Assembly: GCA_938083085.1 (NCBI GenBank)
Contig: CALLKX010000012.1
Span: 1-64,000, forward strand
Source of the DNA: an uncultured bacterium
Lineage (GTDB): Bacteria; Planctomycetota; UBA1135; GCA-002686595
Length of the DNA: 64,000 bases
Reading direction: 5' to 3'
Numbering within the stretch: position 1 is the first letter of the stretch; each line of letters starts with the position of its first letter. Position numbers and translations under genes: made by a program. Below, in pieces: positions 1 through 64,000 of this stretch. A model generated the notes under the pieces. It was not told where the DNA came from, made no database searches, and saw only the letters and a program-made list of their open reading frames with translations.

Positions 1-185
1 GCGTAGAACTCCGTGGGGAAGCCCCAGGTGACGCCGATCATCTGTCCCAGCCACGCCCCCCGGATTCGGTCCCGCAGCTCCGCCTCGTCGACCTCCAGCA
101 GCTCAGCCGTGGAGTCCGCTCCCGAGCTGGATGCGGGAGGCTCCCCGCCGCCGGCTCCTGGACTCACGCAGCCACCGGTGCCCAA
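1..185 (-). CDS. ADP-ribosylglycohydrolase family protein, N-terminal fragment
   Basis: The gene runs off the left edge; only its N-terminal part is present, read on the minus strand. The frame includes the stretch RDRIRGAWLGQMIGV and then GFPTEF (about positions 6-80), which matches the opening of ADP-ribosylglycohydrolases (DraG-like; they remove ADP-ribose from protein or small targets using a binuclear Mg centre). Upstream of it lies a Ser/Gly/Ala-rich linker and a hydrophobic run ending in LGTGGC, which resembles a lipoprotein signal. The start is unclear: no ATG lies in frame before the tRNA-Leu gene, TTG at 185 is the first usable codon I see, and it would leave a truncated signal peptide. 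Family call is moderately sure; the 5' end is not. Confidence 0.55.
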   Translation of the reverse strand, partial: MGTGGCVSPGAGGGEPPASSSGADSTAELLEVDEAELRDRIRGAWLGQMIGVTWGFPTEFY

Positions 186-247
186 GAGAGGCCCCAGGGC
201 GAGGCAAGTGGCGGCTCCTCCGACCCGCCCTGTCCACCAGCCGAGAC

Positions 248-332
248 TGGTAGGGATGCCGGGAATCGAACCCGGACGGCCAAGGCCTTCGGATTTTAAG
301 TCCGATGCGTCTACCAATTCCGCCACATCCCC
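248..332 (-). tRNA. tRNA-Leu (anticodon UAA), CCA encoded
   Basis: Read on the minus strand this is an 85-nt class II tRNA. The 7-bp acceptor stem GGGGATG/CATCCCT (one G-U pair), T8, the D arm, anticodon loop CTTAAAA, a long variable arm and the T-loop GTTCGATTC are all visible. A73 is followed by an encoded CCA (248-250). The long variable arm and A73 agree with leucine identity. Confidence 0.95.
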
Positions 333-448
333 TCCGCGCTGAATCCTAGCAGGGGCGCCGGGTCCTCTGCGCCGCGCCCAGCGCTTCTCGGCTCGCCGGG
401 TGTCCAGGCCTCCATAATGCGTGTCGCCAACTGGGGCGCCCGCTCGGG

Positions 449-476
449 TTGACGGGCGCCGGGGGGCCCCTATGAT
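449..476 (+). promoter_or_regulatory. Sigma-70-type promoter of tRNA-Cys
   Basis: TTGACG (449-454) and TATGAT (471-476) are separated by 16 bp, a near-consensus housekeeping promoter. The predicted start near 483 would leave about 44 nt of leader before the tRNA-Cys gene at 527. It is the clearest two-box promoter in the window. Confidence 0.75.
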
Positions 477-526
477 TCCCCGGCGACTTCAGTCGCGGGA
501 CTTGTCCTGGCGATACTGAGCGCAGA

Positions 527-601
527 GGCGGCATAGCCAAGTGGTAAGGCGATGGATTGCAAATCCATTATTCCCCGGTTCGAGTCCGGGTGCCGCCTCC
601 A
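527..601 (+). tRNA. tRNA-Cys (anticodon GCA), CCA encoded
   Basis: A 75-nt class I tRNA with acceptor stem GGCGGCA/TGCCGCC, anticodon loop TTGCAAA, T-loop GTTCGAGTC, discriminator U73 (typical of tRNA-Cys) and encoded CCA at 599-601. A near-consensus promoter lies 50 bp upstream. Confidence 0.96.
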
Positions 602-697
602 TCCCCCCTCCCCAAGCCGGGTCGAGGACGCCAGCCAGCAGGGCGAGGCGCAGGAGATGAGAGGCCAAGAAGGTCGGAGCTCAGAGCAGGTCGGAGC

Positions 698-1255
698 TCA
701 GAGCAGCTCGTACCCGTCGCGGACGGTGTAGATCATCAGGGACGTGCGCGGCCCGCCGAAGCGGCGGACCATCTCGATGAGCCAGTCCTCCTCGCCAGGC
801 CACGGGTAGGCGTACACGAGGTCAAAGTCCGCGATGTCCATGCCGAGCTCGCCGTAGGCGTCGGCGCCCTCGGTGGGCGTCATGTAGTCGCTCTCGAGGA
901 GCCCCACCTCGTCGCGATAGTCCGGCGGGACGAAGCTGCCCTCCACGAAACGCGCGCCCGAGCCCACCTCCTCGGCGAGGTCCTCGGCGGTCGTGATGAG
1001 CGCCGGCTCGATCTCGATCCCCACCGCCTCGAAGCCGATGATGTCGGCGAGCACGGTGATCACGCCCGTGGCGGACCCCAGCTCCAGGAAGGTGTTCGCC
1101 CGATTGCGCTGGTCCTTGAGCATGTCGATGGCCAGCCGCTGATCCGCCGGGATCACCCGGTGGAACTCGCCGGCCCGCTGGGCGCAGAAGTCATGCCAGG
1201 CCTCCGTGCCCAGCCGCAGCACCTCCTCCAGTCGCGCCTCCGTGCCACCTTCCAT
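698..1255 (-). CDS. SAM-dependent methyltransferase-like protein
   Basis: A 185-residue cytoplasmic protein with a Rossmann-type methyltransferase core. FLELGSATGVITVLA (about residues 55-69) fits motif I, the glycine-rich SAM-binding loop (E/DxGxGxG, here with Ser/Ala replacing Gly), and GIEIEPALI (about 79-87) fits the acidic residue that binds the ribose of SAM. Later FDLVYAYPWPGEE corresponds to the motif IV strand, and PWPGEEDW is often seen in small unclassified methyltransferases. No substrate can be deduced. It is divergent from the metallo-hydrolase gene at 1315 with 59 bp between start codons, and its 3' end faces tRNA-Cys. A catalytically inactive homologue is possible. Confidence 0.7.
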   Translation of the reverse strand: MEGGTEARLEEVLRLGTEAWHDFCAQRAGEFHRVIPADQRLAIDMLKDQRNRANTFLELGSATGVITVLADIIGFEAVGIEIEPALITTAEDLAEEVGSGARFVEGSFVPPDYRDEVGLLESDYMTPTEGADAYGELGMDIADFDLVYAYPWPGEEDWLIEMVRRFGGPRTSLMIYTVRDGYELL

Positions 1256-1314
1256 GGGGACGATGAGAACATGCGGGGCACGACGGTTCGCCCGGCCTGT
1301 GCGATACTTCGGGG

Positions 1315-2337
1315 GTGATCACCATCCTGCGACAGCTCCTCCTCGTGGCGGCGACCCGCACCCTGATCCTCGGCGCTGGGCTCGCCTGTGGCGGCCTCTT
1401 CGGCTGCGCGGCCCACGGCAACCTCGATGACCTGGGCCCCGGGCTCCATGATCCGAGCCGCCCGTACGTCGTCGCGCTCGGGACCGCCCAGGACGGCGGC
1501 CTCCCGCAGATCGGGTGCGCCCGCGAGTGCTGCACCGCGGCCCGCGAGGACCCCTCCCGCGCGCGACTCGTGACGAGCCTCCTGCTGGTTGATCCCAGGG
1601 ACGGACGCCGCTGGCTGTTCGACGCGACCCCGGACATCGCGCGGCAGGTGGAGCGCGCCCGCGGCCTCGGCGGGCCGGCCGAGGATGCGCCCGGACGCCC
1701 CGCGCTCTTCGACGGCATCTTCATCACCCATGCCCACCTCGGCCACGTGGTCGGGCTGCTGCAGCTCGGCCGCGAGGCCTACGGCTCGGCGCCGGTCCCG
1801 CTCATCGGCACGGAGCGCATGGCGAGCTTCCTCGGCTCGAACGGCCCATGGAGCCTGCTCTTCGACGGCGGCTACGCCCGCCCCGAGGTTCTGCAGCCCG
1901 GACAGACCCTCGAGCTCGCGGAGGACCTCTCCGTGACCGCCATCCAGGTCCCCCACCGCGACGAGTTCACCGACACCGTCGCCTTCCTCATCCGCGGGCC
2001 CGAGCGCTCCGTGCTCTACCTGCCGGACATCGACAAGTGGGAGCGGTGGGACCGGCGCCTGGAGGACGTGATCGCCGGCGTGGACGTGGCGCTGGTGGAC
2101 GGCACCTTCTACGGGCCCGCCGAGCTCCCCGGCCGCGACATGTCCCAGGTGCCCCACCCCTTCATCGTCGAGACCCTGGCGCGGATCGCGCCGCTCCCCG
2201 AGGCCGAGCGCGCGAAGGTGGTCTTCACCCATCTCAACCATTCGAACCCCGCGACCGACCCAACGAGCGACGCCGCCGCCGCGGTCCGGGCCGCAGGCTC
2301 CTCGGTCCTCGACGACGGCGACCGCATCCGCCTCTGA
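1315..2337 (+). CDS. PqqB-like metallo-beta-lactamase-fold hydrolase, probable lipoprotein
   Basis: A 340-residue protein beginning with GTG. Residues 1-31 form a signal ending in LFGC, a plausible lipobox with Cys31. The body resembles PqqB: LGTAQDGGLPQIGC (about 55-68) with clustered cysteines, and THAHLGH (about 135-141), which is the HxHxGH variant of the metallo-beta-lactamase metal site that PqqB also has in place of HxHxDH. Later Asp/His ligands (VDGTFYG, FTHLNHSNP) are present. PqqB itself is a cytoplasmic PQQ-biosynthesis oxygenase or carrier; this exported version has no pqq genes around it, so PQQ synthesis should not be inferred. GATACT ends 6 nt before the start, suggesting a short or absent leader. 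Confidence 0.72.
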   Translation: MITILRQLLLVAATRTLILGAGLACGGLFGCAAHGNLDDLGPGLHDPSRPYVVALGTAQDGGLPQIGCARECCTAAREDPSRARLVTSLLLVDPRDGRRWLFDATPDIARQVERARGLGGPAEDAPGRPALFDGIFITHAHLGHVVGLLQLGREAYGSAPVPLIGTERMASFLGSNGPWSLLFDGGYARPEVLQPGQTLELAEDLSVTAIQVPHRDEFTDTVAFLIRGPERSVLYLPDIDKWERWDRRLEDVIAGVDVALVDGTFYGPAELPGRDMSQVPHPFIVETLARIAPLPEAERAKVVFTHLNHSNPATDPTSDAAAAVRAAGSSVLDDGDRIRL

Positions 2338-2362
2338 CCTGCCGCGCCCCTGGGAGCGGCGA

Positions 2363-3361
2363 TCAGGCCAGGGCGCGCTCGTCGAGTAGACCGTCCGCCA
2401 CGAGGCGCGGCCAGAGCTCGGCGGGGACGGGCGCGGCGAAGTGAACGAGGTTGGCGCGCACCTCCTCGGGGGTCCGGCAACCCACCAGCACCGACGCCAC
2501 GGCGGGGTGCGCCAGGGGGAACTGGAGCGCGGCGGCCTCCAGGGCCACGTCGAACTCCCGGACCACCCGCGCGAGCCGGTCGCGCCGCTCGATGAGCTCG
2601 GTCGGCGCCTGGGCGTAGTTCCAGGTGCGGCCGCCCGCGAGGAGGCCGGAGTTGAAGGCGCCGCCGACGACCACGCTGGTGCCCGCTCGCTCGCAGCGCG
2701 GGAGCAGCTCGTCCAGCGCCCCCTGCTCCAGCAGCGTGTAGCGGCCCGCCAGCAGGAACACGTCCCAGTCGGCGTGGTCCATGGCCGCCAGCAGGACCTC
2801 GGTCTCGTTGACCCCGATGCCGATGGCGCCGATGCGGCCCGCAGCCTTCAGCTCCTGGAGGGCGGCGAGCCCGCCCCCCATGGCGTCGGCGAAGTGCTGG
2901 TCATGCTCCCCGCCGTGGGTCATGCGGCCGATGTCGTGCAGGAAGAGCGTGTCCACTCGCTCGAGGCCCATGCGCTCAAGGCTCTCCTCGAAGCTCCGCA
3001 GCACGCCCTCCCTGCCGTAGTCGTGCACCGGGGCGAAGGGCAGGGGATCCGGCCACCCGTTCTCGGGCCCCGGCGGATGGTCGCTCGGCTCCAGGAGGCG
3101 CCCCACCTTGGTGGAGAGGCTGCAACCAGCGCGACCCTGCAGCGCAGGGCCGACGCGGGTCTCGGCGCGCCCGAACCCGTACCAGGGCGCCGTGTCGAAG
3201 AAGCGGACGCCCCCCTCCCAGGCCGCGTCGAGCACCGCCGCGGCGTCCTCGTCGCGGACGGCCTCGAAGAGCCCGCCCAGGGGCGCGGTCCCGAGGCCGA
3301 GAGTGGTCACCTCGACGTCGGTGCGCCCCAATCGGGCGGTCGCGAGGCGCGCGCTGCTCAT
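2363..3361 (-). CDS. Aldo/keto reductase, L-fucose (D-threo-aldose) dehydrogenase type
   Basis: A 332-residue NAD(P)-dependent aldo/keto reductase. The catalytic tetrad is visible as Asp56 and Tyr61 (FFDTAPWYGFG), Lys85 (LSTKVGRLL) and His142 (TLFLHDIG). The spacing and the segments LGLGTAPLGG and HDYGREGVLRSFEESLERMG are those of D-threo-aldose 1-dehydrogenase / L-fucose dehydrogenase, which oxidises L-fucose to its 1,5-lactone in the non-phosphorylating pathway. Its start codon overlaps the end of the FAH-family gene by 4 nt (ATGA), so the two are translationally coupled; FAH hydrolase catalyses the last step of the same pathway in Xanthomonas. L-galactose or another 6-deoxyhexose is a possible alternative substrate. 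Confidence 0.83.
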   Translation of the reverse strand: MSSARLATARLGRTDVEVTTLGLGTAPLGGLFEAVRDEDAAAVLDAAWEGGVRFFDTAPWYGFGRAETRVGPALQGRAGCSLSTKVGRLLEPSDHPPGPENGWPDPLPFAPVHDYGREGVLRSFEESLERMGLERVDTLFLHDIGRMTHGGEHDQHFADAMGGGLAALQELKAAGRIGAIGIGVNETEVLLAAMDHADWDVFLLAGRYTLLEQGALDELLPRCERAGTSVVVGGAFNSGLLAGGRTWNYAQAPTELIERRDRLARVVREFDVALEAAALQFPLAHPAVASVLVGCRTPEEVRANLVHFAAPVPAELWPRLVADGLLDERALA

Positions 3362-4257
3362 CCCTCCGCGCCGACGGCGGGGTTCCGGAGCACGCCGAGG
3401 CCCTCGACCTCGACCTCCATCACGTCGCCGGGCTGGATGTAGATGGGCGGCTTGCGGGCGAAGCCCACGCCCGGCGGCGTCCCGGTGGAGATCAGGTCGC
3501 CAGGCTCCAGGGTGATGAAGCCCGACAGGTGCGCGATCAGCTCGGGGATGCCGAAGATGAGCTGGTTGGTGCTCGAGTCCTGCAGGGTCTCACCGTTCAT
3601 CCGGAACTGAATCCGGAGCGCGTGGGGATCGGCGATCTCGTCGGCGGTCGCCAGGAAGGGCCCGGCGGGGCAGAAGGTCTCGCAGGACTTGCCGCGCTGC
3701 CACTGACCGTCGGCGAACTGGAAGTCGCGGGCGCTGACGTCGTTGACGTTGCAGTAGCCGAGCACGTGGTCCATGGCGTCCTCGGCCTTGACGCGGCTCG
3801 CGGTGCGGCCGATGACCACGCCGAACTCGGCCTCGTAGTCGACCTCCTTGGCGCCCGGCGGGAGGACGACCTTGGCCTCGGGGCCGACGACGCAGCTGGA
3901 GAACTTGCTGAACACGAGCGGGAGCTCAGGGATGTCCATGCCGCTCTCCTCGGCGTGGTCCCGGTAGTTCAGGCCGATGCAGATGACCTTGCCCGGGCGC
4001 GGGACCGGCGCGTCGAGGGTGACGCTGCTTAGCGGGAGAATCGCCTCCGAGGCGGCGAGCTCCGCCGTGCGAGCCTCCACGGCGTCCACCAAGCGGCGCG
4101 CGGCCTGATGCGGCGCGCCATCCAGATCGCACCACTCAAGGGGGCCATCCGCGTGAGGGAGGCCCGCCGCGGGGTGGGTGAAGTCCAGGACGAGGTCACC
4201 GGGCAGGAGCGCCCCGGTGCACAGGGCGTCATCGCGGAGGAAGGAGACGATCTTCAA
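3358..4257 (-). CDS. Fumarylacetoacetate hydrolase family protein (candidate 2,4-diketo-3-deoxy-L-fuconate hydrolase)
   Basis: A 299-residue FAH-superfamily enzyme that starts with TTG. ICIGLNYRDHAEESG (about 92-106) holds the catalytic His/Glu pair, and YEAEFGVVIGR (about 141-151) supplies the ExE part of the divalent-metal site; the conserved NVNDVSARDFQ strand follows. Members hydrolyse C-C bonds in 2,4-diketo acids. It is the first gene of a pair with the L-fucose-dehydrogenase-type reductase, and an MR-subgroup dehydratase lies 0.75 kb away, so cleavage of 2,4-diketo-3-deoxy-L-fuconate to pyruvate and lactate is the favoured inference. An acylpyruvase or ureidoglycolate-lyase-like role cannot be excluded. 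No Shine-Dalgarno is visible upstream. Confidence 0.82.
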   Translation of the reverse strand: MKIVSFLRDDALCTGALLPGDLVLDFTHPAAGLPHADGPLEWCDLDGAPHQAARRLVDAVEARTAELAASEAILPLSSVTLDAPVPRPGKVICIGLNYRDHAEESGMDIPELPLVFSKFSSCVVGPEAKVVLPPGAKEVDYEAEFGVVIGRTASRVKAEDAMDHVLGYCNVNDVSARDFQFADGQWQRGKSCETFCPAGPFLATADEIADPHALRIQFRMNGETLQDSSTNQLIFGIPELIAHLSGFITLEPGDLISTGTPPGVGFARKPPIYIQPGDVMEVEVEGLGVLRNPAVGAEG

Positions 4258-4386
4258 GATTCAAGAGCGGGCTGGGGGCGTCGTCCGGAGGCTGGCTCCG
4301 GTTTTGAGGCGGACCAGCATAGCCGCCCGATCCAAACCCGCCCGGAGCATGATCCCGAGTTCCTTCCCAGCGCCCCCCAAGCCCGC

Positions 4387-4392
4387 TAGAGT
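4387..4392 (+). promoter_or_regulatory. Leaderless-type -10 box before slyD-like gene
   Basis: TAGAGT ends 7 nt before the ATG at 4400 and no Shine-Dalgarno sequence lies between, so transcription would begin at or next to the start codon. Confidence 0.45.
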
Positions 4393-4399
4393 GCCCCAT

Positions 4400-4897
4400 A
4401 TGAGCGACAACAACACGATCGCGGACGGCGCCGTCGTCACGATGCACTACAAGCTGACCCTCTCCGACGGGCAGGTCATCGACTCCTCTGAAGGCCAGGA
4501 CCCACTCGCGTACCTGCACGGCGCGAACAACATCGTCCCGGGCCTCGAGTCCGCCATGGGCGGCAAGACCGCCGGCGATTCCTTCGAGGTCAGCGTCGCC
4601 CCCGAGGAGGGCTACGGCCCCCGCATCGATGAGGCCATCCAGAAGGTGCCCCGGGACCGCTTCCCCGATGATGCGACCCTCCAGGCCGGTATCCAGTTCC
4701 AGGCCACCGACCCCGACGGCAACCCGCTCATGGGGACCATCACCGCCGTCGAGGGCGATGAGGTCACCGTGGACTTCAACCACCCCCTCGCCGGGCAGAC
4801 GCTCAGCTTCTCCATCGAGGTCGTGGACATCCGCGAGGCCACCGAGGAAGAGCAGCAGCACGGCCACGTGCACGGCGCCGGCGGCCACCAGCACTGA
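4400..4897 (+). CDS. slyD: FKBP-type peptidyl-prolyl cis-trans isomerase, SlyD-like
   Basis: A 165-residue cytosolic chaperone/isomerase with SlyD architecture: an FKBP half (VVTMHYKLTLSDGQVIDSS, then GLESAMGG and the EEGYGP turn), an inserted-in-flap chaperone domain (about residues 70-120, VPRDRFP to ITAVEGDEVTVDFNHPLAG), and return to the FKBP strand LSFSIEVVDIREA. The C-terminus is short but histidine-rich (HGHVHGAGGHQH), consistent with Ni/Zn binding as in SlyD. The start at 4400 is chosen because upstream codons read through the promoter and add low-complexity residues absent from the family. The gene is divergent from the FAH gene, and a strong hairpin follows its stop. Confidence 0.92.
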   Translation: MSDNNTIADGAVVTMHYKLTLSDGQVIDSSEGQDPLAYLHGANNIVPGLESAMGGKTAGDSFEVSVAPEEGYGPRIDEAIQKVPRDRFPDDATLQAGIQFQATDPDGNPLMGTITAVEGDEVTVDFNHPLAGQTLSFSIEVVDIREATEEEQQHGHVHGAGGHQH

Positions 4898-4928
4898 TCG
4901 GTCACCTCGAGTCAACAGAGCCACCAGC

Positions 4929-4972
4929 GCAAGGAGCGCGGGCCGCGATTCTTCGCGGCCCGCGCTCCTTGC
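4929..4972. terminator. Bidirectional terminator, 19-bp perfect stem
   Basis: A 19-bp perfect inverted repeat (arms 4929-4947 and 4954-4972) with loop ATTCTT sits between the convergent slyD-like gene and the enolase-superfamily gene. TTGG-T follows on the plus side; there is no long T tract, as usual in this GC-rich sequence. Confidence 0.8.
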
Positions 4973-5001
4973 CTTGGTTGCCGCCGTCGCGCGCGGGAGA
5001 C

Positions 5002-6120
5002 CTAGACCGTGCTGGTGGTCGCCACCGTGCAGCGCGACAGGGTCTCCTCGGTCAACTCGAGCCCGACCCCGGGCGCGGTCGGCAGCTGGTAGTGGCCGTC
5101 GACCACGTCGATCGGCTCGACCCAGATGTCCTTGATGGACTCGTAGCAGTTCTCGAGCATCGGACAGTGGGGCGTCGCCGCCGCCAGCTGACTGTGGAGC
5201 TTCTGCTGCACGTTGGTGTGCGGGACGATAGGCAGGTCGTGGGCGCCCGCGAGCGCCGCCACCTCGAGCCACTCGTCGATGCCGAGGAGCTTGGTCGCGT
5301 CGGCCTGCACGATCCCCACGGCGCCAGCCTCGATGTAGTCGCGGAAGGCGTACTTGGTGAAGATCGTCTCCCCCACGGCAACAGGGATCGAGATGGCCTG
5401 CTGCAGCTCGGCGTGGGCCTTGACGTTCTCGGGCACCATGGGCTCCTCGAGCCAGTACACGTCGAAGTCCGCGAGCTTGCCGCCCCAGAAACGCGCGGTG
5501 TTCAGGGTCCAGGCGCAGTTGACGTCGGTCATGATCCGAATCTTCGGGCCCACCGCATCGCGCACGGCGCCGATCCGGTCGTAGTCCTCGCGGGGATCGT
5601 CGCGGCCCAGCTTGATCTTGACCGCGTGGAAGCCCCTGTCGATGAGCGCCGTGGCGTCGCGCACCAGGTCCTCCTGGCTCCAGGTCAGCCAGCCGCCGTC
5701 GGTGCTGTAGGCGAGGACCTTGTCCCGGGCAGCGCCGAGGTAGTGCCAAAGGGGCATCCCCGCCCGCTTGCACTGGATGTCCCACAGGGCGAACTCCACG
5801 GCGGCGATGCCCACGCGCGACGCCCCCACGCGGCCGACGAAGTGGTTGGTGAGGAACATCTCCTGGACCAGCGCCTTGCGGAGCGTGATGTCCTTGCCGA
5901 TGAGCACCGGCGCGTAGTTCTCCTCCACCATGACCTGCGCGGCGCGCAGTCCCGGAGTGTAGGACCAGTTGGTCCCCACACCGATCACGCCCGCGTCGGT
6001 GTGCAGACGGACCGTGAGGAACTCGACCTCGTCCACCTTGCTCTGGGAGTCGGTGATCTGGCGCTGCTCGAGGGGGACGCGCAGGAACGCGGTCTCCACC
6101 TTGGTGATCTTGGGGCCCAT
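5002..6120 (-). CDS. Enolase-superfamily dehydratase, mandelate racemase subgroup (candidate L-fuconate dehydratase)
   Basis: A 372-residue sugar-acid dehydratase/racemase-type enzyme. The MR subgroup signature is complete: Lys168-x-Lys170 (KIK), metal ligands Asp199 (TDVN), Glu225/226 (EEP) and Glu251 (GE), then the Asp274/His301 dyad (VQADATK, VPHTN). The N-terminal capping domain spans about residues 1-130. L-fuconate, rhamnonate, galactonate and galactarate dehydratases all carry this pattern, so substrate is inferred only from context: an L-fucose-dehydrogenase-type AKR and FAH hydrolase lie nearby. The NAD epimerase gene ends 15 bp upstream of this start, making a two-gene operon; a 19-bp terminator follows the stop. 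Confidence 0.85.
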   Translation of the reverse strand: MGPKITKVETAFLRVPLEQRQITDSQSKVDEVEFLTVRLHTDAGVIGVGTNWSYTPGLRAAQVMVEENYAPVLIGKDITLRKALVQEMFLTNHFVGRVGASRVGIAAVEFALWDIQCKRAGMPLWHYLGAARDKVLAYSTDGGWLTWSQEDLVRDATALIDRGFHAVKIKLGRDDPREDYDRIGAVRDAVGPKIRIMTDVNCAWTLNTARFWGGKLADFDVYWLEEPMVPENVKAHAELQQAISIPVAVGETIFTKYAFRDYIEAGAVGIVQADATKLLGIDEWLEVAALAGAHDLPIVPHTNVQQKLHSQLAAATPHCPMLENCYESIKDIWVEPIDVVDGHYQLPTAPGVGLELTEETLSRCTVATTSTV

Positions 6121-6135
6121 GGGTTTCAGCGGGGT

Positions 6136-7119
6136 TCAGCTGTCGAGGTCGGAGGTGTCGAGGGTGCCCGCGGCATGGAGCTCGCGGAAGCGACGGAGGG
6201 TCTCGGCGATGCCGTCGCGAAGAGATGTGCTCGGGAGGCCGGTGAGGACCTCGCCGATTCGCGCGCCGTCGATGGCGCCGGGGACGGGGAGCTCTCCGCC
6301 CTCCACGCGTACCAGATCGCGGGCAGCAGGCTCGAGCGCGCAGAGCTCGTCCACGAACGCGGTGACAGCGACGGACTCGCCCGCGAGGTTGAACACGTGG
6401 GCCCCATCCGGGCCGCGGTCCGCGGCGGCGATGAACGCGTCGGCGCAGTCCCCGGCGTAGAGGAAGTCCGTGCGGCCGCCGAAGCCCACGGTGTATGGCC
6501 GTCCCACCACGGCTGCCTTGATGGCCTTGGTGGGGCCGCTGGTCATGCCCTGGTCCCGGCCGACGCCGTAGACCGTGAGGGGGCGCAGGCCGACGCTCGA
6601 GGTGCCGTGTTCCAGGAACGACACCCGCGCCGTGCCCTCGTTGGCGAGCTTGTAGACGCCGTAGTGGGTGTTCGGGGTCGGGGACGCGTTCTCGCACGGG
6701 GCGCCGCCCGCGCGCTCCTCGTCCGCGCGCTCGTAGACCGCCGCGCTCGAGGCGTAGGCCACCCGCTGGATGCCCCGCTTGGCCGCCTGCTCGAAGACGT
6801 TGACGGTGCCCAGCACGTTGACCCTGGCGCCGGCCATGGGGTCGGCGCGGCAGAAGGGCACCTGGAGCCCGGCGAGGTGGACGATGTGGTCCACCCCGTG
6901 CTGGTCCATGCAGGCGCCGAGGGCCGCGGGGTCCGCGATGTCCCCCTGGACGAAGGACACCCGGTCCAGCGCCGTGGCGCCCAGGAGATCACGGATCCGT
7001 CGCGGCTCGGTGCCCAGATCGAAGACCACCGGGCGATCGCCCTTCTCCAGGAGACGCTCGACGACCCAGGCGCCGATGCAACCGAGGGCGCCGGTGATGA
7101 GGTAGGTGCGTTCGCTCAT
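6136..7119 (-). CDS. NAD-dependent epimerase/dehydratase (extended SDR)
   Basis: A 327-residue extended short-chain dehydrogenase. The Rossmann glycine motif TGALGCIG (about 9-16), a V-F-D segment after strand 2, HLAGLQVP, the ASSAAVYE serine region and the Tyr153-x3-Lys157 pair (YGVYK) are present, followed by the substrate-side motif GFGGRTDFLYAGDCADAF. Such enzymes act on nucleotide sugars or, in catabolic operons, oxidise or epimerise free sugar acids. It is the first gene of an operon with the dehydratase at 5002, so a sugar-acid substrate is more likely than a nucleotide sugar. It is not the classical short SDR expected for 2-keto-3-deoxy-L-fuconate oxidation. TAGCTT lies 9 nt before the start. 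Confidence 0.82.
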   Translation of the reverse strand: MSERTYLITGALGCIGAWVVERLLEKGDRPVVFDLGTEPRRIRDLLGATALDRVSFVQGDIADPAALGACMDQHGVDHIVHLAGLQVPFCRADPMAGARVNVLGTVNVFEQAAKRGIQRVAYASSAAVYERADEERAGGAPCENASPTPNTHYGVYKLANEGTARVSFLEHGTSSVGLRPLTVYGVGRDQGMTSGPTKAIKAAVVGRPYTVGFGGRTDFLYAGDCADAFIAAADRGPDGAHVFNLAGESVAVTAFVDELCALEPAARDLVRVEGGELPVPGAIDGARIGEVLTGLPSTSLRDGIAETLRRFRELHAAGTLDTSDLDS

Positions 7120-7128
7120 GGTCCGCTG

Positions 7129-7134
7129 AAGCTA
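7129..7134 (-). promoter_or_regulatory. Leaderless-type -10 box before epimerase gene
   Basis: On the minus strand TAGCTT ends 9 nt before the start at 7119; no Shine-Dalgarno sequence lies between. Confidence 0.35.
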
Positions 7135-7192
7135 ACCGCTGGGCGCTGATCGCGGTGGTCGCGACCCCTGCGAGAAGCGCCGGACCTCGGCC

Positions 7193-7230
7193 CCGAATCG
7201 CCTCGCCGAATCGCCTCGCCGAATCGCCCG
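7193..7230. repeat. 13-bp tandem repeat, 2.9 copies
   Basis: The unit CCGAATCGCCTCG occurs twice exactly (7193-7205, 7206-7218) and a third time with its last bases changed (7219-7230). It lies between the 3' end of the HTTM gene and the epimerase promoter. Confidence 0.8.
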
Positions 7231-7247
7231 ACGAGCTCACGTGGTGA

Positions 7248-8609
7248 TCAAGGCGCGTCGCCGCCCTCGAGGGGCGTGATCCAGCCCCACCCCTCGGCGC
7301 GGCTGAGATCCACCGCGGGATCCACGAGCGGCTGGAAGGCCCGACCGTTGAGGGCGCAATACGCGTTCGCCCGGACGACCACTTCGCCGTGCCCCTGCTC
7401 CTCGGCGCGGGCGCGCAGCTCCCGTGCGAACCACGCGATGAGCTCGGGGTTCCCGGCGAGGATGTCGAGCTGGTCGTCGGTGAGCAGCGCACGCCAGTCC
7501 GTAGCCACCTCCCGGGGCGGGTCCCCGGCGGTCACGACGAAGTCAACCTCGCAGTCCTTGCTCGCGATCATCATCCGCCACGAATAGAGCGTTCCGCGCT
7601 CGGTCCAGGCGGGCTGACCGGACAGGACCCAGGGGCGCAGCGGCACGATCAGCTGCGCCGCGAACCAGAGGCCAAGGGCCGGGAGCACGAGGCGCTGTGC
7701 GCTGGCGGAGGGTGACCAGCGCCGCGGGGGCGAGGGCGGCACGCCGAGGCGCAGGACCCGCCGCGACCAAGCCGGGTCGACGAAGAGGGCGGTGAGGGAG
7801 AGAGCCAGTATCGGAAAGATGCCAATGGGGAACAGCACCTGGTTGATGCCGTGGAAGAGCACGGAGGCCACCACCGCCAACGCCCGCGTGCGCCGCCAGA
7901 GCAGCCCGGGGATCACCAGGAGATCAAAGAGCATTCCCGCCCACGACAAGGCGACCCAGGCCTCTCGGCCCGCGAGGACGTCGGCGAAGGGCCACCCCTG
8001 GGCCTCCGCCACCGCCAGCACGTGGGGCCCGAAAGGCTCGCCCAGCTGAAGCCAATCGGCGTTCCACTTGGAGAGCGCGCCGAACAGATAGAGCACCGCC
8101 ACCTGACCCCGCAGGAGCCAGAGGGTCCAGGCGGGCACCTCGTCGACCGCTCGTGAGGGGTTGGCGCGCGTGTCCCGGGACCCGGCGCGGCCCAGGGGCA
8201 GCCAGCAGGCGAGGAACGCGAGCAGGACGATGAGGTAGTCGTGGTTGTTCGAGTGCGTCCGCTCCAGGAGGAACGTGTACGTCAGGCCCAGGAATAGGGC
8301 CCAGGAGGCGAGCCGGGTCCAGCGGCCTGCCGCGAACGCGACCGCCGCGGCGAGGAGCGCCGAGAAGTGCAGGAGCATCCCTTCGCCCGGCCACGGCGAG
8401 AGCCACTCGAACCCCGAGTGCGGGACTCGAAGGACAGGGTCCACGTAGACCCGCCGGGCCCACCCGTACTGCAGGTAGTCCAGCAGGTGCCAGGCGAGGA
8501 GCACGCCGAAGGCGATCCGGAAGAAGACCAGCGGCGCCACGTCCACGGGCGCCATGAGCGCGCCGCCGGGACTCGCTCTCCGCCTCCCGTCTTCCGATCC
8601 GTTCCCCAT
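7248..8609 (-). CDS. HTTM domain protein, vitamin K-dependent gamma-carboxylase-like membrane protein
   Basis: A 453-residue integral membrane protein with about eight hydrophobic segments between residues 25 and 330 and a hydrophilic C-terminal third. LYLFGALSKWNADWL (about 173-187, with Lys181) and the segment around FHGINQVLFPIGIFP match the horizontally transferred transmembrane domain shared with the animal vitamin K-dependent gamma-glutamyl carboxylase, whose catalytic lysine lies in the equivalent place. Bacterial members are of largely unknown function; carboxylation is not implied. It stands alone, with TAGCCT 9 nt before the start and no Shine-Dalgarno. A start at Met19 (closer to the first membrane segment) is an alternative. 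Confidence 0.8.
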   Translation of the reverse strand: MGNGSEDGRRRASPGGALMAPVDVAPLVFFRIAFGVLLAWHLLDYLQYGWARRVYVDPVLRVPHSGFEWLSPWPGEGMLLHFSALLAAAVAFAAGRWTRLASWALFLGLTYTFLLERTHSNNHDYLIVLLAFLACWLPLGRAGSRDTRANPSRAVDEVPAWTLWLLRGQVAVLYLFGALSKWNADWLQLGEPFGPHVLAVAEAQGWPFADVLAGREAWVALSWAGMLFDLLVIPGLLWRRTRALAVVASVLFHGINQVLFPIGIFPILALSLTALFVDPAWSRRVLRLGVPPSPPRRWSPSASAQRLVLPALGLWFAAQLIVPLRPWVLSGQPAWTERGTLYSWRMMIASKDCEVDFVVTAGDPPREVATDWRALLTDDQLDILAGNPELIAWFARELRARAEEQGHGEVVVRANAYCALNGRAFQPLVDPAVDLSRAEGWGWITPLEGGDAP

Positions 8610-8618
8610 GGCCAGAGA

Positions 8619-8624
8619 AGGCTA
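8619..8624 (-). promoter_or_regulatory. Leaderless-type -10 box before HTTM gene
   Basis: On the minus strand TAGCCT ends 9 nt before the start at 8609; no Shine-Dalgarno sequence lies between. Confidence 0.35.
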
Positions 8625-8733
8625 ACCGATGGCGAAGACCGGGCCCTTGGGGTCTGGAGGTCCACGCGGGAGCACCGATCGAGCAAGTCCCCTGCTTTGT
8701 TGGCAACATCCACAAAGAGAGTCGATAGCCACG

Positions 8734-8757
8734 GAGAAGGCGTCGACCCGCCTTCTC
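8734..8757 (+). other. Leader hairpin upstream of FG-GAP gene
   Basis: GAGAAGGCG (8734-8742) pairs perfectly with CGCCTTCTC (8749-8757) around a 6-nt loop, ending 25 nt before the ATG at 8783. A looser inverted repeat CTTTGT/ACAAAG lies just upstream near 8697-8719. Role unknown: it could be a leader structure or an operator. Confidence 0.45.
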
Positions 8758-8782
8758 GTCCTGCGGCACCACCGACTTCAAC

Positions 8783-10084
8783 ATGACCCACCTCCTCCTG
8801 GCCCTCGCGGCCCTGGCGCCCTCCGGGGACGTCGGCGACGATTTGATCCTCTTCAAGGCGCCCGTCCAGCTCATGGCCGGCAACGCGGAGCTGGGGCGCA
8901 GGAAGATGTACCCCTCGCCCGCCGCCTTCGACGTGGACGGAGACGGGACGCAGGACCTGGTCCTTGGCGGCCTTTCGGGGCGCGTGACCTGGTCGCGGCG
9001 CACGGCGGACGGGCTGAGCCCCGAGAAGCCGATGGAGCGCACCGACGGAAAGCAGCTCAGCTTCAACAACTGGTGATGCATCGGCATGGGTTCACAGTTC
9101 GTGGACCTCAACGCCGACGGACACCTCGACTACCTCTCGGCCACCTTCGACGGCTCGCCCCACGTCAGCTGGGGCGGCGATGCGGGCTTCGCGGAGCCGG
9201 TGAGGCTCGTGGACGGCGCGGGTGAGCGCTTGCTCGTCTCCTCCTACTGGGACTACGACGAGGAGGCGCACCTGACCACCGGCCGCGCCATGCCCGATGG
9301 CAAGCCGGCCAACCTCCGGGGCATCTCCGCCGTCGCCATGGACTGGGACGGCGACGGCGACCTCGACCTCCTCCAGGGGAGCTACGAGAAGGGACACCTC
9401 TTTGTCCAGATGAACGAGGGGTCCCCCTCGGAGCCCCGCTTCACGGGTAAGAACGTGCGCGTCATGGCCGGCGGCGTGCCGCTCGAGGACAAGGCCAAGA
9501 TGACCGCACCGCGGCTGGTGGACTGGGACGCCGACGGCGACCTCGACCTCGTCTACGGGACGTTCGGTGGTCCCAACGGCATCGCCGGTGTCTACCTGCT
9601 GATCAACCAGGGGCAGGATGGCGCGCCGAGCTTTGCCGCGCCCCGCACCCTCCTCCAGGTCCGAGGCGAAGAGCTGCCGACTTCGCCCGTTGGGCCCGTT
9701 GAGGGCCTCTATCCCGAGGTCACCGACTGGGACAAGGACGGGGACCTGGACCTGATCGTCGGGGGCTACTCCCGCTGGCGCGCCGAGGCGCCCACGCTCG
9801 ACGCAGAGCAGACCACGGAGCTCGCCCGGCTGCGCGCCCTTCACGAGGCCGCCTCGAGCGCCTCGGATAAGCTCTCGGAGGCCTTCAGGGAGAAGCTCGA
9901 CTCTGAGGAGGAGAGGGCCAAGACCGACGAGGAAAAGGAGGCCGCCTGGGATCGCGTCTACGGGGAGTTCAAGGACCGCATGGACGCCGCTCGTAAGGCT
10001 CGCAATGAACTCCAGGGGCAGATCGACGAGTTCGATCCGCCGAAGAAGCGGACGCCCGCCGTCTGGTTCTTCGAGCGAGGCTAA
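8783..10084 (+). CDS. FG-GAP/VCBS repeat protein with one in-frame TGA (candidate selenoprotein)
   Basis: A short hydrophobic N-terminus (about residues 1-14) suggests export. Beta-propeller FG-GAP units with calcium loops follow: DVDGDGTQD (about 52-60), DLNADGHLD, DWDGDGDLD, DWDADGDLD and DWDKDGDLD, then a charged coiled-coil-like tail (about 335-420). The frame is closed by one TGA at codon 98 (9074-9076), between FNNW and CIGMGSQFVDL, yet homologous-looking propeller sequence continues in the same frame on both sides for 433 codons in total. The TGA is followed by a SECIS-like hairpin, so selenocysteine (giving Trp-Sec-Cys) is possible; a nonsense mutation or base error is the alternative. 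The P460 gene begins 1 nt after the stop. No Shine-Dalgarno is obvious. Confidence 0.72.
9081..9117 (+). promoter_or_regulatory. Candidate bacterial SECIS element
   Basis: Starting 4 nt after the TGA, TCGGC (9081-9085) pairs with GCCGA (9113-9117) as a lower stem; after an internal loop, GGTTCAC (9089-9095) pairs with GTGGACC (9101-9107) including one G-U. The apical loop AGTTC carries a G at its second position and a following U, and that G lies 20 nt beyond the TGA. Known bacterial SECIS elements (for example fdhF of E. coli) have a G in the first two loop positions about 16-37 nt after the UGA. Not tested by a search tool. Confidence 0.45.
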
Positions 10085-10085
10085 C

Positions 10086-10745
10086 GTGCGCTCCACGCGC
10101 CACCGCTTCCCCGGCCTCGCGGCGCTCGCCCTCCTCTGCGCATGTAGCGCGGACGAGGTCGCGCCCGTGCCCGCAAGGGGGGCCATCGTGGCGATGGTGC
10201 GCGCTGCCGCGGATGCCGTACCCGAGCTCCCGGTAGTCGGGCCACACCTCAACTGGTCGCCCTTCAGCTGCATGATGCCCCCAGCGGCGCGGGCGCTGCA
10301 CTCCACCGTCGACGCCGAGGGCGGCCACGGCTCGAAGATCTACGCGCTCCGCTCCAACCAGGGCGAGGCGTACATGAAGCTCGGCACCGAGGAGGCGGTC
10401 GAGCTCCCGCTCTTCACCGTGCTCGTGAAGGAGGCGTTCGCCCCCGAGCTCCACGCGGGGGAAGACCCGCCCTCCCCCCACTCCACCGCGGGCTGGGAGC
10501 TGGCCGCGAGCCAGGCCTACATCCCCTTCGCCGAGCGTGACGGCCTCACCTACCGGACCGGCGAGCCCCGGGGGCTCTTCGTCATGCTCCGCCTGCCCGA
10601 GGGCACCCCCGACACGATGAACGGCTGGGCCTTCGGCACCGTGGACCCCGCCGGTCGCGTCACCGGAGCAGGGGCGATGGAGAGCTGCATCCGCTGCCAC
10701 CGGACCGCCGAGCACGGCGGTCTATTCGGCTGGCTCACCCATTAG
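10086..10745 (+). CDS. Cytochrome P460-like c-type haem lipoprotein
   Basis: A 219-residue lipoprotein: signal with lipobox LCAC (Cys20), then a P460-type fold. The strand pattern around PLFTVLVKEAFAPE (about 108-121), GLFVMLRLPEG and GWAFGTVDPAGR resembles cytochrome P460/c'-beta proteins, and a single haem-c site CIRCH sits at residues 201-205 near the C-terminus, as in that family. Members bind haem in the periplasm and oxidise hydroxylamine or bind NO; function here is not known. GTG at 10086 is the start because it follows the FG-GAP stop by one base and directly opens the signal peptide. The pair is clearly one operon. Confidence 0.75.
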   Translation: MRSTRHRFPGLAALALLCACSADEVAPVPARGAIVAMVRAAADAVPELPVVGPHLNWSPFSCMMPPAARALHSTVDAEGGHGSKIYALRSNQGEAYMKLGTEEAVELPLFTVLVKEAFAPELHAGEDPPSPHSTAGWELAASQAYIPFAERDGLTYRTGEPRGLFVMLRLPEGTPDTMNGWAFGTVDPAGRVTGAGAMESCIRCHRTAEHGGLFGWLTH

Positions 10746-11060
10746 CAGCGGCCCGCCGGAACAGGGGACGGCGCCTCCGCCGGGCTCCGCCTCGCAGCTG
10801 AGTCCGTGACGAGTTCGAGGACCGGGACCCGCCCAACTCGAACGAACTCGACGCCCAGCACCGGCCTGCTCCCGCCCCCCGCGAGCGCCCGCGCCAGCCC
10901 TCGGCCTGGGGGACGGATCGCGAATCGGCCACCTCGCCGAAGCCTCGCACGCCTCGCCGCCGGCCGCTATCGTCCAGGAATAGCCTGCGGCCGCCGAGAC
11001 CTCGACCCCGCGACTCCCTTGAACCCGGTCCCCGTGAGGACCCAGCCCCCCCTGAATTCG
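10746..11060. other. Intergenic stretch, no gene seen
   Basis: These 315 bp hold no supported ORF. GTTCGAG and CTCGAAC (near 10814 and 10842) can form a 7-bp stem with a 15-20-nt GC-rich loop that might end the P460 transcript, and a small GCTAT/ATAGC repeat lies near 10965-10985. Confidence 0.4.
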
Positions 11061-11528
11061 ATGCGATTCCCCATCCGCGCCGCCGCCATCAGCCTCTCCC
11101 TCGCCGCCGCCCTGGCCAGCTGCAGCAGCCCGGCTGTTGCCGAGGATCCCATCGGGGCCCAGGCTCCTGATCCCGCGATCGTGGGTGATTGGCTGCTCCT
11201 CCAGATCAACCGAGGCGGTGAGGACATCGACCTCGATCACCTCGAGGGAGCGGTACGTCACATCGACGCCAGCACGTACAACATCGAGCCAATGAGCGGC
11301 CTCACGATCCGCGGGGACTACTCGGTCGACACTACGACGGCTCCCCGGAGCATGGACGAGCTCGTCGCCAACGGGCGCTTCGAGGGTGGGACGCTGAAGG
11401 GGATCTACCGGGTGGACGGCGACCGGCTGACCATCAGCTTCGGGGCGCCCGGCGAACCGCGCCCCACGAAGCTGGTGAGCGAGCCTGGGACGACGTTCAC
11501 CGTCGCGATCCACAAGAAGGTCCAGTAG
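11061..11528 (+). CDS. TIGR03067-domain lipoprotein
   Basis: A 155-residue lipoprotein with a signal ending LASC (Cys21). The mature part matches the planctomycete TIGR03067 domain: GDWLLLQINRGGEDI, a GDYSVDTTTAPRSMD strand equivalent to the family's D-x-T-x-x-PK-x-ID motif, then GTLKGIYRVDGDRLTI and the C-terminal FTVAIHKK. The family is an eight-stranded lipocalin-like barrel of unknown function, abundant in planctomycetes and often encoded beside sigma factors. Here it is solitary. ATG at 11061 is chosen because it starts the signal peptide; upstream in-frame sequence is Pro/Arg-rich and noncoding-like. Confidence 0.82.
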   Translation: MRFPIRAAAISLSLAAALASCSSPAVAEDPIGAQAPDPAIVGDWLLLQINRGGEDIDLDHLEGAVRHIDASTYNIEPMSGLTIRGDYSVDTTTAPRSMDELVANGRFEGGTLKGIYRVDGDRLTISFGAPGEPRPTKLVSEPGTTFTVAIHKKVQ

Positions 11529-11842
11529 CCGCGGCGAGCGGGCGGCCCGGGCCAAGCGGCCATCGCTCGCCGAGCATGCCCCGCGAGCATGCCCCGCGAG
11601 CATGCTCGGTAAGCAGGCTCGATCCCACCGCGCCAGCCGAAGGACCCGCGCTGCGCCATGGGAGTATTTCTCCGGGGGGGGGAGGTCGAAGAGGAATCAT
11701 CCGGCCGGACTCTGCCGGCTCGTTCGGCGGCGACTTCGTACATCGTGGGTGCTCTTTTGGTCTCCTGCACTCCGCCGAGTGGCGCCTGCCGCGTGCCCTG
11801 TTGAACCGAACCCGCCCGACAGGGCCGTTGAAGGAGACCCCG
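11529..11842. other. Intergenic stretch with 13-bp repeat and leader of MFS gene
   Basis: No supported gene in these 314 bp. They hold the palindromic tandem repeat at 11571-11609, a G-run near 11675-11683 and the ribosome-binding site AAGGAG at 11831-11836 of the MFS gene. Confidence 0.6.
11571..11609. repeat. Three tandem 13-bp units ending in a palindrome
   Basis: CGAGCATGCCCCG occurs at 11571-11583 and 11584-11596; the third unit CGAGCATGCTCGG (11597-11609) begins with the 12-bp perfect palindrome CGAGCATGCTCG. Each unit carries the GCATGC core. It may be an operator array for the MFS gene or a terminator of the TIGR03067 gene, since the last unit can pair with the first. Confidence 0.75.
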
Positions 11843-13108
11843 ATGAGCAGAAACAGCAAGACGAACCACGTCGTCGCGGGCGCCTTCGGGAACATCCTCG
11901 AGTGGTACGACTTCGCCGTCTTCGGCTTCCTGGCGCCGGTCATGGCGAGTCAGTTCTTCCCCGCGCAAGACTCGCTCGCGGGCCTGATCCGGGTCTACGG
12001 CGTCTTCGCGGCGGGTTACCTGATGCGGCCGCTGGGCGGAATGATCTTCGGTCACATCGGTGACCGCATGGGACGCAAGCGCGCGCTCGAGCTCTCGATC
12101 CTGATGATGGCGCTCCCGACCGTCCTCGTCGGGCTGCTGCCCACCCACGCGCAGATCGGCAGCTGGGCCGCCCTGCTGCTGGTGCTGCTGAGGCTCATCC
12201 AGGGCGTATCGATCGGCGGTGAGTTGATCGGCTCCATCTCCTATCTCGTCGAGATGGCGCCGGCGAAGAAGCGCGGGCTCCACGGGAGCTGGACACTCTT
12301 CACCGCGACCGGCGGGATCCTGCTGGGGTCGCTGCTCGTCACTGCCCTCCGCGACGCCCTGGGCGAACAGGCCGTGGCCGATTGGGGGTGGCGCGTCCCG
12401 TTCCTCCTGGGGATCGTGATCGCCGGAGCGGGGCTCTGGCTGCGGATGGGCCTGCCGGAGTCCGAGGTCTTCGAGGCCCGCTCGGATTCCCAGGACGAAC
12501 CGTCGCCGGTGACGATGGCCCTGAGAGAGGCGAAGGGGCCCATTCTGCACCTGTGCGCACTGCTCCTCCTGTTCTCGGGTGGCTTCTACATCCTGTTCGT
12601 CTGGATGCCCACCTACTACTCGGACATCCTCGACCCCCCGGTCCCCCACTCCTACGCCGTGAACTCGATCGCGATGGTGGCCCTCCTGGCCATGATCCCG
12701 GTGGCCGGCTCCCTGTCCGACCGAATCGGCCGGAGGCGCGTCCTGCTGATCGGCATGGCGTCGATGGCCGTGCTCGCCTATCCCCTCTTCCTCGTCATCG
12801 ACACCGGGGTGGCCGCCTACGCCCTGGGCGCGCAAGCAGCGTTCGCGATGGTCATCGCGCTCAACCAGGGCCCTATCCCCGCCCTCATGGCGGAGATGTT
12901 CCCGACTCGCATTCGGTCCAGCGCGATCGGCATCGCCTACAACGTGACCCTCGGCATCGTCGGCGGCACGGCGCCCCTGATGAGCACCTGGCTGATCGCC
13001 CGGACCGGCGACCTCGCGGCACCCGCCTACTACCTCATCGGGCTCGCCGCGGTGAGCATCGTCGCCCTGCTCGGGCTGAAGCTCAAGCAAGGTGAGCCGC
13101 TGGCCTGA
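11843..13108 (+). CDS. MFS transporter, metabolite:H+ symporter (MHS) family
   Basis: A 421-residue inner-membrane protein with 12 predicted helices. GNILEWYDFAVFGFLAP at the first helix, GHIGDRMGRKRAL in the loop between helices 2 and 3 (MFS motif A), RLIQGVSIGGELIGS in helix 4 and SLSDRIGRRRVL in the second half are those of MHS symporters (ProP, KgtP, ShiA relatives), which co-import organic acids or osmolytes with protons. Substrate cannot be assigned. ATG at 11843 follows AAGGAG with 6-nt spacing, one of the few clear Shine-Dalgarno sites here. A palindromic 13-bp repeat upstream could be its operator. Confidence 0.88.
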   Translation: MSRNSKTNHVVAGAFGNILEWYDFAVFGFLAPVMASQFFPAQDSLAGLIRVYGVFAAGYLMRPLGGMIFGHIGDRMGRKRALELSILMMALPTVLVGLLPTHAQIGSWAALLLVLLRLIQGVSIGGELIGSISYLVEMAPAKKRGLHGSWTLFTATGGILLGSLLVTALRDALGEQAVADWGWRVPFLLGIVIAGAGLWLRMGLPESEVFEARSDSQDEPSPVTMALREAKGPILHLCALLLLFSGGFYILFVWMPTYYSDILDPPVPHSYAVNSIAMVALLAMIPVAGSLSDRIGRRRVLLIGMASMAVLAYPLFLVIDTGVAAYALGAQAAFAMVIALNQGPIPALMAEMFPTRIRSSAIGIAYNVTLGIVGGTAPLMSTWLIARTGDLAAPAYYLIGLAAVSIVALLGLKLKQGEPLA

Positions 13109-13307
13109 GGAAGCCTCCTCTCTCTCGCGGTCCCCGACGGGAGAGGCCGATGACCGGTCCGCCCTCGAACACCGGGCCCGCGGACCTCTACATGACGAGG
13201 CTCGCAACGGCGGCGCAGCGAGAGCGACCGCAGCTCGCCCCGCCCCGTGACTGGCGGCCCCCCGCCCGAACGATCTTTGCCTGGCGCTCCCCGCAAGGGG
13301 CAGGGTC

Positions 13308-15659
13308 TCAGCGGCTGGTCGGCTCCCAGTTGATGCCGATCTGCCGAGGTATGTTCTCGCCCGGCTTGCCGGGCCCCAGCTCGACTTCGATCACCGCGCC
13401 GTTCCTGTCCACCGTGAGCCGGACCGCCTCGGTGCCGAGGTCCAGGGTGAGGCGGTTCCAGAACGAATTTTGGTCGACCGCCTTGCCGTTGACGGCGGTC
13501 ACCAGGTCCCCCACCTGAAGGCCAGCCGCCTCGCCGAGCTTGCCCTCACTCACGGACCCCACGCGGTACGCATTGACGGTCTTGACCTCGAACAGGACCT
13601 CGCCCGAGGGGACGGTGACGTCCATCGAGGACTGCCCCGAGTTCGACCAGGTCTTGAGCTTGTACTCGCCCGCTGCCACGTCCTCGAAGGTCGCGCGGTG
13701 CTGATCGTCGAGCTCTGCGCTCGCGCTGCCGCCCCACCAGCCGTTGCTTGTGGACCCCTCCCGCTCCAGCCAGAACCCGGTTCCCTCCGAGAGGTCCGGC
13801 GCGTGGACCACGAATCGATGGAAGGTCGGAGCGCGGAACGAGACCTCCTGGGCGCCCGGCCGAACGGTCATCTCCTGCCAGGCGATCGCCGCGCCGCCCC
13901 TTGAGCGGTTGCCCTTGGATGCCTTCTTCAGCTCGACCCGGAAGAGGCCGGGCTGGAGCCCGAGGATCCGCGCGGTGCCCTCACTGCTCACACGGGTCGC
14001 GCTGCGTGAAGAACGCAGCCGCCGATCCCCGCCATCGTCCTCCTTCACGATGGACACCGCGCTGACCATGAATCCGGGCGAGAGATCCCCCGTCACCCGA
14101 ACCAGGAGCTCCGCGCTGCGCTGGAACGACATGGAGACCTCATTCTGTCCCTGGACCAGCGGCTGGATGAGCTCGCCGTAGCCCTCGGCGGTCGCGGTCA
14201 GCTCGACCGAGGTCAACTCGTTCCATTCGTTGCCGTCGAGGACCTCGCTCATGGGCAGCCAGTACGTCCCCGGCCCCCGGGCGATCGACTTCACCCGTCC
14301 GCTACCCGATCCACCGCCGGTGCGCTCCTCACGCTGTGAGAAGGAGACGTCGAGCAGATTCTTGCCGGACGGCCCTGTGCAACGCACGACCAGGAACTCG
14401 GCCATGTCCACCCCGCCAAGGGTGAGCGACTGCTCGACGAGCCCGCCATCGACCAGCACCTCGGCCGTGACCTGCACGGGTCCAGCGCCGAGCCCCGCGC
14501 CGAGCAGGTAACTGCCCGCGTCCAGATCCGCCACGCTGAAGGCGCCAGACGGGGTCCTCGCGAGAGACCTCTTCTCGTCAAAGAGGTCATCAGGGTCCTC
14601 GCCCTCGGCCTTGGCCGCCTCGACGATCTTCACCCAGGGCTCGATCCGCGGTACGAGGCCGGACTCGTCCTCGATGGTGACCCACAGGAGCGAGCGCGCC
14701 TTGAGCTCGAAGAGGTGTGGCCCTTCACCGTCGTGCTCCAGGTCGATGACTTTGATGTCAGAGGCCAGCTCGGAAGAGTCCGCTCGCCCGTATTCTCCGC
14801 CCTGCACGCGGCCGACCATGGCCTTCAAGGAGGCCGTGGAGCGGGTGAGGCGGATCGTCGGGTCGTCGCTGGTCCAGCGGTAGGACCCTCTGGTCCTCCG
14901 CTCGCCGATGAGCGCGATCGTCGCCTCCTCCGGGACCGTTCCGTCTGGGAGACGCAGGTCGAGGTGGTACTCCGACACGGGCTTACCGATGAACTGGGCG
15001 CTCTCGCCGACGCGGACCGTCTGGCTCTCGAAGACCATCCCTTCGAGGTAAGGCCTCAGAGTGAAGCGCCCCGCAGGCAGGTCCGCGAACTCGAAGCCGC
15101 CCGCTGCGTCGGTCGTCGTGGTTCGCTGGCGGCGCTGCTTCTCAAGCAGGGTCTTGGCGTTGTCGGCGAGCGCCCCGCGGACCTCCGTCGGTCCAGACCA
15201 TCCCCGCCCGACGCTCTCCGTGCTCCGCCCGCGGTTGCTTCCCTCGCCCGCGGAGTAGAAGTCCGCGGTCACGACCGTGGCCCCGGCGAGGGGCGCTCCG
15301 TCTCCGTCAAAGACCGTCCCGGTGATCGTCCCCACGCCGGTCAGGCCATTCTCAGCGCCCTCCGTCTCCATGGAGATGCGGGCGAGCGTCGCGTCCGAAT
15401 AACCGTCCGCCTCCGCCGTCAGCACGCGATCGGTGGCGTCGGTCTTGACCTCTGAACTCGACCCACGGTCCGCCGGACCCAGGGCCGCGAGGGACAGCGC
15501 CTCCGCCGGGGCTCCCGGCTCAAGCTCGGCCCTGCGAACGATGGACGAGTCCGCGGCCTGAACGGCCGGTCGGCCATCACCCCCCAGGAGGAATCCGATC
15601 CCTGCGCCGAGCCCGAGGCCAAGGAGGAGGGTGAGCAGCGCGATTCGAGTGGAGGCCAT
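13308..15659 (-). CDS. Large exported protein with carboxypeptidase-regulatory-like domain and C-terminal PDZ
   Basis: A 783-residue protein anchored or exported by one N-terminal hydrophobic segment (ALLTLLLGLGLGAGIGFLLGG, residues about 7-27, ending in Gly-rich sequence). A carboxypeptidase regulatory-like beta-sandwich follows (ITGTVFDGDGAPLAGATVV near residue 110, then DAAGGFEFADLPAGRFTLRP), more such repeats of weak similarity fill the middle, and the last 80 residues form a PDZ domain (SEGKLGEAAGLQVGDLVTAV, then VNGKAVDQ). The combination suggests an envelope scaffold or peptide-binding protein rather than an enzyme. Start at 15659 is set by the hydrophobic segment. It converges with the MFS gene and stands alone on its strand. 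Confidence 0.75.
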   Translation of the reverse strand: MASTRIALLTLLLGLGLGAGIGFLLGGDGRPAVQAADSSIVRRAELEPGAPAEALSLAALGPADRGSSSEVKTDATDRVLTAEADGYSDATLARISMETEGAENGLTGVGTITGTVFDGDGAPLAGATVVTADFYSAGEGSNRGRSTESVGRGWSGPTEVRGALADNAKTLLEKQRRQRTTTTDAAGGFEFADLPAGRFTLRPYLEGMVFESQTVRVGESAQFIGKPVSEYHLDLRLPDGTVPEEATIALIGERRTRGSYRWTSDDPTIRLTRSTASLKAMVGRVQGGEYGRADSSELASDIKVIDLEHDGEGPHLFELKARSLLWVTIEDESGLVPRIEPWVKIVEAAKAEGEDPDDLFDEKRSLARTPSGAFSVADLDAGSYLLGAGLGAGPVQVTAEVLVDGGLVEQSLTLGGVDMAEFLVVRCTGPSGKNLLDVSFSQREERTGGGSGSGRVKSIARGPGTYWLPMSEVLDGNEWNELTSVELTATAEGYGELIQPLVQGQNEVSMSFQRSAELLVRVTGDLSPGFMVSAVSIVKEDDGGDRRLRSSRSATRVSSEGTARILGLQPGLFRVELKKASKGNRSRGGAAIAWQEMTVRPGAQEVSFRAPTFHRFVVHAPDLSEGTGFWLEREGSTSNGWWGGSASAELDDQHRATFEDVAAGEYKLKTWSNSGQSSMDVTVPSGEVLFEVKTVNAYRVGSVSEGKLGEAAGLQVGDLVTAVNGKAVDQNSFWNRLTLDLGTEAVRLTVDRNGAVIEVELGPGKPGENIPRQIGINWEPTSR

Positions 15660-15958
15660 GGCGTTTGGAGGGCAAGCGAGCGATTGCCTTTCGAGTCTAG
15701 CCACGCCTCTCCATTCAACGATGGCCTTCCCATGTCCCGGACCCGAGATCCCCGATCGACCCACTCGGTGGAGCCCGGAGGGCGCCTCGCGAACCGCCGG
15801 GCCTCGACCTTGAACTCCACCTGCGGCCTCGATCTGCGTCCGCGGCGGCTCACTTCGCGATCGCTTGCGTCAAACTGATGCCGTGCCCGTCGCCCGCTGG
15901 GAGAGGCCAGGAGTGACTCGCGCCGGAACCGCTGGCGGGCCGATAGGATCCACCGTCC
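15660..15958. other. Divergent intergenic region
   Basis: About 300 bp between divergent starts at 15659 (minus) and 15959 (plus). TAGGAT at 15944-15949 serves the plus gene; TAGACT on the minus strand near 15690-15695 could serve the minus gene with a leader of about 30 nt. Nothing else seen. Confidence 0.4.
15944..15949 (+). promoter_or_regulatory. Leaderless-type -10 box before ASPIC lipoprotein gene
   Basis: TAGGAT ends 9 nt before the ATG at 15959; CCACCGTCC lies between and is not a Shine-Dalgarno. Confidence 0.4.
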
Positions 15959-17698
15959 ATGAAGGCTCGCGATCGCAGAATCTCCGCCGGCCCCCTCGCC
16001 TGGTTCGGGTTGGTCAGCCTGGGCCTCTACGGCTGCGGAGGCGACACGCCCGCCGGAGGCACGCCTGAACCGAAGGCCGCTGATGGACCTGCGAGCCAGC
16101 TGTTCACCGACGTGACGGCGTCCAGCGGCGTCCGCTTCTCTCACGGCTCCGGTGCCGCCGGGAACTGGATCCTCACCGAGATCATGGGCGGCGGCGGCGC
16201 GCTGTTCGACATGGACGGTGACGGGGACCTGGACCTGCTCCTCCTCCAGGGCGGCGCCGAACCCGGCTCCTCCACGACCGCCCAGGCGGGCGAGGGGCAC
16301 GCGCTCTTCCGCAACGATGGACAGGGCACCTTCACAGACGTGAGCGAAGGCGCCGGGTTCGAGTCTCTCACCGGGTACGCCATGGGCGCGGCGGCCGGGG
16401 ATGTGGACGGCGATGGGGACGTGGACCTCTACATCTCACAGCAGGGGGCCGACGCGCTCTTCCTGAACGAGGGTGGCGGTCGCTTCGCAGACGCGACCTC
16501 GGGGTGGAACGCGGGCGTGAAGGGCTGGTCGACCTCGGCCGCCTTTGGAGACCTGGACGCCGACGGGGACCTGGACCTCTACGTGGCCCGATACATCGAG
16601 CTCGACCCCAAGATCACCTGCAACGACGCCGCGGGGCGGCGGACCTACTGCCCGCCAGGCAGCGGGGCGCCGGTCCACGACGTGCTGCTCATGAACGAGG
16701 GCGGCTCCTTCCGTGATGCGAGCGCCGAGGCAGGGCTCGTCGAGGTGCCCGCCCCAGGATTGGGGGTCGTCCTCGAGGACCTGACCGGCGACGGGCGGCT
16801 CGACGTGTACGTGGCCAACGACGGCCAGGCGAACCAACTCTGGGTCCCTGACGGCGAGGGCGGCTGGCGCGACGAGGGATCCACTCGCGGGATCGCCCTG
16901 AACCAGAACGGCTTCGCCGAGGCGAGCATGGGCGTCGTGGTGGAGGATCTGGACCAGGACGGGCTCTCGGACCTCTTCATGACGCACCTCCAGGAGGAGA
17001 CCCACACCCTGTACCGCGCGCGCGGCGCAGGGGCGTTCAGTGACCGCACCGGGCAGGCGGGCCTCGGGGTCATGACCCGGCCCAACACGGGCTTCGGCGT
17101 GACCGCCTTCGACGTGGAGCTGGACGGGGACCTGGACCTCGCCATCGCCAACGGGCGCGTCCGCATCGGACCGGCCCCCGAGGGCTGCAAGCTCGAGGGG
17201 GCCTGGGCGCAGCTCGCCGAGGCCAACTCACTCCTGATCGCCGACGGCGCGCGCTTCACCGATGAGAAGGAGCGCGCCCTCGCCCTCACGGGCCCGCTGC
17301 TCGTGGACCGCTGCGTGTTCCAGGGGGACCTCGACGGAGACGGCGACGTGGACCTCGTGGTCAGCGGCAACGAGAGCGCAGCGCGCGTGCTACGGAACGA
17401 CGCGTCCCGCGCGGGCGACTGGATCACGCTCGACCCCAGGCTCGACGGGGCCAGCGCCACCGGCCTCGGCGTCCAGGTCAGGGTGACGACACCCGACTTC
17501 CAGCTGACACGCACCACACGCGCGTCGGACGGGTATCAGTCCAGCCGTGACCCCCGCGCGCACTTCGGCGTCCCCGGAGCCAAGGGCGGGGTCGAGGTCG
17601 AGCTCCGCTGGCCGGACGGCCTCCGCGAGCGCTTTGCTGGCCTCGCGACGGGCAGCGTGCACCAACTCCTCCGCGGCAGCGGCGAGGCCCTCCGATGA
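15959..17698 (+). CDS. CRTAC1-like FG-GAP/ASPIC-UnbV lipoprotein
   Basis: A 579-residue lipoprotein: signal with LYGC lipobox (Cys26), an FTDVTASSGVRFSH opening typical of CRTAC1-like proteins, at least five calcium-loop FG-GAP repeats (DMDGDGDLD near 84, DVDGDGDVD, DLDADGDLD, DLTGDGRLD, DVELDGDLD, DLDGDGDVD) forming a beta-propeller, and a C-terminal ASPIC/UnbV domain (LGVQVRVTT, then SRDPRAHFGV and VEVELRWPDG). Such proteins are abundant in planctomycetes and Acidobacteria; their role is thought to be surface binding or adhesion but is not established. ATG at 15959. The downstream TPR lipoprotein overlaps its stop by 4 nt, so both are made together. Confidence 0.88.
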   Translation: MKARDRRISAGPLAWFGLVSLGLYGCGGDTPAGGTPEPKAADGPASQLFTDVTASSGVRFSHGSGAAGNWILTEIMGGGGALFDMDGDGDLDLLLLQGGAEPGSSTTAQAGEGHALFRNDGQGTFTDVSEGAGFESLTGYAMGAAAGDVDGDGDVDLYISQQGADALFLNEGGGRFADATSGWNAGVKGWSTSAAFGDLDADGDLDLYVARYIELDPKITCNDAAGRRTYCPPGSGAPVHDVLLMNEGGSFRDASAEAGLVEVPAPGLGVVLEDLTGDGRLDVYVANDGQANQLWVPDGEGGWRDEGSTRGIALNQNGFAEASMGVVVEDLDQDGLSDLFMTHLQEETHTLYRARGAGAFSDRTGQAGLGVMTRPNTGFGVTAFDVELDGDLDLAIANGRVRIGPAPEGCKLEGAWAQLAEANSLLIADGARFTDEKERALALTGPLLVDRCVFQGDLDGDGDVDLVVSGNESAARVLRNDASRAGDWITLDPRLDGASATGLGVQVRVTTPDFQLTRTTRASDGYQSSRDPRAHFGVPGAKGGVEVELRWPDGLRERFAGLATGSVHQLLRGSGEALR

Positions 17699-19002
17699 AC
17701 CGATCCCCCCTGGCCGCCGCCCTCCTCTCCCTCGCCCTGTACACCGGGGCCTGCGGACCAACGGAGCCGGACCTGGCCCTCCCCGCCCCCCCGCTGCTGG
17801 ACACCAGCACGATGGAGCCGCTGGTGGCCGAGACGCTCGGCGCCGCCCGGGCGGCGGTCGTGGCCGCTCCCCAGGACGCGCAGCGCTGGAGTGAGCTGGG
17901 CCTCGCCCTCGACGCCCACTTCTTTCTAGAGGAGGCCGAGCAGTGCCTCGCCGTGGCGATCGAGCTGGACCCGACCCTCTTCAGGGCGGTCTACGACCAC
18001 GCGGTGCTGGGGACCATGCTGGAGCGGGAAGTGGACGAGGTGGCGGCGCGCTTCGAGCGAGCGGGGCAGCTGCGTGACGACTACCCGCCGGTCTACGCCC
18101 GCCTGGGCGACTTCCTGCTCGCGAGCGGCGACGCGGCCGGTTCCATGGCCGCCTTCGAGCAGGCTCGCGAGGTCTCGGGCGGCCTCGACTACGAGTACGA
18201 CTACGCCACGCTGGGCATCGGGCGTGCGCTCCTTGACCAGGGAGAGACAGAGGCCGCTGTGGAGCGACTGGCGGAGCTGCACCAGCGCTTCCCCGGGGAC
18301 CCAGGTCTCGCCACCGCTCTCGGCCAGGGCCTCACCATGCTCCAGCGAGTGAACGAGGCCGCCGCCGTGACCGCGCGCCAGAAGGCAGCAGACGAGGGCA
18401 AGGTCCAGCTCGGGGACTCCGTGCGGCGGGACATCATGACCCGCTCCCGATCAGCGGCCATGAACTTCCAGCGCGGCGAGGCCATGGTCCGCCGCCGCGA
18501 GTTCGCCGCAGCCGCGGTCGAGTTCGAGCGGGTCCTCACGGTGGACGAGGACAACCGCACCGCGCGGCTCTACCTCGCCAGCGCCCTCATGGAGCTGCGG
18601 CGCATCCCCGAGTCCCGCGCGCAGCTCAACGCCGTCCTGAGAGACAGCCCGGGCGACCTCGACGCCCACCGGATGCTGGGGCTCTTCGACGCCGAGTCCG
18701 GCGCCTTCGAAGAGGCGGACCTGCACTTCAAGACGGTCTCCCGCGACGCCCCGCTCGACAACCTCGGCTTCCAGGCCTGGGTCACCGCGCTCGGGGGCAT
18801 GGGGCGCTGGGACGAGGCGCTGTTCCGCATCGAGCAATGGAGCGCGGCGTCCCCATCGCTGGCCGAGCCCGCCTACCTGCGAGCCATGGCGCTGTTCAAC
18901 GCCAACCGGCGTGAGGAGGCCTTCCAGGCCCTCGAGGCTGCCAAGGCGCTGGCTCCGGGACACCCCATTCGGGCACAAGCCGAGCGAATCCTAAGTCGCT
19001 AG
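17695..19002 (+). CDS. TPR-repeat lipoprotein
   Basis: A 435-residue lipoprotein with lipobox TGAC (Cys20) and roughly eight to nine tetratricopeptide repeats across residues 60-430 (for example AQRWSELGLALDAHFFLEEA, then FVYARLGDFLLASGD-like and AYLRAMALFNANRREEAFQA units). TPR solenoids are protein-interaction scaffolds. Its ATG overlaps the stop of the CRTAC1-like gene (ATGA), which makes it the obligate partner of that protein; a paired ASPIC plus TPR arrangement recurs in planctomycetes, sometimes fused in one chain. It probably sits on the periplasmic or outer face of an envelope membrane. No catalytic motif is seen. Confidence 0.85.
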   Translation: MNRSPLAAALLSLALYTGACGPTEPDLALPAPPLLDTSTMEPLVAETLGAARAAVVAAPQDAQRWSELGLALDAHFFLEEAEQCLAVAIELDPTLFRAVYDHAVLGTMLEREVDEVAARFERAGQLRDDYPPVYARLGDFLLASGDAAGSMAAFEQAREVSGGLDYEYDYATLGIGRALLDQGETEAAVERLAELHQRFPGDPGLATALGQGLTMLQRVNEAAAVTARQKAADEGKVQLGDSVRRDIMTRSRSAAMNFQRGEAMVRRREFAAAAVEFERVLTVDEDNRTARLYLASALMELRRIPESRAQLNAVLRDSPGDLDAHRMLGLFDAESGAFEEADLHFKTVSRDAPLDNLGFQAWVTALGGMGRWDEALFRIEQWSAASPSLAEPAYLRAMALFNANRREEAFQALEAAKALAPGHPIRAQAERILSR

Positions 19003-19014
19003 CCGACGGGGCCC

Positions 19015-19029
19015 GGGGCTAGAGGCCCC
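19015..19029. terminator. Small hairpin between convergent genes
   Basis: GGGGCT (19015-19020) and GGCCCC (19024-19029) can form a 6-bp stem with a terminal G-U and a 3-nt loop, between the TPR gene and the convergent amidohydrolase gene. No T tract; weak call. Confidence 0.35.
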
Positions 19030-19073
19030 ACCGGCAGACTCCAGCTGGCAGGTCCACGCGGCATCAGGCGCAC

Positions 19074-19913
19074 TCAGGCGAGCCCGTAGGCCGTCTTCAC
19101 CGCCGCGTCGGTGTCGACGGTGGCGCCCACCATCGAGAGCGAGGCCCTCCAGCGGGAGAACACCTCGTGCACGCGGATGTAGGGCGCCGCCAGGGTGCAC
19201 ACCGGCCAGTCCGAGCCAAACATGAGCCGCCGGGGGCCGAAGGCCTCGAAAGCCACGTCCATGTAGGGCGTCAGTTGGTCATAGGTCCAGCCCTCGTGGT
19301 CCGCCTCGGTGACCATGCCGCTGACCTTGCAGGTCACGTGCTCCATGGCGCCAAGCTCGCGCATCAGCGCCGCCCAACGGTCGATCTCCCCCGCGGCGAT
19401 GCGGGGCTTGGCCACGTGGTCGAGCACGAGCCGCTGACCGGACATGGCGGCGCAGAAGCGGATCGCCTCCTCCAGTTGATGCTCGAGGATCAGCACGTCA
19501 TAAGCGAGCCCGCGTGCGCCAACCGCCGCCACCCCGCGGCGGAAGTCTGCCCCGTCCAAGAAGCCCGCCGCCTCGTCCTGCACCACGTGCCGGATACCCA
19601 CAAGGCGCTCTCCTCCCCGCGCAGCAGCCAGCCGGTCCAGCTGCGCCTCGACCTCCCCTGAGGCGAGATCCACCCAGCCCACCACGCCGCGGATCCAGAG
19701 GTGATCATCCGCGAGCCCGAGGAGCCACTCGCTTTCCTCAAGGTCCTGGCGCGCCTGGACCGCGACGGTGCCGTCGACGCCACGCTGATCGAGCAGCGGG
19801 CGGAGGTCGTCGGGGAGGAAGTCGCGCTCGAGGGCGTGGAGGCCGCCTTCGGCGATCCAGCCGTACTCGGCCTCGTCGTAAGTCCAGAAGTGCTGATGGG
19901 CGTCGATGGGCAT
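19074..19913 (-). CDS. Amidohydrolase family 2 protein, L-fuconolactonase-like
   Basis: A 279-residue TIM-barrel metal-dependent hydrolase. It opens with IDAHQHFW (metal-binding HxH, residues 4-8), contains VLDHVAKPRI with the strand-6 His equivalent, KVSGMVTEAD and the C-terminal MFGSDWPVC carrying the conserved Asp. This layout is that of L-fuconolactonase and related sugar-lactone hydrolases. It is divergent from a sugar ABC importer with only 67 bp between starts, so shared control is likely, and an L-fucose-dehydrogenase-type reductase lies 16 kb away. Start at 19913 is chosen over 19931 because it begins right at the conserved MPIDAHQHFW. TACGTT lies 8 nt upstream of it. L-rhamnono- or galactono-lactone are alternative substrates. 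Confidence 0.85.
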   Translation of the reverse strand: MPIDAHQHFWTYDEAEYGWIAEGGLHALERDFLPDDLRPLLDQRGVDGTVAVQARQDLEESEWLLGLADDHLWIRGVVGWVDLASGEVEAQLDRLAAARGGERLVGIRHVVQDEAAGFLDGADFRRGVAAVGARGLAYDVLILEHQLEEAIRFCAAMSGQRLVLDHVAKPRIAAGEIDRWAALMRELGAMEHVTCKVSGMVTEADHEGWTYDQLTPYMDVAFEAFGPRRLMFGSDWPVCTLAAPYIRVHEVFSRWRASLSMVGATVDTDAAVKTAYGLA

Positions 19914-19921
19914 GGGGTGCC

Positions 19922-19927
19922 AACGTA
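19922..19927 (-). promoter_or_regulatory. Leaderless-type -10 box before amidohydrolase gene
   Basis: On the minus strand TACGTT ends 8 nt before the start at 19913; GGCACCCC lies between and is not a Shine-Dalgarno. Confidence 0.35.
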
Positions 19928-19980
19928 GCAAGAGCGCCCGAGCGGTTAGGCTGGTTCAATCGCGACTTCCCCCCCTCGTC

Positions 19981-20961
19981 ATGAATCAAAGACCTCGACT
20001 GGCCGCCGCCCTCTCCCTCCTCGCGCTCTCCGCGTGCGGTGATCCCTCGAGCAGCGAGGCCGCGAGCGGCGCGCTGCAGATCGCCGTGGTCCCCAAGGGG
20101 ACGACCCACGAGTTCTGGAAGTCGGTGCACGCCGGAGCCGAGGCAGCCGCCCGCGACCTCGGGGTCGAGGTCATCTGGAAGGGACCCATCCGCGAGGACG
20201 ACCGCGCGGAGCAAATCCAGATCGTCGAGAACTTCGTCGTCCGGGGTGTGGACGGGATCGTCCTCATGCCCATGGACCGCAAGGCCCTCGTCACCCCGGC
20301 TGAGGAGGCCGGAGGACAGGGTATCCCCGTGGTCGTCGCGGACAGCGACCTGGACTGGGAGGGGCGCACCTCCTTCGTCGCCACCGACAACCGCCGCGGC
20401 GGCGAGCTCGCGGGCGAGGCGCTGGCCGAAATGATGGGAGGCGAGGGGTCGGTGATCCTGCTGCGCTACCAGGTGGGGTCAGCGAGCACGTACGAGCGTG
20501 AGGAGGGCTTCCTCGAGGCCATCGGCAAGGCAGCAGGTATCGAGATCATCTCCTCCAACCAGTACGCGGGGGCCACCAACGAGGGCGCCTACCAGGCGTC
20601 CGAGAACCTCCTCAACAGCTTCAAGGACGTGGACGGCATCTTCTGCCCCAACGAGTCTGCGGCCTTCGGGATGCTGCGGGCTCTGCAGGACTCCGGACGC
20701 ACCGACGACGTGGCCTTCGTGGGCTTCGACGCGAGCGACAAGCTGGTGGAGGCGCTCCGCGCCGGGGAGATCGACGCCCTAGTGCTCCAGGACCCCGTGC
20801 GCATGGGTGAGCTCTCCGTGCGCGCCTGCGTCGCCGCGGTGCGAGGCGAGGCCGTGGATCCCCGGATCGACACCGGCGTCGTGGTCGTCCCCTCCGCGTC
20901 CATCGACGACCCCTCGGTCCAGGCCCTCCTCAAGCCCGACCTCTCGATCCTCGACGAGTGA
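19981..20961 (+). CDS. Sugar ABC transporter substrate-binding lipoprotein (RbsB-like)
   Basis: A 326-residue periplasmic-binding protein of the ribose/galactose class (peripla_BP_4). Signal with lipobox LSAC (Cys19), then LQIAVVPKGTTHEFWKS, the two-lobed pattern with GVDGIVLMPMD, VVADSDLDW, DGIFCPNES and VAFVGFDASDKLV. It captures a monosaccharide at the outer face of the inner membrane and delivers it to the ATPase and permease encoded next. The following gene starts within its stop (TGATG). Context (fuconolactonase-like gene divergent at 19913) makes L-fucose or a related deoxysugar a reasonable ligand guess. No Shine-Dalgarno is seen; TAGGCT lies about 28 nt upstream. Confidence 0.9.
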   Translation: MNQRPRLAAALSLLALSACGDPSSSEAASGALQIAVVPKGTTHEFWKSVHAGAEAAARDLGVEVIWKGPIREDDRAEQIQIVENFVVRGVDGIVLMPMDRKALVTPAEEAGGQGIPVVVADSDLDWEGRTSFVATDNRRGGELAGEALAEMMGGEGSVILLRYQVGSASTYEREEGFLEAIGKAAGIEIISSNQYAGATNEGAYQASENLLNSFKDVDGIFCPNESAAFGMLRALQDSGRTDDVAFVGFDASDKLVEALRAGEIDALVLQDPVRMGELSVRACVAAVRGEAVDPRIDTGVVVVPSASIDDPSVQALLKPDLSILDE

Positions 20962-22484
20962 TGAAGGCCGGCGCTGTCCTCCGGCGGCAGGGCCCGCCGC
21001 GGCTCCAGATCAAGGGGGTCACCAAGCGCTTCGGCGGTGTCCACGCCTTGCGGGGAGTGGACCTGGAGGCGGAGGTGGGCGAGGTCCACGCGCTCCTCGG
21101 GGAGAACGGCGCGGGCAAGAGCACCCTCATGAAGATCGTGGCCGGGGCCCAACCGCCGGACTCGGGGGAGCTCTGGATCGACGGGGTCCCCTTCGCGCCG
21201 TCGTCGCCCCGGGAAGCCCGGGAACGCGGGGTCGCGATGATCTACCAGGAGCTCAACCTCTGCCCTCACCTCTCGGTCCTGGAGAACGTCACCCTCGGGC
21301 GCGAGACCTCGCGCTTCGGTGTGAAGCAGCTCGACGCCGCCCGGGGGCGACTCGGCCAGGTCCTCACGGACCTCGAGGTCACCAGCTTCAGGGCCGACAC
21401 GCTGGTCAGCGGACTCGGCCCCGGCGACCGGCAGCTGGTAGAGATCGCCCGCGCGCTCTGCCTCGACGCCACCATCATCGTCTTCGACGAGCCCACCAGC
21501 TCCCTCTCCGCGCCGGACGTCGAGCGGCTGTTCAGGGTGACCCGGCGCCTGGTCGACGGCGGCGTGACCGTGCTTTGGATCAGCCACTTCCTCGACGAGG
21601 TGAAGGCCATCGGGAACCGCTTCACCGTGCTCCGCGACGGCGAGACCGTGGGCCGCGGCGATGTGCTGCAGACGAGCACCGATGAGATGGTGACGACGAT
21701 GGCGGGGCGCTCGGTCTCGGAGGCCTACCCGAGGTCCGCGAGGAATCCCGGGGCCGCGGTGCTCTCCGTCAAGGGGCTCGCCGGCGCCTCGGCCCCGCGG
21801 GACGCCAGCTTCGAGCTGCGGGCCGGCGAGGTCATGGGCGTCTTCGGCCTCGTGGGCGCCGGGCGCACGGAGATGCTCCGCAGCCTGTACGGCCTGGATC
21901 CCATGGTCTCCGGCGAGGTCGAGCTCCGAGGAGCCCCGGTCCAGCGGCCCCGGCCCAGCCGCTGGGTGGAGCTCGGCGTCGGGCTGCTCAGCGAGGACCG
22001 CGCGCGGGAGGGGGTCGCGCTCGAGCTATCCATCGCCGACAACGTCACCCTCTCCAGTGTCCGCCGCCTCGCTAACCGCGTGGGCGCGGTGACCCGAAGG
22101 GCGCGGGAGGCCGCGGCGGAGCCCTGGCGCGAGCGGCTCTCGCTCCGGGCGAGCTCTACCCGCCAGCCGGTGCGAGATCTCTCGGGCGGGAACCAGCAGA
22201 AGGTCGCCATCGCGCGCTTGATGGAGTGCGGGGCAGACATCCTGCTGCTCGACGAGCCCACGCGCGGCATCGACGTGGGCGCGCGGGTCGAGGTGTACCG
22301 GCTGCTCGATCAGCTGGCGGTCGAGGGCAAGGCTATCCTGATGGTCAGCAGCCACCTGCCGGAGCTCCTGGGCACCTGTGACCGCATCGCCGTGATGTAC
22401 CGGGGCGTCCTCGGGGCCGCTCGACCCCGCGAGGAATGGACCGAGGACGCGGCGCTCGCCGCCGCGACAGGAGGAACCAGCTGA
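20961..22484 (+). CDS. Sugar ABC transporter ATP-binding protein, duplicated NBD (RbsA/MglA type)
   Basis: A 507-residue cytosolic ATPase with two fused nucleotide-binding domains. NBD1: Walker A GENGAGKST (47-55), Walker B IIVFDEPTSS with a non-canonical signature (GLGPGDRQLVEIARA). NBD2: degenerate P-loop GLVGAGRTE, canonical signature LSGGNQQKVAIARL and Walker B ILLLDEPTRGIDVG. This asymmetry is characteristic of RbsA/MglA/XylG proteins, where only one site is fully catalytic. It energises import by the neighbouring permease and binding protein. ATG at 20961 overlaps the upstream stop (TGATG) and the permease ATG overlaps this stop, a tightly coupled three-gene operon. A GTG one codon upstream is a trivial alternative start. 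Confidence 0.93.
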   Translation: MKAGAVLRRQGPPRLQIKGVTKRFGGVHALRGVDLEAEVGEVHALLGENGAGKSTLMKIVAGAQPPDSGELWIDGVPFAPSSPREARERGVAMIYQELNLCPHLSVLENVTLGRETSRFGVKQLDAARGRLGQVLTDLEVTSFRADTLVSGLGPGDRQLVEIARALCLDATIIVFDEPTSSLSAPDVERLFRVTRRLVDGGVTVLWISHFLDEVKAIGNRFTVLRDGETVGRGDVLQTSTDEMVTTMAGRSVSEAYPRSARNPGAAVLSVKGLAGASAPRDASFELRAGEVMGVFGLVGAGRTEMLRSLYGLDPMVSGEVELRGAPVQRPRPSRWVELGVGLLSEDRAREGVALELSIADNVTLSSVRRLANRVGAVTRRAREAAAEPWRERLSLRASSTRQPVRDLSGGNQQKVAIARLMECGADILLLDEPTRGIDVGARVEVYRLLDQLAVEGKAILMVSSHLPELLGTCDRIAVMYRGVLGAARPREEWTEDAALAAATGGTS

Positions 22485-23512
22485 TGGAAGCCGAAGACCC
22501 AACGACCCCCGGCCGTAGCGCCGCCGCGGCCCGCCAGGTCGCCGACATCCTGGGCCCGTTCCTCGGCCTGATCGTCGTCGTGGCGCTCTTCGGCGCGGTC
22601 GCGCCGGAAGGCTTCCTCTCGGTCTTCAACGCGAAGACCATCGCGACCCAGACCGTGATCGTCGGGCTCGCGGCGATCGGCGCCACGTTCATCATCCGCT
22701 CCGGGGGCATCGACCTCTCCGTGGGCTCGGCCATCGCGCTGGCCTCGGTGGTCACCGCCCTCGCCATGAAGGCCGGCCTCGGCGAGGTCCCGTCCGCGCT
22801 CCTGGGCGTCCTGGCCGGCGCCGCCGTGGGCGCGGTCAACGGCGGCCTCGTGACCCTGCTGAAGCTGCCCCCCTTCATCGTCACCCTGGGGACCCTCGGC
22901 GCGGCCCGAGGGGCCGCCAAGTGGCTCGCCGACGAGCAGAAGGTGGACGCCCCCAGCGGGGGGCTGAAGCCGTTCATGTCCAAGAACCCCGACCTGTCCG
23001 GGCTGCCCGGATTCATCCGCGAGAACCTGCCGGACTGGCTGGTGCTCGCCCCGGGGGTCTGGCTGATGGGCCTCGCCGCCCTCGCCGCCGCCTTCCTCCT
23101 GCGCCGGACCGTCTTCGGCACCTGGACCACCGCGATCGGCTCCAACGAGCCCACCGCGCGCCTCTGTGGCGTGCCCGTGGAGCGGACCAAGTTCGCCATC
23201 TACGTCTTCGCTGGGGCCATGGCGGGCCTCGCTGGCGTCCTCCAGTTCGGCCGCCTCACGGTCGGCGACCCGACCACCGCCATGGGCAAGGAGCTGGACG
23301 TCATCGCCGCCGTGGTCATCGGCGGCGCCTCGCTCTCGGGGGGCACCGGGACCATCCTCGGCGCCATGATCGGAGCCTTCTTGATGGCCACCCTCGCCAA
23401 CGGCTGCAACCTCTCGGGGGTGCCGAACTTCGTCCAGGAGATCTTGGTCGGGGCCATCATCGTGAGCGCGGTCACCCTGGACGGCTTCCGGAGCCGCCAG
23501 CGGGCAAGCTAG
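22484..23512 (+). CDS. Sugar ABC transporter permease (RbsC type)
   Basis: A 342-residue inner-membrane permease with about ten hydrophobic segments. IIRSGGIDLSVGSAIALASV (near residues 62-81) is the hallmark segment of RbsC/AraH permeases, and the cytoplasmic loop AIGSNEPTARLCGVPVERTK holds the EAA-like contact to the ATPase; GGASLSGGTGTILGAMIGA follows. A longer than usual periplasmic loop lies around residues 145-185. Its ATG overlaps the stop of the ATPase gene (TGATG arrangement), and two hairpins follow its stop, so the operon ends here. Confidence 0.92.
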   Translation: MEAEDPTTPGRSAAAARQVADILGPFLGLIVVVALFGAVAPEGFLSVFNAKTIATQTVIVGLAAIGATFIIRSGGIDLSVGSAIALASVVTALAMKAGLGEVPSALLGVLAGAAVGAVNGGLVTLLKLPPFIVTLGTLGAARGAAKWLADEQKVDAPSGGLKPFMSKNPDLSGLPGFIRENLPDWLVLAPGVWLMGLAALAAAFLLRRTVFGTWTTAIGSNEPTARLCGVPVERTKFAIYVFAGAMAGLAGVLQFGRLTVGDPTTAMGKELDVIAAVVIGGASLSGGTGTILGAMIGAFLMATLANGCNLSGVPNFVQEILVGAIIVSAVTLDGFRSRQRAS

Positions 23513-23513
23513 C

Positions 23514-23557
23514 GGTCTCGGAATCGAGACCTCCAGCGAGGGCTGTATCCCCAGCCC
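23514..23557 (+). terminator. Two tandem hairpins after the ABC operon
   Basis: GGTCTCG (23514-23520) pairs with CGAGACC (23525-23531) around GAAT, two bases after the permease stop; GGGCTG (23540-23545) then pairs with CAGCCC (23552-23557). They lack a T tract but their position suggests the end of the transporter transcript. Confidence 0.5.
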
Positions 23558-23578
23558 CTCCTGAGCGCGACGAAGCGT

Positions 23579-23584
23579 TACCTT
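23579..23584 (+). promoter_or_regulatory. Leaderless-type -10 box before fhs
   Basis: TACCTT ends 7 nt before the ATG at 23592, with TCTGTCG between and no Shine-Dalgarno. Confidence 0.35.
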
Positions 23585-23591
23585 CTGTCGC

Positions 23592-25286
23592 ATGCGCTCC
23601 GACCTAGATATCGCCAGAGACGTCACCCTCCGCCCCATCGAAGACGTCGCCAGTGAGTACGGCTTCGACGCCGATGGACTTGAACCCTACGGCCGCTACA
23701 TGGCCAAGCTGGACCACAAGCTGGCCGCCGAACCCAAGGCGAGCAAGTCCCGCTACGTCGTGGTGACCGCCATCACCCCCACGCCCGCAGGCGAAGGCAA
23801 GACCGTCCACACCGTCGGGCTCTCCCTCGCCCTCAACAAGCTCGGCAAGAAGGCCGCCTGCGCGATCCGCCAGCCCTCCATGGGCCCGGTGTTCGGGATC
23901 AAGGGCGGGGCCGCAGGCGGTGGATACAGCCAGGTCGTCCCCATGGAGGACTTCAACCTCCACCTGACCGGCGACTTCCATGCGGTCACTGCGGCGAACA
24001 ACCTGCTGGCCGCCGCCATCGACGCGTCAATCCTGCTGGACAACCCCCTCGACATCGACCCCGCGACCGTCACCTGGCGGCGGGTCCTCGACGTCAACGA
24101 CCGGGCCCTACGCCAGGTCACCTCTGGCCTCGGTGGCCCCAAGAACGGCGTGCCCCGGGAGACGGGCTTCGACATCACCTCGGCGTCCGAGGTCATGGCC
24201 ATCCTGGGGATGAGCCGCGATCTGGCGGACGTCCGGCGCCGCCTGGGCCTCATCGTCATCGGCGCGAACCGCAAGGGCGATCCTGTGACGGCAGAGGAGC
24301 TCGAGGTGGCTGGCGCCATGGCAGCCATCCTCCAGCGCGCGATCGACCCCACGATCATGCAGACCACCGAGGGCACCCTGGCCTTCGTGCACACCGGGCC
24401 CTTCGCCAACATCGCCCACGGCAACTCGTCCATCGTCGCGGACCGCGTGGCCCAGGGCCACGTGGACTACCTGGTGACCGAGGCGGGCTTCGGCGCGGAC
24501 ATGGGCGCCGAGAAGTTCTTCGACATCAAGTGCCGCGCCTCGGGCATGAGCCCCGACGCCGTGCTGCTGGTCGCCACGATCCGCGCACTGAAGGTGCACT
24601 CAGGGGACTACGCGACGCGCCAGGGCCGGCCGCTCCCCGATGAGCTCTTCGAGGAGAACACCGAGGCGGTCCTCAAGGGGTGCTCCAACTTGGAGGCCCA
24701 GGTGAAGAACGTGCGCAGCTACGGGGTCCCCGTGGTCGTGGCCATCAACCGCTTCCCGACGGACACCGAAGCTGAGATTGCGGTGGTCAAGGAGCGCGCC
24801 CTCGCGGCGGGCGCCCGGGCCGCCGAGGTGAGCGAGGTCCACGCCAAGGGCGGCGAGGGCGGCGCCGCGATCGGGGCGGCCATCATCGACGCCGCCGAGT
24901 CCGGTGAGTCGGACTTCAAGCTGCTGTATCCCGACGAGGCGTCCCTCACCGAGAAGGTCGAGACCTTGGCCCTCAAGATCTACGGCGCCGGATCGGTGGA
25001 GTTCTCCGCTGCCGCCAAGAAGACGTTCGCGCGGCTCGAGGAGCAAGGCTACGGGAGGCTCCCGATCTGCATGGCCAAGACGCAGTACAGCCTGAGCCAC
25101 GATGCCCAGCTCAAGGGCGCGCCCGAGGGCTTCGTCTTCCCGGTCCGTGACGCTCGACTGGCCGCCGGCGCCGGCTTCGTGGTGGTCTACGCAGGGGCGA
25201 TCATGACGATGCCGGGCCTCGGCCGCACGCCGGCCTACAAGCAGGTCGACATCGACGAGAACGGCGAGATCCTCGGCCTGTTCTAG
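23592..25286 (+). CDS. fhs: Formate--tetrahydrofolate ligase
   Basis: A 564-residue cytosolic enzyme that makes 10-formyl-THF from formate, THF and ATP, feeding purine synthesis, initiator-tRNA formylation and C1 cycling. It is the usual length for the family. The ATP loop is PTPAGEGKT (63-71), followed by KAACAIRQPSMGPVFGIKGGAAGGGYSQV, an unmistakable Fhs segment (quoted here as two parts of the same strand-loop: RQPSMGPVFG and GGAAGGGYSQV), then MEDFNLHLTGDFHA and NNLLAAAIDA. Solitary gene; fmt at 49580 uses its product. It is downstream of, but separated by hairpins from, the sugar transporter operon. A -10-like TACCTT lies 7 nt before the start. Confidence 0.97.
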   Translation: MRSDLDIARDVTLRPIEDVASEYGFDADGLEPYGRYMAKLDHKLAAEPKASKSRYVVVTAITPTPAGEGKTVHTVGLSLALNKLGKKAACAIRQPSMGPVFGIKGGAAGGGYSQVVPMEDFNLHLTGDFHAVTAANNLLAAAIDASILLDNPLDIDPATVTWRRVLDVNDRALRQVTSGLGGPKNGVPRETGFDITSASEVMAILGMSRDLADVRRRLGLIVIGANRKGDPVTAEELEVAGAMAAILQRAIDPTIMQTTEGTLAFVHTGPFANIAHGNSSIVADRVAQGHVDYLVTEAGFGADMGAEKFFDIKCRASGMSPDAVLLVATIRALKVHSGDYATRQGRPLPDELFEENTEAVLKGCSNLEAQVKNVRSYGVPVVVAINRFPTDTEAEIAVVKERALAAGARAAEVSEVHAKGGEGGAAIGAAIIDAAESGESDFKLLYPDEASLTEKVETLALKIYGAGSVEFSAAAKKTFARLEEQGYGRLPICMAKTQYSLSHDAQLKGAPEGFVFPVRDARLAAGAGFVVVYAGAIMTMPGLGRTPAYKQVDIDENGEILGLF

Positions 25287-25373
25287 GTCCACCTCAGGGG
25301 GCTCCCCTCCGCCCCCCCTCATCGCCCCCCCCCACAGCGACACCTCGGGGGGGGCATGGGGAGCGCCGAGCGG

Positions 25374-25389
25374 CCCCTGTGGGCCCACA
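25374..25389. repeat. 16-bp sequence with 12-bp palindrome, shared with the dnaA-dnaN intergenic region
   Basis: CCCCTGTGGGCCCACA lies in the 269-bp gap between fhs and the pilin gene and recurs exactly at 61538-61553 in the candidate origin. Its core TGTGGGCCCACA is a perfect palindrome. The gap also holds further CCACAG elements near 25332 and 25454 and an imperfect repeat GGCACCTT-GAGG-AGGTGTC (25391-25410); no gene is seen there. Confidence 0.6.
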
Positions 25390-25555
25390 GAGGCACCTTG
25401 AGGAGGTGTCATGGGCACCGCACGAGGGCCATACAGAGGCTCCCCACAGGGTCCTCAAGGAATCGTTGGATCGCGCCGATAGGGCCGATTGCAGGTCCAT
25501 ACCGGACCGGCCGATCCACTCGGCGCCCCACGCGCCGCCCTCGCGCACGATTCCA

Positions 25556-26317
25556 ATGCCCCGTCCACACAAGCAGTCCGGCTTCACCCTCATCGAGCTG
25601 ATGATCGTCGTCGCGATCATCGCCATCGTCGCGGCCATCGCGATCCCGAAGCTTGTCAGCGCGCGCATCTCCGCCAACGAGAACGCCACGATCTCGACCC
25701 TGCGGTCCATCGCGACGGCTCAGCAGAACATGATCTCAAGTGTCACCATCGACACCGATCTGGACGGCGGCGGTGAAGCGGGCTACTTCGGGGAGCTCTC
25801 CGGGGCGACCCCGGTTCGCGTCTGGTCCGCGCTCGGCACTGGCCTCGGCGCCGCGGGCGACAGCGCGCAGCCGTCCTTCCTGTCGAAGCAGTTCGCCGAC
25901 GTCATCTCTGACTCGGGCGACGGGATCATCGAGCGCAACGGCTACTACTTCAAGATCTTCCTCCCCGACAGGGGCGCGAGCGGCATCGTCGGCGGCATCG
26001 CTGAGCGCGACACCGGCGGAGCCAACCCCAGCGCCTACCCGGACGGCGGGAACTGCGAGTTGATGTGGTGCTGCTACGCGTGGCCCACGCAGATCAATCG
26101 CACCGGCCGGCGGGCCTTCATGATCAACGAGATTGGTGACGTCGTGGCGACCCGGAACACCATCGGCGAGGCGGGCGGCCCGTACGACGGCCTCAACCGC
26201 TCACCTGAGTTCGACGCCGCCTTCGCGGAGAGCGATGACATGAGCTCGGGCGTGGCGCTGGCCGCCGCCGGACTCACCGCCCAGGACGGCATGACCTGGA
26301 CCCCTGTGGGCAACTGA
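25556..26317 (+). CDS. Type IV pilin-like / type II secretion pseudopilin
   Basis: A 253-residue prepilin. A short basic leader ends at Gly9, and cleavage before Phe10 would leave the classic N-terminus FTLIELMIVVAIIAIVAAIA, with Glu at mature position 5 and a 20-residue hydrophobic spine. The globular part contains Cys-rich CELMWCCYAW near residue 175 and resembles planctomycete DUF1559-free prepilins that also carry a GYYFKIFLPDRG strand. It would be matured by a prepilin peptidase not encoded in this window and assembled in a pilus or secretion pseudopilus. No other pilus gene is adjacent (an MshEN-domain gene lies at 56300). Start chosen from the leader peptide. It converges with the Lpt fusion, stops 5 bp apart. 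Confidence 0.9.
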   Translation: MPRPHKQSGFTLIELMIVVAIIAIVAAIAIPKLVSARISANENATISTLRSIATAQQNMISSVTIDTDLDGGGEAGYFGELSGATPVRVWSALGTGLGAAGDSAQPSFLSKQFADVISDSGDGIIERNGYYFKIFLPDRGASGIVGGIAERDTGGANPSAYPDGGNCELMWCCYAWPTQINRTGRRAFMINEIGDVVATRNTIGEAGGPYDGLNRSPEFDAAFAESDDMSSGVALAAAGLTAQDGMTWTPVGN

Positions 26318-26321
26318 TCGG

Positions 26322-29300
26322 CTAGCGCCGATCCAACATGCCCAACCGGCTTCGAGTCCAGCCGAGGAGCGGCTTGAAGCTCAACCCGATCGCGGGCCCG
26401 CCCTCGCCTGCACGATTCTGGAAGATCAGGTCGAGGATAAAGTCGTGGCTGAAGCGGCGCAGGACGAACTCCGTCAGGAGCGACTCACTCTCGCGCAGGT
26501 CCCTGGAGTAGCGCGCCTCGATCTCCCACTTCGGGTCCACGAGCCAGCGTCCACCGACCCCCGCGGTCTCGTAGAGCTCCGCCCGGTCGATCGCTCGGGC
26601 CTGGCCGTAGCTGACCTCGAAGAGGAACTCGTCGTTGGGGCGGACCGCGAAGGTGCTCCGGGTGTAGGTCGTCTCGGCGTTCTCAAGGTCGTAGCGACCG
26701 TCATGCAGGATCCCGACCAGCCCCTCACCGCTGCCGTAGCCGGTGATGTATCGACCCAGAGTCCCGACCTCCTTCAGGTCCTCGAGGTCCCCTGAGCGGT
26801 CCTTGAGGAGCGTCGCCCGGACGTCGAGGTCGAAGGTCTCAAAGGTGTCCGGCCGCTGCCAGAGCGCACGGACGCCCGCCTCATAGCGGTCTCCGTCGAT
26901 CGGCTCTTCGGTCCGATCAAAGGGGATCAGCTCGCCGCCGCTTTCCTCGTACCAAAGGTCCTTGGCGGCCGAGATACGGGGGGCGAGGGCGTGCAGGTAA
27001 CCACTGTCGGTGACCTTGTGGAGCGTCGTAGAGAGCTCCATCCCCGCGATCGCCGCCCCTCTGAGGGGGTCGGTGCCGTCGTCGTCCAGTGACTCGGTCC
27101 ACGCCGTGCCGCGGACCTCGGCGAAGGGAGTGGCCTTGACCCCGCCGACACCCGTCCGGATGGGGAGCGCCACGCGCTGGATCAGATCCGCGCGGCCCGC
27201 CTCGCCGTCGCCAATGTCGAGCTGAGCGCCGCCAGGGAGCTCGGAGAACAGGTCGTCCTTGGGCACGCCCTCGCGGCGACGGAAGTAGCCAGCCTCGAAC
27301 GACCCGCCATAGAGCAGGGGGAGTCCCGCGACCTCGGCCACAGCGCGCTCACCCCGGTAGGCCTGAAACGAGGGCAGCTCCTCCTTCTGGCTACGGAACG
27401 AGTTGATCCGCTTCTGGGCGCCCGCCGCCAGATAGTCCGCGCCGATCGACTTTCGCCAGCGGACGAAGGTGTCCCGCTGGTCAAAGACCTGGTAGTCGCG
27501 CTCGTAGAACTCCGACTGCACGCCCGCGTCGGTCTGAGAGGCGACCGCGACATCGATCCACTCACCGCGGACGATCGGGTAGCGGCTCCTCAGGTAGCCG
27601 AAGAGGCGCAAGGTGTCTCGCTCATCCACGGGCACGCGGACCGTACCCCGGTCCATGCCGCTATCGGGGATGCCTCCGACAAACGCGTCGACCCGAAAGT
27701 CTTCTCCCGCGTCGTCGCCCGGCTCGTGCTCGCGGAGGCTCAGGCCGAGCCCAAGCAACGGACCGCGATCCCAGAGGTAGCTCGCCGAGGTGTCCCACTT
27801 GCCCTTGATCTGATCAGGGTTCATGCCGAGCCGCTCACCGATCCATGAGCCAACGCCGCCAACGTCGAAACGGAAGGCCGCTCCCAGCGTCGCGCCGAAG
27901 CGTGCGGTTTGAGCCACGGCGATGTCACTCAGAGGGGTGACCTCCCCCGCCTCGTCCTCGAACCCCTCGACCCCGAACTCCTCATCCAGCACGACGTTGC
28001 CGATGGACGGAAGCGGCATGCCGAAGCCGCCGTCGAACTTGATCCGGTTGCCGCGCGCAGCGAAGCGCCAGCGACCATCGTCGCGGGGCGAGAGCGAGAA
28101 CTTCCGGGTCCTGACCACGAAGTGCGGCTGCTCATGGCTGCAGGTGGTCAAGGTCGCACCGGCGGCCACGAGCGCCCCCACCTCATCGGACTCAAGGCGG
28201 TCCGTCTTGATCCTCAGGGGGACCTTCTGGCCCCGGGTCTCGAGGGGGTAGGAGAGCTCGAACCCCTCCGCCCACGCCACCGCACGGGGGAGGTCGATGT
28301 AGACCCGCTCCCCTGTGGCCGACCGGTTGTCCCCCCGGATCACCTCGAAGCCCCCCTCGATGTACAGCGAGCGCAGGTACTTGCCGAACTCACGGGTCTG
28401 GAGATCGAAGAGGAGCTCCGCCAGGAAGTTCGGCTTGCCCGACGACGCGGCTGGCATGGGCGCCTCGGGCTCCGGCTCGGGGACTCCCCGATAGACGCTA
28501 TCGCCGCGCGCCTTCCAGCGATCGCGGTCGAGGAAGAGGGCGACAAAGTCCGCGCGGGCGCCGTCGGAACCGGAGGAGAACGACGGGCCGTTGACCGTGA
28601 TGAGGACCTCGTCCCCGACGGGTTGAGACTCGATGCTCGCGAACTCGACGGTGTACGGAGGCTCACCCTCGACGCCCACGCCCCTGATCGATCCACGACC
28701 GGTATGGAGGAGGTAGTCGATGAGATCGAGCTCGATGAACTCAGCTCTGACCTCGAAGCCGGCGACCTGCATCACGGCAGGCCTCCCTTCGAGCCTGAGG
28801 CGGTCGCCATCGAACTCGCCGAGGTCCCCCTTCAGGAGGCGCCCTCCGCCGAGGTCGAGTTCGAAGCCGACCATCTCGACGTCGTCCTTCTGGTCCGCTT
28901 GAGCGGCGGGCACCGGATCGAAGGGTCCGATGGTCGGACGCGGAGCACCAGACTCACGGTCAGGGTCGCCAAGCTCACCCAGGGGTAGCTCGAGGCGGCG
29001 GGCGCGAATCGAGACGGGCTGTTGGTTGTCGTTGAGCCCCGTCCCGAGCACCGGGCGCTCCTCGGACCCTGAGAGCACCGCTCTCTCGCGGTCGGCCACG
29101 AGGTACTCACCGGAGATCTGCTGCAAACGAAGGCCACCAAACTCCATCAGCGGCCCCGCGCCCTGGATCTCCAGCACGGGCTCGACCGCTCGAAGCTCGA
29201 CACGCGTGAAGTCGATGGATCGCGCGGTGAGCACGTAGGGCTCCTCACGATCCGGCAGCATCCCCCGCGCCCGAACCCGCTTGCCCGGGTCGGCGCCGAG

Positions 29301-31871
29301 CTGGCCGCGCTGGCCATCCACGAGCAGGAAGTGGTCCCCCCGCCCATGAACCGGTGGCCGGCTCGGGTCCATGACGAACGCGGCCTGCACCTTCCCGGTC
29401 GCCGTGAGGGACGAGCCAACGAGGGCCTTGTCTCGATCCTCGGCTGAGAGCGCAGTCCTTGAGCCGACCATGCCGTCGACCTCGACCTGGTCCGCCGAGA
29501 GGTCGGCGCTTACGCCCCCTCCCTCGAAGTGGCCGCGCCCCACCTGTTCGGCGACGAGCGTGAACGGTGCCCGTAGATCGTTGCCCTGGGCGCCCCGCTG
29601 GAGAGTGGCGCTGGCCGCCTCCATGCTCCAGGCGGCCAGGAGTTCCAAGGGGCCATCGGGGGCGAGGCTCTCGATCGTGACGCGGACGTCACCCTGAGCG
29701 CGGACCTCGATGGACCTCGCCTCGTCCATCGCCAGGTTGGTCCCCGGCTCCCCCAAGATCACGCCGTCGACCCAGACCTGGTCAGCCGAGAAGGTCGAGC
29801 GCTCGAGGGCGCTATCCAGGCGGAGCTCGCGCACCGCCGTCACCTCGAACTGGAAGGGGGACCCGCCTTCGCCGTCGCCGGATTCTCTGAGGCCTCGGAT
29901 CCGGTCGCTGTCGAGTCGCCACCGCCCCTCCGAGCCCTGGAGCTCGGCCCGCGCCTGGCCTTCTGCGACAAAGGCCTCGCGGGAGAGGGACAGCGCGATC
30001 GCGCTCACCAGGCCCGTGCTCACTCCGGCTGCATCTTCGGCCTCGTCCCGCAGCTGGTTGCCCTCAGGCACCAGACTGAGGACCACGGGCTCCTCGGCCG
30101 TGCCCTCGAGGTCGATCTCAGCGCCACCCCGCAGCCTCGCCCCGATGGACCGGGCCTCGCCCCAGAGGGACTGATAGAGAACGCCACCGGACGCCACCAT
30201 GGTCTCGCCAGCCACATCCACGTCACGGACCACCGCGGCGGTGACCCGGTGCGGCTCCTCGCCGAGGGCCTCCGCATCAAAGTCACGCGCCTCATCGATG
30301 AACCAGCGCTCACCCTCGAGGCGGGCAGAGAGACCCCCCCTCGCCTCCGCCCGGTACACCCCGTCGAGGCGCCGCGCCCTGAGCGTTGAGGGCCCCTCGG
30401 TCGCGAGCAAGACCCCTCGCTCCCCGTTGTAGGTGGCGAGGACGGACTCAGACTCCAGCTCCCCCTCGGTCGACTCGGCGCGAACCGAGCCGCTGAGAAG
30501 AATGACCGCGCTCGACCGATCCGCGAGCGCGCGACCCTGAGCCTCGTTCTGGAAGGAGATGGTGCCGCCCCGATCGGCGGCGGAGAGCGTGCCTGGGCCG
30601 AGGAACAGAAAGCTCTGGGCGCCGTCCTCTTCGGGGCTCCCACCGGGCTCGAGGTTCGCCGTGACGGGGCCGGCGCCGGTGAGTTCCAGCCGGAGCTCAC
30701 CCTCAGCCTCCTCGACCACGTAGGCGACGGTCGGCTCCCCACGCAGGATCACCTGTCGCGGGCGCGCTCCGTCGAACTCGATCCGGCCGTCCTGTCCGCG
30801 GAATCGGTCCCGGCCCCGCCGGATCTCGATGCCCGCGGCGGCGCGCGCGTCGATAATACGGTTGGTGCCGCCTTCGCCGCCGAGCTCGATATCCACGTCG
30901 ACCGAGCCGGCCTCCACGGAGATCGAATCGCCATCGGCGGTCTGGCCCGAGGCGTCCCCGAAGACCAGCAGCACGCCGCCCTCGGCGCGCACCCGGACCA
31001 CACGACCCTCCACGCCATCCGCCCCGGGGACGGAGACAACGTTGAGCTGGCCTCCCTCCTTCGATCGAATTCGGGCCGTCCGCTCCTCACCAAGCTCCAC
31101 GACCACATCCGCCCCGCCCTCGAAGGAGAGGCTCCCGATGCCCCCCAGCCCGACGAGCCCGCGGCCCGTGCCACGAAAGTCCCGGGAGGCGAAGCTCACC
31201 AGGTCGTCGTCCACCGATCGGAGCTCCTCGAGCGCCAGCTTCGCGTCAAGCCGCTCCGCCTCGAGCGTCAGCGGGGCCAGGGGCGTGTTCATCAACTGCT
31301 GGACGACGACGCCTTCCAAGAGGACGTTGATGTCGTCGTCGAACTCCATCCCGAGGTCCTCGGTGACCAGCTCCAGATACCCCTTCGCGGCCTGAATGCT
31401 GCTGCTCTTCGGCTCGTCGCTCCGCGCGGCTCCGTTCACGACGAAGGAGTCGACCTGGACGCCGGTCAATTCATACCGCGTGCCCTGATCGTCCGTGGGC
31501 TGCATGTCGGTCGTGACGAGCACGATCCGGGGCTCACCCGCCCGCCGCGGGGGCAGGTTGGTGCGCTGCGCGCCGCTCGTGATCACGCGCTCACCCTTGA
31601 GGAGGGCGGGGCGGTCGTCGGCTGAGGCCTCCTGGACCTCGGGCACCTCGGGCCCACCGTCCTCCAATCCGGCCCCATCGGCCCCATCGGCCCCCCCCAC
31701 CTCCTCCGCATCGGAAGGCGGCACAAAGGGCGGGATCGACGTCTCCGTCGGGCGATCCAGGTCGAGCGCCCCCGCGCGATCGAGATCCGACTTCAGCCGC
31801 TCGGACTCGAGGTACCAGAGCAGCGAGCCACCCACGCCGAAGACGAGGGCAAAGATGATCAGTCGGCGCAC
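26322..31871 (-). CDS. LPS transport fusion: LptC-like + LptA/OstA-like + LptD barrel
   Basis: An 1849-residue envelope protein. Residues about 4-20 form one membrane anchor, followed by an acidic linker and an LptC-like segment (RYELTGVQVDSFVV near 130-145). A very long OstA/LptA-like beta-jellyroll region (about 150-1200) follows, rich in strand patterns such as ARSIDFTRVELRAVEPVLEI. The last 620 residues look like LptD: ATLTTCSHEQPHFVVRT around Cys1244 corresponds to the family's TTC-x-PH segment before the barrel, followed by amphipathic strands up to the C-terminus. If right, one chain spans from inner to outer membrane, doing the work of three proteins that carry LPS. It contains a single cysteine. 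kdsD ends 7 bp upstream, as kdsD precedes lptC/lptA in E. coli. Domain borders are estimates. Confidence 0.72.
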   Translation of the reverse strand: MRRLIIFALVFGVGGSLLWYLESERLKSDLDRAGALDLDRPTETSIPPFVPPSDAEEVGGADGADGAGLEDGGPEVPEVQEASADDRPALLKGERVITSGAQRTNLPPRRAGEPRIVLVTTDMQPTDDQGTRYELTGVQVDSFVVNGAARSDEPKSSSIQAAKGYLELVTEDLGMEFDDDINVLLEGVVVQQLMNTPLAPLTLEAERLDAKLALEELRSVDDDLVSFASRDFRGTGRGLVGLGGIGSLSFEGGADVVVELGEERTARIRSKEGGQLNVVSVPGADGVEGRVVRVRAEGGVLLVFGDASGQTADGDSISVEAGSVDVDIELGGEGGTNRIIDARAAAGIEIRRGRDRFRGQDGRIEFDGARPRQVILRGEPTVAYVVEEAEGELRLELTGAGPVTANLEPGGSPEEDGAQSFLFLGPGTLSAADRGGTISFQNEAQGRALADRSSAVILLSGSVRAESTEGELESESVLATYNGERGVLLATEGPSTLRARRLDGVYRAEARGGLSARLEGERWFIDEARDFDAEALGEEPHRVTAAVVRDVDVAGETMVASGGVLYQSLWGEARSIGARLRGGAEIDLEGTAEEPVVLSLVPEGNQLRDEAEDAAGVSTGLVSAIALSLSREAFVAEGQARAELQGSEGRWRLDSDRIRGLRESGDGEGGSPFQFEVTAVRELRLDSALERSTFSADQVWVDGVILGEPGTNLAMDEARSIEVRAQGDVRVTIESLAPDGPLELLAAWSMEAASATLQRGAQGNDLRAPFTLVAEQVGRGHFEGGGVSADLSADQVEVDGMVGSRTALSAEDRDKALVGSSLTATGKVQAAFVMDPSRPPVHGRGDHFLLVDGQRGQLGADPGKRVRARGMLPDREEPYVLTARSIDFTRVELRAVEPVLEIQGAGPLMEFGGLRLQQISGEYLVADRERAVLSGSEERPVLGTGLNDNQQPVSIRARRLELPLGELGDPDRESGAPRPTIGPFDPVPAAQADQKDDVEMVGFELDLGGGRLLKGDLGEFDGDRLRLEGRPAVMQVAGFEVRAEFIELDLIDYLLHTGRGSIRGVGVEGEPPYTVEFASIESQPVGDEVLITVNGPSFSSGSDGARADFVALFLDRDRWKARGDSVYRGVPEPEPEAPMPAASSGKPNFLAELLFDLQTREFGKYLRSLYIEGGFEVIRGDNRSATGERVYIDLPRAVAWAEGFELSYPLETRGQKVPLRIKTDRLESDEVGALVAAGATLTTCSHEQPHFVVRTRKFSLSPRDDGRWRFAARGNRIKFDGGFGMPLPSIGNVVLDEEFGVEGFEDEAGEVTPLSDIAVAQTARFGATLGAAFRFDVGGVGSWIGERLGMNPDQIKGKWDTSASYLWDRGPLLGLGLSLREHEPGDDAGEDFRVDAFVGGIPDSGMDRGTVRVPVDERDTLRLFGYLRSRYPIVRGEWIDVAVASQTDAGVQSEFYERDYQVFDQRDTFVRWRKSIGADYLAAGAQKRINSFRSQKEELPSFQAYRGERAVAEVAGLPLLYGGSFEAGYFRRREGVPKDDLFSELPGGAQLDIGDGEAGRADLIQRVALPIRTGVGGVKATPFAEVRGTAWTESLDDDGTDPLRGAAIAGMELSTTLHKVTDSGYLHALAPRISAAKDLWYEESGGELIPFDRTEEPIDGDRYEAGVRALWQRPDTFETFDLDVRATLLKDRSGDLEDLKEVGTLGRYITGYGSGEGLVGILHDGRYDLENAETTYTRSTFAVRPNDEFLFEVSYGQARAIDRAELYETAGVGGRWLVDPKWEIEARYSRDLRESESLLTEFVLRRFSHDFILDLIFQNRAGEGGPAIGLSFKPLLGWTRSRLGMLDRR

Positions 31872-31878
31872 GACTGGT

Positions 31879-32883
31879 TCAGATCCCGACCTCGATCAGG
31901 TCCTGGACATCGAGCAGGCCCACCGGGCGCCGCTCGGAGTCGATCACGGGGGCGTTGTCGATCCGGTTCTCCCGCAGGAGCCGGTGGGCGTCCACCGCGA
32001 GATCACCCGGCCCGAGGACCTTGGGCTCGCTGGCCATGAACTCATCAATCGGTCGCTCGAGGTGCCCGAAGTCGCCGCGCTCCAGGAGCCGGCGCAGGTC
32101 ACCGTCCGTGAAGATCCCCGCGAGGCGCCCCTCGGCGTCGATGACCAGGGAGGCTCCTGGCCGCCCAGGCGTCTTCGAGGTCTGAATGAGCGCGTCCGCG
32201 ACGCTGGTCCCGGCGGTCACCAGCGGGAGGCTCTCCCCCTTCCGCATGACCTCGTCGACGCGGAGGAGGCTCCGGCCGAGGCTGCCTCCGGGATGAAAGA
32301 TCGCGTAGTCGCGGGGTCCAAAGTCCCGCTCCTCGAGCACCGCCATGGCGAGCGCGTCTCCGAGCGCGAGCATCACCGTCGTGCTGGCCGTGGGCGCCAG
32401 CCGCATGGGGCCCGCCTCCTCCACGCGACCAATGTCGAGCAGGCAGTCAGCGTAGCGTCCCAGGGTCGAGTCCCCCCGGCCGGTCAGGCCGATCAGCGGG
32501 ATCCCAAGCTTGCGCACGGCCCCCATGACCATGTTGACCTCGGCGGTCTCACCCGAGTTGGACATGGCGAGGACCACGTCACCCTGCCGGACCCGGCCGA
32601 GGTCCCCATGGAGAGCCTCCGCGGGGTGCAGGAAGAAGGAGGGGGTGCCGGTGCTGGCGAGGGTGGCAGAGATCTTCTGACCGATGAGGCCGGCCTTTCC
32701 CATACCCGTCACGACCACCTGCCCCTCGCAGGCATGGATCATGGCGACGGCCGCGCCAAAGGCGTCGCCGGCCCCACCGACATCGCCGGCGAGGCGCTCT
32801 GCGAGCCGGGCTATGGCCTCGGCCTCCTGTCGGAGCACCTCGGCGCCGCGCGCCGAGGGCGCACTCTGATCATCCTGCGTCAT
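31879..32883 (-). CDS. kdsD: Arabinose-5-phosphate isomerase (KdsD/KpsF family)
   Basis: A 334-residue cytosolic isomerase converting ribulose 5-phosphate to arabinose 5-phosphate, the first step to Kdo of LPS. The SIS domain holds VVVTGMGKAGLIGQKISATL (about 54-73), FFLHPAEALHGDLG and the phosphate-binding SNSGETAE; FHPGGSLGR closes it, and two CBS repeats follow (about 210-334: VMRKGESLP...GIFTDGDLRR, and IDEFMASEPKVL...VGLLDVQDLIE). Length and order are exactly those of KdsD. It is the first gene of an operon with the Lpt fusion. A TAGAAT box lies 58 nt upstream of the start. Confidence 0.93.
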   Translation of the reverse strand: MTQDDQSAPSARGAEVLRQEAEAIARLAERLAGDVGGAGDAFGAAVAMIHACEGQVVVTGMGKAGLIGQKISATLASTGTPSFFLHPAEALHGDLGRVRQGDVVLAMSNSGETAEVNMVMGAVRKLGIPLIGLTGRGDSTLGRYADCLLDIGRVEEAGPMRLAPTASTTVMLALGDALAMAVLEERDFGPRDYAIFHPGGSLGRSLLRVDEVMRKGESLPLVTAGTSVADALIQTSKTPGRPGASLVIDAEGRLAGIFTDGDLRRLLERGDFGHLERPIDEFMASEPKVLGPGDLAVDAHRLLRENRIDNAPVIDSERRPVGLLDVQDLIEVGI

Positions 32884-32941
32884 GCGGCGTTCGGGCGTAG
32901 AACCCGGGGCGCGGCATCCAGGGGGGAGGCCGCTGGGTCCG

Positions 32942-32971
32942 ATTCTACGGACGAGACAAGACGCGGAACAA
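32942..32971 (-). promoter_or_regulatory. Possible promoter of kdsD
   Basis: On the minus strand TTGTTC (32971-32966) and TAGAAT (32947-32942) are 18 bp apart, about 58 nt before kdsD, within the 210-bp divergent gap to the PSD1 gene. On the plus strand of this gap TTGACT occurs at 33003 without a matching -10 box. Confidence 0.35.
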
Positions 32972-33093
32972 GAACAGTAGGAACCTCGTTCACGGCTTCG
33001 TGTTGACTAAGTGGTCCACGGGAAGTGCGCCACCACCAAAGATGGAGGGCAGAGCGCCTCTCGTCCGATGATCACCCTGTGAAGACCACGCCC

Positions 33094-35910
33094 ATGACCA
33101 CCACCCGAAGAGCTTCTCGGAGCACCGTGCTGGGGACCGCCCTGCGCATTGGCGCCACGCTCCTGGTGCTGTCGCCGGTGGCCCTCACCGCCGCCGCGCC
33201 CCAGCAGGACCGAACCCGGGCCCTGGAGCAGATGTTGAGGCGCTTCGACAAGAACCTCGACGGGAAGATCGACCCGGACGAGTACCAGCGCGCCCCCAGG
33301 AGCTTCCGGCGCTTCGACCGCAACGGCGACGGCTTCATCTCGCGGGAGGACCTCAAGCCCGCCGACGAAGCCGCGGCCCCCGCGCGCCCCACGACGGAGC
33401 AGCGCCCCCCCACCGAGGAGGAGGTCGAGTTCTTCGAGACCCGGGTCCGGCCCGTCCTGGCCGAGGCCTGCTACTCCTGCCACGCCGAGACCTCCCCACG
33501 CATTCGTGCCCGTCTGAAGGTGGACTCCGTGGCCGCGCTCCTCGAAGGGGGCGTCTCGGGCCCGGCGCTGGTCCCTGGCGACGTGGACGGCTCCGCGCTG
33601 ATCGAGGCGGTCCGCTACGAGGACCTCACCTTCGCCATGCCCCCCAGCGGCAAGCTCGACGACGACCAGATCCGCGACCTGGAGCGCTGGGTCGCCATGG
33701 GGGCCCCCTGGCCCGAGGGACCGGAGCCCTCGATGACCATGGTCTCCGTGCGCGACTCCGCGGGCGGCGAGTCCCTCGAGCGCGAGATCGACATGGAGGA
33801 GGCCCGCGAATTCTGGTCCTTCCAGCCGGTCACCCGGCCAAAGGCCCCCCGGATCGACGGCGACCGCTGGTCCTGGACCGAGGTGGACCGCTTCCTGCGC
33901 GCCGCCATGGACGAGGAGGGCGTGCGGCCCGTCGGGGACGCCGACCGGCTGACCTGGCTCCGGCGCGTGACCTTCGACCTGACGGGGCTCGCCCCGACGC
34001 CCGAGGAGCAGAAGGCCTTCGAGCGCGATCGGTCCTCCGACGCCCACGAGAAGGTGGTCGACCGCCTCCTGGCGTCCACGGCCTTCGGTGAGCGGTTCGG
34101 CCGCCACTGGCTGGACGTGGCCCGCTTCGCGGAGTCCAGCGGCATGGACAGCAACGTCCTCTACCCCCACGCCTGGCGCTACCGCGACTTCGTCGTGGAC
34201 GCCATGAACGAGGACATGCCCTTCAACGAGTTCCTGAAGAAGCAGCTCGCCGGGGACCTCCTCGAGGCCTCGGGCCCGAACGAGCGCGCCGAGAACCTGG
34301 TGGCCACGGGCTACCTAGCGCTGGGACCGAAGAGTCATAACAGCCGCGACCCCAGGGAGTTCAGCCTGAACCTCGTCGATGAGCAGATCGACGCCATGTC
34401 CCAGGGGATGCTCGGACTCACGGTGTCCTGCGCCCGCTGCCACGACCACAAGTTCGACCCGATCCCCATCGAGGACTACTACGCGCTGGCGGGCATCTTC
34501 CTCAGCACGGAGACCCACTTCGGCACCTACCCGGGGCCCGGCAACAACCACACCGCCGAGCTGCTCCCGCTCCCCGACGGGGCGGACCTCCCCAACGGGC
34601 CCAGGCTGACCCCGGAGATCCAGCGCACCCTCGAGCAGCTCGTGCAGCGGCTCGAGCCCGAACCGGCGCCGCCCATGAGCGGCGGGAGCGGCATGCAGCG
34701 CGGCCAGATGAGCGCCGACGAGCGCGCCGCCGCGCGCCGGGAGCGGCTCCAGGGCCAGCAGGTCGCAATGCTCAAGGACCTCCTCAGCCGCTTCGACGAG
34801 GACGGCCGGGCGCTCGATGGCAACCGGCTCACCATGGGCGCCGCCGATGGCACGACCCGAGACATCGCGGTCCTGCGCCGGGGCGAGCTGAACCAGCCCG
34901 GTGAGGTCGTGGAGCGTGGCATCCCCGAGGTCTTCGACCACGCTATCGAGATCGGCGAGGGCAGCGGGCGCCTCGGGCTCGCCAGCTGGGTCGCGTCCGA
35001 GGAGAACCCCCTCACCGCCCGGGTCTGGGTGAACCGGATCTGGCTCCACCTCTTCGGCAGCGGCATCGTCCGGACCCCCGACAACTTCGGGAGCGGCGGC
35101 CAGCGCCCCGACCACCCGGAGCTCCTGGACTGGCTGGCGGCGGAGTTGATGGACTCCGGCTGGTCGACGAAGTCGCTGATCCGCGAGCTCGTCCTGTCCC
35201 ATGCCTACCGGCTCGACAGCGAGCACAGCACCTCCAATCACCGGGTGGACCCCGACGTGGTCACCCTCTGGCGCATGCCCGATCGGCGGCTCGAGGCGGA
35301 AGCGATCCGAGACGCCATCCTCCAGGCCGCCGGCGAGCTGGACCGCAGCCGCCCGGAGGGATCCCGCGTCGGCATGGTCGAGGGGGTCCTGCAGCGTGAG
35401 CAGCTGGCCGAGCTGCTCACCTCCGAACAGCCCGTCCGGTCGGTGTACTTGCCGAACCTGCGCGGCGCCACGATCGACGCCCTCGGTGTCTTCGACGCGC
35501 CGGACGCGGCCACCGTGGAGGGCGACCGGGAGGAGACCAGCGTCGCGACCCAGGCTCTGTTCATGATGAACAACGAGGTCGTGCTGCAAGCCTCGGACGC
35601 CATGGCCACGCGGCTGCTGGCGTTCGATGGCACCGAGCGGGAGCGCATCACCCTCGCCTACAGGCTGGCGCTCGGTCGGGATCCCTCCTCCTCGGAGACC
35701 ACGGGCATCTCGCGCTTCCTCAAGCAATACGAGGAGCTGACGCCCCAGCCCGAGCCCGCGCCCGCGCGCCAGCGGAGAGGCCGTCGCAGGACCCGCCCGT
35801 CCGCCCGGCCCGACTCCAGCAGGCTCACTCCCAGCTCCCCTGAGCACGCCGCCTGGGCCGCCTTCGCCCAGTCTCTCTTCCAGACCGCCGAGTTCCGGAC
35901 CCTCTACTGA
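33094..35910 (+). CDS. PSD1 and planctomycete cytochrome C domain protein (PSCyt1-DUF1549-DUF1553) with N-terminal EF-hands
   Basis: A 938-residue exported protein. A signal segment (about 12-36) is followed by two EF-hand loops (DKNLDGKID at 52-60 and DRNGDGFIS at 75-83), the PSCyt1 haem-c site CYSCH at 126-130, then PSCyt2/DUF1549 (RVTFDLTGLAPTPEE, ASTAFGERFGRHWLDVARF, SCARCHDHKFDPI, which also reads as a CxxCH) and C-terminal DUF1553 (ENPLTARVWVNRIWLHLFG, NNEVVLQASD). These proteins are planctomycete-specific, occur in dozens of copies per genome next to DUF1501 genes and are linked to polysaccharide use, though the reaction is not known. The EF-hand extension is less usual. ATG at 33094 opens the signal; GTG at 33079 is an alternative. 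Confidence 0.93.
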   Translation: MTTTRRASRSTVLGTALRIGATLLVLSPVALTAAAPQQDRTRALEQMLRRFDKNLDGKIDPDEYQRAPRSFRRFDRNGDGFISREDLKPADEAAAPARPTTEQRPPTEEEVEFFETRVRPVLAEACYSCHAETSPRIRARLKVDSVAALLEGGVSGPALVPGDVDGSALIEAVRYEDLTFAMPPSGKLDDDQIRDLERWVAMGAPWPEGPEPSMTMVSVRDSAGGESLEREIDMEEAREFWSFQPVTRPKAPRIDGDRWSWTEVDRFLRAAMDEEGVRPVGDADRLTWLRRVTFDLTGLAPTPEEQKAFERDRSSDAHEKVVDRLLASTAFGERFGRHWLDVARFAESSGMDSNVLYPHAWRYRDFVVDAMNEDMPFNEFLKKQLAGDLLEASGPNERAENLVATGYLALGPKSHNSRDPREFSLNLVDEQIDAMSQGMLGLTVSCARCHDHKFDPIPIEDYYALAGIFLSTETHFGTYPGPGNNHTAELLPLPDGADLPNGPRLTPEIQRTLEQLVQRLEPEPAPPMSGGSGMQRGQMSADERAAARRERLQGQQVAMLKDLLSRFDEDGRALDGNRLTMGAADGTTRDIAVLRRGELNQPGEVVERGIPEVFDHAIEIGEGSGRLGLASWVASEENPLTARVWVNRIWLHLFGSGIVRTPDNFGSGGQRPDHPELLDWLAAELMDSGWSTKSLIRELVLSHAYRLDSEHSTSNHRVDPDVVTLWRMPDRRLEAEAIRDAILQAAGELDRSRPEGSRVGMVEGVLQREQLAELLTSEQPVRSVYLPNLRGATIDALGVFDAPDAATVEGDREETSVATQALFMMNNEVVLQASDAMATRLLAFDGTERERITLAYRLALGRDPSSSETTGISRFLKQYEELTPQPEPAPARQRRGRRRTRPSARPDSSRLTPSSPEHAAWAAFAQSLFQTAEFRTLY

Positions 35911-35965
35911 TGAGCCCCCACCGGGCGATGCGCAGCAGCAGAACATCCACCAGCAGGACCACCAC

Positions 35966-37333
35966 ATGAACCCGTTCTCCCATCCGAGCCGGCGCGACGC
36001 GCTGCGCATGCTGTCCTCAGGGTTCGGCATGCTCGCCCTGAACGGCATCGCCGCCTCCCAGGCCCGCCAGCTGGCCTCCGCTGCCCTGCCCGGGCGAGCA
36101 AAGCGCGTCATCTTCCTGTGCATGACCGGGGCCCCGTCCCACGTGGACACGTTCGACCACAAGCCCATGCTCACCAAGCGGGACGGCGCCAGCCTCTCCG
36201 GCTTCCGTCGGGGCGCCAAGCTCATGGGCTCACCCTGGGCGTTCAAGCCCGGGGGGAAGAGCGGCCTGATGATCTCGGAGCTCCTGCCGGAGATCGGCAA
36301 GCAGGCCGACCACCTGTGTCTCTTGCACGGGATGCACACCGACGTCCCCGCCCACGCCCAGGCCACCACCAAGCTCCACACCGGCAGCTTCCAGTTCGTG
36401 CGGCCCTCCATGGGCGCGTGGACCCTCTATGGGCTCGGGACCGAGAACAAGAATCTCCCCGGCTTCGTGACCCTGAATCCTCCCCGCAACCAGGGTGGCG
36501 CCCAGAACTACGGGAGCTCCTTCCTCCCCGCCACGGTCCAGGGCATGCCCATCAAGGTCAGCGGCGGTCGGCGCGGCCGGCGGGCGCAGGACCCCGTGGC
36601 GGACATCCGGAACCCCCGTCAATCCGAGAAGCAGCAGCGCGCCCAGCTGGACCTGCTGAAGGACCTGAACAAGGCCAACGCGAGGCGCCGCAAGGGCAGC
36701 GACGACATCGACGCGGTGATCGAGTCCTATGAGCTGGCCTTCCGCATGCAGAGCGAGCTGCCAGAGCTCCTCGACATCACCAAGGAGAAGAAGAGGACCC
36801 TGGAGGCCTACGGGATCGGAGGGGCCGAGACGGACGCCTTTGGCCGCCAATGCCTTATCGCCCGCCACCTCGCGGAGGCCGGCGTGCGCTTCATCGAGGT
36901 GGGCATGGGCGGCTGGGACCACCACCGGAACCTGCGGGAGGACCTGCCCGCCAAGTGCCGCGAGATCGACAAGCCCATCGCCGCCCTGCTCGCGGACCTC
37001 GCACGCTCCGGCATGCTCGAGGAGACGCTCGTGGTCTGGAGCGGAGAGTTCGGTCGGACGCCCTACGCCCAGAACGGCGACGGCCGGGACCACAACAACC
37101 GCGGCTTCACCTCCTGGATGGCCGGCGGCGGCGTGAAGGGCGGCTTCTCCTACGGCGCCACCGACGAGAACGGCATCGAGGCCGTGGAGGGGCGCCTCTC
37201 CATCCACGACTGGCACGCCACGATCCTCCACGTCATGGGCCTCGACCACGAGGCGCTCACCTACCCCTACGCGGGACGCAACTTCCGCCTGACGGACGTG
37301 CACGGAGAGGTGGCCAGGGACATCCTCGCCTGA
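35966..37333 (+). CDS. DUF1501 protein, Tat-exported sulfatase-like partner of PSD1
   Basis: A 455-residue protein with a twin-arginine-like N-terminus (SRRDALRMLSSGFGMLAL, residues 8-25). The DUF1501 domain, distantly related to alkaline phosphatases/sulfatases, shows RVIFLCMTGAPSHVDTFDHK, LLHGMHTD, FIEVGMGGWDHH and WSGEFGRTP, followed by GRDHNNRGFTSWMAGGGVKGG. It nearly always follows a PSD1 gene, as here with a 55-bp gap, and the pair is believed to act together in the periplasm on polymer substrates; the chemistry is unproven. It converges with a Gfo/Idh/MocA gene across a strong hairpin. Confidence 0.93.
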   Translation: MNPFSHPSRRDALRMLSSGFGMLALNGIAASQARQLASAALPGRAKRVIFLCMTGAPSHVDTFDHKPMLTKRDGASLSGFRRGAKLMGSPWAFKPGGKSGLMISELLPEIGKQADHLCLLHGMHTDVPAHAQATTKLHTGSFQFVRPSMGAWTLYGLGTENKNLPGFVTLNPPRNQGGAQNYGSSFLPATVQGMPIKVSGGRRGRRAQDPVADIRNPRQSEKQQRAQLDLLKDLNKANARRRKGSDDIDAVIESYELAFRMQSELPELLDITKEKKRTLEAYGIGGAETDAFGRQCLIARHLAEAGVRFIEVGMGGWDHHRNLREDLPAKCREIDKPIAALLADLARSGMLEETLVVWSGEFGRTPYAQNGDGRDHNNRGFTSWMAGGGVKGGFSYGATDENGIEAVEGRLSIHDWHATILHVMGLDHEALTYPYAGRNFRLTDVHGEVARDILA

Positions 37334-37391
37334 CCGCACCCGCCCCCAAGGCCAGCCGCGAGGACCCACGAATCCACGCTGAGCAGGCCCA

Positions 37392-37416
37392 GGGGCGCGG
37401 GGATCCCCCGCGCCCC
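37392..37416. terminator. Bidirectional terminator, 11-bp GC stem
   Basis: GGGGCGCGGGG (37392-37402) pairs with CCCCGCGCCCC (37406-37416) around the loop ATC, in the 96-bp gap between the convergent DUF1501 and Gfo/Idh/MocA genes. Confidence 0.7.
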
Positions 37417-37429
37417 CGCCGCGTCTGGG

Positions 37430-38920
37430 TCAGCCCTTGCCGGGCACGTTGAAGCCTTCCCTGTACGTGCCGCGCATCAGCGCTGAGGCCTCGTCGTCGC
37501 CCACGTAGCGCTGCTCCTCGCGGTCCACGGCGAGCACGCGGCCGAAGGTCGGGCGGTGCTCATCGAGGTCCACGCCGTTGGCGTCCAGGTGGGCCGCGAA
37601 CCGTCGCGCCGCGTCCTGGGCCTCGGGGTCGCCGCCGAGGGTGCGCTCGATGGAGCCCATCGAGTCCTCGCACCCGAGCATGTAGGAGTCATTGGCGAGG
37701 TGGCAGTACGCCGCCGAGATGTGCCCCTCGGTCACGTTGGCGTTCAGCACCTCCGGGTCGCGCTTGCGCACCGCGTCGATGAAGTTCGCGAAGTGGTCTC
37801 CGCCGCCCTCCCAGCGGCGGATCTCCTCGCCCTTTCGGTCGTAGGCGATGGCGCGGCCGTAGTTGGAGCTGATGGCGAGGCGGCCGTCCTCGGCGTGGAG
37901 CAGGGAGCCGATGGTGAGCCCGTACTCCCGATCCATGCTGCCGCCCCACTTGCCGTTCGTCTGAGCCTCCAGGTCCCTGGGGAGCCCGCGGACCTCGAAG
38001 ATCATTGGCGCCGGATCGAGGTCGTAGTAGGCGAACATGGTGTTCGGGGTGGTGCCGTCGTCGTCGTAGCCGAAGCGGCCCCCCACGGCCACCGCCCGAC
38101 GCGGGAGCGCGCTCACCCCGAGCATGCGCCGGCACAGGTCCACCTGGTGCACACCCTGGTTCCCGAAGTCGCCGTTGCCGAAGGGGAACTGCCAGTGCCA
38201 GTCGTAGTGGTACTGACCCCGCTCGACCGGCCCCGCCGCCCGCGGGCCGGACCAGAGGTCATGGTTCACGCCTTCGGGCGGCGCCTTCGGCCCGTCGATG
38301 AGCCCGATGCTCTTGCGCGGCTTGTAGCACAGCCCCTGGGCGTAGCGCGGCGCGCCGATGCCGCCGGCGTCGAGCCAGGCGATGGACTCCTGCACCGCCC
38401 GGTGGGAGCGGCTCTGCATGCCGGACTGGACGATGCGGCCCGTGCGCTCGGCCACCTCGACCATGCGGCGCCCCTCCCAGATGTTGTGGCTGACGGGCTT
38501 CTCCACGTAGACGTCCTTGCCCGCCTCACAGGCCCAGATGGTGTGCAGGGCGTGGAGGTGGTTCGGCGTGGCGAGGGACACCGCGTCGATGTCGTCCCGG
38601 GCGAGCAGGTCGCGGACATCCTCGAAGACCGCCACCTTCCGGTCCCCCTTGCTCACCCCGGGTTCGAGCTCGGCGGCGCGCCGCTCCAGGACCCCCGCGT
38701 CCACGTCACACAGCGCCACGACCTCGACCCCATCGAGCCGGGAGTAGCCCTGGATGTGATTACCACCACGACCGCGGAGCCCGACGACTCCGACCCGGAT
38801 GACTCCCTCCTGAGAGCGCCCGCCGAGGGCCAGGGCCGGGGCCGCGACGAGGCCCGCAGCGGCCGCGGTGGTGACACGGAGGACGTCGCGGCGGAGGAGT
38901 TGCTTCTCGGAGGGGTTCAT
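37430..38920 (-). CDS. Gfo/Idh/MocA family oxidoreductase, Tat-exported
   Basis: A 496-residue protein with a Tat signal (LLRRDVLRVTTAAAAGLVAA, residues 8-27). The Rossmann motif GVVGLRGRGGNHI (about 43-55) binds NAD(P), and the signature EKPVSHN (about 142-148) holds the catalytic Lys of the family; RSHRAVQESIAWL and the C-terminal alpha/beta domain follow. Exported Gfo/Idh/MocA proteins are a planctomycete hallmark and are thought to modify sugars in the periplasm, probably with a tightly bound cofactor. The GH29 fucosidase gene lies 31 bp upstream on the same strand, so the two form an operon, and a fucosyl substrate is plausible. Confidence 0.9.
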   Translation of the reverse strand: MNPSEKQLLRRDVLRVTTAAAAGLVAAPALALGGRSQEGVIRVGVVGLRGRGGNHIQGYSRLDGVEVVALCDVDAGVLERRAAELEPGVSKGDRKVAVFEDVRDLLARDDIDAVSLATPNHLHALHTIWACEAGKDVYVEKPVSHNIWEGRRMVEVAERTGRIVQSGMQSRSHRAVQESIAWLDAGGIGAPRYAQGLCYKPRKSIGLIDGPKAPPEGVNHDLWSGPRAAGPVERGQYHYDWHWQFPFGNGDFGNQGVHQVDLCRRMLGVSALPRRAVAVGGRFGYDDDGTTPNTMFAYYDLDPAPMIFEVRGLPRDLEAQTNGKWGGSMDREYGLTIGSLLHAEDGRLAISSNYGRAIAYDRKGEEIRRWEGGGDHFANFIDAVRKRDPEVLNANVTEGHISAAYCHLANDSYMLGCEDSMGSIERTLGGDPEAQDAARRFAAHLDANGVDLDEHRPTFGRVLAVDREEQRYVGDDEASALMRGTYREGFNVPGKG

Positions 38921-38951
38921 GGTGTTCAGCGGGTAGCGGTGTGCAATGGGT

Positions 38952-40565
38952 TCAGTCCAGGGGCTCGATGGAGCCCTCGAAGTCGATAGCGATGACGCTG
39001 ACGGCGGGGTCGGGCGCGGTGCCTGTGAGCCGCAGCTCGATGCCCTCGTCGGTCGCGCGGACCGCCACGGGATCGCCGGGACGGGCCAGCAGGGTCGCGG
39101 CGGTGGGCTTCATCCGGGCTCCCTTGAGCGTCACGAGGCCGCTCTCTGGCCAGCGGTAGACGTGGGCGAACAGCCGGCGGCGCTCGGGGTTCCAGGTGGT
39201 GCGCCCGAAGTCCTGTGCTCCGAAGGGGCTCTTGGAGGCGCCGTAGATGGACTCCCCGTTCACGCCGAGCCAGCGCCCCATGGCCTCCAGCCGCTCCACC
39301 TCGAAGGCCGCCAGGGTGCCGTCCGCCTTCGGCCCGAGGTTGAACTCGATGTTGCCGTTGTCCGACACCACATCCACCACCATCTGCACGGTCTGCGCCG
39401 TGGTCAGGATGTTGTCCTCGTGCTCGTTGCGGTTGTACCCGTAGCTGTTCCCAAAGCCCCGCCACATGGCCCACGGCTTGGTGCGGTCGATGTCCGCGTG
39501 GTACTCGACGTGGTAGAAGTCGCCGTACACCCCGCGCGTGTCCGAGACCCCCTCCTTGGCCTGACCGAAGCGGTCGTTGACCGCCACCTGCTGGCCGCGC
39601 TCAGCCGCCTGGTTGTAGTAGTAGGCGATGATCTGGCGGCCGCGCCAGTGGGGGTAGCCATGCTCCCACTCCCCGTCGAAGCACAGGCTGTCGGGGTGGT
39701 AGCGGTCGATGAGCTCCTTGATCTGCGGGATCATGAAGTCGTCCACGTACTCGGCGGGGTCCCCGTCGAGGTCGCGGTCCTCCAGGGGCTGGAACCCCTT
39801 GTAGGGTGCCGCCCCGGGCCTCCCCGTGTAGGCCGGGTTGAACCACTCGTAGAACGAGTAGTAGAGGCCCACCCGGATGCCTCGCTTGCGCGCCGCAGCG
39901 ACGAGCTCGCCGTAGAGGTCGCGCTTGGGGCCGCAGTCCACCGCGTCCCGCCCGGTGTAGGCGCTGTCGAAGAGGCAGAAGCCATCGTGGTGCTTGGCGG
40001 TGATGAAGAAGTACTTCGCCCCCGCTCGCTCGAAGAGCTCCATCCAGGCGTCCGCGTCGAAGTCGGCCGCGTCGAAGGCCTCCGCCTTTCCCGTCTCGAG
40101 GTTCGCCGTGCCGTCAATGAAGGCGTCGTAGGGCACCCCGCCGTAGACGCGGCTGTGGTGCTCCTTGACCGCCTCGTTGGACTGCATCCACTGCCAGTAC
40201 CACTCCGCGTAGGCGACGCCGTAGGGCGAGTCCTTTCGCGGGGTCCAGCCCGGGACCGCGTACGGGCCCCAGTGGGCGCTGATCCCGACCTTCGAGTCCT
40301 TGAACCAACGGGGCAACGGGTGCTCGATGAGCGACGCCCAGGACGGCGCAAACGGCCCCTGCTCGATGACCGGCGCGAGCATCGGGTGGAGCCGCTCGAT
40401 CGCGGGGTCCTCGGTGGGAAGACCGGAAGGCGCCTTCTCTCCCAGAGATGGGTTGCTCTCCTGGGGCTCCACGGCGCCCTCCGCCGAGGGTGCGGCCACA
40501 AACAGGCCGAGCGGGAGGAGCACCGCGGCAACGAGACGAGCGGTTCGAAGGGGGCTGTTCTTCAT
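38952..40565 (-). CDS. Alpha-L-fucosidase (GH29)
   Basis: A 537-residue secreted glycoside hydrolase. Signal peptide about 1-30. The GH29 barrel begins near residue 85 (WFKDSKVGISAHWGPYAVPG) and contains YFFITAKHHDGFCLFDS (about 185-201) and GLYYSFYEWFNP; Asp297 in SLCFDGEW is the expected nucleophile. It releases terminal L-fucose from fucoidan-like polysaccharides or glycans, supplying the sugar for which a transporter and catabolic enzymes lie elsewhere in this window. First gene of an operon with the exported Gfo/Idh/MocA oxidoreductase. Acid/base Glu cannot be placed confidently because it varies in GH29. Confidence 0.93.
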   Translation of the reverse strand: MKNSPLRTARLVAAVLLPLGLFVAAPSAEGAVEPQESNPSLGEKAPSGLPTEDPAIERLHPMLAPVIEQGPFAPSWASLIEHPLPRWFKDSKVGISAHWGPYAVPGWTPRKDSPYGVAYAEWYWQWMQSNEAVKEHHSRVYGGVPYDAFIDGTANLETGKAEAFDAADFDADAWMELFERAGAKYFFITAKHHDGFCLFDSAYTGRDAVDCGPKRDLYGELVAAARKRGIRVGLYYSFYEWFNPAYTGRPGAAPYKGFQPLEDRDLDGDPAEYVDDFMIPQIKELIDRYHPDSLCFDGEWEHGYPHWRGRQIIAYYYNQAAERGQQVAVNDRFGQAKEGVSDTRGVYGDFYHVEYHADIDRTKPWAMWRGFGNSYGYNRNEHEDNILTTAQTVQMVVDVVSDNGNIEFNLGPKADGTLAAFEVERLEAMGRWLGVNGESIYGASKSPFGAQDFGRTTWNPERRRLFAHVYRWPESGLVTLKGARMKPTAATLLARPGDPVAVRATDEGIELRLTGTAPDPAVSVIAIDFEGSIEPLD

Positions 40566-40954
40566 GGGAGAGGGGGCACCGAGACCTGCCCCACCCTACC
40601 CCGATCGCGCGCTGCCCTCAGGGTCGGAGCCGCGACTCGCCTCGAATGCGAAGCAGGGGTCGACCACCTCGAGGGCCTGCGCCGCTCGGGCCCTCCATCG
40701 TCGACGCGGTGCACCCCTGGGTGGCCCCGCCCGCCACGCCCCAAGCGCTGCGCCCCCGCTGCGATGAGCCTCAAGCTGGAGTACCCCATCGCCAGGTCAA
40801 GGCAGCGGCAGCGTGTCGCAACGCCGTCCACGAAAGGGAATCGCGCGGTGTGGATCCAGGCCGCGGCACGTTCCGGCCCCCCATCGCTCCCGTGCCGACG
40901 CTCGCCGTCCTATCTTCGAGGCATGGATCCACTCGCCCGACCTGGAGGCCCAGC
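40566..40954. other. Intergenic region before octahaem gene
   Basis: These 389 bp separate the divergent fucosidase and cytochrome genes and hold no supported gene apart from a possible 14-codon frame at 40923. TATCTT (40911-40916) lies 6 nt before that ATG and is the best -10 box here. GGAGG at 40944-40948 precedes TTG 40955. Confidence 0.45.
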
Positions 40955-40967
40955 TTGCTGGCGCTGA
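40923..40967 (+). CDS. Possible 14-residue leader peptide overlapping the octahaem start
   Basis: ATG at 40923, placed 6 nt after TATCTT in the same leaderless arrangement as other genes here, opens MDPLARPGGPACWR and ends at TGA 40965-40967, overlapping the proposed TTG start (40955) of the cytochrome in another frame. It may be a coupling leader, or the true start of the cytochrome if one base is missing from the assembly. Very short, so only suggestive. Confidence 0.3.
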   Translation: MDPLARPGGPACWR

Positions 40968-42958
40968 TCGCTCTGGGTGAGGCCACGGCGACAGGGCTCG
41001 CAGGGACCTCGTTCGCTGGCGGAGCGCTGGCGGCGACGGTGGGGCTCGGCCTCGTCGCGGCGCTCGCCTGCCTCCTCCCCTCAGGGCTGGGCCTGACGTG
41101 GCGCACGGTCGTGCTGGCGGTGGCCGTCTCCGTGGGGTCGGGGATCTGGTTCGGGGGCGACCCGAGCCTCCCCTTCCACGCCCCGCCCACGCCCACCGAC
41201 CGGGTCCTCGAGACCCCCAGCGAGGGCTATCTCACGTCCAACGATTGCCGCGCGTGCCACCCTGGCCAGTACGCCACGTGGCACGAGTCCTACCACAGCA
41301 CGATGACCCAGGTCGTCGAGCCAGACACCGTGCAGGCCACCTTCGAGGGTGACCTCCACGTGCGCGGCAGGGACTACCGACTGGAGCGGCGCGGCGACGA
41401 CTACTTCGGCTCGTTCCCCCTCGACTCGGCGGACGGACAGAGCTCACAGATGAAGACCGTGCGCCTCACCCAGGTGACCGGCAGCCACCACATGCAGGTG
41501 TTCTGGTACAGCTTCGGCGACCAGCGCGGCCTCGGCATGTTCCCGCTCTACTTCCACCTCGAGGAGCAGCGCTGGATCCCCTGGTCCTCGGTGTTTCTGA
41601 TGCGCCCCGACTTCCATGCCAAGGAAGACGTCGGGCGCTGGAACGCGCACTGCGTGAAGTGTCACACGACGGATGCGCGCTCCCGCATGCTCGAGATGAC
41701 GCCCGCTGCCACGGCCGCCGCAGAGACCGAGGTCGGAGAGTACGGCATCTCCTGCGAGGCCTGCCACGGGCCCGGTGACGTGCACGCCGGGCTGAACCGC
41801 AACCCCCTGCGCCGCTACCAGCAGCACCTCACGGACACCGCGGACGAGTCCATCGTCCTCCCCACCCGGCTCGACGCGAAGGCCTCCGCGCACGTCTGCG
41901 CCCAGTGCCACTCGGTCCACGCGCTGGTCCCCAAACAGTTCGAGGACGCGCAGGAGCACGGCAACCCCTACCGGCCCGGCGGGGACCTTGAGGCCAGCCA
42001 GATCGTTTACGGCGGACGCCGGAAACGAGGGACCGAGGAGATGGCTCGCTCGAAGCCGGGGTTCGTGCGGAACCACTTCTGGCCGGACGGGATGATCCGC
42101 GTCGGCGGGCGTGAGTTCAACGGACTGCAGCGGTCACCGTGCTACGCCCACGGGGATCCTGAGCGGGGGATCATGACCTGCTCCTCCTGTCACTCCGCTC
42201 ACCGCTTCACGGGTGACGGGGAGCGGGCCGCCCAGCCGATCGACGAGTGGACCGACGACCAGCTCGGGCCCGGCATGCGCTCCAACGCCTCCTGCCTTCA
42301 GTGCCACGGAGAGCTCAGCGGCGACGTCGCCCTCGCGAGCCACACGCGGCACGCCGTGGACTCGAGCGGCAGCTCTTGCACCAACTGCCACATGCCCCAC
42401 ACGAGCTGGGGCCTCATGAAGGCAACGCGCTCCCACGAGATCTCGTCGCCCAGCGTTCAGGTCCAGCTCGACACCGGCCGCCCCAACGCCTGCAGCATGT
42501 GCCACCTCGACCGATCCCTCGGCTGGGTGAACGACGCCCTGGTGGAGGGGTACGGGGCCGCCCCGGTGGCCATGGAGGCTGACGATCAAGACCTGCCCGT
42601 CGCCGTCGTCGCGGCGCTCCGCGGTGACGCGGGCCAGCGCGGCATCGTCGCCTGGGCCATGGGCTGGGAGCCGGCCCTCGAGGCCTCGGGGAGCGGGTGG
42701 ATGGAGCGCTTGCTCGCCACCCTCATGCTCGACACCTACGACGCGGTGCGCTTCAACGCCATGCGCGCCCTCCGCCTCCAGCCGGGCTACGAGTCCATGG
42801 ACGTGGACTTCCTCGCGGACGAGGCCGACCGGGAGCGGATCAGGGACCAGATCCTCGAGCGTTGGCGAGCCCACGGCAGCGGCGTCGACATCCCCGACGC
42901 GCTGCACAAGCGCCTGCTCCAGGAACGCGACCTGACCCCGGTCTACCTGTCGGAGTGA
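40955..42958 (+). CDS. Membrane-anchored octahaem c-type cytochrome
   Basis: About 667 residues. Two to three hydrophobic segments (about 1-60) anchor it, and the rest is periplasmic with eight CxxCH haem sites: CRACH, CVKCH, CEACH, CAQCH, CSSCH, CLQCH, CTNCH and CSMCH. GSHHMQVFW between haems 1 and 2 recalls cytochrome c554-family proteins of planctomycetes and Acidobacteria. The C-terminal 150 residues are helical and haem-free (HEAT-like), with no recognisable catalytic motif, so electron transfer or a reductase role is possible but unassigned. The start is uncertain: TTG 40955 has GGAGG 6 nt upstream and opens the first membrane segment; GTG 40892 is in frame; ATG 40923 is out of frame. 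Confidence 0.8.
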   Translation: MLALIALGEATATGLAGTSFAGGALAATVGLGLVAALACLLPSGLGLTWRTVVLAVAVSVGSGIWFGGDPSLPFHAPPTPTDRVLETPSEGYLTSNDCRACHPGQYATWHESYHSTMTQVVEPDTVQATFEGDLHVRGRDYRLERRGDDYFGSFPLDSADGQSSQMKTVRLTQVTGSHHMQVFWYSFGDQRGLGMFPLYFHLEEQRWIPWSSVFLMRPDFHAKEDVGRWNAHCVKCHTTDARSRMLEMTPAATAAAETEVGEYGISCEACHGPGDVHAGLNRNPLRRYQQHLTDTADESIVLPTRLDAKASAHVCAQCHSVHALVPKQFEDAQEHGNPYRPGGDLEASQIVYGGRRKRGTEEMARSKPGFVRNHFWPDGMIRVGGREFNGLQRSPCYAHGDPERGIMTCSSCHSAHRFTGDGERAAQPIDEWTDDQLGPGMRSNASCLQCHGELSGDVALASHTRHAVDSSGSSCTNCHMPHTSWGLMKATRSHEISSPSVQVQLDTGRPNACSMCHLDRSLGWVNDALVEGYGAAPVAMEADDQDLPVAVVAALRGDAGQRGIVAWAMGWEPALEASGSGWMERLLATLMLDTYDAVRFNAMRALRLQPGYESMDVDFLADEADRERIRDQILERWRAHGSGVDIPDALHKRLLQERDLTPVYLSE

Positions 42959-42964
42959 TCTCGC

Positions 42965-42978
42965 CCGGGGAGCCCCGG
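42965..42978. terminator. Short hairpin between convergent genes
   Basis: CCGGGG (42965-42970) and CCCCGG (42973-42978) form a compact stem in the 29-bp gap between the octahaem gene and the convergent membrane protein gene. The loop must open at least one pair; weak. Confidence 0.35.
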
Positions 42979-42987
42979 TCCGCCCGA

Positions 42988-43458
42988 TCAGCCCGCCGCC
43001 CTGGTCCCACGTAGCGTCAGCGCCACGGCGACCAGCAGCAGCACCGCCCCGATCGGGAGCAGCAGGATCCCCACGCCCGGGTCGCCGCCGTAGAAGACGA
43101 CGCCCCCAAGGAAGAACCCCGCGGGCATCAGGAGCGTTGCACCGAGCATGCAGCGCGAGGCCACGGACCGCGCGCCCGCGGTGAAGCCTGGCGCGCGCGT
43201 CAGCGTCCACGCGAACGCGAGGTTCACGAGCCCTAGCAGCGTCCCGTGCGCGTGGGCGAGGGTCCAGAGGTGCTTCCTCGTCTCGTTGTCCACGCCCAGG
43301 TAGGCGTCCACCTTGAAGCCGTGGAGAGCCTCGAGGACGATCCCACCCGCCAGGAAGACCAGCAACGCCAGCCACCCCACGCGCACGTGCCGGTGCACGA
43401 GGTCGGGCGCCCCGGCGGCGGACGGCTCCCCGCCCCCGCGCGTGTTCTCCTCGCTCAT
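42988..43458 (-). CDS. Four-helix membrane protein of unknown function
   Basis: A 156-residue protein not assigned to a named family. After a 25-residue hydrophilic start it has four hydrophobic helices (about 28-46, 66-88, 102-122 and 128-150). Helix 2 begins LWTLAHAHGTLLGLVNLAFAW; the His-Ala-His pair inside the membrane face could bind metal or haem, as in small haem-copper-like subunits, but this is inference. It lies between an octahaem cytochrome (convergent) and a GT39 gene (divergent), so a link to membrane electron transfer is possible. Confidence 0.65.
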   Translation of the reverse strand: MSEENTRGGGEPSAAGAPDLVHRHVRVGWLALLVFLAGGIVLEALHGFKVDAYLGVDNETRKHLWTLAHAHGTLLGLVNLAFAWTLTRAPGFTAGARSVASRCMLGATLLMPAGFFLGGVVFYGGDPGVGILLLPIGAVLLLVAVALTLRGTRAAG

Positions 43459-43868
43459 GCTCGACGCGCCCCCGTCGTGGACAGGCGTGAGCCCGAGTCC
43501 GCCGCCGGCGTCACGCCGGCGCCCATGGCGAGTCCCAAAGGCGCACCTGTGCAGCAGAGGTCAAGCCGCTGCCCGTCGGCGCAGCAGAGTGTCGTCCGTC
43601 CCATGGGCCCATCATGCCGCCTCCGCGCCGGGTTCGCACCGGGCGCGGCCCCCACGTGCCCATTCAGTCGCGGGCGGTCATCCCCGGTCGCCCCTCCGAA
43701 GGCAGCCTGGGCCGCGGTGAACCGAACCGATTCGGGCCAGGCCGGGCCGGCCGGACTTCGGTCCAAAGCGCAGACCCCGTGGACCGGGGTGAGAGCTCGG
43801 ACGATGGAGGTGCACGGGGCGGTGCTATCCTCTCCGCACGCCGCGCTGACCGCTCGGCCGCAGCCCCC
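43459..43868. other. Intergenic region, no gene supported
   Basis: This 410-bp divergent gap holds only frames with shadow-like composition. GCCGGCG/CGCCGGC (43504-43520) forms a 7-bp hairpin close to the membrane-protein start, and TATCCT (43828-43833) is a -10 candidate about 35 nt before the GT39 start. Confidence 0.45.
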
Positions 43869-45395
43869 ATGAATCCCTCCGCCCCCGATGCCGGCCACAC
43901 GAGGCCAGCGAGCCTGCTCGCGCGCGCACCGTGGAAGGCGATCGCCATCATCGCCCTCGCCGGGGTGGCGCTGCGCGGAATCCTGCTGTGGCTGGTCCTG
44001 CCACTCGACATCCAGTCCGACGAGGCCAACTACCTCTACCTGGCGCTGGTGAAGGAGAGGCTCGGCATCTACCTGGACCAGCACCGCTACTTCTGGCCGC
44101 CGGGCTATCCCTGGCTGCTCTCGAAGTCGATCCACGCCTTTGGCATCGACGGCCTGAACGTGCTCCGGGGCCTCCAGGTGGCGCTCTCGAGCGTGATCGG
44201 GGTGACCACGATGCTCTTCGCCTGGCGCCTCTTCTCGCGCCGCGCCGCCATCGTCGCCGGGGTGCTCTGGGCCGTGGACCTGCCCCTGGGCGCCTACACC
44301 CACTTCCTCTGGACGGAGACGATCTTCCTCTCGCTGCTCCTGCCTGCGCTGTGGCACTTCGTCCGCGCCATGGATCGCGCGGATGAAGGGAGCGACCGGG
44401 AGGCCACCCTGCGCCTCCTCCTCAGCGGCGTGCTCTTCGGGTTGGCGCTGTACATCAAGGAGTACGTGCTCTTCCTGGTCCCCCTCCTCGCCGTGGTGCT
44501 GGCGCTACGATCCAGGTCCGAAGGGCTGGGTGAGGCCCTGCGGCGCGCGTCGCTGCCCGTCCTCGCGGTGGCCGTCGTCACCCTTCCCTGGACGCTCCGG
44601 AACCATGAGGTCTACGGGCGGACCGTCATCGGCGGCGCCACCCTGGGCGAGAACGTCTACGTGGGCTTGAACGCCCGCTCGATGAACTTCGACGTCCTGC
44701 CCCTGCGCAAGCGGCGCGCCGACCTCGGCCTCCCGCAAATCGACACCCTGGCCAGGTCCTGGTTCACGGAGATTCCCGCCGGCTGGACACCCGAGGATCG
44801 GGACGGCAACGGGGAGGTCGAGATCCGGGACGCGGGCTGGGACCGAGAGTTCGAGTCCATTCATGCGATCGACCGTCACTCGAGCCAGCTCCGCGAGGGC
44901 CTCGCCTTCGCCGTGGAGCACCCCGCGTGGACCCTCCGCACGCGCCTCAAGAAGTGGAGCGAGCTCGTGACCCCGCTCTCCTTCTTCACGCGCCACCAGG
45001 CCATGGCCATGTACCCCGAAGGGAGCGTGGTGGCCGGGGCCATGCGCGGACCGCTGGTCCTCCTCGCCCTCGCCATCTCCACGCTCACGATGGTGCTCGG
45101 CGCCGCCGGCTACTTCTTGACGCTCCAGCGAGGGCCCGGCCGCGCCGTGTTCACCGTGCTGATCGGCTACGTGGTCCTGACCTCCCTCCTTGTGGCGATG
45201 TCGCGCTTCCGGGTTCCGCTGGAGCCCATCCTGGTCGTCCTGACCGCGGGCTGGCTGGCCCACGGACCCAGGGATAGGTCAAGGCCGCGGGTTATCGGCC
45301 TCGCGGCGACGCTCCTGGTCCTCGTCGGGCTGTGGTGGATCTCCTGGCCAGAGACGGTCGCAGCCGCACAGATGGCCCTGGGGGTGACCCAATGA
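43869..45395 (+). CDS. Glycosyltransferase family 39 (ArnT/PMT-like) membrane protein
   Basis: A 508-residue polytopic protein. The first periplasmic loop carries the catalytic SDEANYLYLAL motif (Asp51-Glu52), followed by HRYFWPPGYPWLLS, as in GT39/GT83 enzymes that move sugars from polyprenyl-phosphate donors to lipids or proteins; about eleven helices follow, and a soluble loop lies at about 275-345. An EF-hand-like DRDGNGEVEIRD sits in that loop. Acceptor and donor cannot be deduced. The next gene starts inside its stop (ATGA). The ATG at 43869 is chosen because it immediately precedes the first helix; more upstream sequence is noncoding-like. Confidence 0.85.
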   Translation: MNPSAPDAGHTRPASLLARAPWKAIAIIALAGVALRGILLWLVLPLDIQSDEANYLYLALVKERLGIYLDQHRYFWPPGYPWLLSKSIHAFGIDGLNVLRGLQVALSSVIGVTTMLFAWRLFSRRAAIVAGVLWAVDLPLGAYTHFLWTETIFLSLLLPALWHFVRAMDRADEGSDREATLRLLLSGVLFGLALYIKEYVLFLVPLLAVVLALRSRSEGLGEALRRASLPVLAVAVVTLPWTLRNHEVYGRTVIGGATLGENVYVGLNARSMNFDVLPLRKRRADLGLPQIDTLARSWFTEIPAGWTPEDRDGNGEVEIRDAGWDREFESIHAIDRHSSQLREGLAFAVEHPAWTLRTRLKKWSELVTPLSFFTRHQAMAMYPEGSVVAGAMRGPLVLLALAISTLTMVLGAAGYFLTLQRGPGRAVFTVLIGYVVLTSLLVAMSRFRVPLEPILVVLTAGWLAHGPRDRSRPRVIGLAATLLVLVGLWWISWPETVAAAQMALGVTQ

Positions 45396-45961
45396 AGCCC
45401 CGGAGCTGGATACCCCACGTCGCCCTCCTGGCCACAGCGGCCGTGATGGTCGTGGTGGCCGCGGCCAAGCACACCTCCACCGAAGAGGCGCTGCGCATCG
45501 CCTTCGACGGAGAGGCCTCCACCGACGAGCGCCTCTGGGCGGCGCACCTGGCCGCGAACCGCGCCACCACGCGGGAGCCGCGGCTCGGAGACGCCCTCGT
45601 GCGCTCATTCCTCGCCGCAGACGATGAGCGGCTTCGGGAGGGCGCCCTGACCATCGACCTGAGCCGCCACGCGATCCACCCCCCGGGTACCCGACCGGAC
45701 GCCGCGCCGCCGCTCCAGAGCGCCTACGTCTACGCGGCCCTCGAGGACGGCGAATACACGCCCCACCGTGTGCGTTCGCGCGTGCTCTTCCGGCGCAAGG
45801 TCGGCGGCTCCTCCGTTGGGGGCATCCGCCGTATGGCCCTGCCCGAGGCGCGCTGGTTCATGGACAGCCTGCGGGGCACCCCGCTGCCCCCGCGCAAGGA
45901 GATCGACCGCTACCTGATCGAGCGCTCCCGAGAGCCGGTCAATCTGCGGCGACCCCGCTGA
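45392..45961 (+). CDS. Small membrane-anchored protein coupled to GT39
   Basis: A 189-residue protein that I do not recognise. One N-terminal hydrophobic segment (about 8-24) anchors it; the remainder is polar with a short helical repeat region (EEALRIAFDGEASTDERLWAAHLAA) and many Arg/Pro residues in the C-terminal third. Its ATG lies within the GT39 stop codon (ATGA overlap), so the two are made together and probably act in the same envelope process. Nothing points to an enzyme. Confidence 0.6.
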   Translation: MKPRSWIPHVALLATAAVMVVVAAAKHTSTEEALRIAFDGEASTDERLWAAHLAANRATTREPRLGDALVRSFLAADDERLREGALTIDLSRHAIHPPGTRPDAAPPLQSAYVYAALEDGEYTPHRVRSRVLFRRKVGGSSVGGIRRMALPEARWFMDSLRGTPLPPRKEIDRYLIERSREPVNLRRPR

Positions 45962-45967
45962 GTGCGG

Positions 45968-45988
45968 GCCGGCCCACCGGCGGCCGGC
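45968..45988. terminator. Hairpin between convergent stops
   Basis: GCCGGCC (45968-45974) pairs with GGCCGGC (45982-45988) around a 7-nt loop, filling almost all of the 27-bp gap between the convergent stops at 45961 and 45989. Confidence 0.55.
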
Positions 45989-46735
45989 TCAGCGCGGGCG
46001 ACCCACGCCCTGGTTTCGGGGGAGGTGGTGGCGCGCGCCACGCTCAAACGGGGTCCAGAGCGCAGCGCGCTGCCCCATGGCCTTGACCGCGCCGTTCGCC
46101 CAGGTGTTGCACGTCTGGAAGAGGTGGTAGCGCCCGCGGCCCTCGAAGAAGCGGTCCGTGGCTCCGTAGCCCGGCGCCGCCAGGAGAATGGGCTCGCCGG
46201 AACCGTTCCGCTCGAACCCGCGCTCCACGAACTCCACCAGGCTCCGGTAGCGCTCGGGGTTCAGGGAGACCCGGTGCACGTGCTCGCCCGCGATCGGAGG
46301 CCCGGTGTAGGCCGTGGCCCGCATGGCCGAGCGCGTGGGCCAGAACGCGCCGCGCAGGGCGACGCCAGCGGTGAGATCGTCCCAGGTGGGCACCTCGAGG
46401 TAGAAGTCGTGGTCGCCCCACCCGAAGGCCACGTATCCACCCGGGCGCGCCGGCACCTCCGGGGGGAGCCACCGGGACCAGTCTCGCTCCGGACGCGTGG
46501 TCGGGAGCCAGACGGAGACGTGGACGCCGTTGGTCACCAGGTACACGTCCACCTCCCCACCATCCGGGTCCGCGCTGGCGTGCACCGGGATCCGCATGGC
46601 CGCCTCGGCGGCAGCGAGGTAGAGGCCCACGAAGGCCAGCGCGAGAGCGAGGGCCCGGACCGACGCCCTGAGGGCCCGCCGCCCAAGACCGGGGGCAGGC
46701 GGCGCGGGATCGAGAGATTCGGAGGGAGGCTCCAT
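45989..46735 (-). CDS. TIGR02117/DUF2459 family protein
   Basis: A 248-residue protein with one N-terminal hydrophobic segment (about 20-42) and a periplasmic domain. VDVYLVTNGVHVSVWLPT, YVAFGWGDHDFYLEVPTW and FQTCNTWANGAVKAMG follow the TIGR02117 (DUF2459) pattern, in which a conserved His, Gly-Trp-Gly-Asp and a Cys-Asn-x-Trp motif recur; the Cys/His arrangement suggests a thiol hydrolase of the NlpC-like type, but no activity is established. Often found near polyhydroxyalkanoate or urease genes elsewhere; not so here. Met at 46735 precedes a proline-rich stretch and the anchor; Met at 46777 is an alternative that would overlap the promoter of the next gene. Confidence 0.75.
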   Translation of the reverse strand: MEPPSESLDPAPPAPGLGRRALRASVRALALALAFVGLYLAAAEAAMRIPVHASADPDGGEVDVYLVTNGVHVSVWLPTTRPERDWSRWLPPEVPARPGGYVAFGWGDHDFYLEVPTWDDLTAGVALRGAFWPTRSAMRATAYTGPPIAGEHVHRVSLNPERYRSLVEFVERGFERNGSGEPILLAAPGYGATDRFFEGRGRYHLFQTCNTWANGAVKAMGQRAALWTPFERGARHHLPRNQGVGRPR

Positions 46736-46763
46736 GGCGACGGGTCCTGGACGATCAGAGCGA

Positions 46764-46769
46764 TATCCT
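46764..46769 (+). promoter_or_regulatory. Leaderless-type -10 box before peptidase-like gene
   Basis: TATCCT ends 6 nt before the ATG at 46776, with TCGGCC between and no Shine-Dalgarno. Confidence 0.45.
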
Positions 46770-46775
46770 TCGGCC

Positions 46776-47249
46776 ATGGCGAGCCCCGACTCCTCCGAAA
46801 TCGAAGCCTGGCACGAGGCTGGGCATGCCGTGGTCGCCCACCTGCTCGGCGGGCGGATCGTCAGCGTCACCCTCGGGCCCGAGGAGGACGGGTACGGAGC
46901 CCGCTCGGCGATCGAGTGGGGCGCGTCGGACGAGGCCGCCGTCGCCAACCTGTCGGGGCGTGTGGCCCTCGCAGGTCCGATCGCGGAGGTGGAGCGCTTC
47001 GGAGGCCATGAGCTCGACGATGTCCACGTCCTGGCCGCCTGGGAGGCGGACTGGCTGGAGATCGAGCGCTGCGCCGCCGTCCTCGAGCGGGAGGAGGAGG
47101 GCCAGAAGCGCGTGATGGAGCGCTGGGCTCGGGAGGTGCGGACGATGCTCCTCGATCCTGGCGTGGAGGAGCTGGTGGCGCGGGTCGCCGACGCGCTGGA
47201 GGCCCACGGGGAACTCGACGAGACGCTCTTCGAGGACTGTCTTGGGTGA
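46776..47249 (+). CDS. Orphan FtsH (M41)-type peptidase-domain protein
   Basis: A 157-residue protein that consists only of an M41-like zinc peptidase domain: EAWHEAGHAVVAHLLGGRI with HEAGH at residues 13-17, then a gap of about 50 residues to an acidic HELDDVHVLAAW segment that may give the third ligand, and a helical tail. Full FtsH carries a membrane anchor and AAA ATPase, both absent, so it cannot unfold substrates on its own. Stand-alone homologues are seen in several phyla without known role. It precedes an S2P-type protease gene by 30 bp, suggesting a proteolysis-linked pair. ATG 46776 sits 6 nt after TATCCT. Confidence 0.75.
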   Translation: MASPDSSEIEAWHEAGHAVVAHLLGGRIVSVTLGPEEDGYGARSAIEWGASDEAAVANLSGRVALAGPIAEVERFGGHELDDVHVLAAWEADWLEIERCAAVLEREEEGQKRVMERWAREVRTMLLDPGVEELVARVADALEAHGELDETLFEDCLG

Positions 47250-47267
47250 GCCGCGGGTCGAGCGGAC

Positions 47268-47273
47268 TAGGAT
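47268..47273 (+). promoter_or_regulatory. Leaderless-type -10 box before S2P gene
   Basis: TAGGAT ends 6 nt before the GTG at 47280, with GCGGCC between and no Shine-Dalgarno. Confidence 0.45.
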
Positions 47274-47279
47274 GCGGCC

Positions 47280-47972
47280 GTGCCCCCTGAGAAATACATC
47301 GTCGGAGCCGCGCTCGTCGCGATCCTGATCCTCGCCCTCGCCCTCCACGAGGCCGCCCACGCCGCCGTCGCCAACTGGTGCGGAGACGACACCGCGAAGC
47401 GCCTCGGCCGCGTGACGCTCAACCCGATCAAGAGCATCGACCCCGTGCTCACGATCCTGCTGCCGGGGATGCTCTTCTTCGTGCTCCCCGCGGTGCTGGG
47501 CACCCCGCCCCTCATGTTCGGCGGCGCCAAGCCCGTGCCGGTCAACATGGGCAGGCTGCGGCACCCCTACCGGGACATGATGTGGGTGGCGCTGGCGGGC
47601 CCAGCCACGAACCTCGTCCTCGCCTTCCTCGCCATGGTCGCCCTCAAGGGCCTCCTGGTCGCCGGGGTCCTCGGGACCTATGACGTGGGGACCAAGATCC
47701 TGGTCGGCGCGGTGCAGTTCAACATCCTGCTGACCGTGTTCAACATGATCCCCATCCCCCCCCTGGATGGGTCGAGGGTCCTCACCTTCCTGCTGCCCGA
47801 TCGCCTCCGGGTGCCGTTCAACAAGCTGACCCCCCTGGGCATCCCGATCCTCTTCGCCCTGCTGTTCTTCGTCCCGGGCGGGCAGGATGCCTTGCTCGGC
47901 GGGATGGGCGCCCTCTACGATTGGCTCGCCGGCGCGGTCGAGGGGATCTTCAGCCTCTTCGGCGGAGGCTGA
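47280..47972 (+). CDS. Site-2 protease-like M50 metallopeptidase
   Basis: A 230-residue polytopic zinc protease. HEAAH (23-27) lies in the first helix and NMIPIPPLDGSRVL supplies the conserved NPxPPLDG-type Asp in a later helix, both typical of the bacterial YdiL/YwhC-like M50 subgroup; no PDZ or CBS domain is present. Such enzymes cut membrane-embedded substrates, often to release sigma or membrane regulators. It starts with GTG six bases after TAGGAT, and scpA begins 4 bp past its stop. The S2P-scpA neighbourhood is conserved in many bacteria (often with trpS and scpB), which supports the call. Confidence 0.88.
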   Translation: MPPEKYIVGAALVAILILALALHEAAHAAVANWCGDDTAKRLGRVTLNPIKSIDPVLTILLPGMLFFVLPAVLGTPPLMFGGAKPVPVNMGRLRHPYRDMMWVALAGPATNLVLAFLAMVALKGLLVAGVLGTYDVGTKILVGAVQFNILLTVFNMIPIPPLDGSRVLTFLLPDRLRVPFNKLTPLGIPILFALLFFVPGGQDALLGGMGALYDWLAGAVEGIFSLFGGG

Positions 47973-47976
47973 TCCC

Positions 47977-49062
47977 ATGACGAGCACCGAGATGACCGAA
48001 CCGGCCCAGGACGAACCCGCCCAGCACGAGGGCCTCGGGAGCGATGGGGCCACCGAGTCCACAGCGGCCGAGTCCACAGCGGCCGAGTCCACCACGACGG
48101 AGTCCACCGCGGCCCAAGAGAGCGCGCGGCGCACCGAGGACTTCACCGTGTCCCTCGAGGAGGTCTTCGAGGGCCCCCTCGATCTGCTCCTGCACCTCGT
48201 GAAGGAGCAGGAGGTGGAGATCCAGGACATCCGCCTCGCCGACGTCGCCCACGCCTACATGGACCACGTGCGCGCCCTCAGGGGCCTCGATATCGAGATC
48301 GCCGGCGAGTACCTCGTGATCGCCGCGACGCTCATGGCGATCAAGTCGCGGTCGCTCCTCCCCCGGGAGGAGATCGAGCTCGAGGATGACCTCGACCCCC
48401 AGGACGAGCTCATCCAGCGCCTGATCGAGTACCGCCGCTTCAAGGGCGCCTCCGATGACCTTGAGGACCGCTTCCACCGGCGCACCCTCGAGCACGCCCG
48501 TGGGTACCGCCGCGAGGTCACCGACAACGAGCCAGAGCGCAGCTATGACCTCGGAGAGGTCAGCTCCTGGGACCTCCTGGCCACCTTCTCGCGGCTCATG
48601 CGCGAGACCCTGGCCGGCCGTCCGCACACCATCAAGGGCGACCCTCGCCCCCTGCGCTGGTACGTGCAGTCCATCGGATCTGCCGTCCGCAGCCGCCCGG
48701 GCGGCGCGACCCTGCGCGACCTCGTGGAGGCCATGGGCGATGTGGCGACCCGTGAGGGGATGGTGGGCGCCTTCTGTGCCCTCCTTGAGCTCATGAAGAT
48801 CGGCCTGGTCTCTGCCCAGCAGGACACCCAGGACGACGAGATCACCCTGAAGTGGACCGCCCCCGAGGACGGAGAGAGCGACCTCGACGACCTGATCAAG
48901 GCCTCGCGCTTCATGGACGAGGACTCCGAAGAGCTCGACCGGGCCCTCGGCTCTAGTGAGGCCCCCGACGCTGCGGACCACTCTGCCGCGGAGTCTGCCG
49001 CGGCGGAGTCCGCCGGCCCGGAAGAGCGCGCCCCCGGGGGCTCCCCGCCCTCTGGCGACTGA
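47977..49062 (+). CDS. scpA: Segregation and condensation protein A
   Basis: A 361-residue kleisin. The SMC-contacting N-terminal domain begins VSLEEVFEGPLDLLLHLVKEQ (about 53-73) and continues VEIQDIRLADV and AGEYLVIAATLMAIKSRSLLP; the C-terminal winged helix lies around 255-320. Together with Smc and ScpB (not in this window) it condenses and segregates the chromosome. It is longer than the usual 250 residues because of a Thr/Ser/Glu/Ala-rich N-terminal tail, built on a repeated GAGTCCACAGCGGCC unit (48055-48084 and decayed copies to 48115), and an acidic Ala/Ser-rich C-terminal tail. It starts 4 bp after the S2P gene in one operon. Confidence 0.92.
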   Translation: MTSTEMTEPAQDEPAQHEGLGSDGATESTAAESTAAESTTTESTAAQESARRTEDFTVSLEEVFEGPLDLLLHLVKEQEVEIQDIRLADVAHAYMDHVRALRGLDIEIAGEYLVIAATLMAIKSRSLLPREEIELEDDLDPQDELIQRLIEYRRFKGASDDLEDRFHRRTLEHARGYRREVTDNEPERSYDLGEVSSWDLLATFSRLMRETLAGRPHTIKGDPRPLRWYVQSIGSAVRSRPGGATLRDLVEAMGDVATREGMVGAFCALLELMKIGLVSAQQDTQDDEITLKWTAPEDGESDLDDLIKASRFMDEDSEELDRALGSSEAPDAADHSAAESAAAESAGPEERAPGGSPPSGD

Positions 49063-49215
49063 TAAGCTCCCCGCATCGCTCTGACCGGAGCGCCTGCCCT
49101 TGAGGTGGCGAGGCAGAGCGACGATTCTCTTAAGAGACCCGGCGCAGCCCTTCAGCGCTGCCGGACCGAACCGAGTACCGCGAGGACGACCCCTCGCATG
49201 CCCCCCACCAAGAAG

Positions 49216-49542
49216 ATGAGCAGCACCCTCACCGAAACCTCCGACGCCAGCTGGGACACCGACGTCCTCGGCTCCGATCAGCCTGTCCTCGTCGACTTCT
49301 GGGCGCCCTGGTGCGGTCCTTGCAAGGCCATGCTCCCCTACGTGGAGAAGCTCGCCGAGGAGTACGACGGCAAGATCAAGGTCGTGAAGCTCAACACGCA
49401 GGACAACATGGAGACCGCCTCCAAGTACGGCATCACCTCGATCCCCACCTTCGTCGTCATCAAGGGCGGGGAAGTGCAGGAGCAGGTGATTGGAGCGCTC
49501 AAGTACGACGGCCTCAAGGGCCTCGTGGACCCGCACGTCTGA
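49216..49542 (+). CDS. trxA: Thioredoxin
   Basis: A 108-residue cytosolic thiol-disulfide reductant. VLVDFWAPWCGPCKAMLPY holds the active site WCGPC (Cys33, Cys36), and the cis-proline SIPTFVV and GALKYDGL segments follow. ATG 49216 gives exactly the E. coli TrxA length and spacing; ATG 49198 adds six residues (PPTKK) and is possible. No clear Shine-Dalgarno sits before either. fmt starts 37 bp downstream on the same strand. TAAGCT at 49063 may be its -10 box with a long leader. Confidence 0.95.
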   Translation: MSSTLTETSDASWDTDVLGSDQPVLVDFWAPWCGPCKAMLPYVEKLAEEYDGKIKVVKLNTQDNMETASKYGITSIPTFVVIKGGEVQEQVIGALKYDGLKGLVDPHV

Positions 49543-49579
49543 TCGGCCTGGGGCGCTTGTTGCCCCTGATCCGACCGCC

Positions 49580-50617
49580 ATGCGCGTCGCCTTCCTGGGA
49601 TCGCCGCCCTTCGCGACCCCGATCCTGCGTCAGCTCCTCGCGAGCCGGCACGAGGTCCTTGGCCTCGTCACGCCCCCCGATCGCCCCCGCGGTCGGGGGC
49701 GCGGTGTTTCTCGGTCCGAGCTGGCCGCCCTCGCCGATGAGGCGGGCCTCCCGGTCCTTCAGCCGGCCTCCACCAAGGACCCTCAGTTCGTCGCCGCGCT
49801 GACCGCCCTCGGCGCGGACGCGCTCATGGTCGCCAGCTACGGGGAGATCCTTCGCACCGACATCCTTGAGCTCTGCCCCCACGGCGCCCTCAACGTCCAC
49901 GGATCCCTTCTGCCTCGCTGGCGCGGCGCTTCCCCCATCCAGCGCGCGGTCGCGGCCGGGGACGATGAGACCGGGGTCTCTATTCAAAGGATGGTGCTCG
50001 CTCTGGACGCAGGGGATGTCCTGCTGGCTCGCTCCACCCCGATCGGGCCAGACGAGACCTCCGCGGACCTCTTTGATCGACTCGCGGCCCTCGGCGCTGA
50101 CGCCGCCGTGGAGGCCCTCGACCTGATCGAGTCCGGCGCAGCCCGATACGAGCCTCAAGATGCCTCGTGCGTCACCCTTGCGCCCAAGCTCAACAAGGAA
50201 GACGGCCGGATCGACTTCGACCAGAAGCCCGAGGTGGTCTCAAGGCACGTTCGGGCCATGACCTCCTGGCCTGGTGCCCGCACCCGCCTCCCCGACGGGC
50301 GAGACCTCGTCGTCCTCGAGGCCGTCCCCATCACCCTGGACGCTGGGACGCCGGACACTGGGACGCCGGACGCGGAGGCACCGGACACGGAGGCGCCGGA
50401 CAGCGCCGCCCTAGATCCTGGAGGCCGCGGCCCCGGGGCCGAGGACCACCCCCCCACGACAGGGACGCTCCTTGCCGGGCCGGGCCTGGTGGTTCAGGTC
50501 CGGGGTGGTGCCGTCCGTCTCCGCCGCCTGAAGCCTGCGGGCAAGGGCGCCATGGACGACGGGGCCTTCCTGAACGGCGCCCGATTAGAGCCCGGCCAAC
50601 GCCTCGGACAGGCCTGA
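49580..50617 (+). CDS. fmt: Methionyl-tRNA formyltransferase
   Basis: A 345-residue enzyme that formylates initiator Met-tRNA with 10-formyl-THF. The N-terminal Rossmann domain begins MRVAFLGSPPFATPIL and contains the formyl-THF site in NVHGSLLPRWRGASPIQRA (Asn-His pair) with GDDETGVSI after it; the C-terminal OB domain follows KLNKEDGRIDF. Unusual is a proline/aspartate/threonine-rich insertion at about 252-290 (repeats of the type GTPDTGTPDAEAPDTEAPD), encoded by a decayed 15-bp repeat at 50337-50410, between strands of the OB domain. It should be surface-exposed and tolerated. Fhs at 23592 makes its cofactor. Confidence 0.95.
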   Translation: MRVAFLGSPPFATPILRQLLASRHEVLGLVTPPDRPRGRGRGVSRSELAALADEAGLPVLQPASTKDPQFVAALTALGADALMVASYGEILRTDILELCPHGALNVHGSLLPRWRGASPIQRAVAAGDDETGVSIQRMVLALDAGDVLLARSTPIGPDETSADLFDRLAALGADAAVEALDLIESGAARYEPQDASCVTLAPKLNKEDGRIDFDQKPEVVSRHVRAMTSWPGARTRLPDGRDLVVLEAVPITLDAGTPDTGTPDAEAPDTEAPDSAALDPGGRGPGAEDHPPTTGTLLAGPGLVVQVRGGAVRLRRLKPAGKGAMDDGAFLNGARLEPGQRLGQA

Positions 50618-50623
50618 AACGGT

Positions 50624-50660
50624 TGGTGCCCCGCTCCGGCAAGACTGGAGCGGGGCACCA
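50624..50660. terminator. Bidirectional terminator, 14-bp perfect stem
   Basis: TGGTGCCCCGCTCC (50624-50637) pairs with GGAGCGGGGCACCA (50647-50660) around a 9-nt loop, between the convergent fmt and secreted-protein genes. Confidence 0.75.
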
Positions 50661-50692
50661 CGTGAAGCCTCACGGCCTCCGTCAGGTCGTGA

Positions 50693-51985
50693 TCACTGGA
50701 ACGTGACTGAGAGCCCGTCGGTGAAGTTGGACGTGGCGGAGCCGCCCACCGCATCGCGGTACCACGCCTGGAAGTTCCAGGTGTCTCCGGCGATCGCGGT
50801 CACGAAGCCCGTGGGCTGGGGAATCTGCGTCAGGTCCAGTGCGAGGCTGATGGTTCCGGCCGGGTTCGCCTGCTGGATCTGGCCAGGACCGACGTAGCGG
50901 CCGATGGAGCCAGACAGGCAGAGGTTGCCCTGGCTTCCGCCGGGGTTCGCCGCGAAGCCCTGGGTCGTGCTCGCGAGATAGAAGGCGAAGGAGTTCGCCG
51001 GCAGGCTCGACGTGCTGAGGGTCAGGTTGTTGTCGACGGCCACGTCGGAGCCAGACCCCGTGGTGTTGGCGATGGCGCCCGTCGAGTTCTGGTTCGCCGT
51101 GCAGTAGGCCGTGCCGACGTTGCCGCCGCCGCCGCCGCACCCGGACCCACCGATCACCATGGAGTAATCGTTGCAGTCAAAGTCCGGGTCGCTCGGCCAC
51201 AGCTCCACCCGGAGCACGACGTTGAGCGGGCCGGTGCCGGCAGAGTTGTCGATCACGAGGTTCTCGTCGTCCGTTCCCGACCCGCCAATACCGAGGCTGC
51301 CGCCCCCGCACGCGTCGAAGGCGAAGATGTCGATATCGCCCACGGCCGTCGCGAAGAGCACGTCAATGGACATCGTGCCGCCGGTGTCCACGCAGAAGCT
51401 GTACCAGTCCGGGTCCACCTTGGAACACCAGAGGTTGTTCGTGGTCCCGTCCGTCATCGGACGGGCGGAAGCGCAGTCGTCGTTGTCCTCGAGCGCGTCA
51501 TCCTGGGCCGGGTCGCAGGGGTCGGCGCTGAGCACGAACTGGCCCGGGCCGTTGTTCCCCGATCCGACCTGGCGCGAGCCAACCCGCAGCAGGTAGGACT
51601 GCCCCTGAACGGCGGGGAACGCCACCCGGGAGAGACCGTTGGCGCCGCAGTTCGCGGCGCCGCAGATGAGCAGGTTAAGTGAGCCGCAGGTGGAGTTCGC
51701 CGTGTAGGCCGCGATGCGCGTCTCGAAGCCGGTGGTCGTGCCGCAGGTCTCGTAGCGAACGAAGCCGGTGGCCGGCGAGGTCCACTCGTACCAGAGGTCC
51801 TTCCGCACCGGGAGGCCGTTGCAGTCGTTGACCCCGCTCGCGGTCGCGGAGGTGTTGTCGAAGCTGAAGGTGTTGAAGCCCGCGATCGGCGTCGCGCCGC
51901 TGCAGTCGTCGTTCGACTGAGCAGCCGCGAGGCTGGGTGCAATGAAGAGCAGGCTGGCTCCAAGAAGAAGCGTCTTGGCGTTCAT
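50693..51985 (-). CDS. Secreted protein with pre-peptidase-like domains and planctomycete C-terminal domain
   Basis: A 430-residue exported protein (signal about 1-22, cleaved after AAAQS-like sequence). Two similar beta-sandwich units of the kind seen in surface and pre-peptidase C-terminal domains start NDDCSGATPI (about 24) and DNDDCASARPM (about 172), both rich in paired cysteines. The last 130 residues, starting GTAYCTANQNSTG with NLTLSTSSLPANSF, SQGNLCLSGSIGRY and DTWNFQAWYRD, match a C-terminal domain I recognise as recurrent in marine planctomycete secreted proteins. Probably a surface or extracellular adhesive protein; no catalytic residue seen. Start chosen at the signal peptide, with GAGG about 9 nt upstream. 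Confidence 0.75.
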   Translation of the reverse strand: MNAKTLLLGASLLFIAPSLAAAQSNDDCSGATPIAGFNTFSFDNTSATASGVNDCNGLPVRKDLWYEWTSPATGFVRYETCGTTTGFETRIAAYTANSTCGSLNLLICGAANCGANGLSRVAFPAVQGQSYLLRVGSRQVGSGNNGPGQFVLSADPCDPAQDDALEDNDDCASARPMTDGTTNNLWCSKVDPDWYSFCVDTGGTMSIDVLFATAVGDIDIFAFDACGGGSLGIGGSGTDDENLVIDNSAGTGPLNVVLRVELWPSDPDFDCNDYSMVIGGSGCGGGGGNVGTAYCTANQNSTGAIANTTGSGSDVAVDNNLTLSTSSLPANSFAFYLASTTQGFAANPGGSQGNLCLSGSIGRYVGPGQIQQANPAGTISLALDLTQIPQPTGFVTAIAGDTWNFQAWYRDAVGGSATSNFTDGLSVTFQ

Positions 51986-52135
51986 GGGTGGTGTCCTCGA
52001 AACTGGGGAAGGGAGGGGCGCTGCTCGCCTGGAAGGGAAAGGCAGGTGAGTCGTGAGCGCGAGGGGATGTGGACTGCGCTTCATCATGGCAGGTCCCCGG
52101 GATCCTGCTGGTGAATCACAGCGCCGCTCAGCCCC

Positions 52136-53359
52136 TCACTCGGCGACCCACCCTCGCGGCTTCGGCCTGCGCACCAGCCCACAGAGCAGGCCAAGCGCCC
52201 CGGCCGCCAGTCCCATCATGAGAAGCGGCGCGCCGAAGGACCCCGAGCGCTCCATGAGCGCCGCGGTCGCCCAGGGGGCCACCGCAGAGCCCGCTACCGC
52301 AGCCGTCCCGGCGGCTCCGCGGATTGCGCCGTGGTGACGCCGGCCGAAGTAGCGCGCGAGGGTCGGTCCGTGGGTCGCCGCGCCGATCCCCTGGGCCACG
52401 CCGAGCGTTCCCATCGCCACGTGGGAGCCCAGGCTGCCCGCCCAGAGCTCAAGCACCGCCGCCCCGAGACCGAGGAGGACCATAGATGCGGCCAGAAGCG
52501 GGCCGGGCTGGACCCTGTCCGCGAGCACGCCGCCCAGAAGAGTCGCCCCGAGTCCGGCCCCCGCGTAGGTCATGTATGTCCGAGCGGCCTCCCTCGCGCC
52601 GGTCCCCGACTCCGCGAGGATCGGCAGCAGGTGAAAGTGCACGGCGGTGACGATCGCCGCCTGCGCCGCCACCAGCGAGATCAACACCCAGAAGACCGGG
52701 GTCCTCCGCGCCGCCGCGAGGTCGAAGGACCGAGACCAGCCCTCGTCCTCGCCCGCTCCTCCCGATCCTGCGCTCGGGTCCCGGTCGATCATGAAGACCG
52801 ATGCAACGATCCCGAGCGCGGCGGCCGAGACGGTCAAGGCCACCGCCGAGAAGCGCCACCCCTCGCTGGCGATCAACGCGACGGAGAGCTGGGGGACCGT
52901 GGCGATAGCGAGCGCAACGGTGGCCCCACGGAGCCCCTCCATCCGCCCGAGAGAGGCGTCAAAGCGCAGGGCCAGGGCGTGGCTGGACGCGAGCGAGATG
53001 GCGCCCTGTCCCGTCAGCCTCAGCAGGAAGAACGCCAAGGTCAGGGTCACGAAGCCCGTGGCTGACTGGAGCGCCAACCCGGCCCCGGCGAGCCCGACCG
53101 ACGCAACGCCGATCATCACCCGGGGCCCGATCCGGTCCGCGACGCCGCCGATGCCCGTCAGGCAGATCGCGGACGACAGGGTTCCGATGAGGTACGCGAG
53201 GCCGAGGCGGTCCAGGCTGAGCCCCAGGTCACTGGAGAGCGCCTCGCTGAACGTGGAGATCACGAACGTCTGGCCTGGCGCGGTGATGAACATCGCCACC
53301 AGGCAGCCAGCCACCACCAGCGCTCTCGGCCGCGCGATTCCTGCCCCCCTGCTGCCCAT
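52136..53359 (-). CDS. MFS transporter (OFA/NNP-like)
   Basis: A 407-residue inner-membrane protein with 12 helices. GGVADRIGPRVM between helices 2 and 3 is MFS motif A, and the central loop (about 195-215) contains a DRDPSAGSGGAGEDEGW linker. Sequence in the first helices (TFVISTFSEALSSDLGLSL) resembles the oxalate/formate antiporter-like and monocarboxylate branch, but the substrate is not assignable. It is divergent from rsmB, with a three-site CTYTCCACA cluster between them. No Shine-Dalgarno is visible before ATG 53359. Confidence 0.85.
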   Translation of the reverse strand: MGSRGAGIARPRALVVAGCLVAMFITAPGQTFVISTFSEALSSDLGLSLDRLGLAYLIGTLSSAICLTGIGGVADRIGPRVMIGVASVGLAGAGLALQSATGFVTLTLAFFLLRLTGQGAISLASSHALALRFDASLGRMEGLRGATVALAIATVPQLSVALIASEGWRFSAVALTVSAAALGIVASVFMIDRDPSAGSGGAGEDEGWSRSFDLAAARRTPVFWVLISLVAAQAAIVTAVHFHLLPILAESGTGAREAARTYMTYAGAGLGATLLGGVLADRVQPGPLLAASMVLLGLGAAVLELWAGSLGSHVAMGTLGVAQGIGAATHGPTLARYFGRRHHGAIRGAAGTAAVAGSAVAPWATAALMERSGSFGAPLLMMGLAAGALGLLCGLVRRPKPRGWVAE

Positions 53360-53368
53360 GGGCGCAGT

Positions 53369-53401
53369 CTCTCCACAAGACTCTCCACAGGGTGTGGAAA
53401 G
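53369..53401. repeat. Three DnaA-box-like nonamers spaced 12 bp apart
   Basis: CTCTCCACA occurs at 53369-53377 and 53381-53389, and inverted CTTTCCACA at 53393-53401, with starts exactly 12 bp apart. They differ at two positions (1 and 3) from the E. coli DnaA box TTATCCACA. They occupy the gap between the divergent MFS and rsmB starts, so may be an operator. Confidence 0.5.
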
Positions 53402-53440
53402 CGGGAGCTTTGTCCCGAAGGCACAGAGGCCAGGGCCGGG

Positions 53441-53446
53441 TAGGAT
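53441..53446 (+). promoter_or_regulatory. Leaderless-type -10 box before rsmB
   Basis: TAGGAT ends 7 nt before the ATG at 53454, with CCGCCGA between and no Shine-Dalgarno. Confidence 0.45.
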
Positions 53447-53453
53447 CCGCCGA

Positions 53454-54788
53454 ATGCCCCGCGAGACTGCCTACCTGTGCCTGCGAAGCGGCTCCCCCAC
53501 ACCGCTGCGGGAGGTCGATCGGTATGCCTCCCGACGGGGCCTTGACCTGCGTGACACCGCCCTCGCGCGGCGCTTGGTGGGGACCGAGGTTCGGCGACGA
53601 GGAACGCTCCGCGCGGTGCTCGCGGCGTTCGTTCATTCCAAGCCCAAGGCAGACCTCGCCACGCTGCTCCGGCTCGGGATCGCGCAGCTCCTCTTTCTCG
53701 ACCGAGTCCCAGACCACGCGGCGATCTCTGAGACCGTCCGCTGCGTGACGGACCACCTGGGCCTCGGCAAGGGGCGCACCGCGAACGCGGTGCTGCGCAG
53801 CGTCCAGCGCGCGGTGCTCCCCGGCGCCTCCGGTGACCCCACGCGCGACGTGATCGGCAGAGACCTACGCTTCGAATTCCCCGTCTTCCGCGACGCCGAG
53901 GAGCACCCCCACCTGTGGGCCGAGGATGCGCTCTCTCTCCCCAGCGCCCTCCACAAGCGCTGGACCCAGCGGGTCGGCCGCGAGGAGGCCAACCGCCTCG
54001 CGACACTGGCCCTCGAGGAGCCGCCGCTGTCCCTTCGCATCCGCTCCGAGCGGCCCAGAGAGGAGGTCCGCGCCGCGCTTGGGGCCGAGGGTGTCGCGTC
54101 CACGAACGGCCGCCACCCGCGATTCCTGCTCGTCGCGCCCGAGGACGCCTCGGGCGCCCTCGCCTCTCCGCTCTTCCACCACGGTGAGCTCACGGTCCAG
54201 GGAGAGCACGCCTTCGGCGCTGCCCAGATGTTGGGCGAGGTCGACGGCCTCCGCGTCCTGGACCTCTGCGCGGCGCCGGGAGGGAAGACGGCAGCGGTGC
54301 TGGAGTCCGGACCCCAAAGCCTGGTCGCCTGCGACCTCTCTCCCCACCGGCTGCAGCGGATCCGCACCGGGTTCCAGCGCCTTGGGCTGGAGATTCCCGC
54401 GCTGGTCGCCATGGATCAGGCCCGCGGCCTTGGCTCGGGGGCTCGGTTCGACGCGGTCCTGGTCGACGCGCCGTGCAGCAACACCGGCGTCCTCGCCCAG
54501 CGCCCAGGCGCCAAGTGGCGCCATGGACCGCAGGGCCAGCGCGCCCTTGTTGAGCTCCAGCGCGGGCTGCTCCATTCAGCGAGCGAACACGTCGAGCCCG
54601 GAGGCGTCCTGATCCACTCCACGTGCAGCCTCGAGAGCGAGGAGAACGAACAGCAGGTCCGCCGCTTCCTGGAGGAGCACGCCGGCTGGACGCTCGAGGA
54701 GGAGCTGCGCTCTGCGCCCGCGGCCTTTGGTGCCGGTGGGCCGGCCGACGGTGGCTACGCCGCGCGGCTCCGCGCCCCCCTCTCCTAG
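53454..54788 (+). CDS. rsmB: 16S rRNA (cytosine-C5)-methyltransferase RsmB
   Basis: A 444-residue enzyme methylating C967-type cytosine of 16S rRNA. An N-terminal NusB-like RNA-binding domain (about 10-150: FVHSKPKADLATLLRLGIAQ, VPDHAAISETV) is followed by the Rossmann methyltransferase with SAM motif LCAAPGGKT (about 271-279), DAPCSNTGVL with the Cys that aids product release (about 338) and STCSLESEEN with the nucleophilic Cys (about 389). Both catalytic cysteines are present. The start at 53454 is fixed by the -10 box 7 nt upstream and the family N-terminus. Confidence 0.93.
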   Translation: MPRETAYLCLRSGSPTPLREVDRYASRRGLDLRDTALARRLVGTEVRRRGTLRAVLAAFVHSKPKADLATLLRLGIAQLLFLDRVPDHAAISETVRCVTDHLGLGKGRTANAVLRSVQRAVLPGASGDPTRDVIGRDLRFEFPVFRDAEEHPHLWAEDALSLPSALHKRWTQRVGREEANRLATLALEEPPLSLRIRSERPREEVRAALGAEGVASTNGRHPRFLLVAPEDASGALASPLFHHGELTVQGEHAFGAAQMLGEVDGLRVLDLCAAPGGKTAAVLESGPQSLVACDLSPHRLQRIRTGFQRLGLEIPALVAMDQARGLGSGARFDAVLVDAPCSNTGVLAQRPGAKWRHGPQGQRALVELQRGLLHSASEHVEPGGVLIHSTCSLESEENEQQVRRFLEEHAGWTLEEELRSAPAAFGAGGPADGGYAARLRAPLS

Positions 54789-54812
54789 GCTCCTTGCCTG
54801 GGTCTCCTCCCG

Positions 54813-54910
54813 CTGGCGCCCTTTCACTGGTGCCGGCTCACTGGCGCCCGTTGGCCTGCCCCTGTTCTCGGGCCCCCGTTCTCGGGCCCCTGTTCGCCGG
54901 CGCACGCTCA
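54813..54910. repeat. Seven degenerate 14-bp tandem repeats
   Basis: Between rsmB and the gene at 54937, seven consecutive 14-mers align without gaps: CTGGCGCCCTTTCA, CTGGTGCCGGCTCA, CTGGCGCCCGTTGG, CCTGCCCCTGTTCT, CGGGCCCCCGTTCT, CGGGCCCCTGTTCG and CCGGCGCACGCTCA. They end 26 bp before the next start codon. Confidence 0.75.
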
Positions 54911-54923
54911 GCGCCCACCTCGC

Positions 54924-54929
54924 TAAGCT
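54924..54929 (+). promoter_or_regulatory. Leaderless-type -10 box
   Basis: TAAGCT ends 7 nt before the ATG at 54937, with CTCCCCC between and no Shine-Dalgarno. Confidence 0.4.
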
Positions 54930-54936
54930 CTCCCCC

Positions 54937-55497
54937 ATGGCTCACCGCTCAGAACGGACCTCGCAGAGGCCCCAACAAGGAATCAGCCTCCTCCCGGTCG
55001 TCTTCCTGGTCGTCGGGATGCTCGCGGCGGTGATGGCTGTCGCGGTGGCGACGAACAAGAAGAAGAAGGAAGCCGCGGCACAGGGCGCCCCCGCAGCCGC
55101 GACCACCGAGACCTCGCCGAGCTCGTACAACCCCTTCTCTGACATCGACAACAGTCCTGGCGGCGCGGCCGGGACACGGACCAGCCGGACCAATCGCGCC
55201 CCCGCCGGCCTCCTCCAGAGCTCCGACTACCTGGCCGCCTGCGCCCTGGCGGCCGAGGGCATCGCGCTTGTGAACGAGGCGGAGAAGGCCCGCAAGGTCG
55301 GCGACGAGGACGCCTTCCAGCGCAAGGGGGCCAGCGGGAGGGCCAAGCTCGACGTCGCCTTCGAGCGCGTCGCGGACTGGGTGCTCGCGATCCAGGACCT
55401 CTACCCCAACGACCGCCAGGTGGCCAAGGTGGAGCGTGAGCTCCAGCGTTGGGATCGCGCCCGCAAGAAGGTCCGCAAGGTGAGCGGCGTCCGTTGA
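54937..55497 (+). CDS. Small single-helix membrane protein, unknown function
   Basis: A 186-residue protein with one membrane helix (about 16-39) followed by a basic KKKK cluster, a Ser/Thr/Pro/Gly-rich linker (about 48-90) and a helical C-terminal domain (about 95-186, two charged amphipathic helices, AGLLQSSDYLAACALAAEG and DRQVAKVERELQRWDRA). No family recognised. The short-chain dehydrogenase gene starts on TTG inside its stop codon, so they are cotranslated. Preceded by seven 14-bp repeats and a TAAGCT box. Confidence 0.65.
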   Translation: MAHRSERTSQRPQQGISLLPVVFLVVGMLAAVMAVAVATNKKKKEAAAQGAPAAATTETSPSSYNPFSDIDNSPGGAAGTRTSRTNRAPAGLLQSSDYLAACALAAEGIALVNEAEKARKVGDEDAFQRKGASGRAKLDVAFERVADWVLAIQDLYPNDRQVAKVERELQRWDRARKKVRKVSGVR

Positions 55498-56303
55498 AGG
55501 GTCGCCGCGCCCTGGTCACCGGCGCGTCCTCCGGGATCGGCGAAGCCGTCTCCCGACTGCTCGCGGCGCAGGGCTACCGCGTAGCGCTGCTCGCGCGGAA
55601 CCGGGCTCGGCTCGAGGCCGTCGCGGCGGAGCTCCCCCGCCCCTCCTCCGGCGGCGACCACCTCGTGCTCCCGTGCGACCTGACCCGGGTCGAGGAGATC
55701 GAGGGAGCCATCGAGGCCGTTGAGGCGGCCTTCGGTGGCCTCGACCTGCTGATCAACAACGCCGGAATCGGATATCGCGCCCGCGTCAGCGAGCTGGACC
55801 CAGAGCCCCTCCGGCGCGTCTTCGACACCAACGTGTTTGCCCTGCTCTTGACCTGCAAGGCCTGCTACCCGCTGCTGGTCCGGGGGGATCGCCCGGTGGT
55901 CGTGAACGTCTCCAGCGTCGTGGGGCGCCGGGGCATCCCTGGCCAGGCGGGCTACTCGGCGAGCAAGGCCGCCGTCTGCTCCATTGGCGAGGCGCTGCGC
56001 ATCGAGTGGGCGGAGGAGGACATCGCGGTCAGCACCCTGAACCCAGCGCTCACCGCGACGGGCTTCTTCCAGAACCAGCTGAACCCCCAGGCGCTGCCGG
56101 ACCCGGACCTGGGTGACGCGCGACCGGCGAGCGGCGTGGCGCAGGCCATCCTGGCCCTCGACCAGGACCCGCGGCCCGAGGTCTCACTGAGGTGGAAGTG
56201 GCGGCTGCTTGGGATCCTCTCGATCCTCTCGCCGCGGCTCGCCGACCACGCGCTGGTTCGCCGCCTCGGCGGCGACTGGCGCGTCCCCCGAAGACGGGGC
56301 TAG
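55494..56303 (+). CDS. Short-chain dehydrogenase/reductase
   Basis: A 269-residue classical SDR. Cofactor motif TGASSGIGEAV (about 9-19), strand-4 NNAGIGY (about 86-92), catalytic NVSSVVGRRG Ser and YSASKAA (Tyr-x3-Lys) all present; Arg after strand 2 (ARNRARL) suggests NADP preference. A basic C-terminal extension follows the fold. Substrate unknown; lipid or keto-acyl reduction is common for this branch. Start TTG 55494 overlaps the preceding stop (TTGA); an in-frame start upstream would lie within that gene. It meets the convergent MshEN gene with overlapping stops on opposite strands (CTAG at 56300-56303). Confidence 0.88.
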   Translation: MKGRRALVTGASSGIGEAVSRLLAAQGYRVALLARNRARLEAVAAELPRPSSGGDHLVLPCDLTRVEEIEGAIEAVEAAFGGLDLLINNAGIGYRARVSELDPEPLRRVFDTNVFALLLTCKACYPLLVRGDRPVVVNVSSVVGRRGIPGQAGYSASKAAVCSIGEALRIEWAEEDIAVSTLNPALTATGFFQNQLNPQALPDPDLGDARPASGVAQAILALDQDPRPEVSLRWKWRLLGILSILSPRLADHALVRRLGGDWRVPRRRG

Positions 56304-57088
56304 CGCCCCTCTTGAGTCTCCCCGAACTCCGGCATCGGAGGGAGATCATGGGGCTCCACGGCCTGGGCTTCGATCGAGTCGAGGTCCAGCGAATCACCCA
56401 TCTCAAGCGGGAGCGGGTCCGGGACCACAAAGCCCGCCTCGTCATCGAGTCCGGCCAGCACCTCCGCGTCGGCCTCATCGAAGATCGAGCCCCAGCCCCC
56501 CTCGCGCTCCGGCACCACCCGCGCCTCGAGGTTGTCGCTGACCCAGCGCCGGTTGGACTCCACCGAGCCGACGAGCGGCAGCACCTCGAAGTCTGTGTGA
56601 GCGGACACCTGCGCGAGGATCTCTGCGGGCACGAGGCCCGGCATCGCCACCGTGAGGATCTGCCCGAAGACATCCACCGGGACGAGGTTGTGCTGAATGA
56701 AGAAGTCCTTGTCGATCCCCTCCTGCGCTTCAGGGTTCGGGACGACGAGCTCTATCGGCAGGAACGGGAGTTGGAAGGTCTCGCTGATCAACCGCGCGAG
56801 CTCCCAGTCCGCGACCAGGCTCGAGGTCACGAGCGCCTCGCAGAAGCCCATGCCCCCCTCGCGGCTCAGCTGGAGGAGCTCGCGAACCGGCTCGGGTGCT
56901 ACGAGACCTCTCTCGAGCAGGGTCTCTGCCAGGCGCGCGTAATCCAGTCTCTGGGAGTACTTCAAGGGGGTTCTCCGCCCACGGGAGGACGTGGACTGGG
57001 AGTGCTTATCGGCCCCTTGAGCCTCCGCCTTGAACAGTTTGGAGAGAGAGCGGCGGTAATCGAACCCGGCGTTCGATATCGCATTCAC
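56300..57088 (-). CDS. Stand-alone GspE/PilB N-terminal (MshEN-like) domain protein
   Basis: A 262-residue protein without an ATPase domain. Residues about 48-185 match the N-terminal domain of type II secretion/pilus ATPases: YARLAETLLERGLVAPEPV, GMGFCEALVTSSLVADWELA, then LPFLPIELVVPNPEA and an FFIQHNLVPVDVFGQILTVA beta region, the half that in MshE binds cyclic di-GMP. The C-terminal 70 residues are acidic and probably disordered. It ends 16 bp after gyrB in the same orientation and so may be part of the dnaN-dciA-gyrB operon. Its role, perhaps as a c-di-GMP or secretion adaptor, is unknown; the pilin at 25556 has no ATPase nearby. Confidence 0.75.
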   Translation of the reverse strand: MNAISNAGFDYRRSLSKLFKAEAQGADKHSQSTSSRGRRTPLKYSQRLDYARLAETLLERGLVAPEPVRELLQLSREGGMGFCEALVTSSLVADWELARLISETFQLPFLPIELVVPNPEAQEGIDKDFFIQHNLVPVDVFGQILTVAMPGLVPAEILAQVSAHTDFEVLPLVGSVESNRRWVSDNLEARVVPEREGGWGSIFDEADAEVLAGLDDEAGFVVPDPLPLEMGDSLDLDSIEAQAVEPHDLPPMPEFGETQEGR

Positions 57089-57104
57089 CCTCTCTCCCGC
57101 CCCC

Positions 57105-59552
57105 TCAGACGTCGAGGTTGGTGATCTCGAGGGCGTGCTGCTCGATGTACTCGCGTCGGGCCTCGACGCCCTCGCTCATCAGGATCGTGAAGATCTCGTC
57201 GGCACCCAGGGCGTCCTCAAGCGTCACCTTGAAGAGGCTCCTGGTTGTGGGGTCCATGGTCGACTCCCAGAGCTGGTCGTGGTTCATCTCACCAAGGCCC
57301 TTGTAGCGCTGGATGTCCACGTCCGATTGAGCGCCCTTCTGAACCGCCTTTGCGAGGTCCATCAGGTTGGCGCACTCCTGTTCTGCGCCCTTCGACGTCC
57401 GCACCAGGAAGTTGCCGCCGCCCTGGAACTGCAGCCCTCCTCCAGCGATGGCCCCGAGGACCGCCTCGATCTCCTGCTGTTGCCTGAGGAAGGTCACGAC
57501 GATGTCCGCGTCCTGTCGAAGGACGTTGCTGTCCGGACCGCGATAGATCTTGAGGTCCCCGTCCACGCCCTGGAGCTCAAGCCAGCTGTCGAGCTCCTCC
57601 TTCGTGTTGAAGAACTCCGCGTTCGTTCCGCGCGCGGCGTGAATCGGCCGCAGCCGCGAGCCGTCCCAGCGCTCGAGGAACTCCGTGAAGGTGGTCTCCG
57701 ACCAGGCCGGAACGGCGCCGTCCACGAGGTTTTGAAGCTCCTGAAGCTGGTCCAGCAGCACCTTCAATTCAGGGCCCGTCCAGTCCTTCTTGGCGGCGCG
57801 ATCCTCAACGGTGATCTGCTCAACACCGCGGTCGAGCAGCGCCTTCCGCAGGGTGGGATCGTCGACGATGTACTGGCTCTTCTTGCCCACCGTCAGCTTG
57901 TAGAGCGGCGGCTGGGCGATGTAGAGGTGCCCGCGCTCGATGGTCTCAGGCATCTGACGGAAGAAGAACGTCAGCAGCAGCGTCCGGATGTGGGAGCCGT
58001 CCACATCGGCGTCCGTCATGATGATGATCTTGCCGTAGCGCAGCTTCTCGATGTCAAACTCGGCGCCGATGCCGGTCCCGAGCGCAGAGATGATCAGCTG
58101 GATCTCCTGATGCCCGAGCATCTTGTCGAGGCGCGCCTTCTCGACGTTCAGGATCTTGCCCTTGATGGGCAAGATCGCCTGGTAGCGACGATCCCGGCCC
58201 TGCTTGGCCGGCCCACCTGCCGAGTCACCCTCGACGATGTAGATCTCGGTCTCGTCGCGGTCCTTGCTCTGACAGTCTGCGAGCTTGCCGGGCAGGTTGC
58301 CGCTGGCCAGCGCTGACTTGCGGCGCACCAGGTCCCTCGCCTTTCGCGCGGCGTCGCGCGCCTCCTTGGCCCTGACGGCCTTGCCGACGATCGCCCTGGC
58401 CGGACCCGGGTTCTCCTCGAGGTAGGTGCCGAAGAGATCGTTCACCGCGGCCTCCACGAGTCCCTGGGCCTCGCGGTTGCCGAGCTTGTCCTTGGTCTGC
58501 CCTTCGAACTGGGGGTCGGGGACCTTCAAGGAGAGGACCGCGGTCAGGCCCTCACGCCAATCGTCGCCGGAGGGCAGGTCCTGGTTCTCCTTCACCAGCT
58601 TGCCCGCCCGCGCGTAGGCACCGAGCGTCCTCGAGATCGCCCCACGCAGGCCGGCAAGGTGTGTTCCTCCGCCGTGCGTGTTGATGTTGTTGACGAAGGT
58701 GAAGACGTTCTCCTGATAGGAGTCGGAGTACTGGAGCGCGAGCTCGACCTCGTACTCCGCCCCGGGGTCGTCGATCGAGGGGACGGCCTTCGAGAAGTGC
58801 ACGACGCCGTCATGGAGGATGGTCTTGTTCTTGTTGATGTGGCTGACGAAGGTCTTCAGCCCGTCGGGGTACTCGAAGGCCTCCGAAGCGCCTGTCCGCT
58901 CATCCTCGAGCTCGATCCTGAGCCCTCGGGTGCCCATCAGGTAGGCGGTCTCGCGCAGACGCTTCTCGACGATGTCGTAGTCGACCTCGGTCGTGGAGAA
59001 GATCTCCGTATCGGCGAACCAGGTCACCGTCGTCCCGGTTCGGTCCGTCGTTCCGACCACGGCCAAGTCGCTCGCCTTCTCGCCGCGCTCGAACGACATC
59101 TCATGGATCTCGCCGCCGTTGTGGACCTGCACCGTGAGCAGGGTCGAGAGCGCGTTGACGCAGGAGACGCCAACCCCGTGGAGGCCGCCGGAGACCTTGT
59201 AGGCCTGGTCGTCGAACTTGCCGCCTGCGTGGAGCTTGGTAAGCACGACCTCGACGGCGGGAATGCCCTCGGTCGGGTGCACGCTCACTGGGATGCCCCG
59301 GCCGTCGTCCTCGACGGACACGGAGCCATCCGCCTTGAGGATCACCCGACAGTGCGTGGCGTGTCCCGCGAGCGCCTCATCGACCGCGTTATCCACGACC
59401 TCCCAGATGAGGTGGTGCAAACCTCGGACGTCGGTGTCCCCGATGTACATCGCGGGGCGAACCCTCACAGCCTCGAGACCCTCGAGGATCGTAATCGAGT
59501 CTGCGCCGTAGGTCGGGGTGGAGGTGTCGGCGGTCTGGTCCGTGTCGCTCAT
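57105..59552 (-). CDS. gyrB: DNA gyrase subunit B
   Basis: An 815-residue type IIA topoisomerase subunit. GHKL ATPase motifs: [19 protein letters not shown], and [14 protein letters not shown]; transducer domain; Toprim domain with EGDSAGG (metal-binding Glu), [13 protein letters not shown] and the Asp pair in [10 protein letters not shown]-terminal [10 protein letters not shown]. With GyrA (elsewhere) it introduces negative supercoils. Start 59552 is fixed by overlap with dciA (ATGA) and by the GyrB N-terminus. It follows dnaN and dciA in a probable operon; the acidic insertion after Toprim (about 590-640) gives a length slightly above the common 800. Confidence 0.97.
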
Positions 59553-59929
59553 GTGCGGCGTTTCAACTTGAAGGAGAGCTTGCGAATCGTGGCGCCCTCG
59601 AGAAGGGCGTCCGCGCGCGTTCGTAGGTCTTCGGAGGCGAACCCCCGAAGCTCGGAGAGCAGGGATGAATTGTCGACTTCGATGATCAGTTCGCCGCGCC
59701 GGAAGGAGACCGCCGTGGCTCGAGCAGAGAGCTCCGGGCCAACGGCAGCGTCCCATGCCGCGAGAGCCGGGCCGGCCTTCTTGCGCTGCAGCACGCGGGA
59801 GTCATCGAGGTATTCCTTGAGGGCGTCGCCGAGGGGCATGAGCAGCCCCCGTTCAGGCTCGGAGCCCGTCCGCCCCGGGCGCCCGGAGCGGCCCCGGCGC
59901 CTGGATGAGCGACGACGAGCGGCGGCCAT
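59549..59929 (-). CDS. dciA: DciA-like (DUF721) helicase-loader protein
   Basis: A 126-residue protein. A basic N-terminal tail (about 1-30, RRRSSRRRGRSGRPGR) precedes the DUF721/DciA domain: LKEYLDDSRVLQRKKAGPALAAWDAAVGPEL, split as LKEYLDDSRVLQRK and ALAAWDAAVGPEL, then RRGELIIEVDNSSLLSELRG. DciA loads the replicative helicase in bacteria lacking DnaC/DnaI, and this is an expected position, between dnaN (7 bp gap) and gyrB (4-bp ATGA overlap). RecF, which often occupies this place, is absent from the window. Confidence 0.88.
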   Translation of the reverse strand: MAAARRRSSRRRGRSGRPGRTGSEPERGLLMPLGDALKEYLDDSRVLQRKKAGPALAAWDAAVGPELSARATAVSFRRGELIIEVDNSSLLSELRGFASEDLRTRADALLEGATIRKLSFKLKRRT

Positions 59930-59936
59930 GTCGGGC

Positions 59937-61037
59937 TCAGGCGTCCAGCGTGATGGGCATGACGATGTAGATGTGGTTCTCGCCGAGGGTGAACTTGCCC
60001 GGGCTGGTCTTCTGACCGAACTCGAGGATCACCCGCTCTGGCGCACCATTCTTGAGGCCGTCGAGGACGTAGTCCGCGTTGAATGCGATCTCGGCCTCCT
60101 CCCCCTTGAATGCGACCTCCATGTGGGCGGTGGCCTCACCACGATCAGCCGAGTGACCGAACAGCTCCAGCTTCTCGCCCTTGACCCGGAAGCGGACAGC
60201 CCGAGTCTCGTCGCCTGAGACGTTGGAGACGAGCCGCAGCTTGCGGGTGAACTGCTCCGCGTCTGCCTCGATGGCGTTGCCGCACTCCGCCGGGATCACG
60301 GCCGAATACTGGGGGAAGTCTCCGTCGATCAAGCGGGCGAAGATCTCGGCGTTCTTCGAGCGCAGCCCAACCTGCCCCTCCTTGAGGGAGAGACGGATCT
60401 GGTCGAGGGGGTCCGGGATCACCCGGCAGAAGAGCTGCATGCCCTTGGTCGGAATGATGGCGCTGGTCTTTTCCGCGCCGGCCATCTCCACGGGAATCGA
60501 CGCCATGGAGAGGCGCCGACCGTCCGTGGCAACGAGCCGCAGCTGGTCGTTGTCGAGCTCCGTCAGGACGCCATGCATGGCGTAACGTCCGGGCTCACGG
60601 GCTGCGGCGAAGGCGGTTCGCCCCACAAGCCGCGAGAAGCTGCCTCCCTGGACGCTGACGGAACCTTGGTCGTCAAAGCGGGGAACGACCGGGAACTCGT
60701 CCGGATCGGCGACAACGAGCTCACAGGAGTCCTCACCGCTTGTGATGGTGCAGCGGGAATCGTCGGTGGAGATGGTGACCGTCTCGCCGGAGAGGTCCCG
60801 GACGAAGTCGAAGGCCGTCCGCGCGGGGATCACGACGGGGCCAGGTTCCGCGACGTCGACCTTGTCGAGCTTGAAGCGAACCGAGACCTCCTGGTCCGTG
60901 CCCACGAGCTCGACCAGATCGTCGGTGGCGACGAGGCAGACGTTGGAGAGGATCGGCTTTGGACTCTTGGTCGGGATGACGCCGCAGATGATGGCGAGTC
61001 CCTCACGCAGGGCGTCTCGATCGCAGGTGGCCTTCAT
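59937..61037 (-). CDS. dnaN: DNA polymerase III beta sliding clamp
   Basis: A 366-residue clamp with the usual three-domain length. It begins MKATCDRDALREGL; characteristic segments include PILSNVCLVATDD, a FDFVRDLSGETV loop, ATDGRRLSM (the conserved turn of domain 2) and the C-terminal IYIVMPITLDA that forms the protein-binding pocket for polymerase and other partners. ATG 61037 is chosen by family length; AAGGA lies about 12 nt upstream. It opens the dnaN-dciA-gyrB operon on the origin's left flank. Confidence 0.97.
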   Translation of the reverse strand: MKATCDRDALREGLAIICGVIPTKSPKPILSNVCLVATDDLVELVGTDQEVSVRFKLDKVDVAEPGPVVIPARTAFDFVRDLSGETVTISTDDSRCTITSGEDSCELVVADPDEFPVVPRFDDQGSVSVQGGSFSRLVGRTAFAAAREPGRYAMHGVLTELDNDQLRLVATDGRRLSMASIPVEMAGAEKTSAIIPTKGMQLFCRVIPDPLDQIRLSLKEGQVGLRSKNAEIFARLIDGDFPQYSAVIPAECGNAIEADAEQFTRKLRLVSNVSGDETRAVRFRVKGEKLELFGHSADRGEATAHMEVAFKGEEAEIAFNADYVLDGLKNGAPERVILEFGQKTSPGKFTLGENHIYIVMPITLDA

Positions 61038-61294
61038 GATGGATCTTGTTCCTTGTTGCGCCCCCGGAGTGAACCGGGACGAAGAAGCGAGTGGGGGGTG
61101 GAGCGCAGGTGTAGCGCTCAGCGCCGGCGTGCACGCGGACCGAGGGGGAGAGTCGCTGGACCTTCGATGGTCTGTTGGCGGGGGGAGCGGAGACCCGGGG
61201 GGTCTGGTCCGCGACCGAAGTTCGAGCGAGGGATGCGGAGCGTCCGAGGAGCGCGCCTCACAGGCGGGGGGTCGAGTTTTCCAGACCTCTCTCC

Positions 61295-61318
61295 TGTAGT
61301 TATATCTTCGTCTTAATA
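61295..61318. other. AT-rich stretch, possible DNA-unwinding element
   Basis: The 24 bp are about two thirds A/T against a background near 30%. No T-rich trinucleotide register of the DnaA-trio type is obvious, so it is only a candidate; on the minus strand it also contains TATAAC, a possible -10 box for dnaN. Confidence 0.4.
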
Positions 61319-61537
61319 GGGGCCCCTGTCTATCGTTCAGAGCGCAGCACGGGGCGACGTAAGGTGCTCGCCTGGTGGGGTTTATGCGGTTGGTCGGGAT
61401 GTGGAGAGCGCGGGCGAGGCGGTGGAGTGCCGGTGGAAAACTGAGGGCTTGTCCACGCCCGTCAACGGGGCGCCCAGGTGGGTGAACTCGAGAGGACAAG
61501 ACTCCCCGCCTTGCCCACAATTACCCACCGACTTGCT

Positions 61538-61553
61538 CCCCTGTGGGCCCACA
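61538..61553. repeat. 16-bp palindromic sequence shared with 25374-25389
   Basis: CCCCTGTGGGCCCACA, exact copy of the sequence between fhs and the pilin gene; core TGTGGGCCCACA is a perfect palindrome. It sits among DnaA-box-like nonamers in the candidate origin. Confidence 0.6.
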
Positions 61554-61679
61554 ACACTCCACCGCTTTGAGGGGGCTATGCACGCCCCCCCAAGGTGCTC
61601 TCAACGGGTTCCCCCCAAGTTTGTCCACGGGGGTTGAGAGGGGCCGGCCGGCCGGCGCGGCGAGTGCCTGAAACAGCGA

Positions 61680-61713
61680 GGCCGCCGGCAGAGCGAGGGC
61701 TCTGCCAGCGGCC
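61680..61713 (-). terminator. Terminator hairpin after dnaA
   Basis: GGCCGC-C-GGCAGAGC (61680-61694) pairs with GCTCTGCC-A-GCGGCC (61699-61713) in a 14-bp stem with one mismatch and the loop GAGG, 46 nt beyond the dnaA stop. On the minus strand it is followed by CTCGCTGTTTC. Confidence 0.65.
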
Positions 61714-61759
61714 AGTCGGTGGCACCGGTGCGGGGCGCTTCGAGCGCTGTGAAGGGGGG

Positions 61760-63451
61760 TCAGGAGCGTCCACCCGAGCCGAGGCGGTCGAGGAAGTGTT
61801 GGATGCGTCTGGAGAACTCCCGGTCGGCCGCGATCTCCTTCTCGATCTTCTCGACGGCGTAGAGGACCGTCGTGTGGTCGCGACCGCCAAAGAAGCCCCC
61901 GACCTCCTCGAGCGAGTGTCGCGTGACCTTGCGAGAGAGGTACATGGCGACCTGGCGGGGGAAGGCGATGGCCTTGGTGCGCTTCTTCGACTGCAGCTCG
62001 GAGAGCTTCACCTGGTAGTGCTCGGTGACCAGCGAGATGATGTCGTCGACGGTGGGCACGCCGGCGCGCACCTCGATCAGCCCCGCGAGGGCCTCCCGCG
62101 CGAGGTCCACGCAGATCTTCGCGTTGGTCAGGCGCGTGTATCCGAAGAGTCGGGTGACCGCGCCCTCCAGCTCCCGGACGTTCTCCTCGATGTTCTCGGA
62201 GATGAACTGCGCCACGTCGTCGGGGAGCTCCGTTCCGCGCTCGCGGGCCTTGCGCTTCACGATCGCCATGCGGGTCTCGAAGCAGGGGGGCTCGATCTCG
62301 GTGACCATGCCCCACTTGAAGCGCGACACGAGTCGGTCCTGCAGGGTCGGGATGTCCTTCGGCGGGCTATCCGACGAGAGGACGATCTGCTTGCCTGCGT
62401 TGTAGAGCGAGTTGAAGGTGTGGAAGAACTCCTCCTGGGTCCGCTCCTTGTTGGCGAGGAGCTGGATGTCGTCCACGACGAGCACGTCGATATTCCGGTA
62501 CTTGTCCCGGAAGGACATCATGTCGCCGTTCTCGAGGGCGTCGATGAAGTGGTTCACGAACGTCTCGCAGGACAGATAGAGGATGCGAGAGTCCGGGAAC
62601 CGGTCGAGGACCGAGTAGCAGAAGGCCTGCAGCAGGTGCGTCTTGCCCACGCCCACACGGCCGTGCAGGAAGAGCGGGTTGTAGGACTTACCCGGCTGCT
62701 CGGCGGCGCCCAGCGAGGCGGCGTGCCCGAAGCGGTTGCACGGGCCGACGACGAAGCTCTCGAAGGTGCACTTGGGGTTCAGGACAAAGTCGCTGGCCGC
62801 GTCCAGTTGGCTGCGACGAATCGGCTGTTGCTCGCGCCGCGCGGGTGCCCTCTGGCCCGCCTTGCGGGCCCCGGTGTTTCCGCCCGGTTCGGGGCTCTCT
62901 TCGGGGCTCTCTTCGGGCTCCGCCGGAGCCCCGGCGCGGCCCTCGGCCGGAGCGGCTGGCGGCCCGGAGCGGCCCCTGGGGCCGGACTCCACGACGAGGC
63001 TCTCGGGCTTCTCGATGAGGACCACCTGCCGGTCGGCGCCGAGGATGGAGTCCACCGCGCGCTGGAGGACGTCGATGTAGTACTTCGCGATCCACTCCTT
63101 CGCGAAGCTGTTGGGGACGGCGACCACGGCGCTCTCGTCGTCCACGCGAATGAGCTTGGAGCGCTTGAACCAGGTCTGAAATTGCTCAGGTGCGAGGACC
63201 GCAACGAGGGCGTCCCGGAGGCTGTTGGCGAGGTGCTCGACCTGCTCTCCCTCTGCCACGGTTCCCGAGGAGTCGGCGACCGGCGCCGCGGGGGCCGCGG
63301 GCAGGACCTCCTCTGCGTCGAAGAGACCACGCCCGGAGGGGTCGGTCCGCTCCACCCGGGGCGAGGCGGTTCGGGCCACCCGGGGGCTTGGCCGTTGAGG
63401 GAGCTCGGTCCGCGAAGGGGGCGAGCTGGAGTCGAGGGGGTGGTCGTCCAT
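61760..63451 (-). CDS. dnaA: Chromosomal replication initiator protein DnaA
   Basis: A 563-residue initiator. Domain I (about 75-150: LRDALVAVLAPEQFQTWFKR), a Pro/Glu-rich domain II linker (155-215), the AAA+ domain III with Walker A GRVGVGKT (264-271) and Walker B VLVVDDIQLL, and domain IV with the DnaA-box-binding signature GGRDHTTVLYA. A 70-residue Ser/Pro-rich N-terminal tail precedes domain I, making it longer than E. coli DnaA (467). ATG 63451 is used; ATG 63481 is in frame ten codons upstream and neither has a clear Shine-Dalgarno. It lies on the origin's right flank, transcribed towards it. Confidence 0.94.
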   Translation of the reverse strand: MDDHPLDSSSPPSRTELPQRPSPRVARTASPRVERTDPSGRGLFDAEEVLPAAPAAPVADSSGTVAEGEQVEHLANSLRDALVAVLAPEQFQTWFKRSKLIRVDDESAVVAVPNSFAKEWIAKYYIDVLQRAVDSILGADRQVVLIEKPESLVVESGPRGRSGPPAAPAEGRAGAPAEPEESPEESPEPGGNTGARKAGQRAPARREQQPIRRSQLDAASDFVLNPKCTFESFVVGPCNRFGHAASLGAAEQPGKSYNPLFLHGRVGVGKTHLLQAFCYSVLDRFPDSRILYLSCETFVNHFIDALENGDMMSFRDKYRNIDVLVVDDIQLLANKERTQEEFFHTFNSLYNAGKQIVLSSDSPPKDIPTLQDRLVSRFKWGMVTEIEPPCFETRMAIVKRKARERGTELPDDVAQFISENIEENVRELEGAVTRLFGYTRLTNAKICVDLAREALAGLIEVRAGVPTVDDIISLVTEHYQVKLSELQSKKRTKAIAFPRQVAMYLSRKVTRHSLEEVGGFFGGRDHTTVLYAVEKIEKEIAADREFSRRIQHFLDRLGSGGRS

Positions 63452-63711
63452 CCGTGCGGTCCGAACGATGCCTTGCGGCATGCCGCGAGCGAGCGGCGTG
63501 GGGGGGAAGGGGTCCGTCAGCCCGGCGGAGGGCAAAGCGGAAAGGCAGGGGGCGAGCGAGATCCGGGACACCAGCGCGGTGCGGGGGGGGGCGGCGCGGG
63601 GGACGAGCCGGGATCGCGGCCCCTGATTACACGCGCGATGCCGAAACCCGTCAACGGCACCGGGCGCCCCGGCCCCCCCCAAGACCTTGGGCGACGGTGG
63701 AGAACCGAGAC

Positions 63712-64000
63712 TTACGGCGCTCCCCCCAAAGTTGTCCCCAAGCGTTCCACACAGGTGTGGATATCTTCTTCCCGAGAGTCCCTGCCGAGGGAAAACCGGA
63801 GGCCGCTCCGGGCGCGCTCGGGGTCGAGCGCCAGGGCGCTGAGCACGTGAGAGGGCTCGATGGATCCGCTGGCGCAAGCGGAGCCAGCGGAGACCTCCAC
63901 ACCCGCGAGGTCGAGGCGGGCGACCAGGGTCCGCGCGTCGCCCTTGGGGACGGAGACGTTGACCGTGTTGGGCAGCCGGGTCGGGTCCTCGATCGGAGGG
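63712..64000 (-). CDS. Cysteine desulfurase, C-terminal fragment (NifS/IscS family)
   Basis: The gene runs off the right edge; 95 C-terminal residues are visible, reading from PPIEDPTRLPNTVNVSVPKG to the stop at 63712. GVEVSAGSACASGSIEPSHVL contains the catalytic Cys loop (SAGSACASG) typical of class I cysteine desulfurases, which mobilise sulfur from cysteine for Fe-S clusters and thiolation and can also act on selenocysteine. RSGLRFSLGRDSREEDI follows as in the family. It is upstream of dnaA in the same orientation, 260 bp away. Which paralogue this is cannot be told from the fragment. Confidence 0.9.
   Translation of the reverse strand, partial: PPIEDPTRLPNTVNVSVPKGDARTLVARLDLAGVEVSAGSACASGSIEPSHVLSALALDPERARSGLRFSLGRDSREEDIHTCVERLGTTLGGAP

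Follow-up and report, generated by a model that had tools for sequence, protein, structure and literature searches.

A gene in the window (the whole 64,000-nucleotide stretch of Planctomycetota DNA that we analysed) very probably encodes a selenoprotein of a kind that we did not find in the present catalogue, in which UGA codon 98 of an FG-GAP (integrin-alpha-like) propeller, itself probably exported, specifies selenocysteine (Sec). We place the probability of this reading at roughly 0.93, there being no protein-level proof from mass spectrometry or 75Se. A first-pass annotation had suggested Sec at this codon, and the proposal is now strongly supported by the homologues (TGA in 124 of 133, Cys in 7), by a SECIS hairpin and by the presence of Sec machinery. 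The exchange of Sec and Cys at the codon, the SECIS structure and the machinery are established by sequence comparison; export and function are inferred.

Results

One conserved TGA interrupts a propeller gene

The FG-GAP beta-propeller gene occupies positions 8783-10084 of the forward strand and ends in TAA. Its frame contains a single internal stop, the TGA at 9074-9076 (+), which is codon 98; read as Sec and followed directly by Cys99, this codon yields a protein of 433 residues. As the first-pass annotation had described, FG-GAP sequence lies on both sides of the TGA, and the product matches Pfam FG-GAP_3 (PF13517) at 68.1 bits, against a gathering cut-off of 26.9. Three TGAs in the window have coding-like flanks on both sides; the one at 9074-9076 is accompanied by the strongest hairpin, and one of the other two is an ordinary gene end. 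The first residues, MTHLLLALAALAPSG... (8783-8830, +), form a probable N-terminal export signal, a call based on the hydrophobic start and the low pLDDT of residues 1-20 and made without a signal-peptide predictor.

The nearest orthologues are 84-85% identical to the window protein and carry TGA at the same codon, and in 101 related genomes almost all full-length homologues, including ones only about 33% identical, proved to share this TGA. We aligned homologue DNA at the Sec codon, where almost all distinct sequences of this first set had TGA, and then widened the search to 392 genomes across Planctomycetota, with metagenome assemblies among the source genomes. The combined set comprises 133 distinct stretches from this phylum, the window sequence among them. 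Codon 98 is TGA in 124 of these, TGC or TGT in 8 and TCC in 1; seven of the eight Cys codons stand in a true motif, and an outlier (L106) has Cys at the codon without the motif. Alignment of homologues at this codon, proposed earlier as a check, thus returned Sec or Cys and never Trp, which occurs in none of the 133 stretches. At one locus (L076), the first of two copies (101-1060) has Ser (TCC) in place of Sec; it lies just before a TGA copy (1296-2231) and is possibly a duplicate that has lost the site.

Had only the window been available, a nonsense mutation, a pseudogene or a base-calling error in its genome would look identical to recoding, as the first-pass annotation had cautioned. A further 123 distinct sequences, however, drawn from many genera and families, share this TGA, and the protein is conserved on both sides of it. 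Because more than 100 independent sequences share the codon, base error is excluded, and conservation of the TGA across homologues refutes the caveat as a whole; we give this explanation practically no weight.

The Cys forms are few and lie within the Sec family. Six of them (NIYCCVGGQPRFVD) come from genomes of one genus that are 99-100% complete, none of which contains selA above the family cut-off, compared with 13 of 13 Sec-form genomes examined in parallel. The genome of the seventh Cys form (G278) does have selA. On a tree from which the two site columns were omitted, Cys rows are nested among Sec rows and three Sec/Cys changes are needed, one of them in the divergent outlier L106.

The propeller family includes several subfamilies, and at three loci (L084, L091 and L053) two Sec-type FG-GAP genes lie near or adjacent to each other, sometimes from different subfamilies. 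A strict TGA-plus-SECIS pattern was found in 73 of the 392 sampled Planctomycetota genomes, with up to four sites per genome, and its reversed control in 0 of 392. This pattern was composed after members had been seen and therefore gauges spread rather than proving structure; nevertheless, its recurrence across the phylum and the empty control argue that the association of TGA and hairpin is not chance.

A SECIS hairpin maintained by compensatory change

RNA folding reproduced the bacterial SECIS hairpin claimed earlier at 9081-9117 (+). Its 7-bp upper stem pairs 9089-9095 with 9101-9107 and is capped by a 5-nt apical loop, AGUUC (9096-9100), whose second position is a G (9097) with 20 nt separating it from the TGA; the UGA-to-loop distance is 19 nt, and the folding energy of 9077-9118 is -18.6 kcal/mol. 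Published bSECIS limits call for a loop of 3-9 nt, an upper stem of 4-16 bp, a G at loop position 1 or 2, a UGA-loop distance of 16-37 nt and an MFE of at most -7.5 kcal/mol (PMC13188914), and the window hairpin meets them all. Across the family, the loop G is present in 97.6% of members and the energy limit is met in 88%, with about 12% missing it over the short stretch folded. Rfam returned no SECIS-like match near the gene.

The structure is retained through compensatory changes and lost in Cys homologues. In ungapped stretches anchored on the codon, stem pairs 16-21/27-32 (offset 0 being the T of TGA) are standard in 94% of cells for Sec forms, compared with 57% for Cys forms; sliding one arm gives 30-53%. 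The residue at codon +9, Val or Ala, tracks the codon used at +6 (CCA/TCA with GTG, 94 cases; CCG with GCG, 21; CTG with GCA, 2). Mapped on a tree from which these columns were left out, the corresponding A-U/G-C pair switch accounts for as many as 10 changes, of which well-supported branches force at least 3. Codon choice is similarly constrained: Pro at codon +6 is CCA in 73 of 99 cases against a flank background of 5% (p about 1e-72), all 36 Gly residues at +5 are encoded by GGT (11% in the flanks), and all 99 Val residues at +9 by GTG (34%). In a synonymous-recoding fold test, Sec forms gave a median z of -2.3, five control positions in the same genes gave values near 0, and Cys forms gave +0.9.

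Sec machinery is present and TGA remains a stop

The genome from which the window derives encodes selA, selB, selD and a tRNA-Sec with anticodon TCA, so that the machinery whose absence would have told against Sec is in place. selD adjoins selA (locus L181, C48:103692-104636) and carries an in-frame TGA of its own in a UxxK context (CAGUAAK), making it a selenoprotein gene itself; UxxK is the motif listed for SelD (PMC13188914).

Reassignment of TGA to a sense codon, or its reading as Trp, would also keep the propeller frame open, and a misread TGG is imaginable given that the residue before the TGA is often Trp. Yet TGA elsewhere acts as a stop, as had been stated of this DNA, and even ends the same gene: in two orthologues (L004 and L007), the first TGA is read through and the second terminates the frame, and 65 of 124 members have TGA as the next stop beyond the Sec codon. 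In addition, Trp is found at codon 98 in none of the homologues, the alternative residue there being Cys, and the hairpin that follows the TGA is specific to Sec forms. Reassignment is in our view close to untenable, and Sec insertion remains the preferred reading of the codon.

A near-invariant Sec-Cys pair in a predicted propeller

The AlphaFold model of the window protein (pLDDT 92.7, pTM 0.88) consists mostly of beta strands, with a C-terminal helical hairpin at residues 341-417 (9803-10033, +; helices 341-378 and 382-417) before the final propeller strand (421-430). The best matches to solved structures, by sequence and fold, include integrin alpha chains (alpha-4) and ITFG2 of the KICSTOR complex. 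TM-scores to the integrin and ITFG2 propellers are low, only about 0.3, so the assignment as a propeller rests jointly on the repeats, the strand pattern and the structure matches.

When TGA is counted as Cys, Sec98 and Cys99 are conserved at 99% and 98%, respectively, across the family, as strongly as the Asp and Gly residues of the calcium loops, and Trp97 is conserved at 69%. The Trp-Sec-Cys site proposed in the first-pass annotation is accordingly better described as a Sec-Cys pair, which is near-invariant, preceded by an optional Trp. In the model, the loop holding the pair precedes the strand that leads into a calcium-type DxDxDG blade, and exposure of this loop is inferred from the prediction alone. 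One paralogue (L068:2019-3278) has Sec followed by Glu (NWUEVGASPQF) rather than Sec-Cys.

The predicted fold also bears on whether the gene might give two products, with translation stopping at the TGA to leave a short N-terminal peptide and starting afresh at ATG 9086 to make a second protein. That ATG is located 9 nt past the TGA, and 9086-10084 is a listed open reading frame. Whole subfamilies, however, have no Met at this point (VWUCTSSTPQF and TGUCVGFGPQL, for example) and still retain both the frame and the TGA, the six one-genus Cys forms read straight through, and a single propeller fold is predicted to span codon 98. We judge a split product very improbable and retain the full-length selenoprotein as the product of the gene.

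The gene neighbourhood is not conserved

Immediately downstream, at 10086-10745 (+), lies a lipoprotein-like gene that encodes a CXXCH haem motif and shows weak similarity to cytochrome P460 (Pfam PF16694, 19.5 bits, below the cut-off of 27). Coupling of the propeller to a haem protein had been suggested earlier, and the two genes are indeed adjacent in the closest relatives; the arrangement is confined to these, and the haem-type protein was rejected as a general partner and regarded as a local neighbour only. Clustering of neighbourhoods revealed no conserved partner across families. The divergent neighbour at 7248-8609 (-) encodes a protein with HTTM and vitamin K-dependent gamma-carboxylase lumenal domains (Pfam PF05090, PF22777). 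Elsewhere in the window, at 15959-17698 and 17695-19002 (+), an ordinary FG-GAP protein with an ASPIC/UnbV domain shares an ATGA overlap with a TPR gene, and this second FG-GAP protein has no internal TGA.

Discussion

In the mechanism that we propose from these comparisons, UGA codon 98 would be decoded as Sec by tRNA-Sec and SelB, with SelB recognising the SECIS hairpin just downstream of the UGA, whereas normal stops, other UGAs included, would still terminate translation. The product would bear its near-invariant Sec-Cys pair in the loop entering the calcium-type DxDxDG blade.

A selenol-thiol pair that hardly varies, in a protein inferred to be exported, suggests either redox chemistry or binding of soft metals. 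By analogy with most selenoproteins we rank redox first: at roughly even odds, the pair may be a redox-active selenol/thiol outside the cytoplasm that acts on peroxides, disulfides or similar compounds, a role that is inferred. No substrate, partner or conserved neighbour that would favour any specific function was found. Vicinal selenol-thiol pairs are also good ligands for soft metals, a matter of general chemistry, and Sec could be inserted as we propose with the Sec-Cys pair binding or sensing a metal or metalloid such as Hg, Cu, As or Cd instead of performing redox catalysis. A calcium-site propeller with no obvious cofactor pocket in its sequence would suit such a role, and some CU-motif selenoproteins are organometal- or metal-binding (SaoL, HgcA and MbdU; PMC13188914). 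Against it, the gene neighbourhood shows no recurring metal-resistance genes, and the idea rests on inference with no binding data. We consider metal binding the less likely role but the main rival to redox chemistry, which stays our first choice.

More broadly, we lean, with limited confidence, toward an ancient class of exported selenoproteins that spans the phylum and comprises several paralogous subfamilies, with Sec-Cys giving an integrin-like propeller a new kind of redox or metal site outside the cytoplasm. If so, the class would represent a major, overlooked share of the Planctomycetota selenoproteome. There are several practical implications. First, ordinary annotation would truncate the propeller gene. 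Second, deep-Sep by its own statement needs many Cys homologues, and since Cys versions here are rare and nested within Sec forms, homology methods that depend on Cys could miss the family. Third, the gene provides a testable case of Sec use in a propeller whose export is inferred. Finally, the many covarying SECIS elements of the family form a natural collection in which recognition by SelB can be studied.

These results add a selenoprotein family on an FG-GAP beta-propeller scaffold that is widespread in Planctomycetota (73/392 sampled genomes). The first-pass annotation had known of no FG-GAP selenoprotein, and we likewise found none in the published catalogue, NCBIfam or the literature. 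A 2026 review lists 119 prokaryotic selenoprotein families and notes that most characterised bacterial selenoproteins have a thioredoxin-like fold (PMC13188914). No NCBIfam model matched the propeller protein above its cut-off, and no relative was found in PHROGs or on plasmids. Literature searches combining FG-GAP or VCBS with selenoprotein or selenocysteine retrieved no relevant paper, and for beta-propeller combined with bacterial selenoproteins the papers listed all dealt with animal and human selenoproteins. A study of seaweed Planctomycetes reports selenoproteins, and those named in its main text are others (PMC4807772).

The propeller family shares with the 119 catalogued families a Sec-UGA followed by a SECIS element, Cys homologues at the codon and the presence of SelA, SelB, SelD and tRNA-Sec, and differs in its scaffold, as no FG-GAP, VCBS, integrin or propeller family appears in Table 1 of the catalogue (PMC13188914). 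UC- and CU-motif selenoproteins (the Csac_0668 family, SaoL, HgcA, KCU-star and DUF1573 UGC) likewise have Sec next to or near Cys, but their folds and residue order are different, Sec directly preceding Cys in the window protein. With the FG-GAP and integrin-alpha propellers (PF13517, PF01839; integrin alpha-4, ITFG2), the protein has in common repeats with DxDxDG loops. The matched integrin-type propellers are adhesion, scaffold or complex subunits and, to our knowledge, carry no Sec-Cys pair, in contrast to the near-invariant Sec98-Cys99 of the window protein. SELENBP1 (methanethiol oxidase) is a propeller protein linked with selenium; it was absent among the sequence or fold matches listed and, unlike the window protein, has no encoded Sec. 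As far as could be checked, the family is thus new, joining a known decoding mechanism to a new scaffold.
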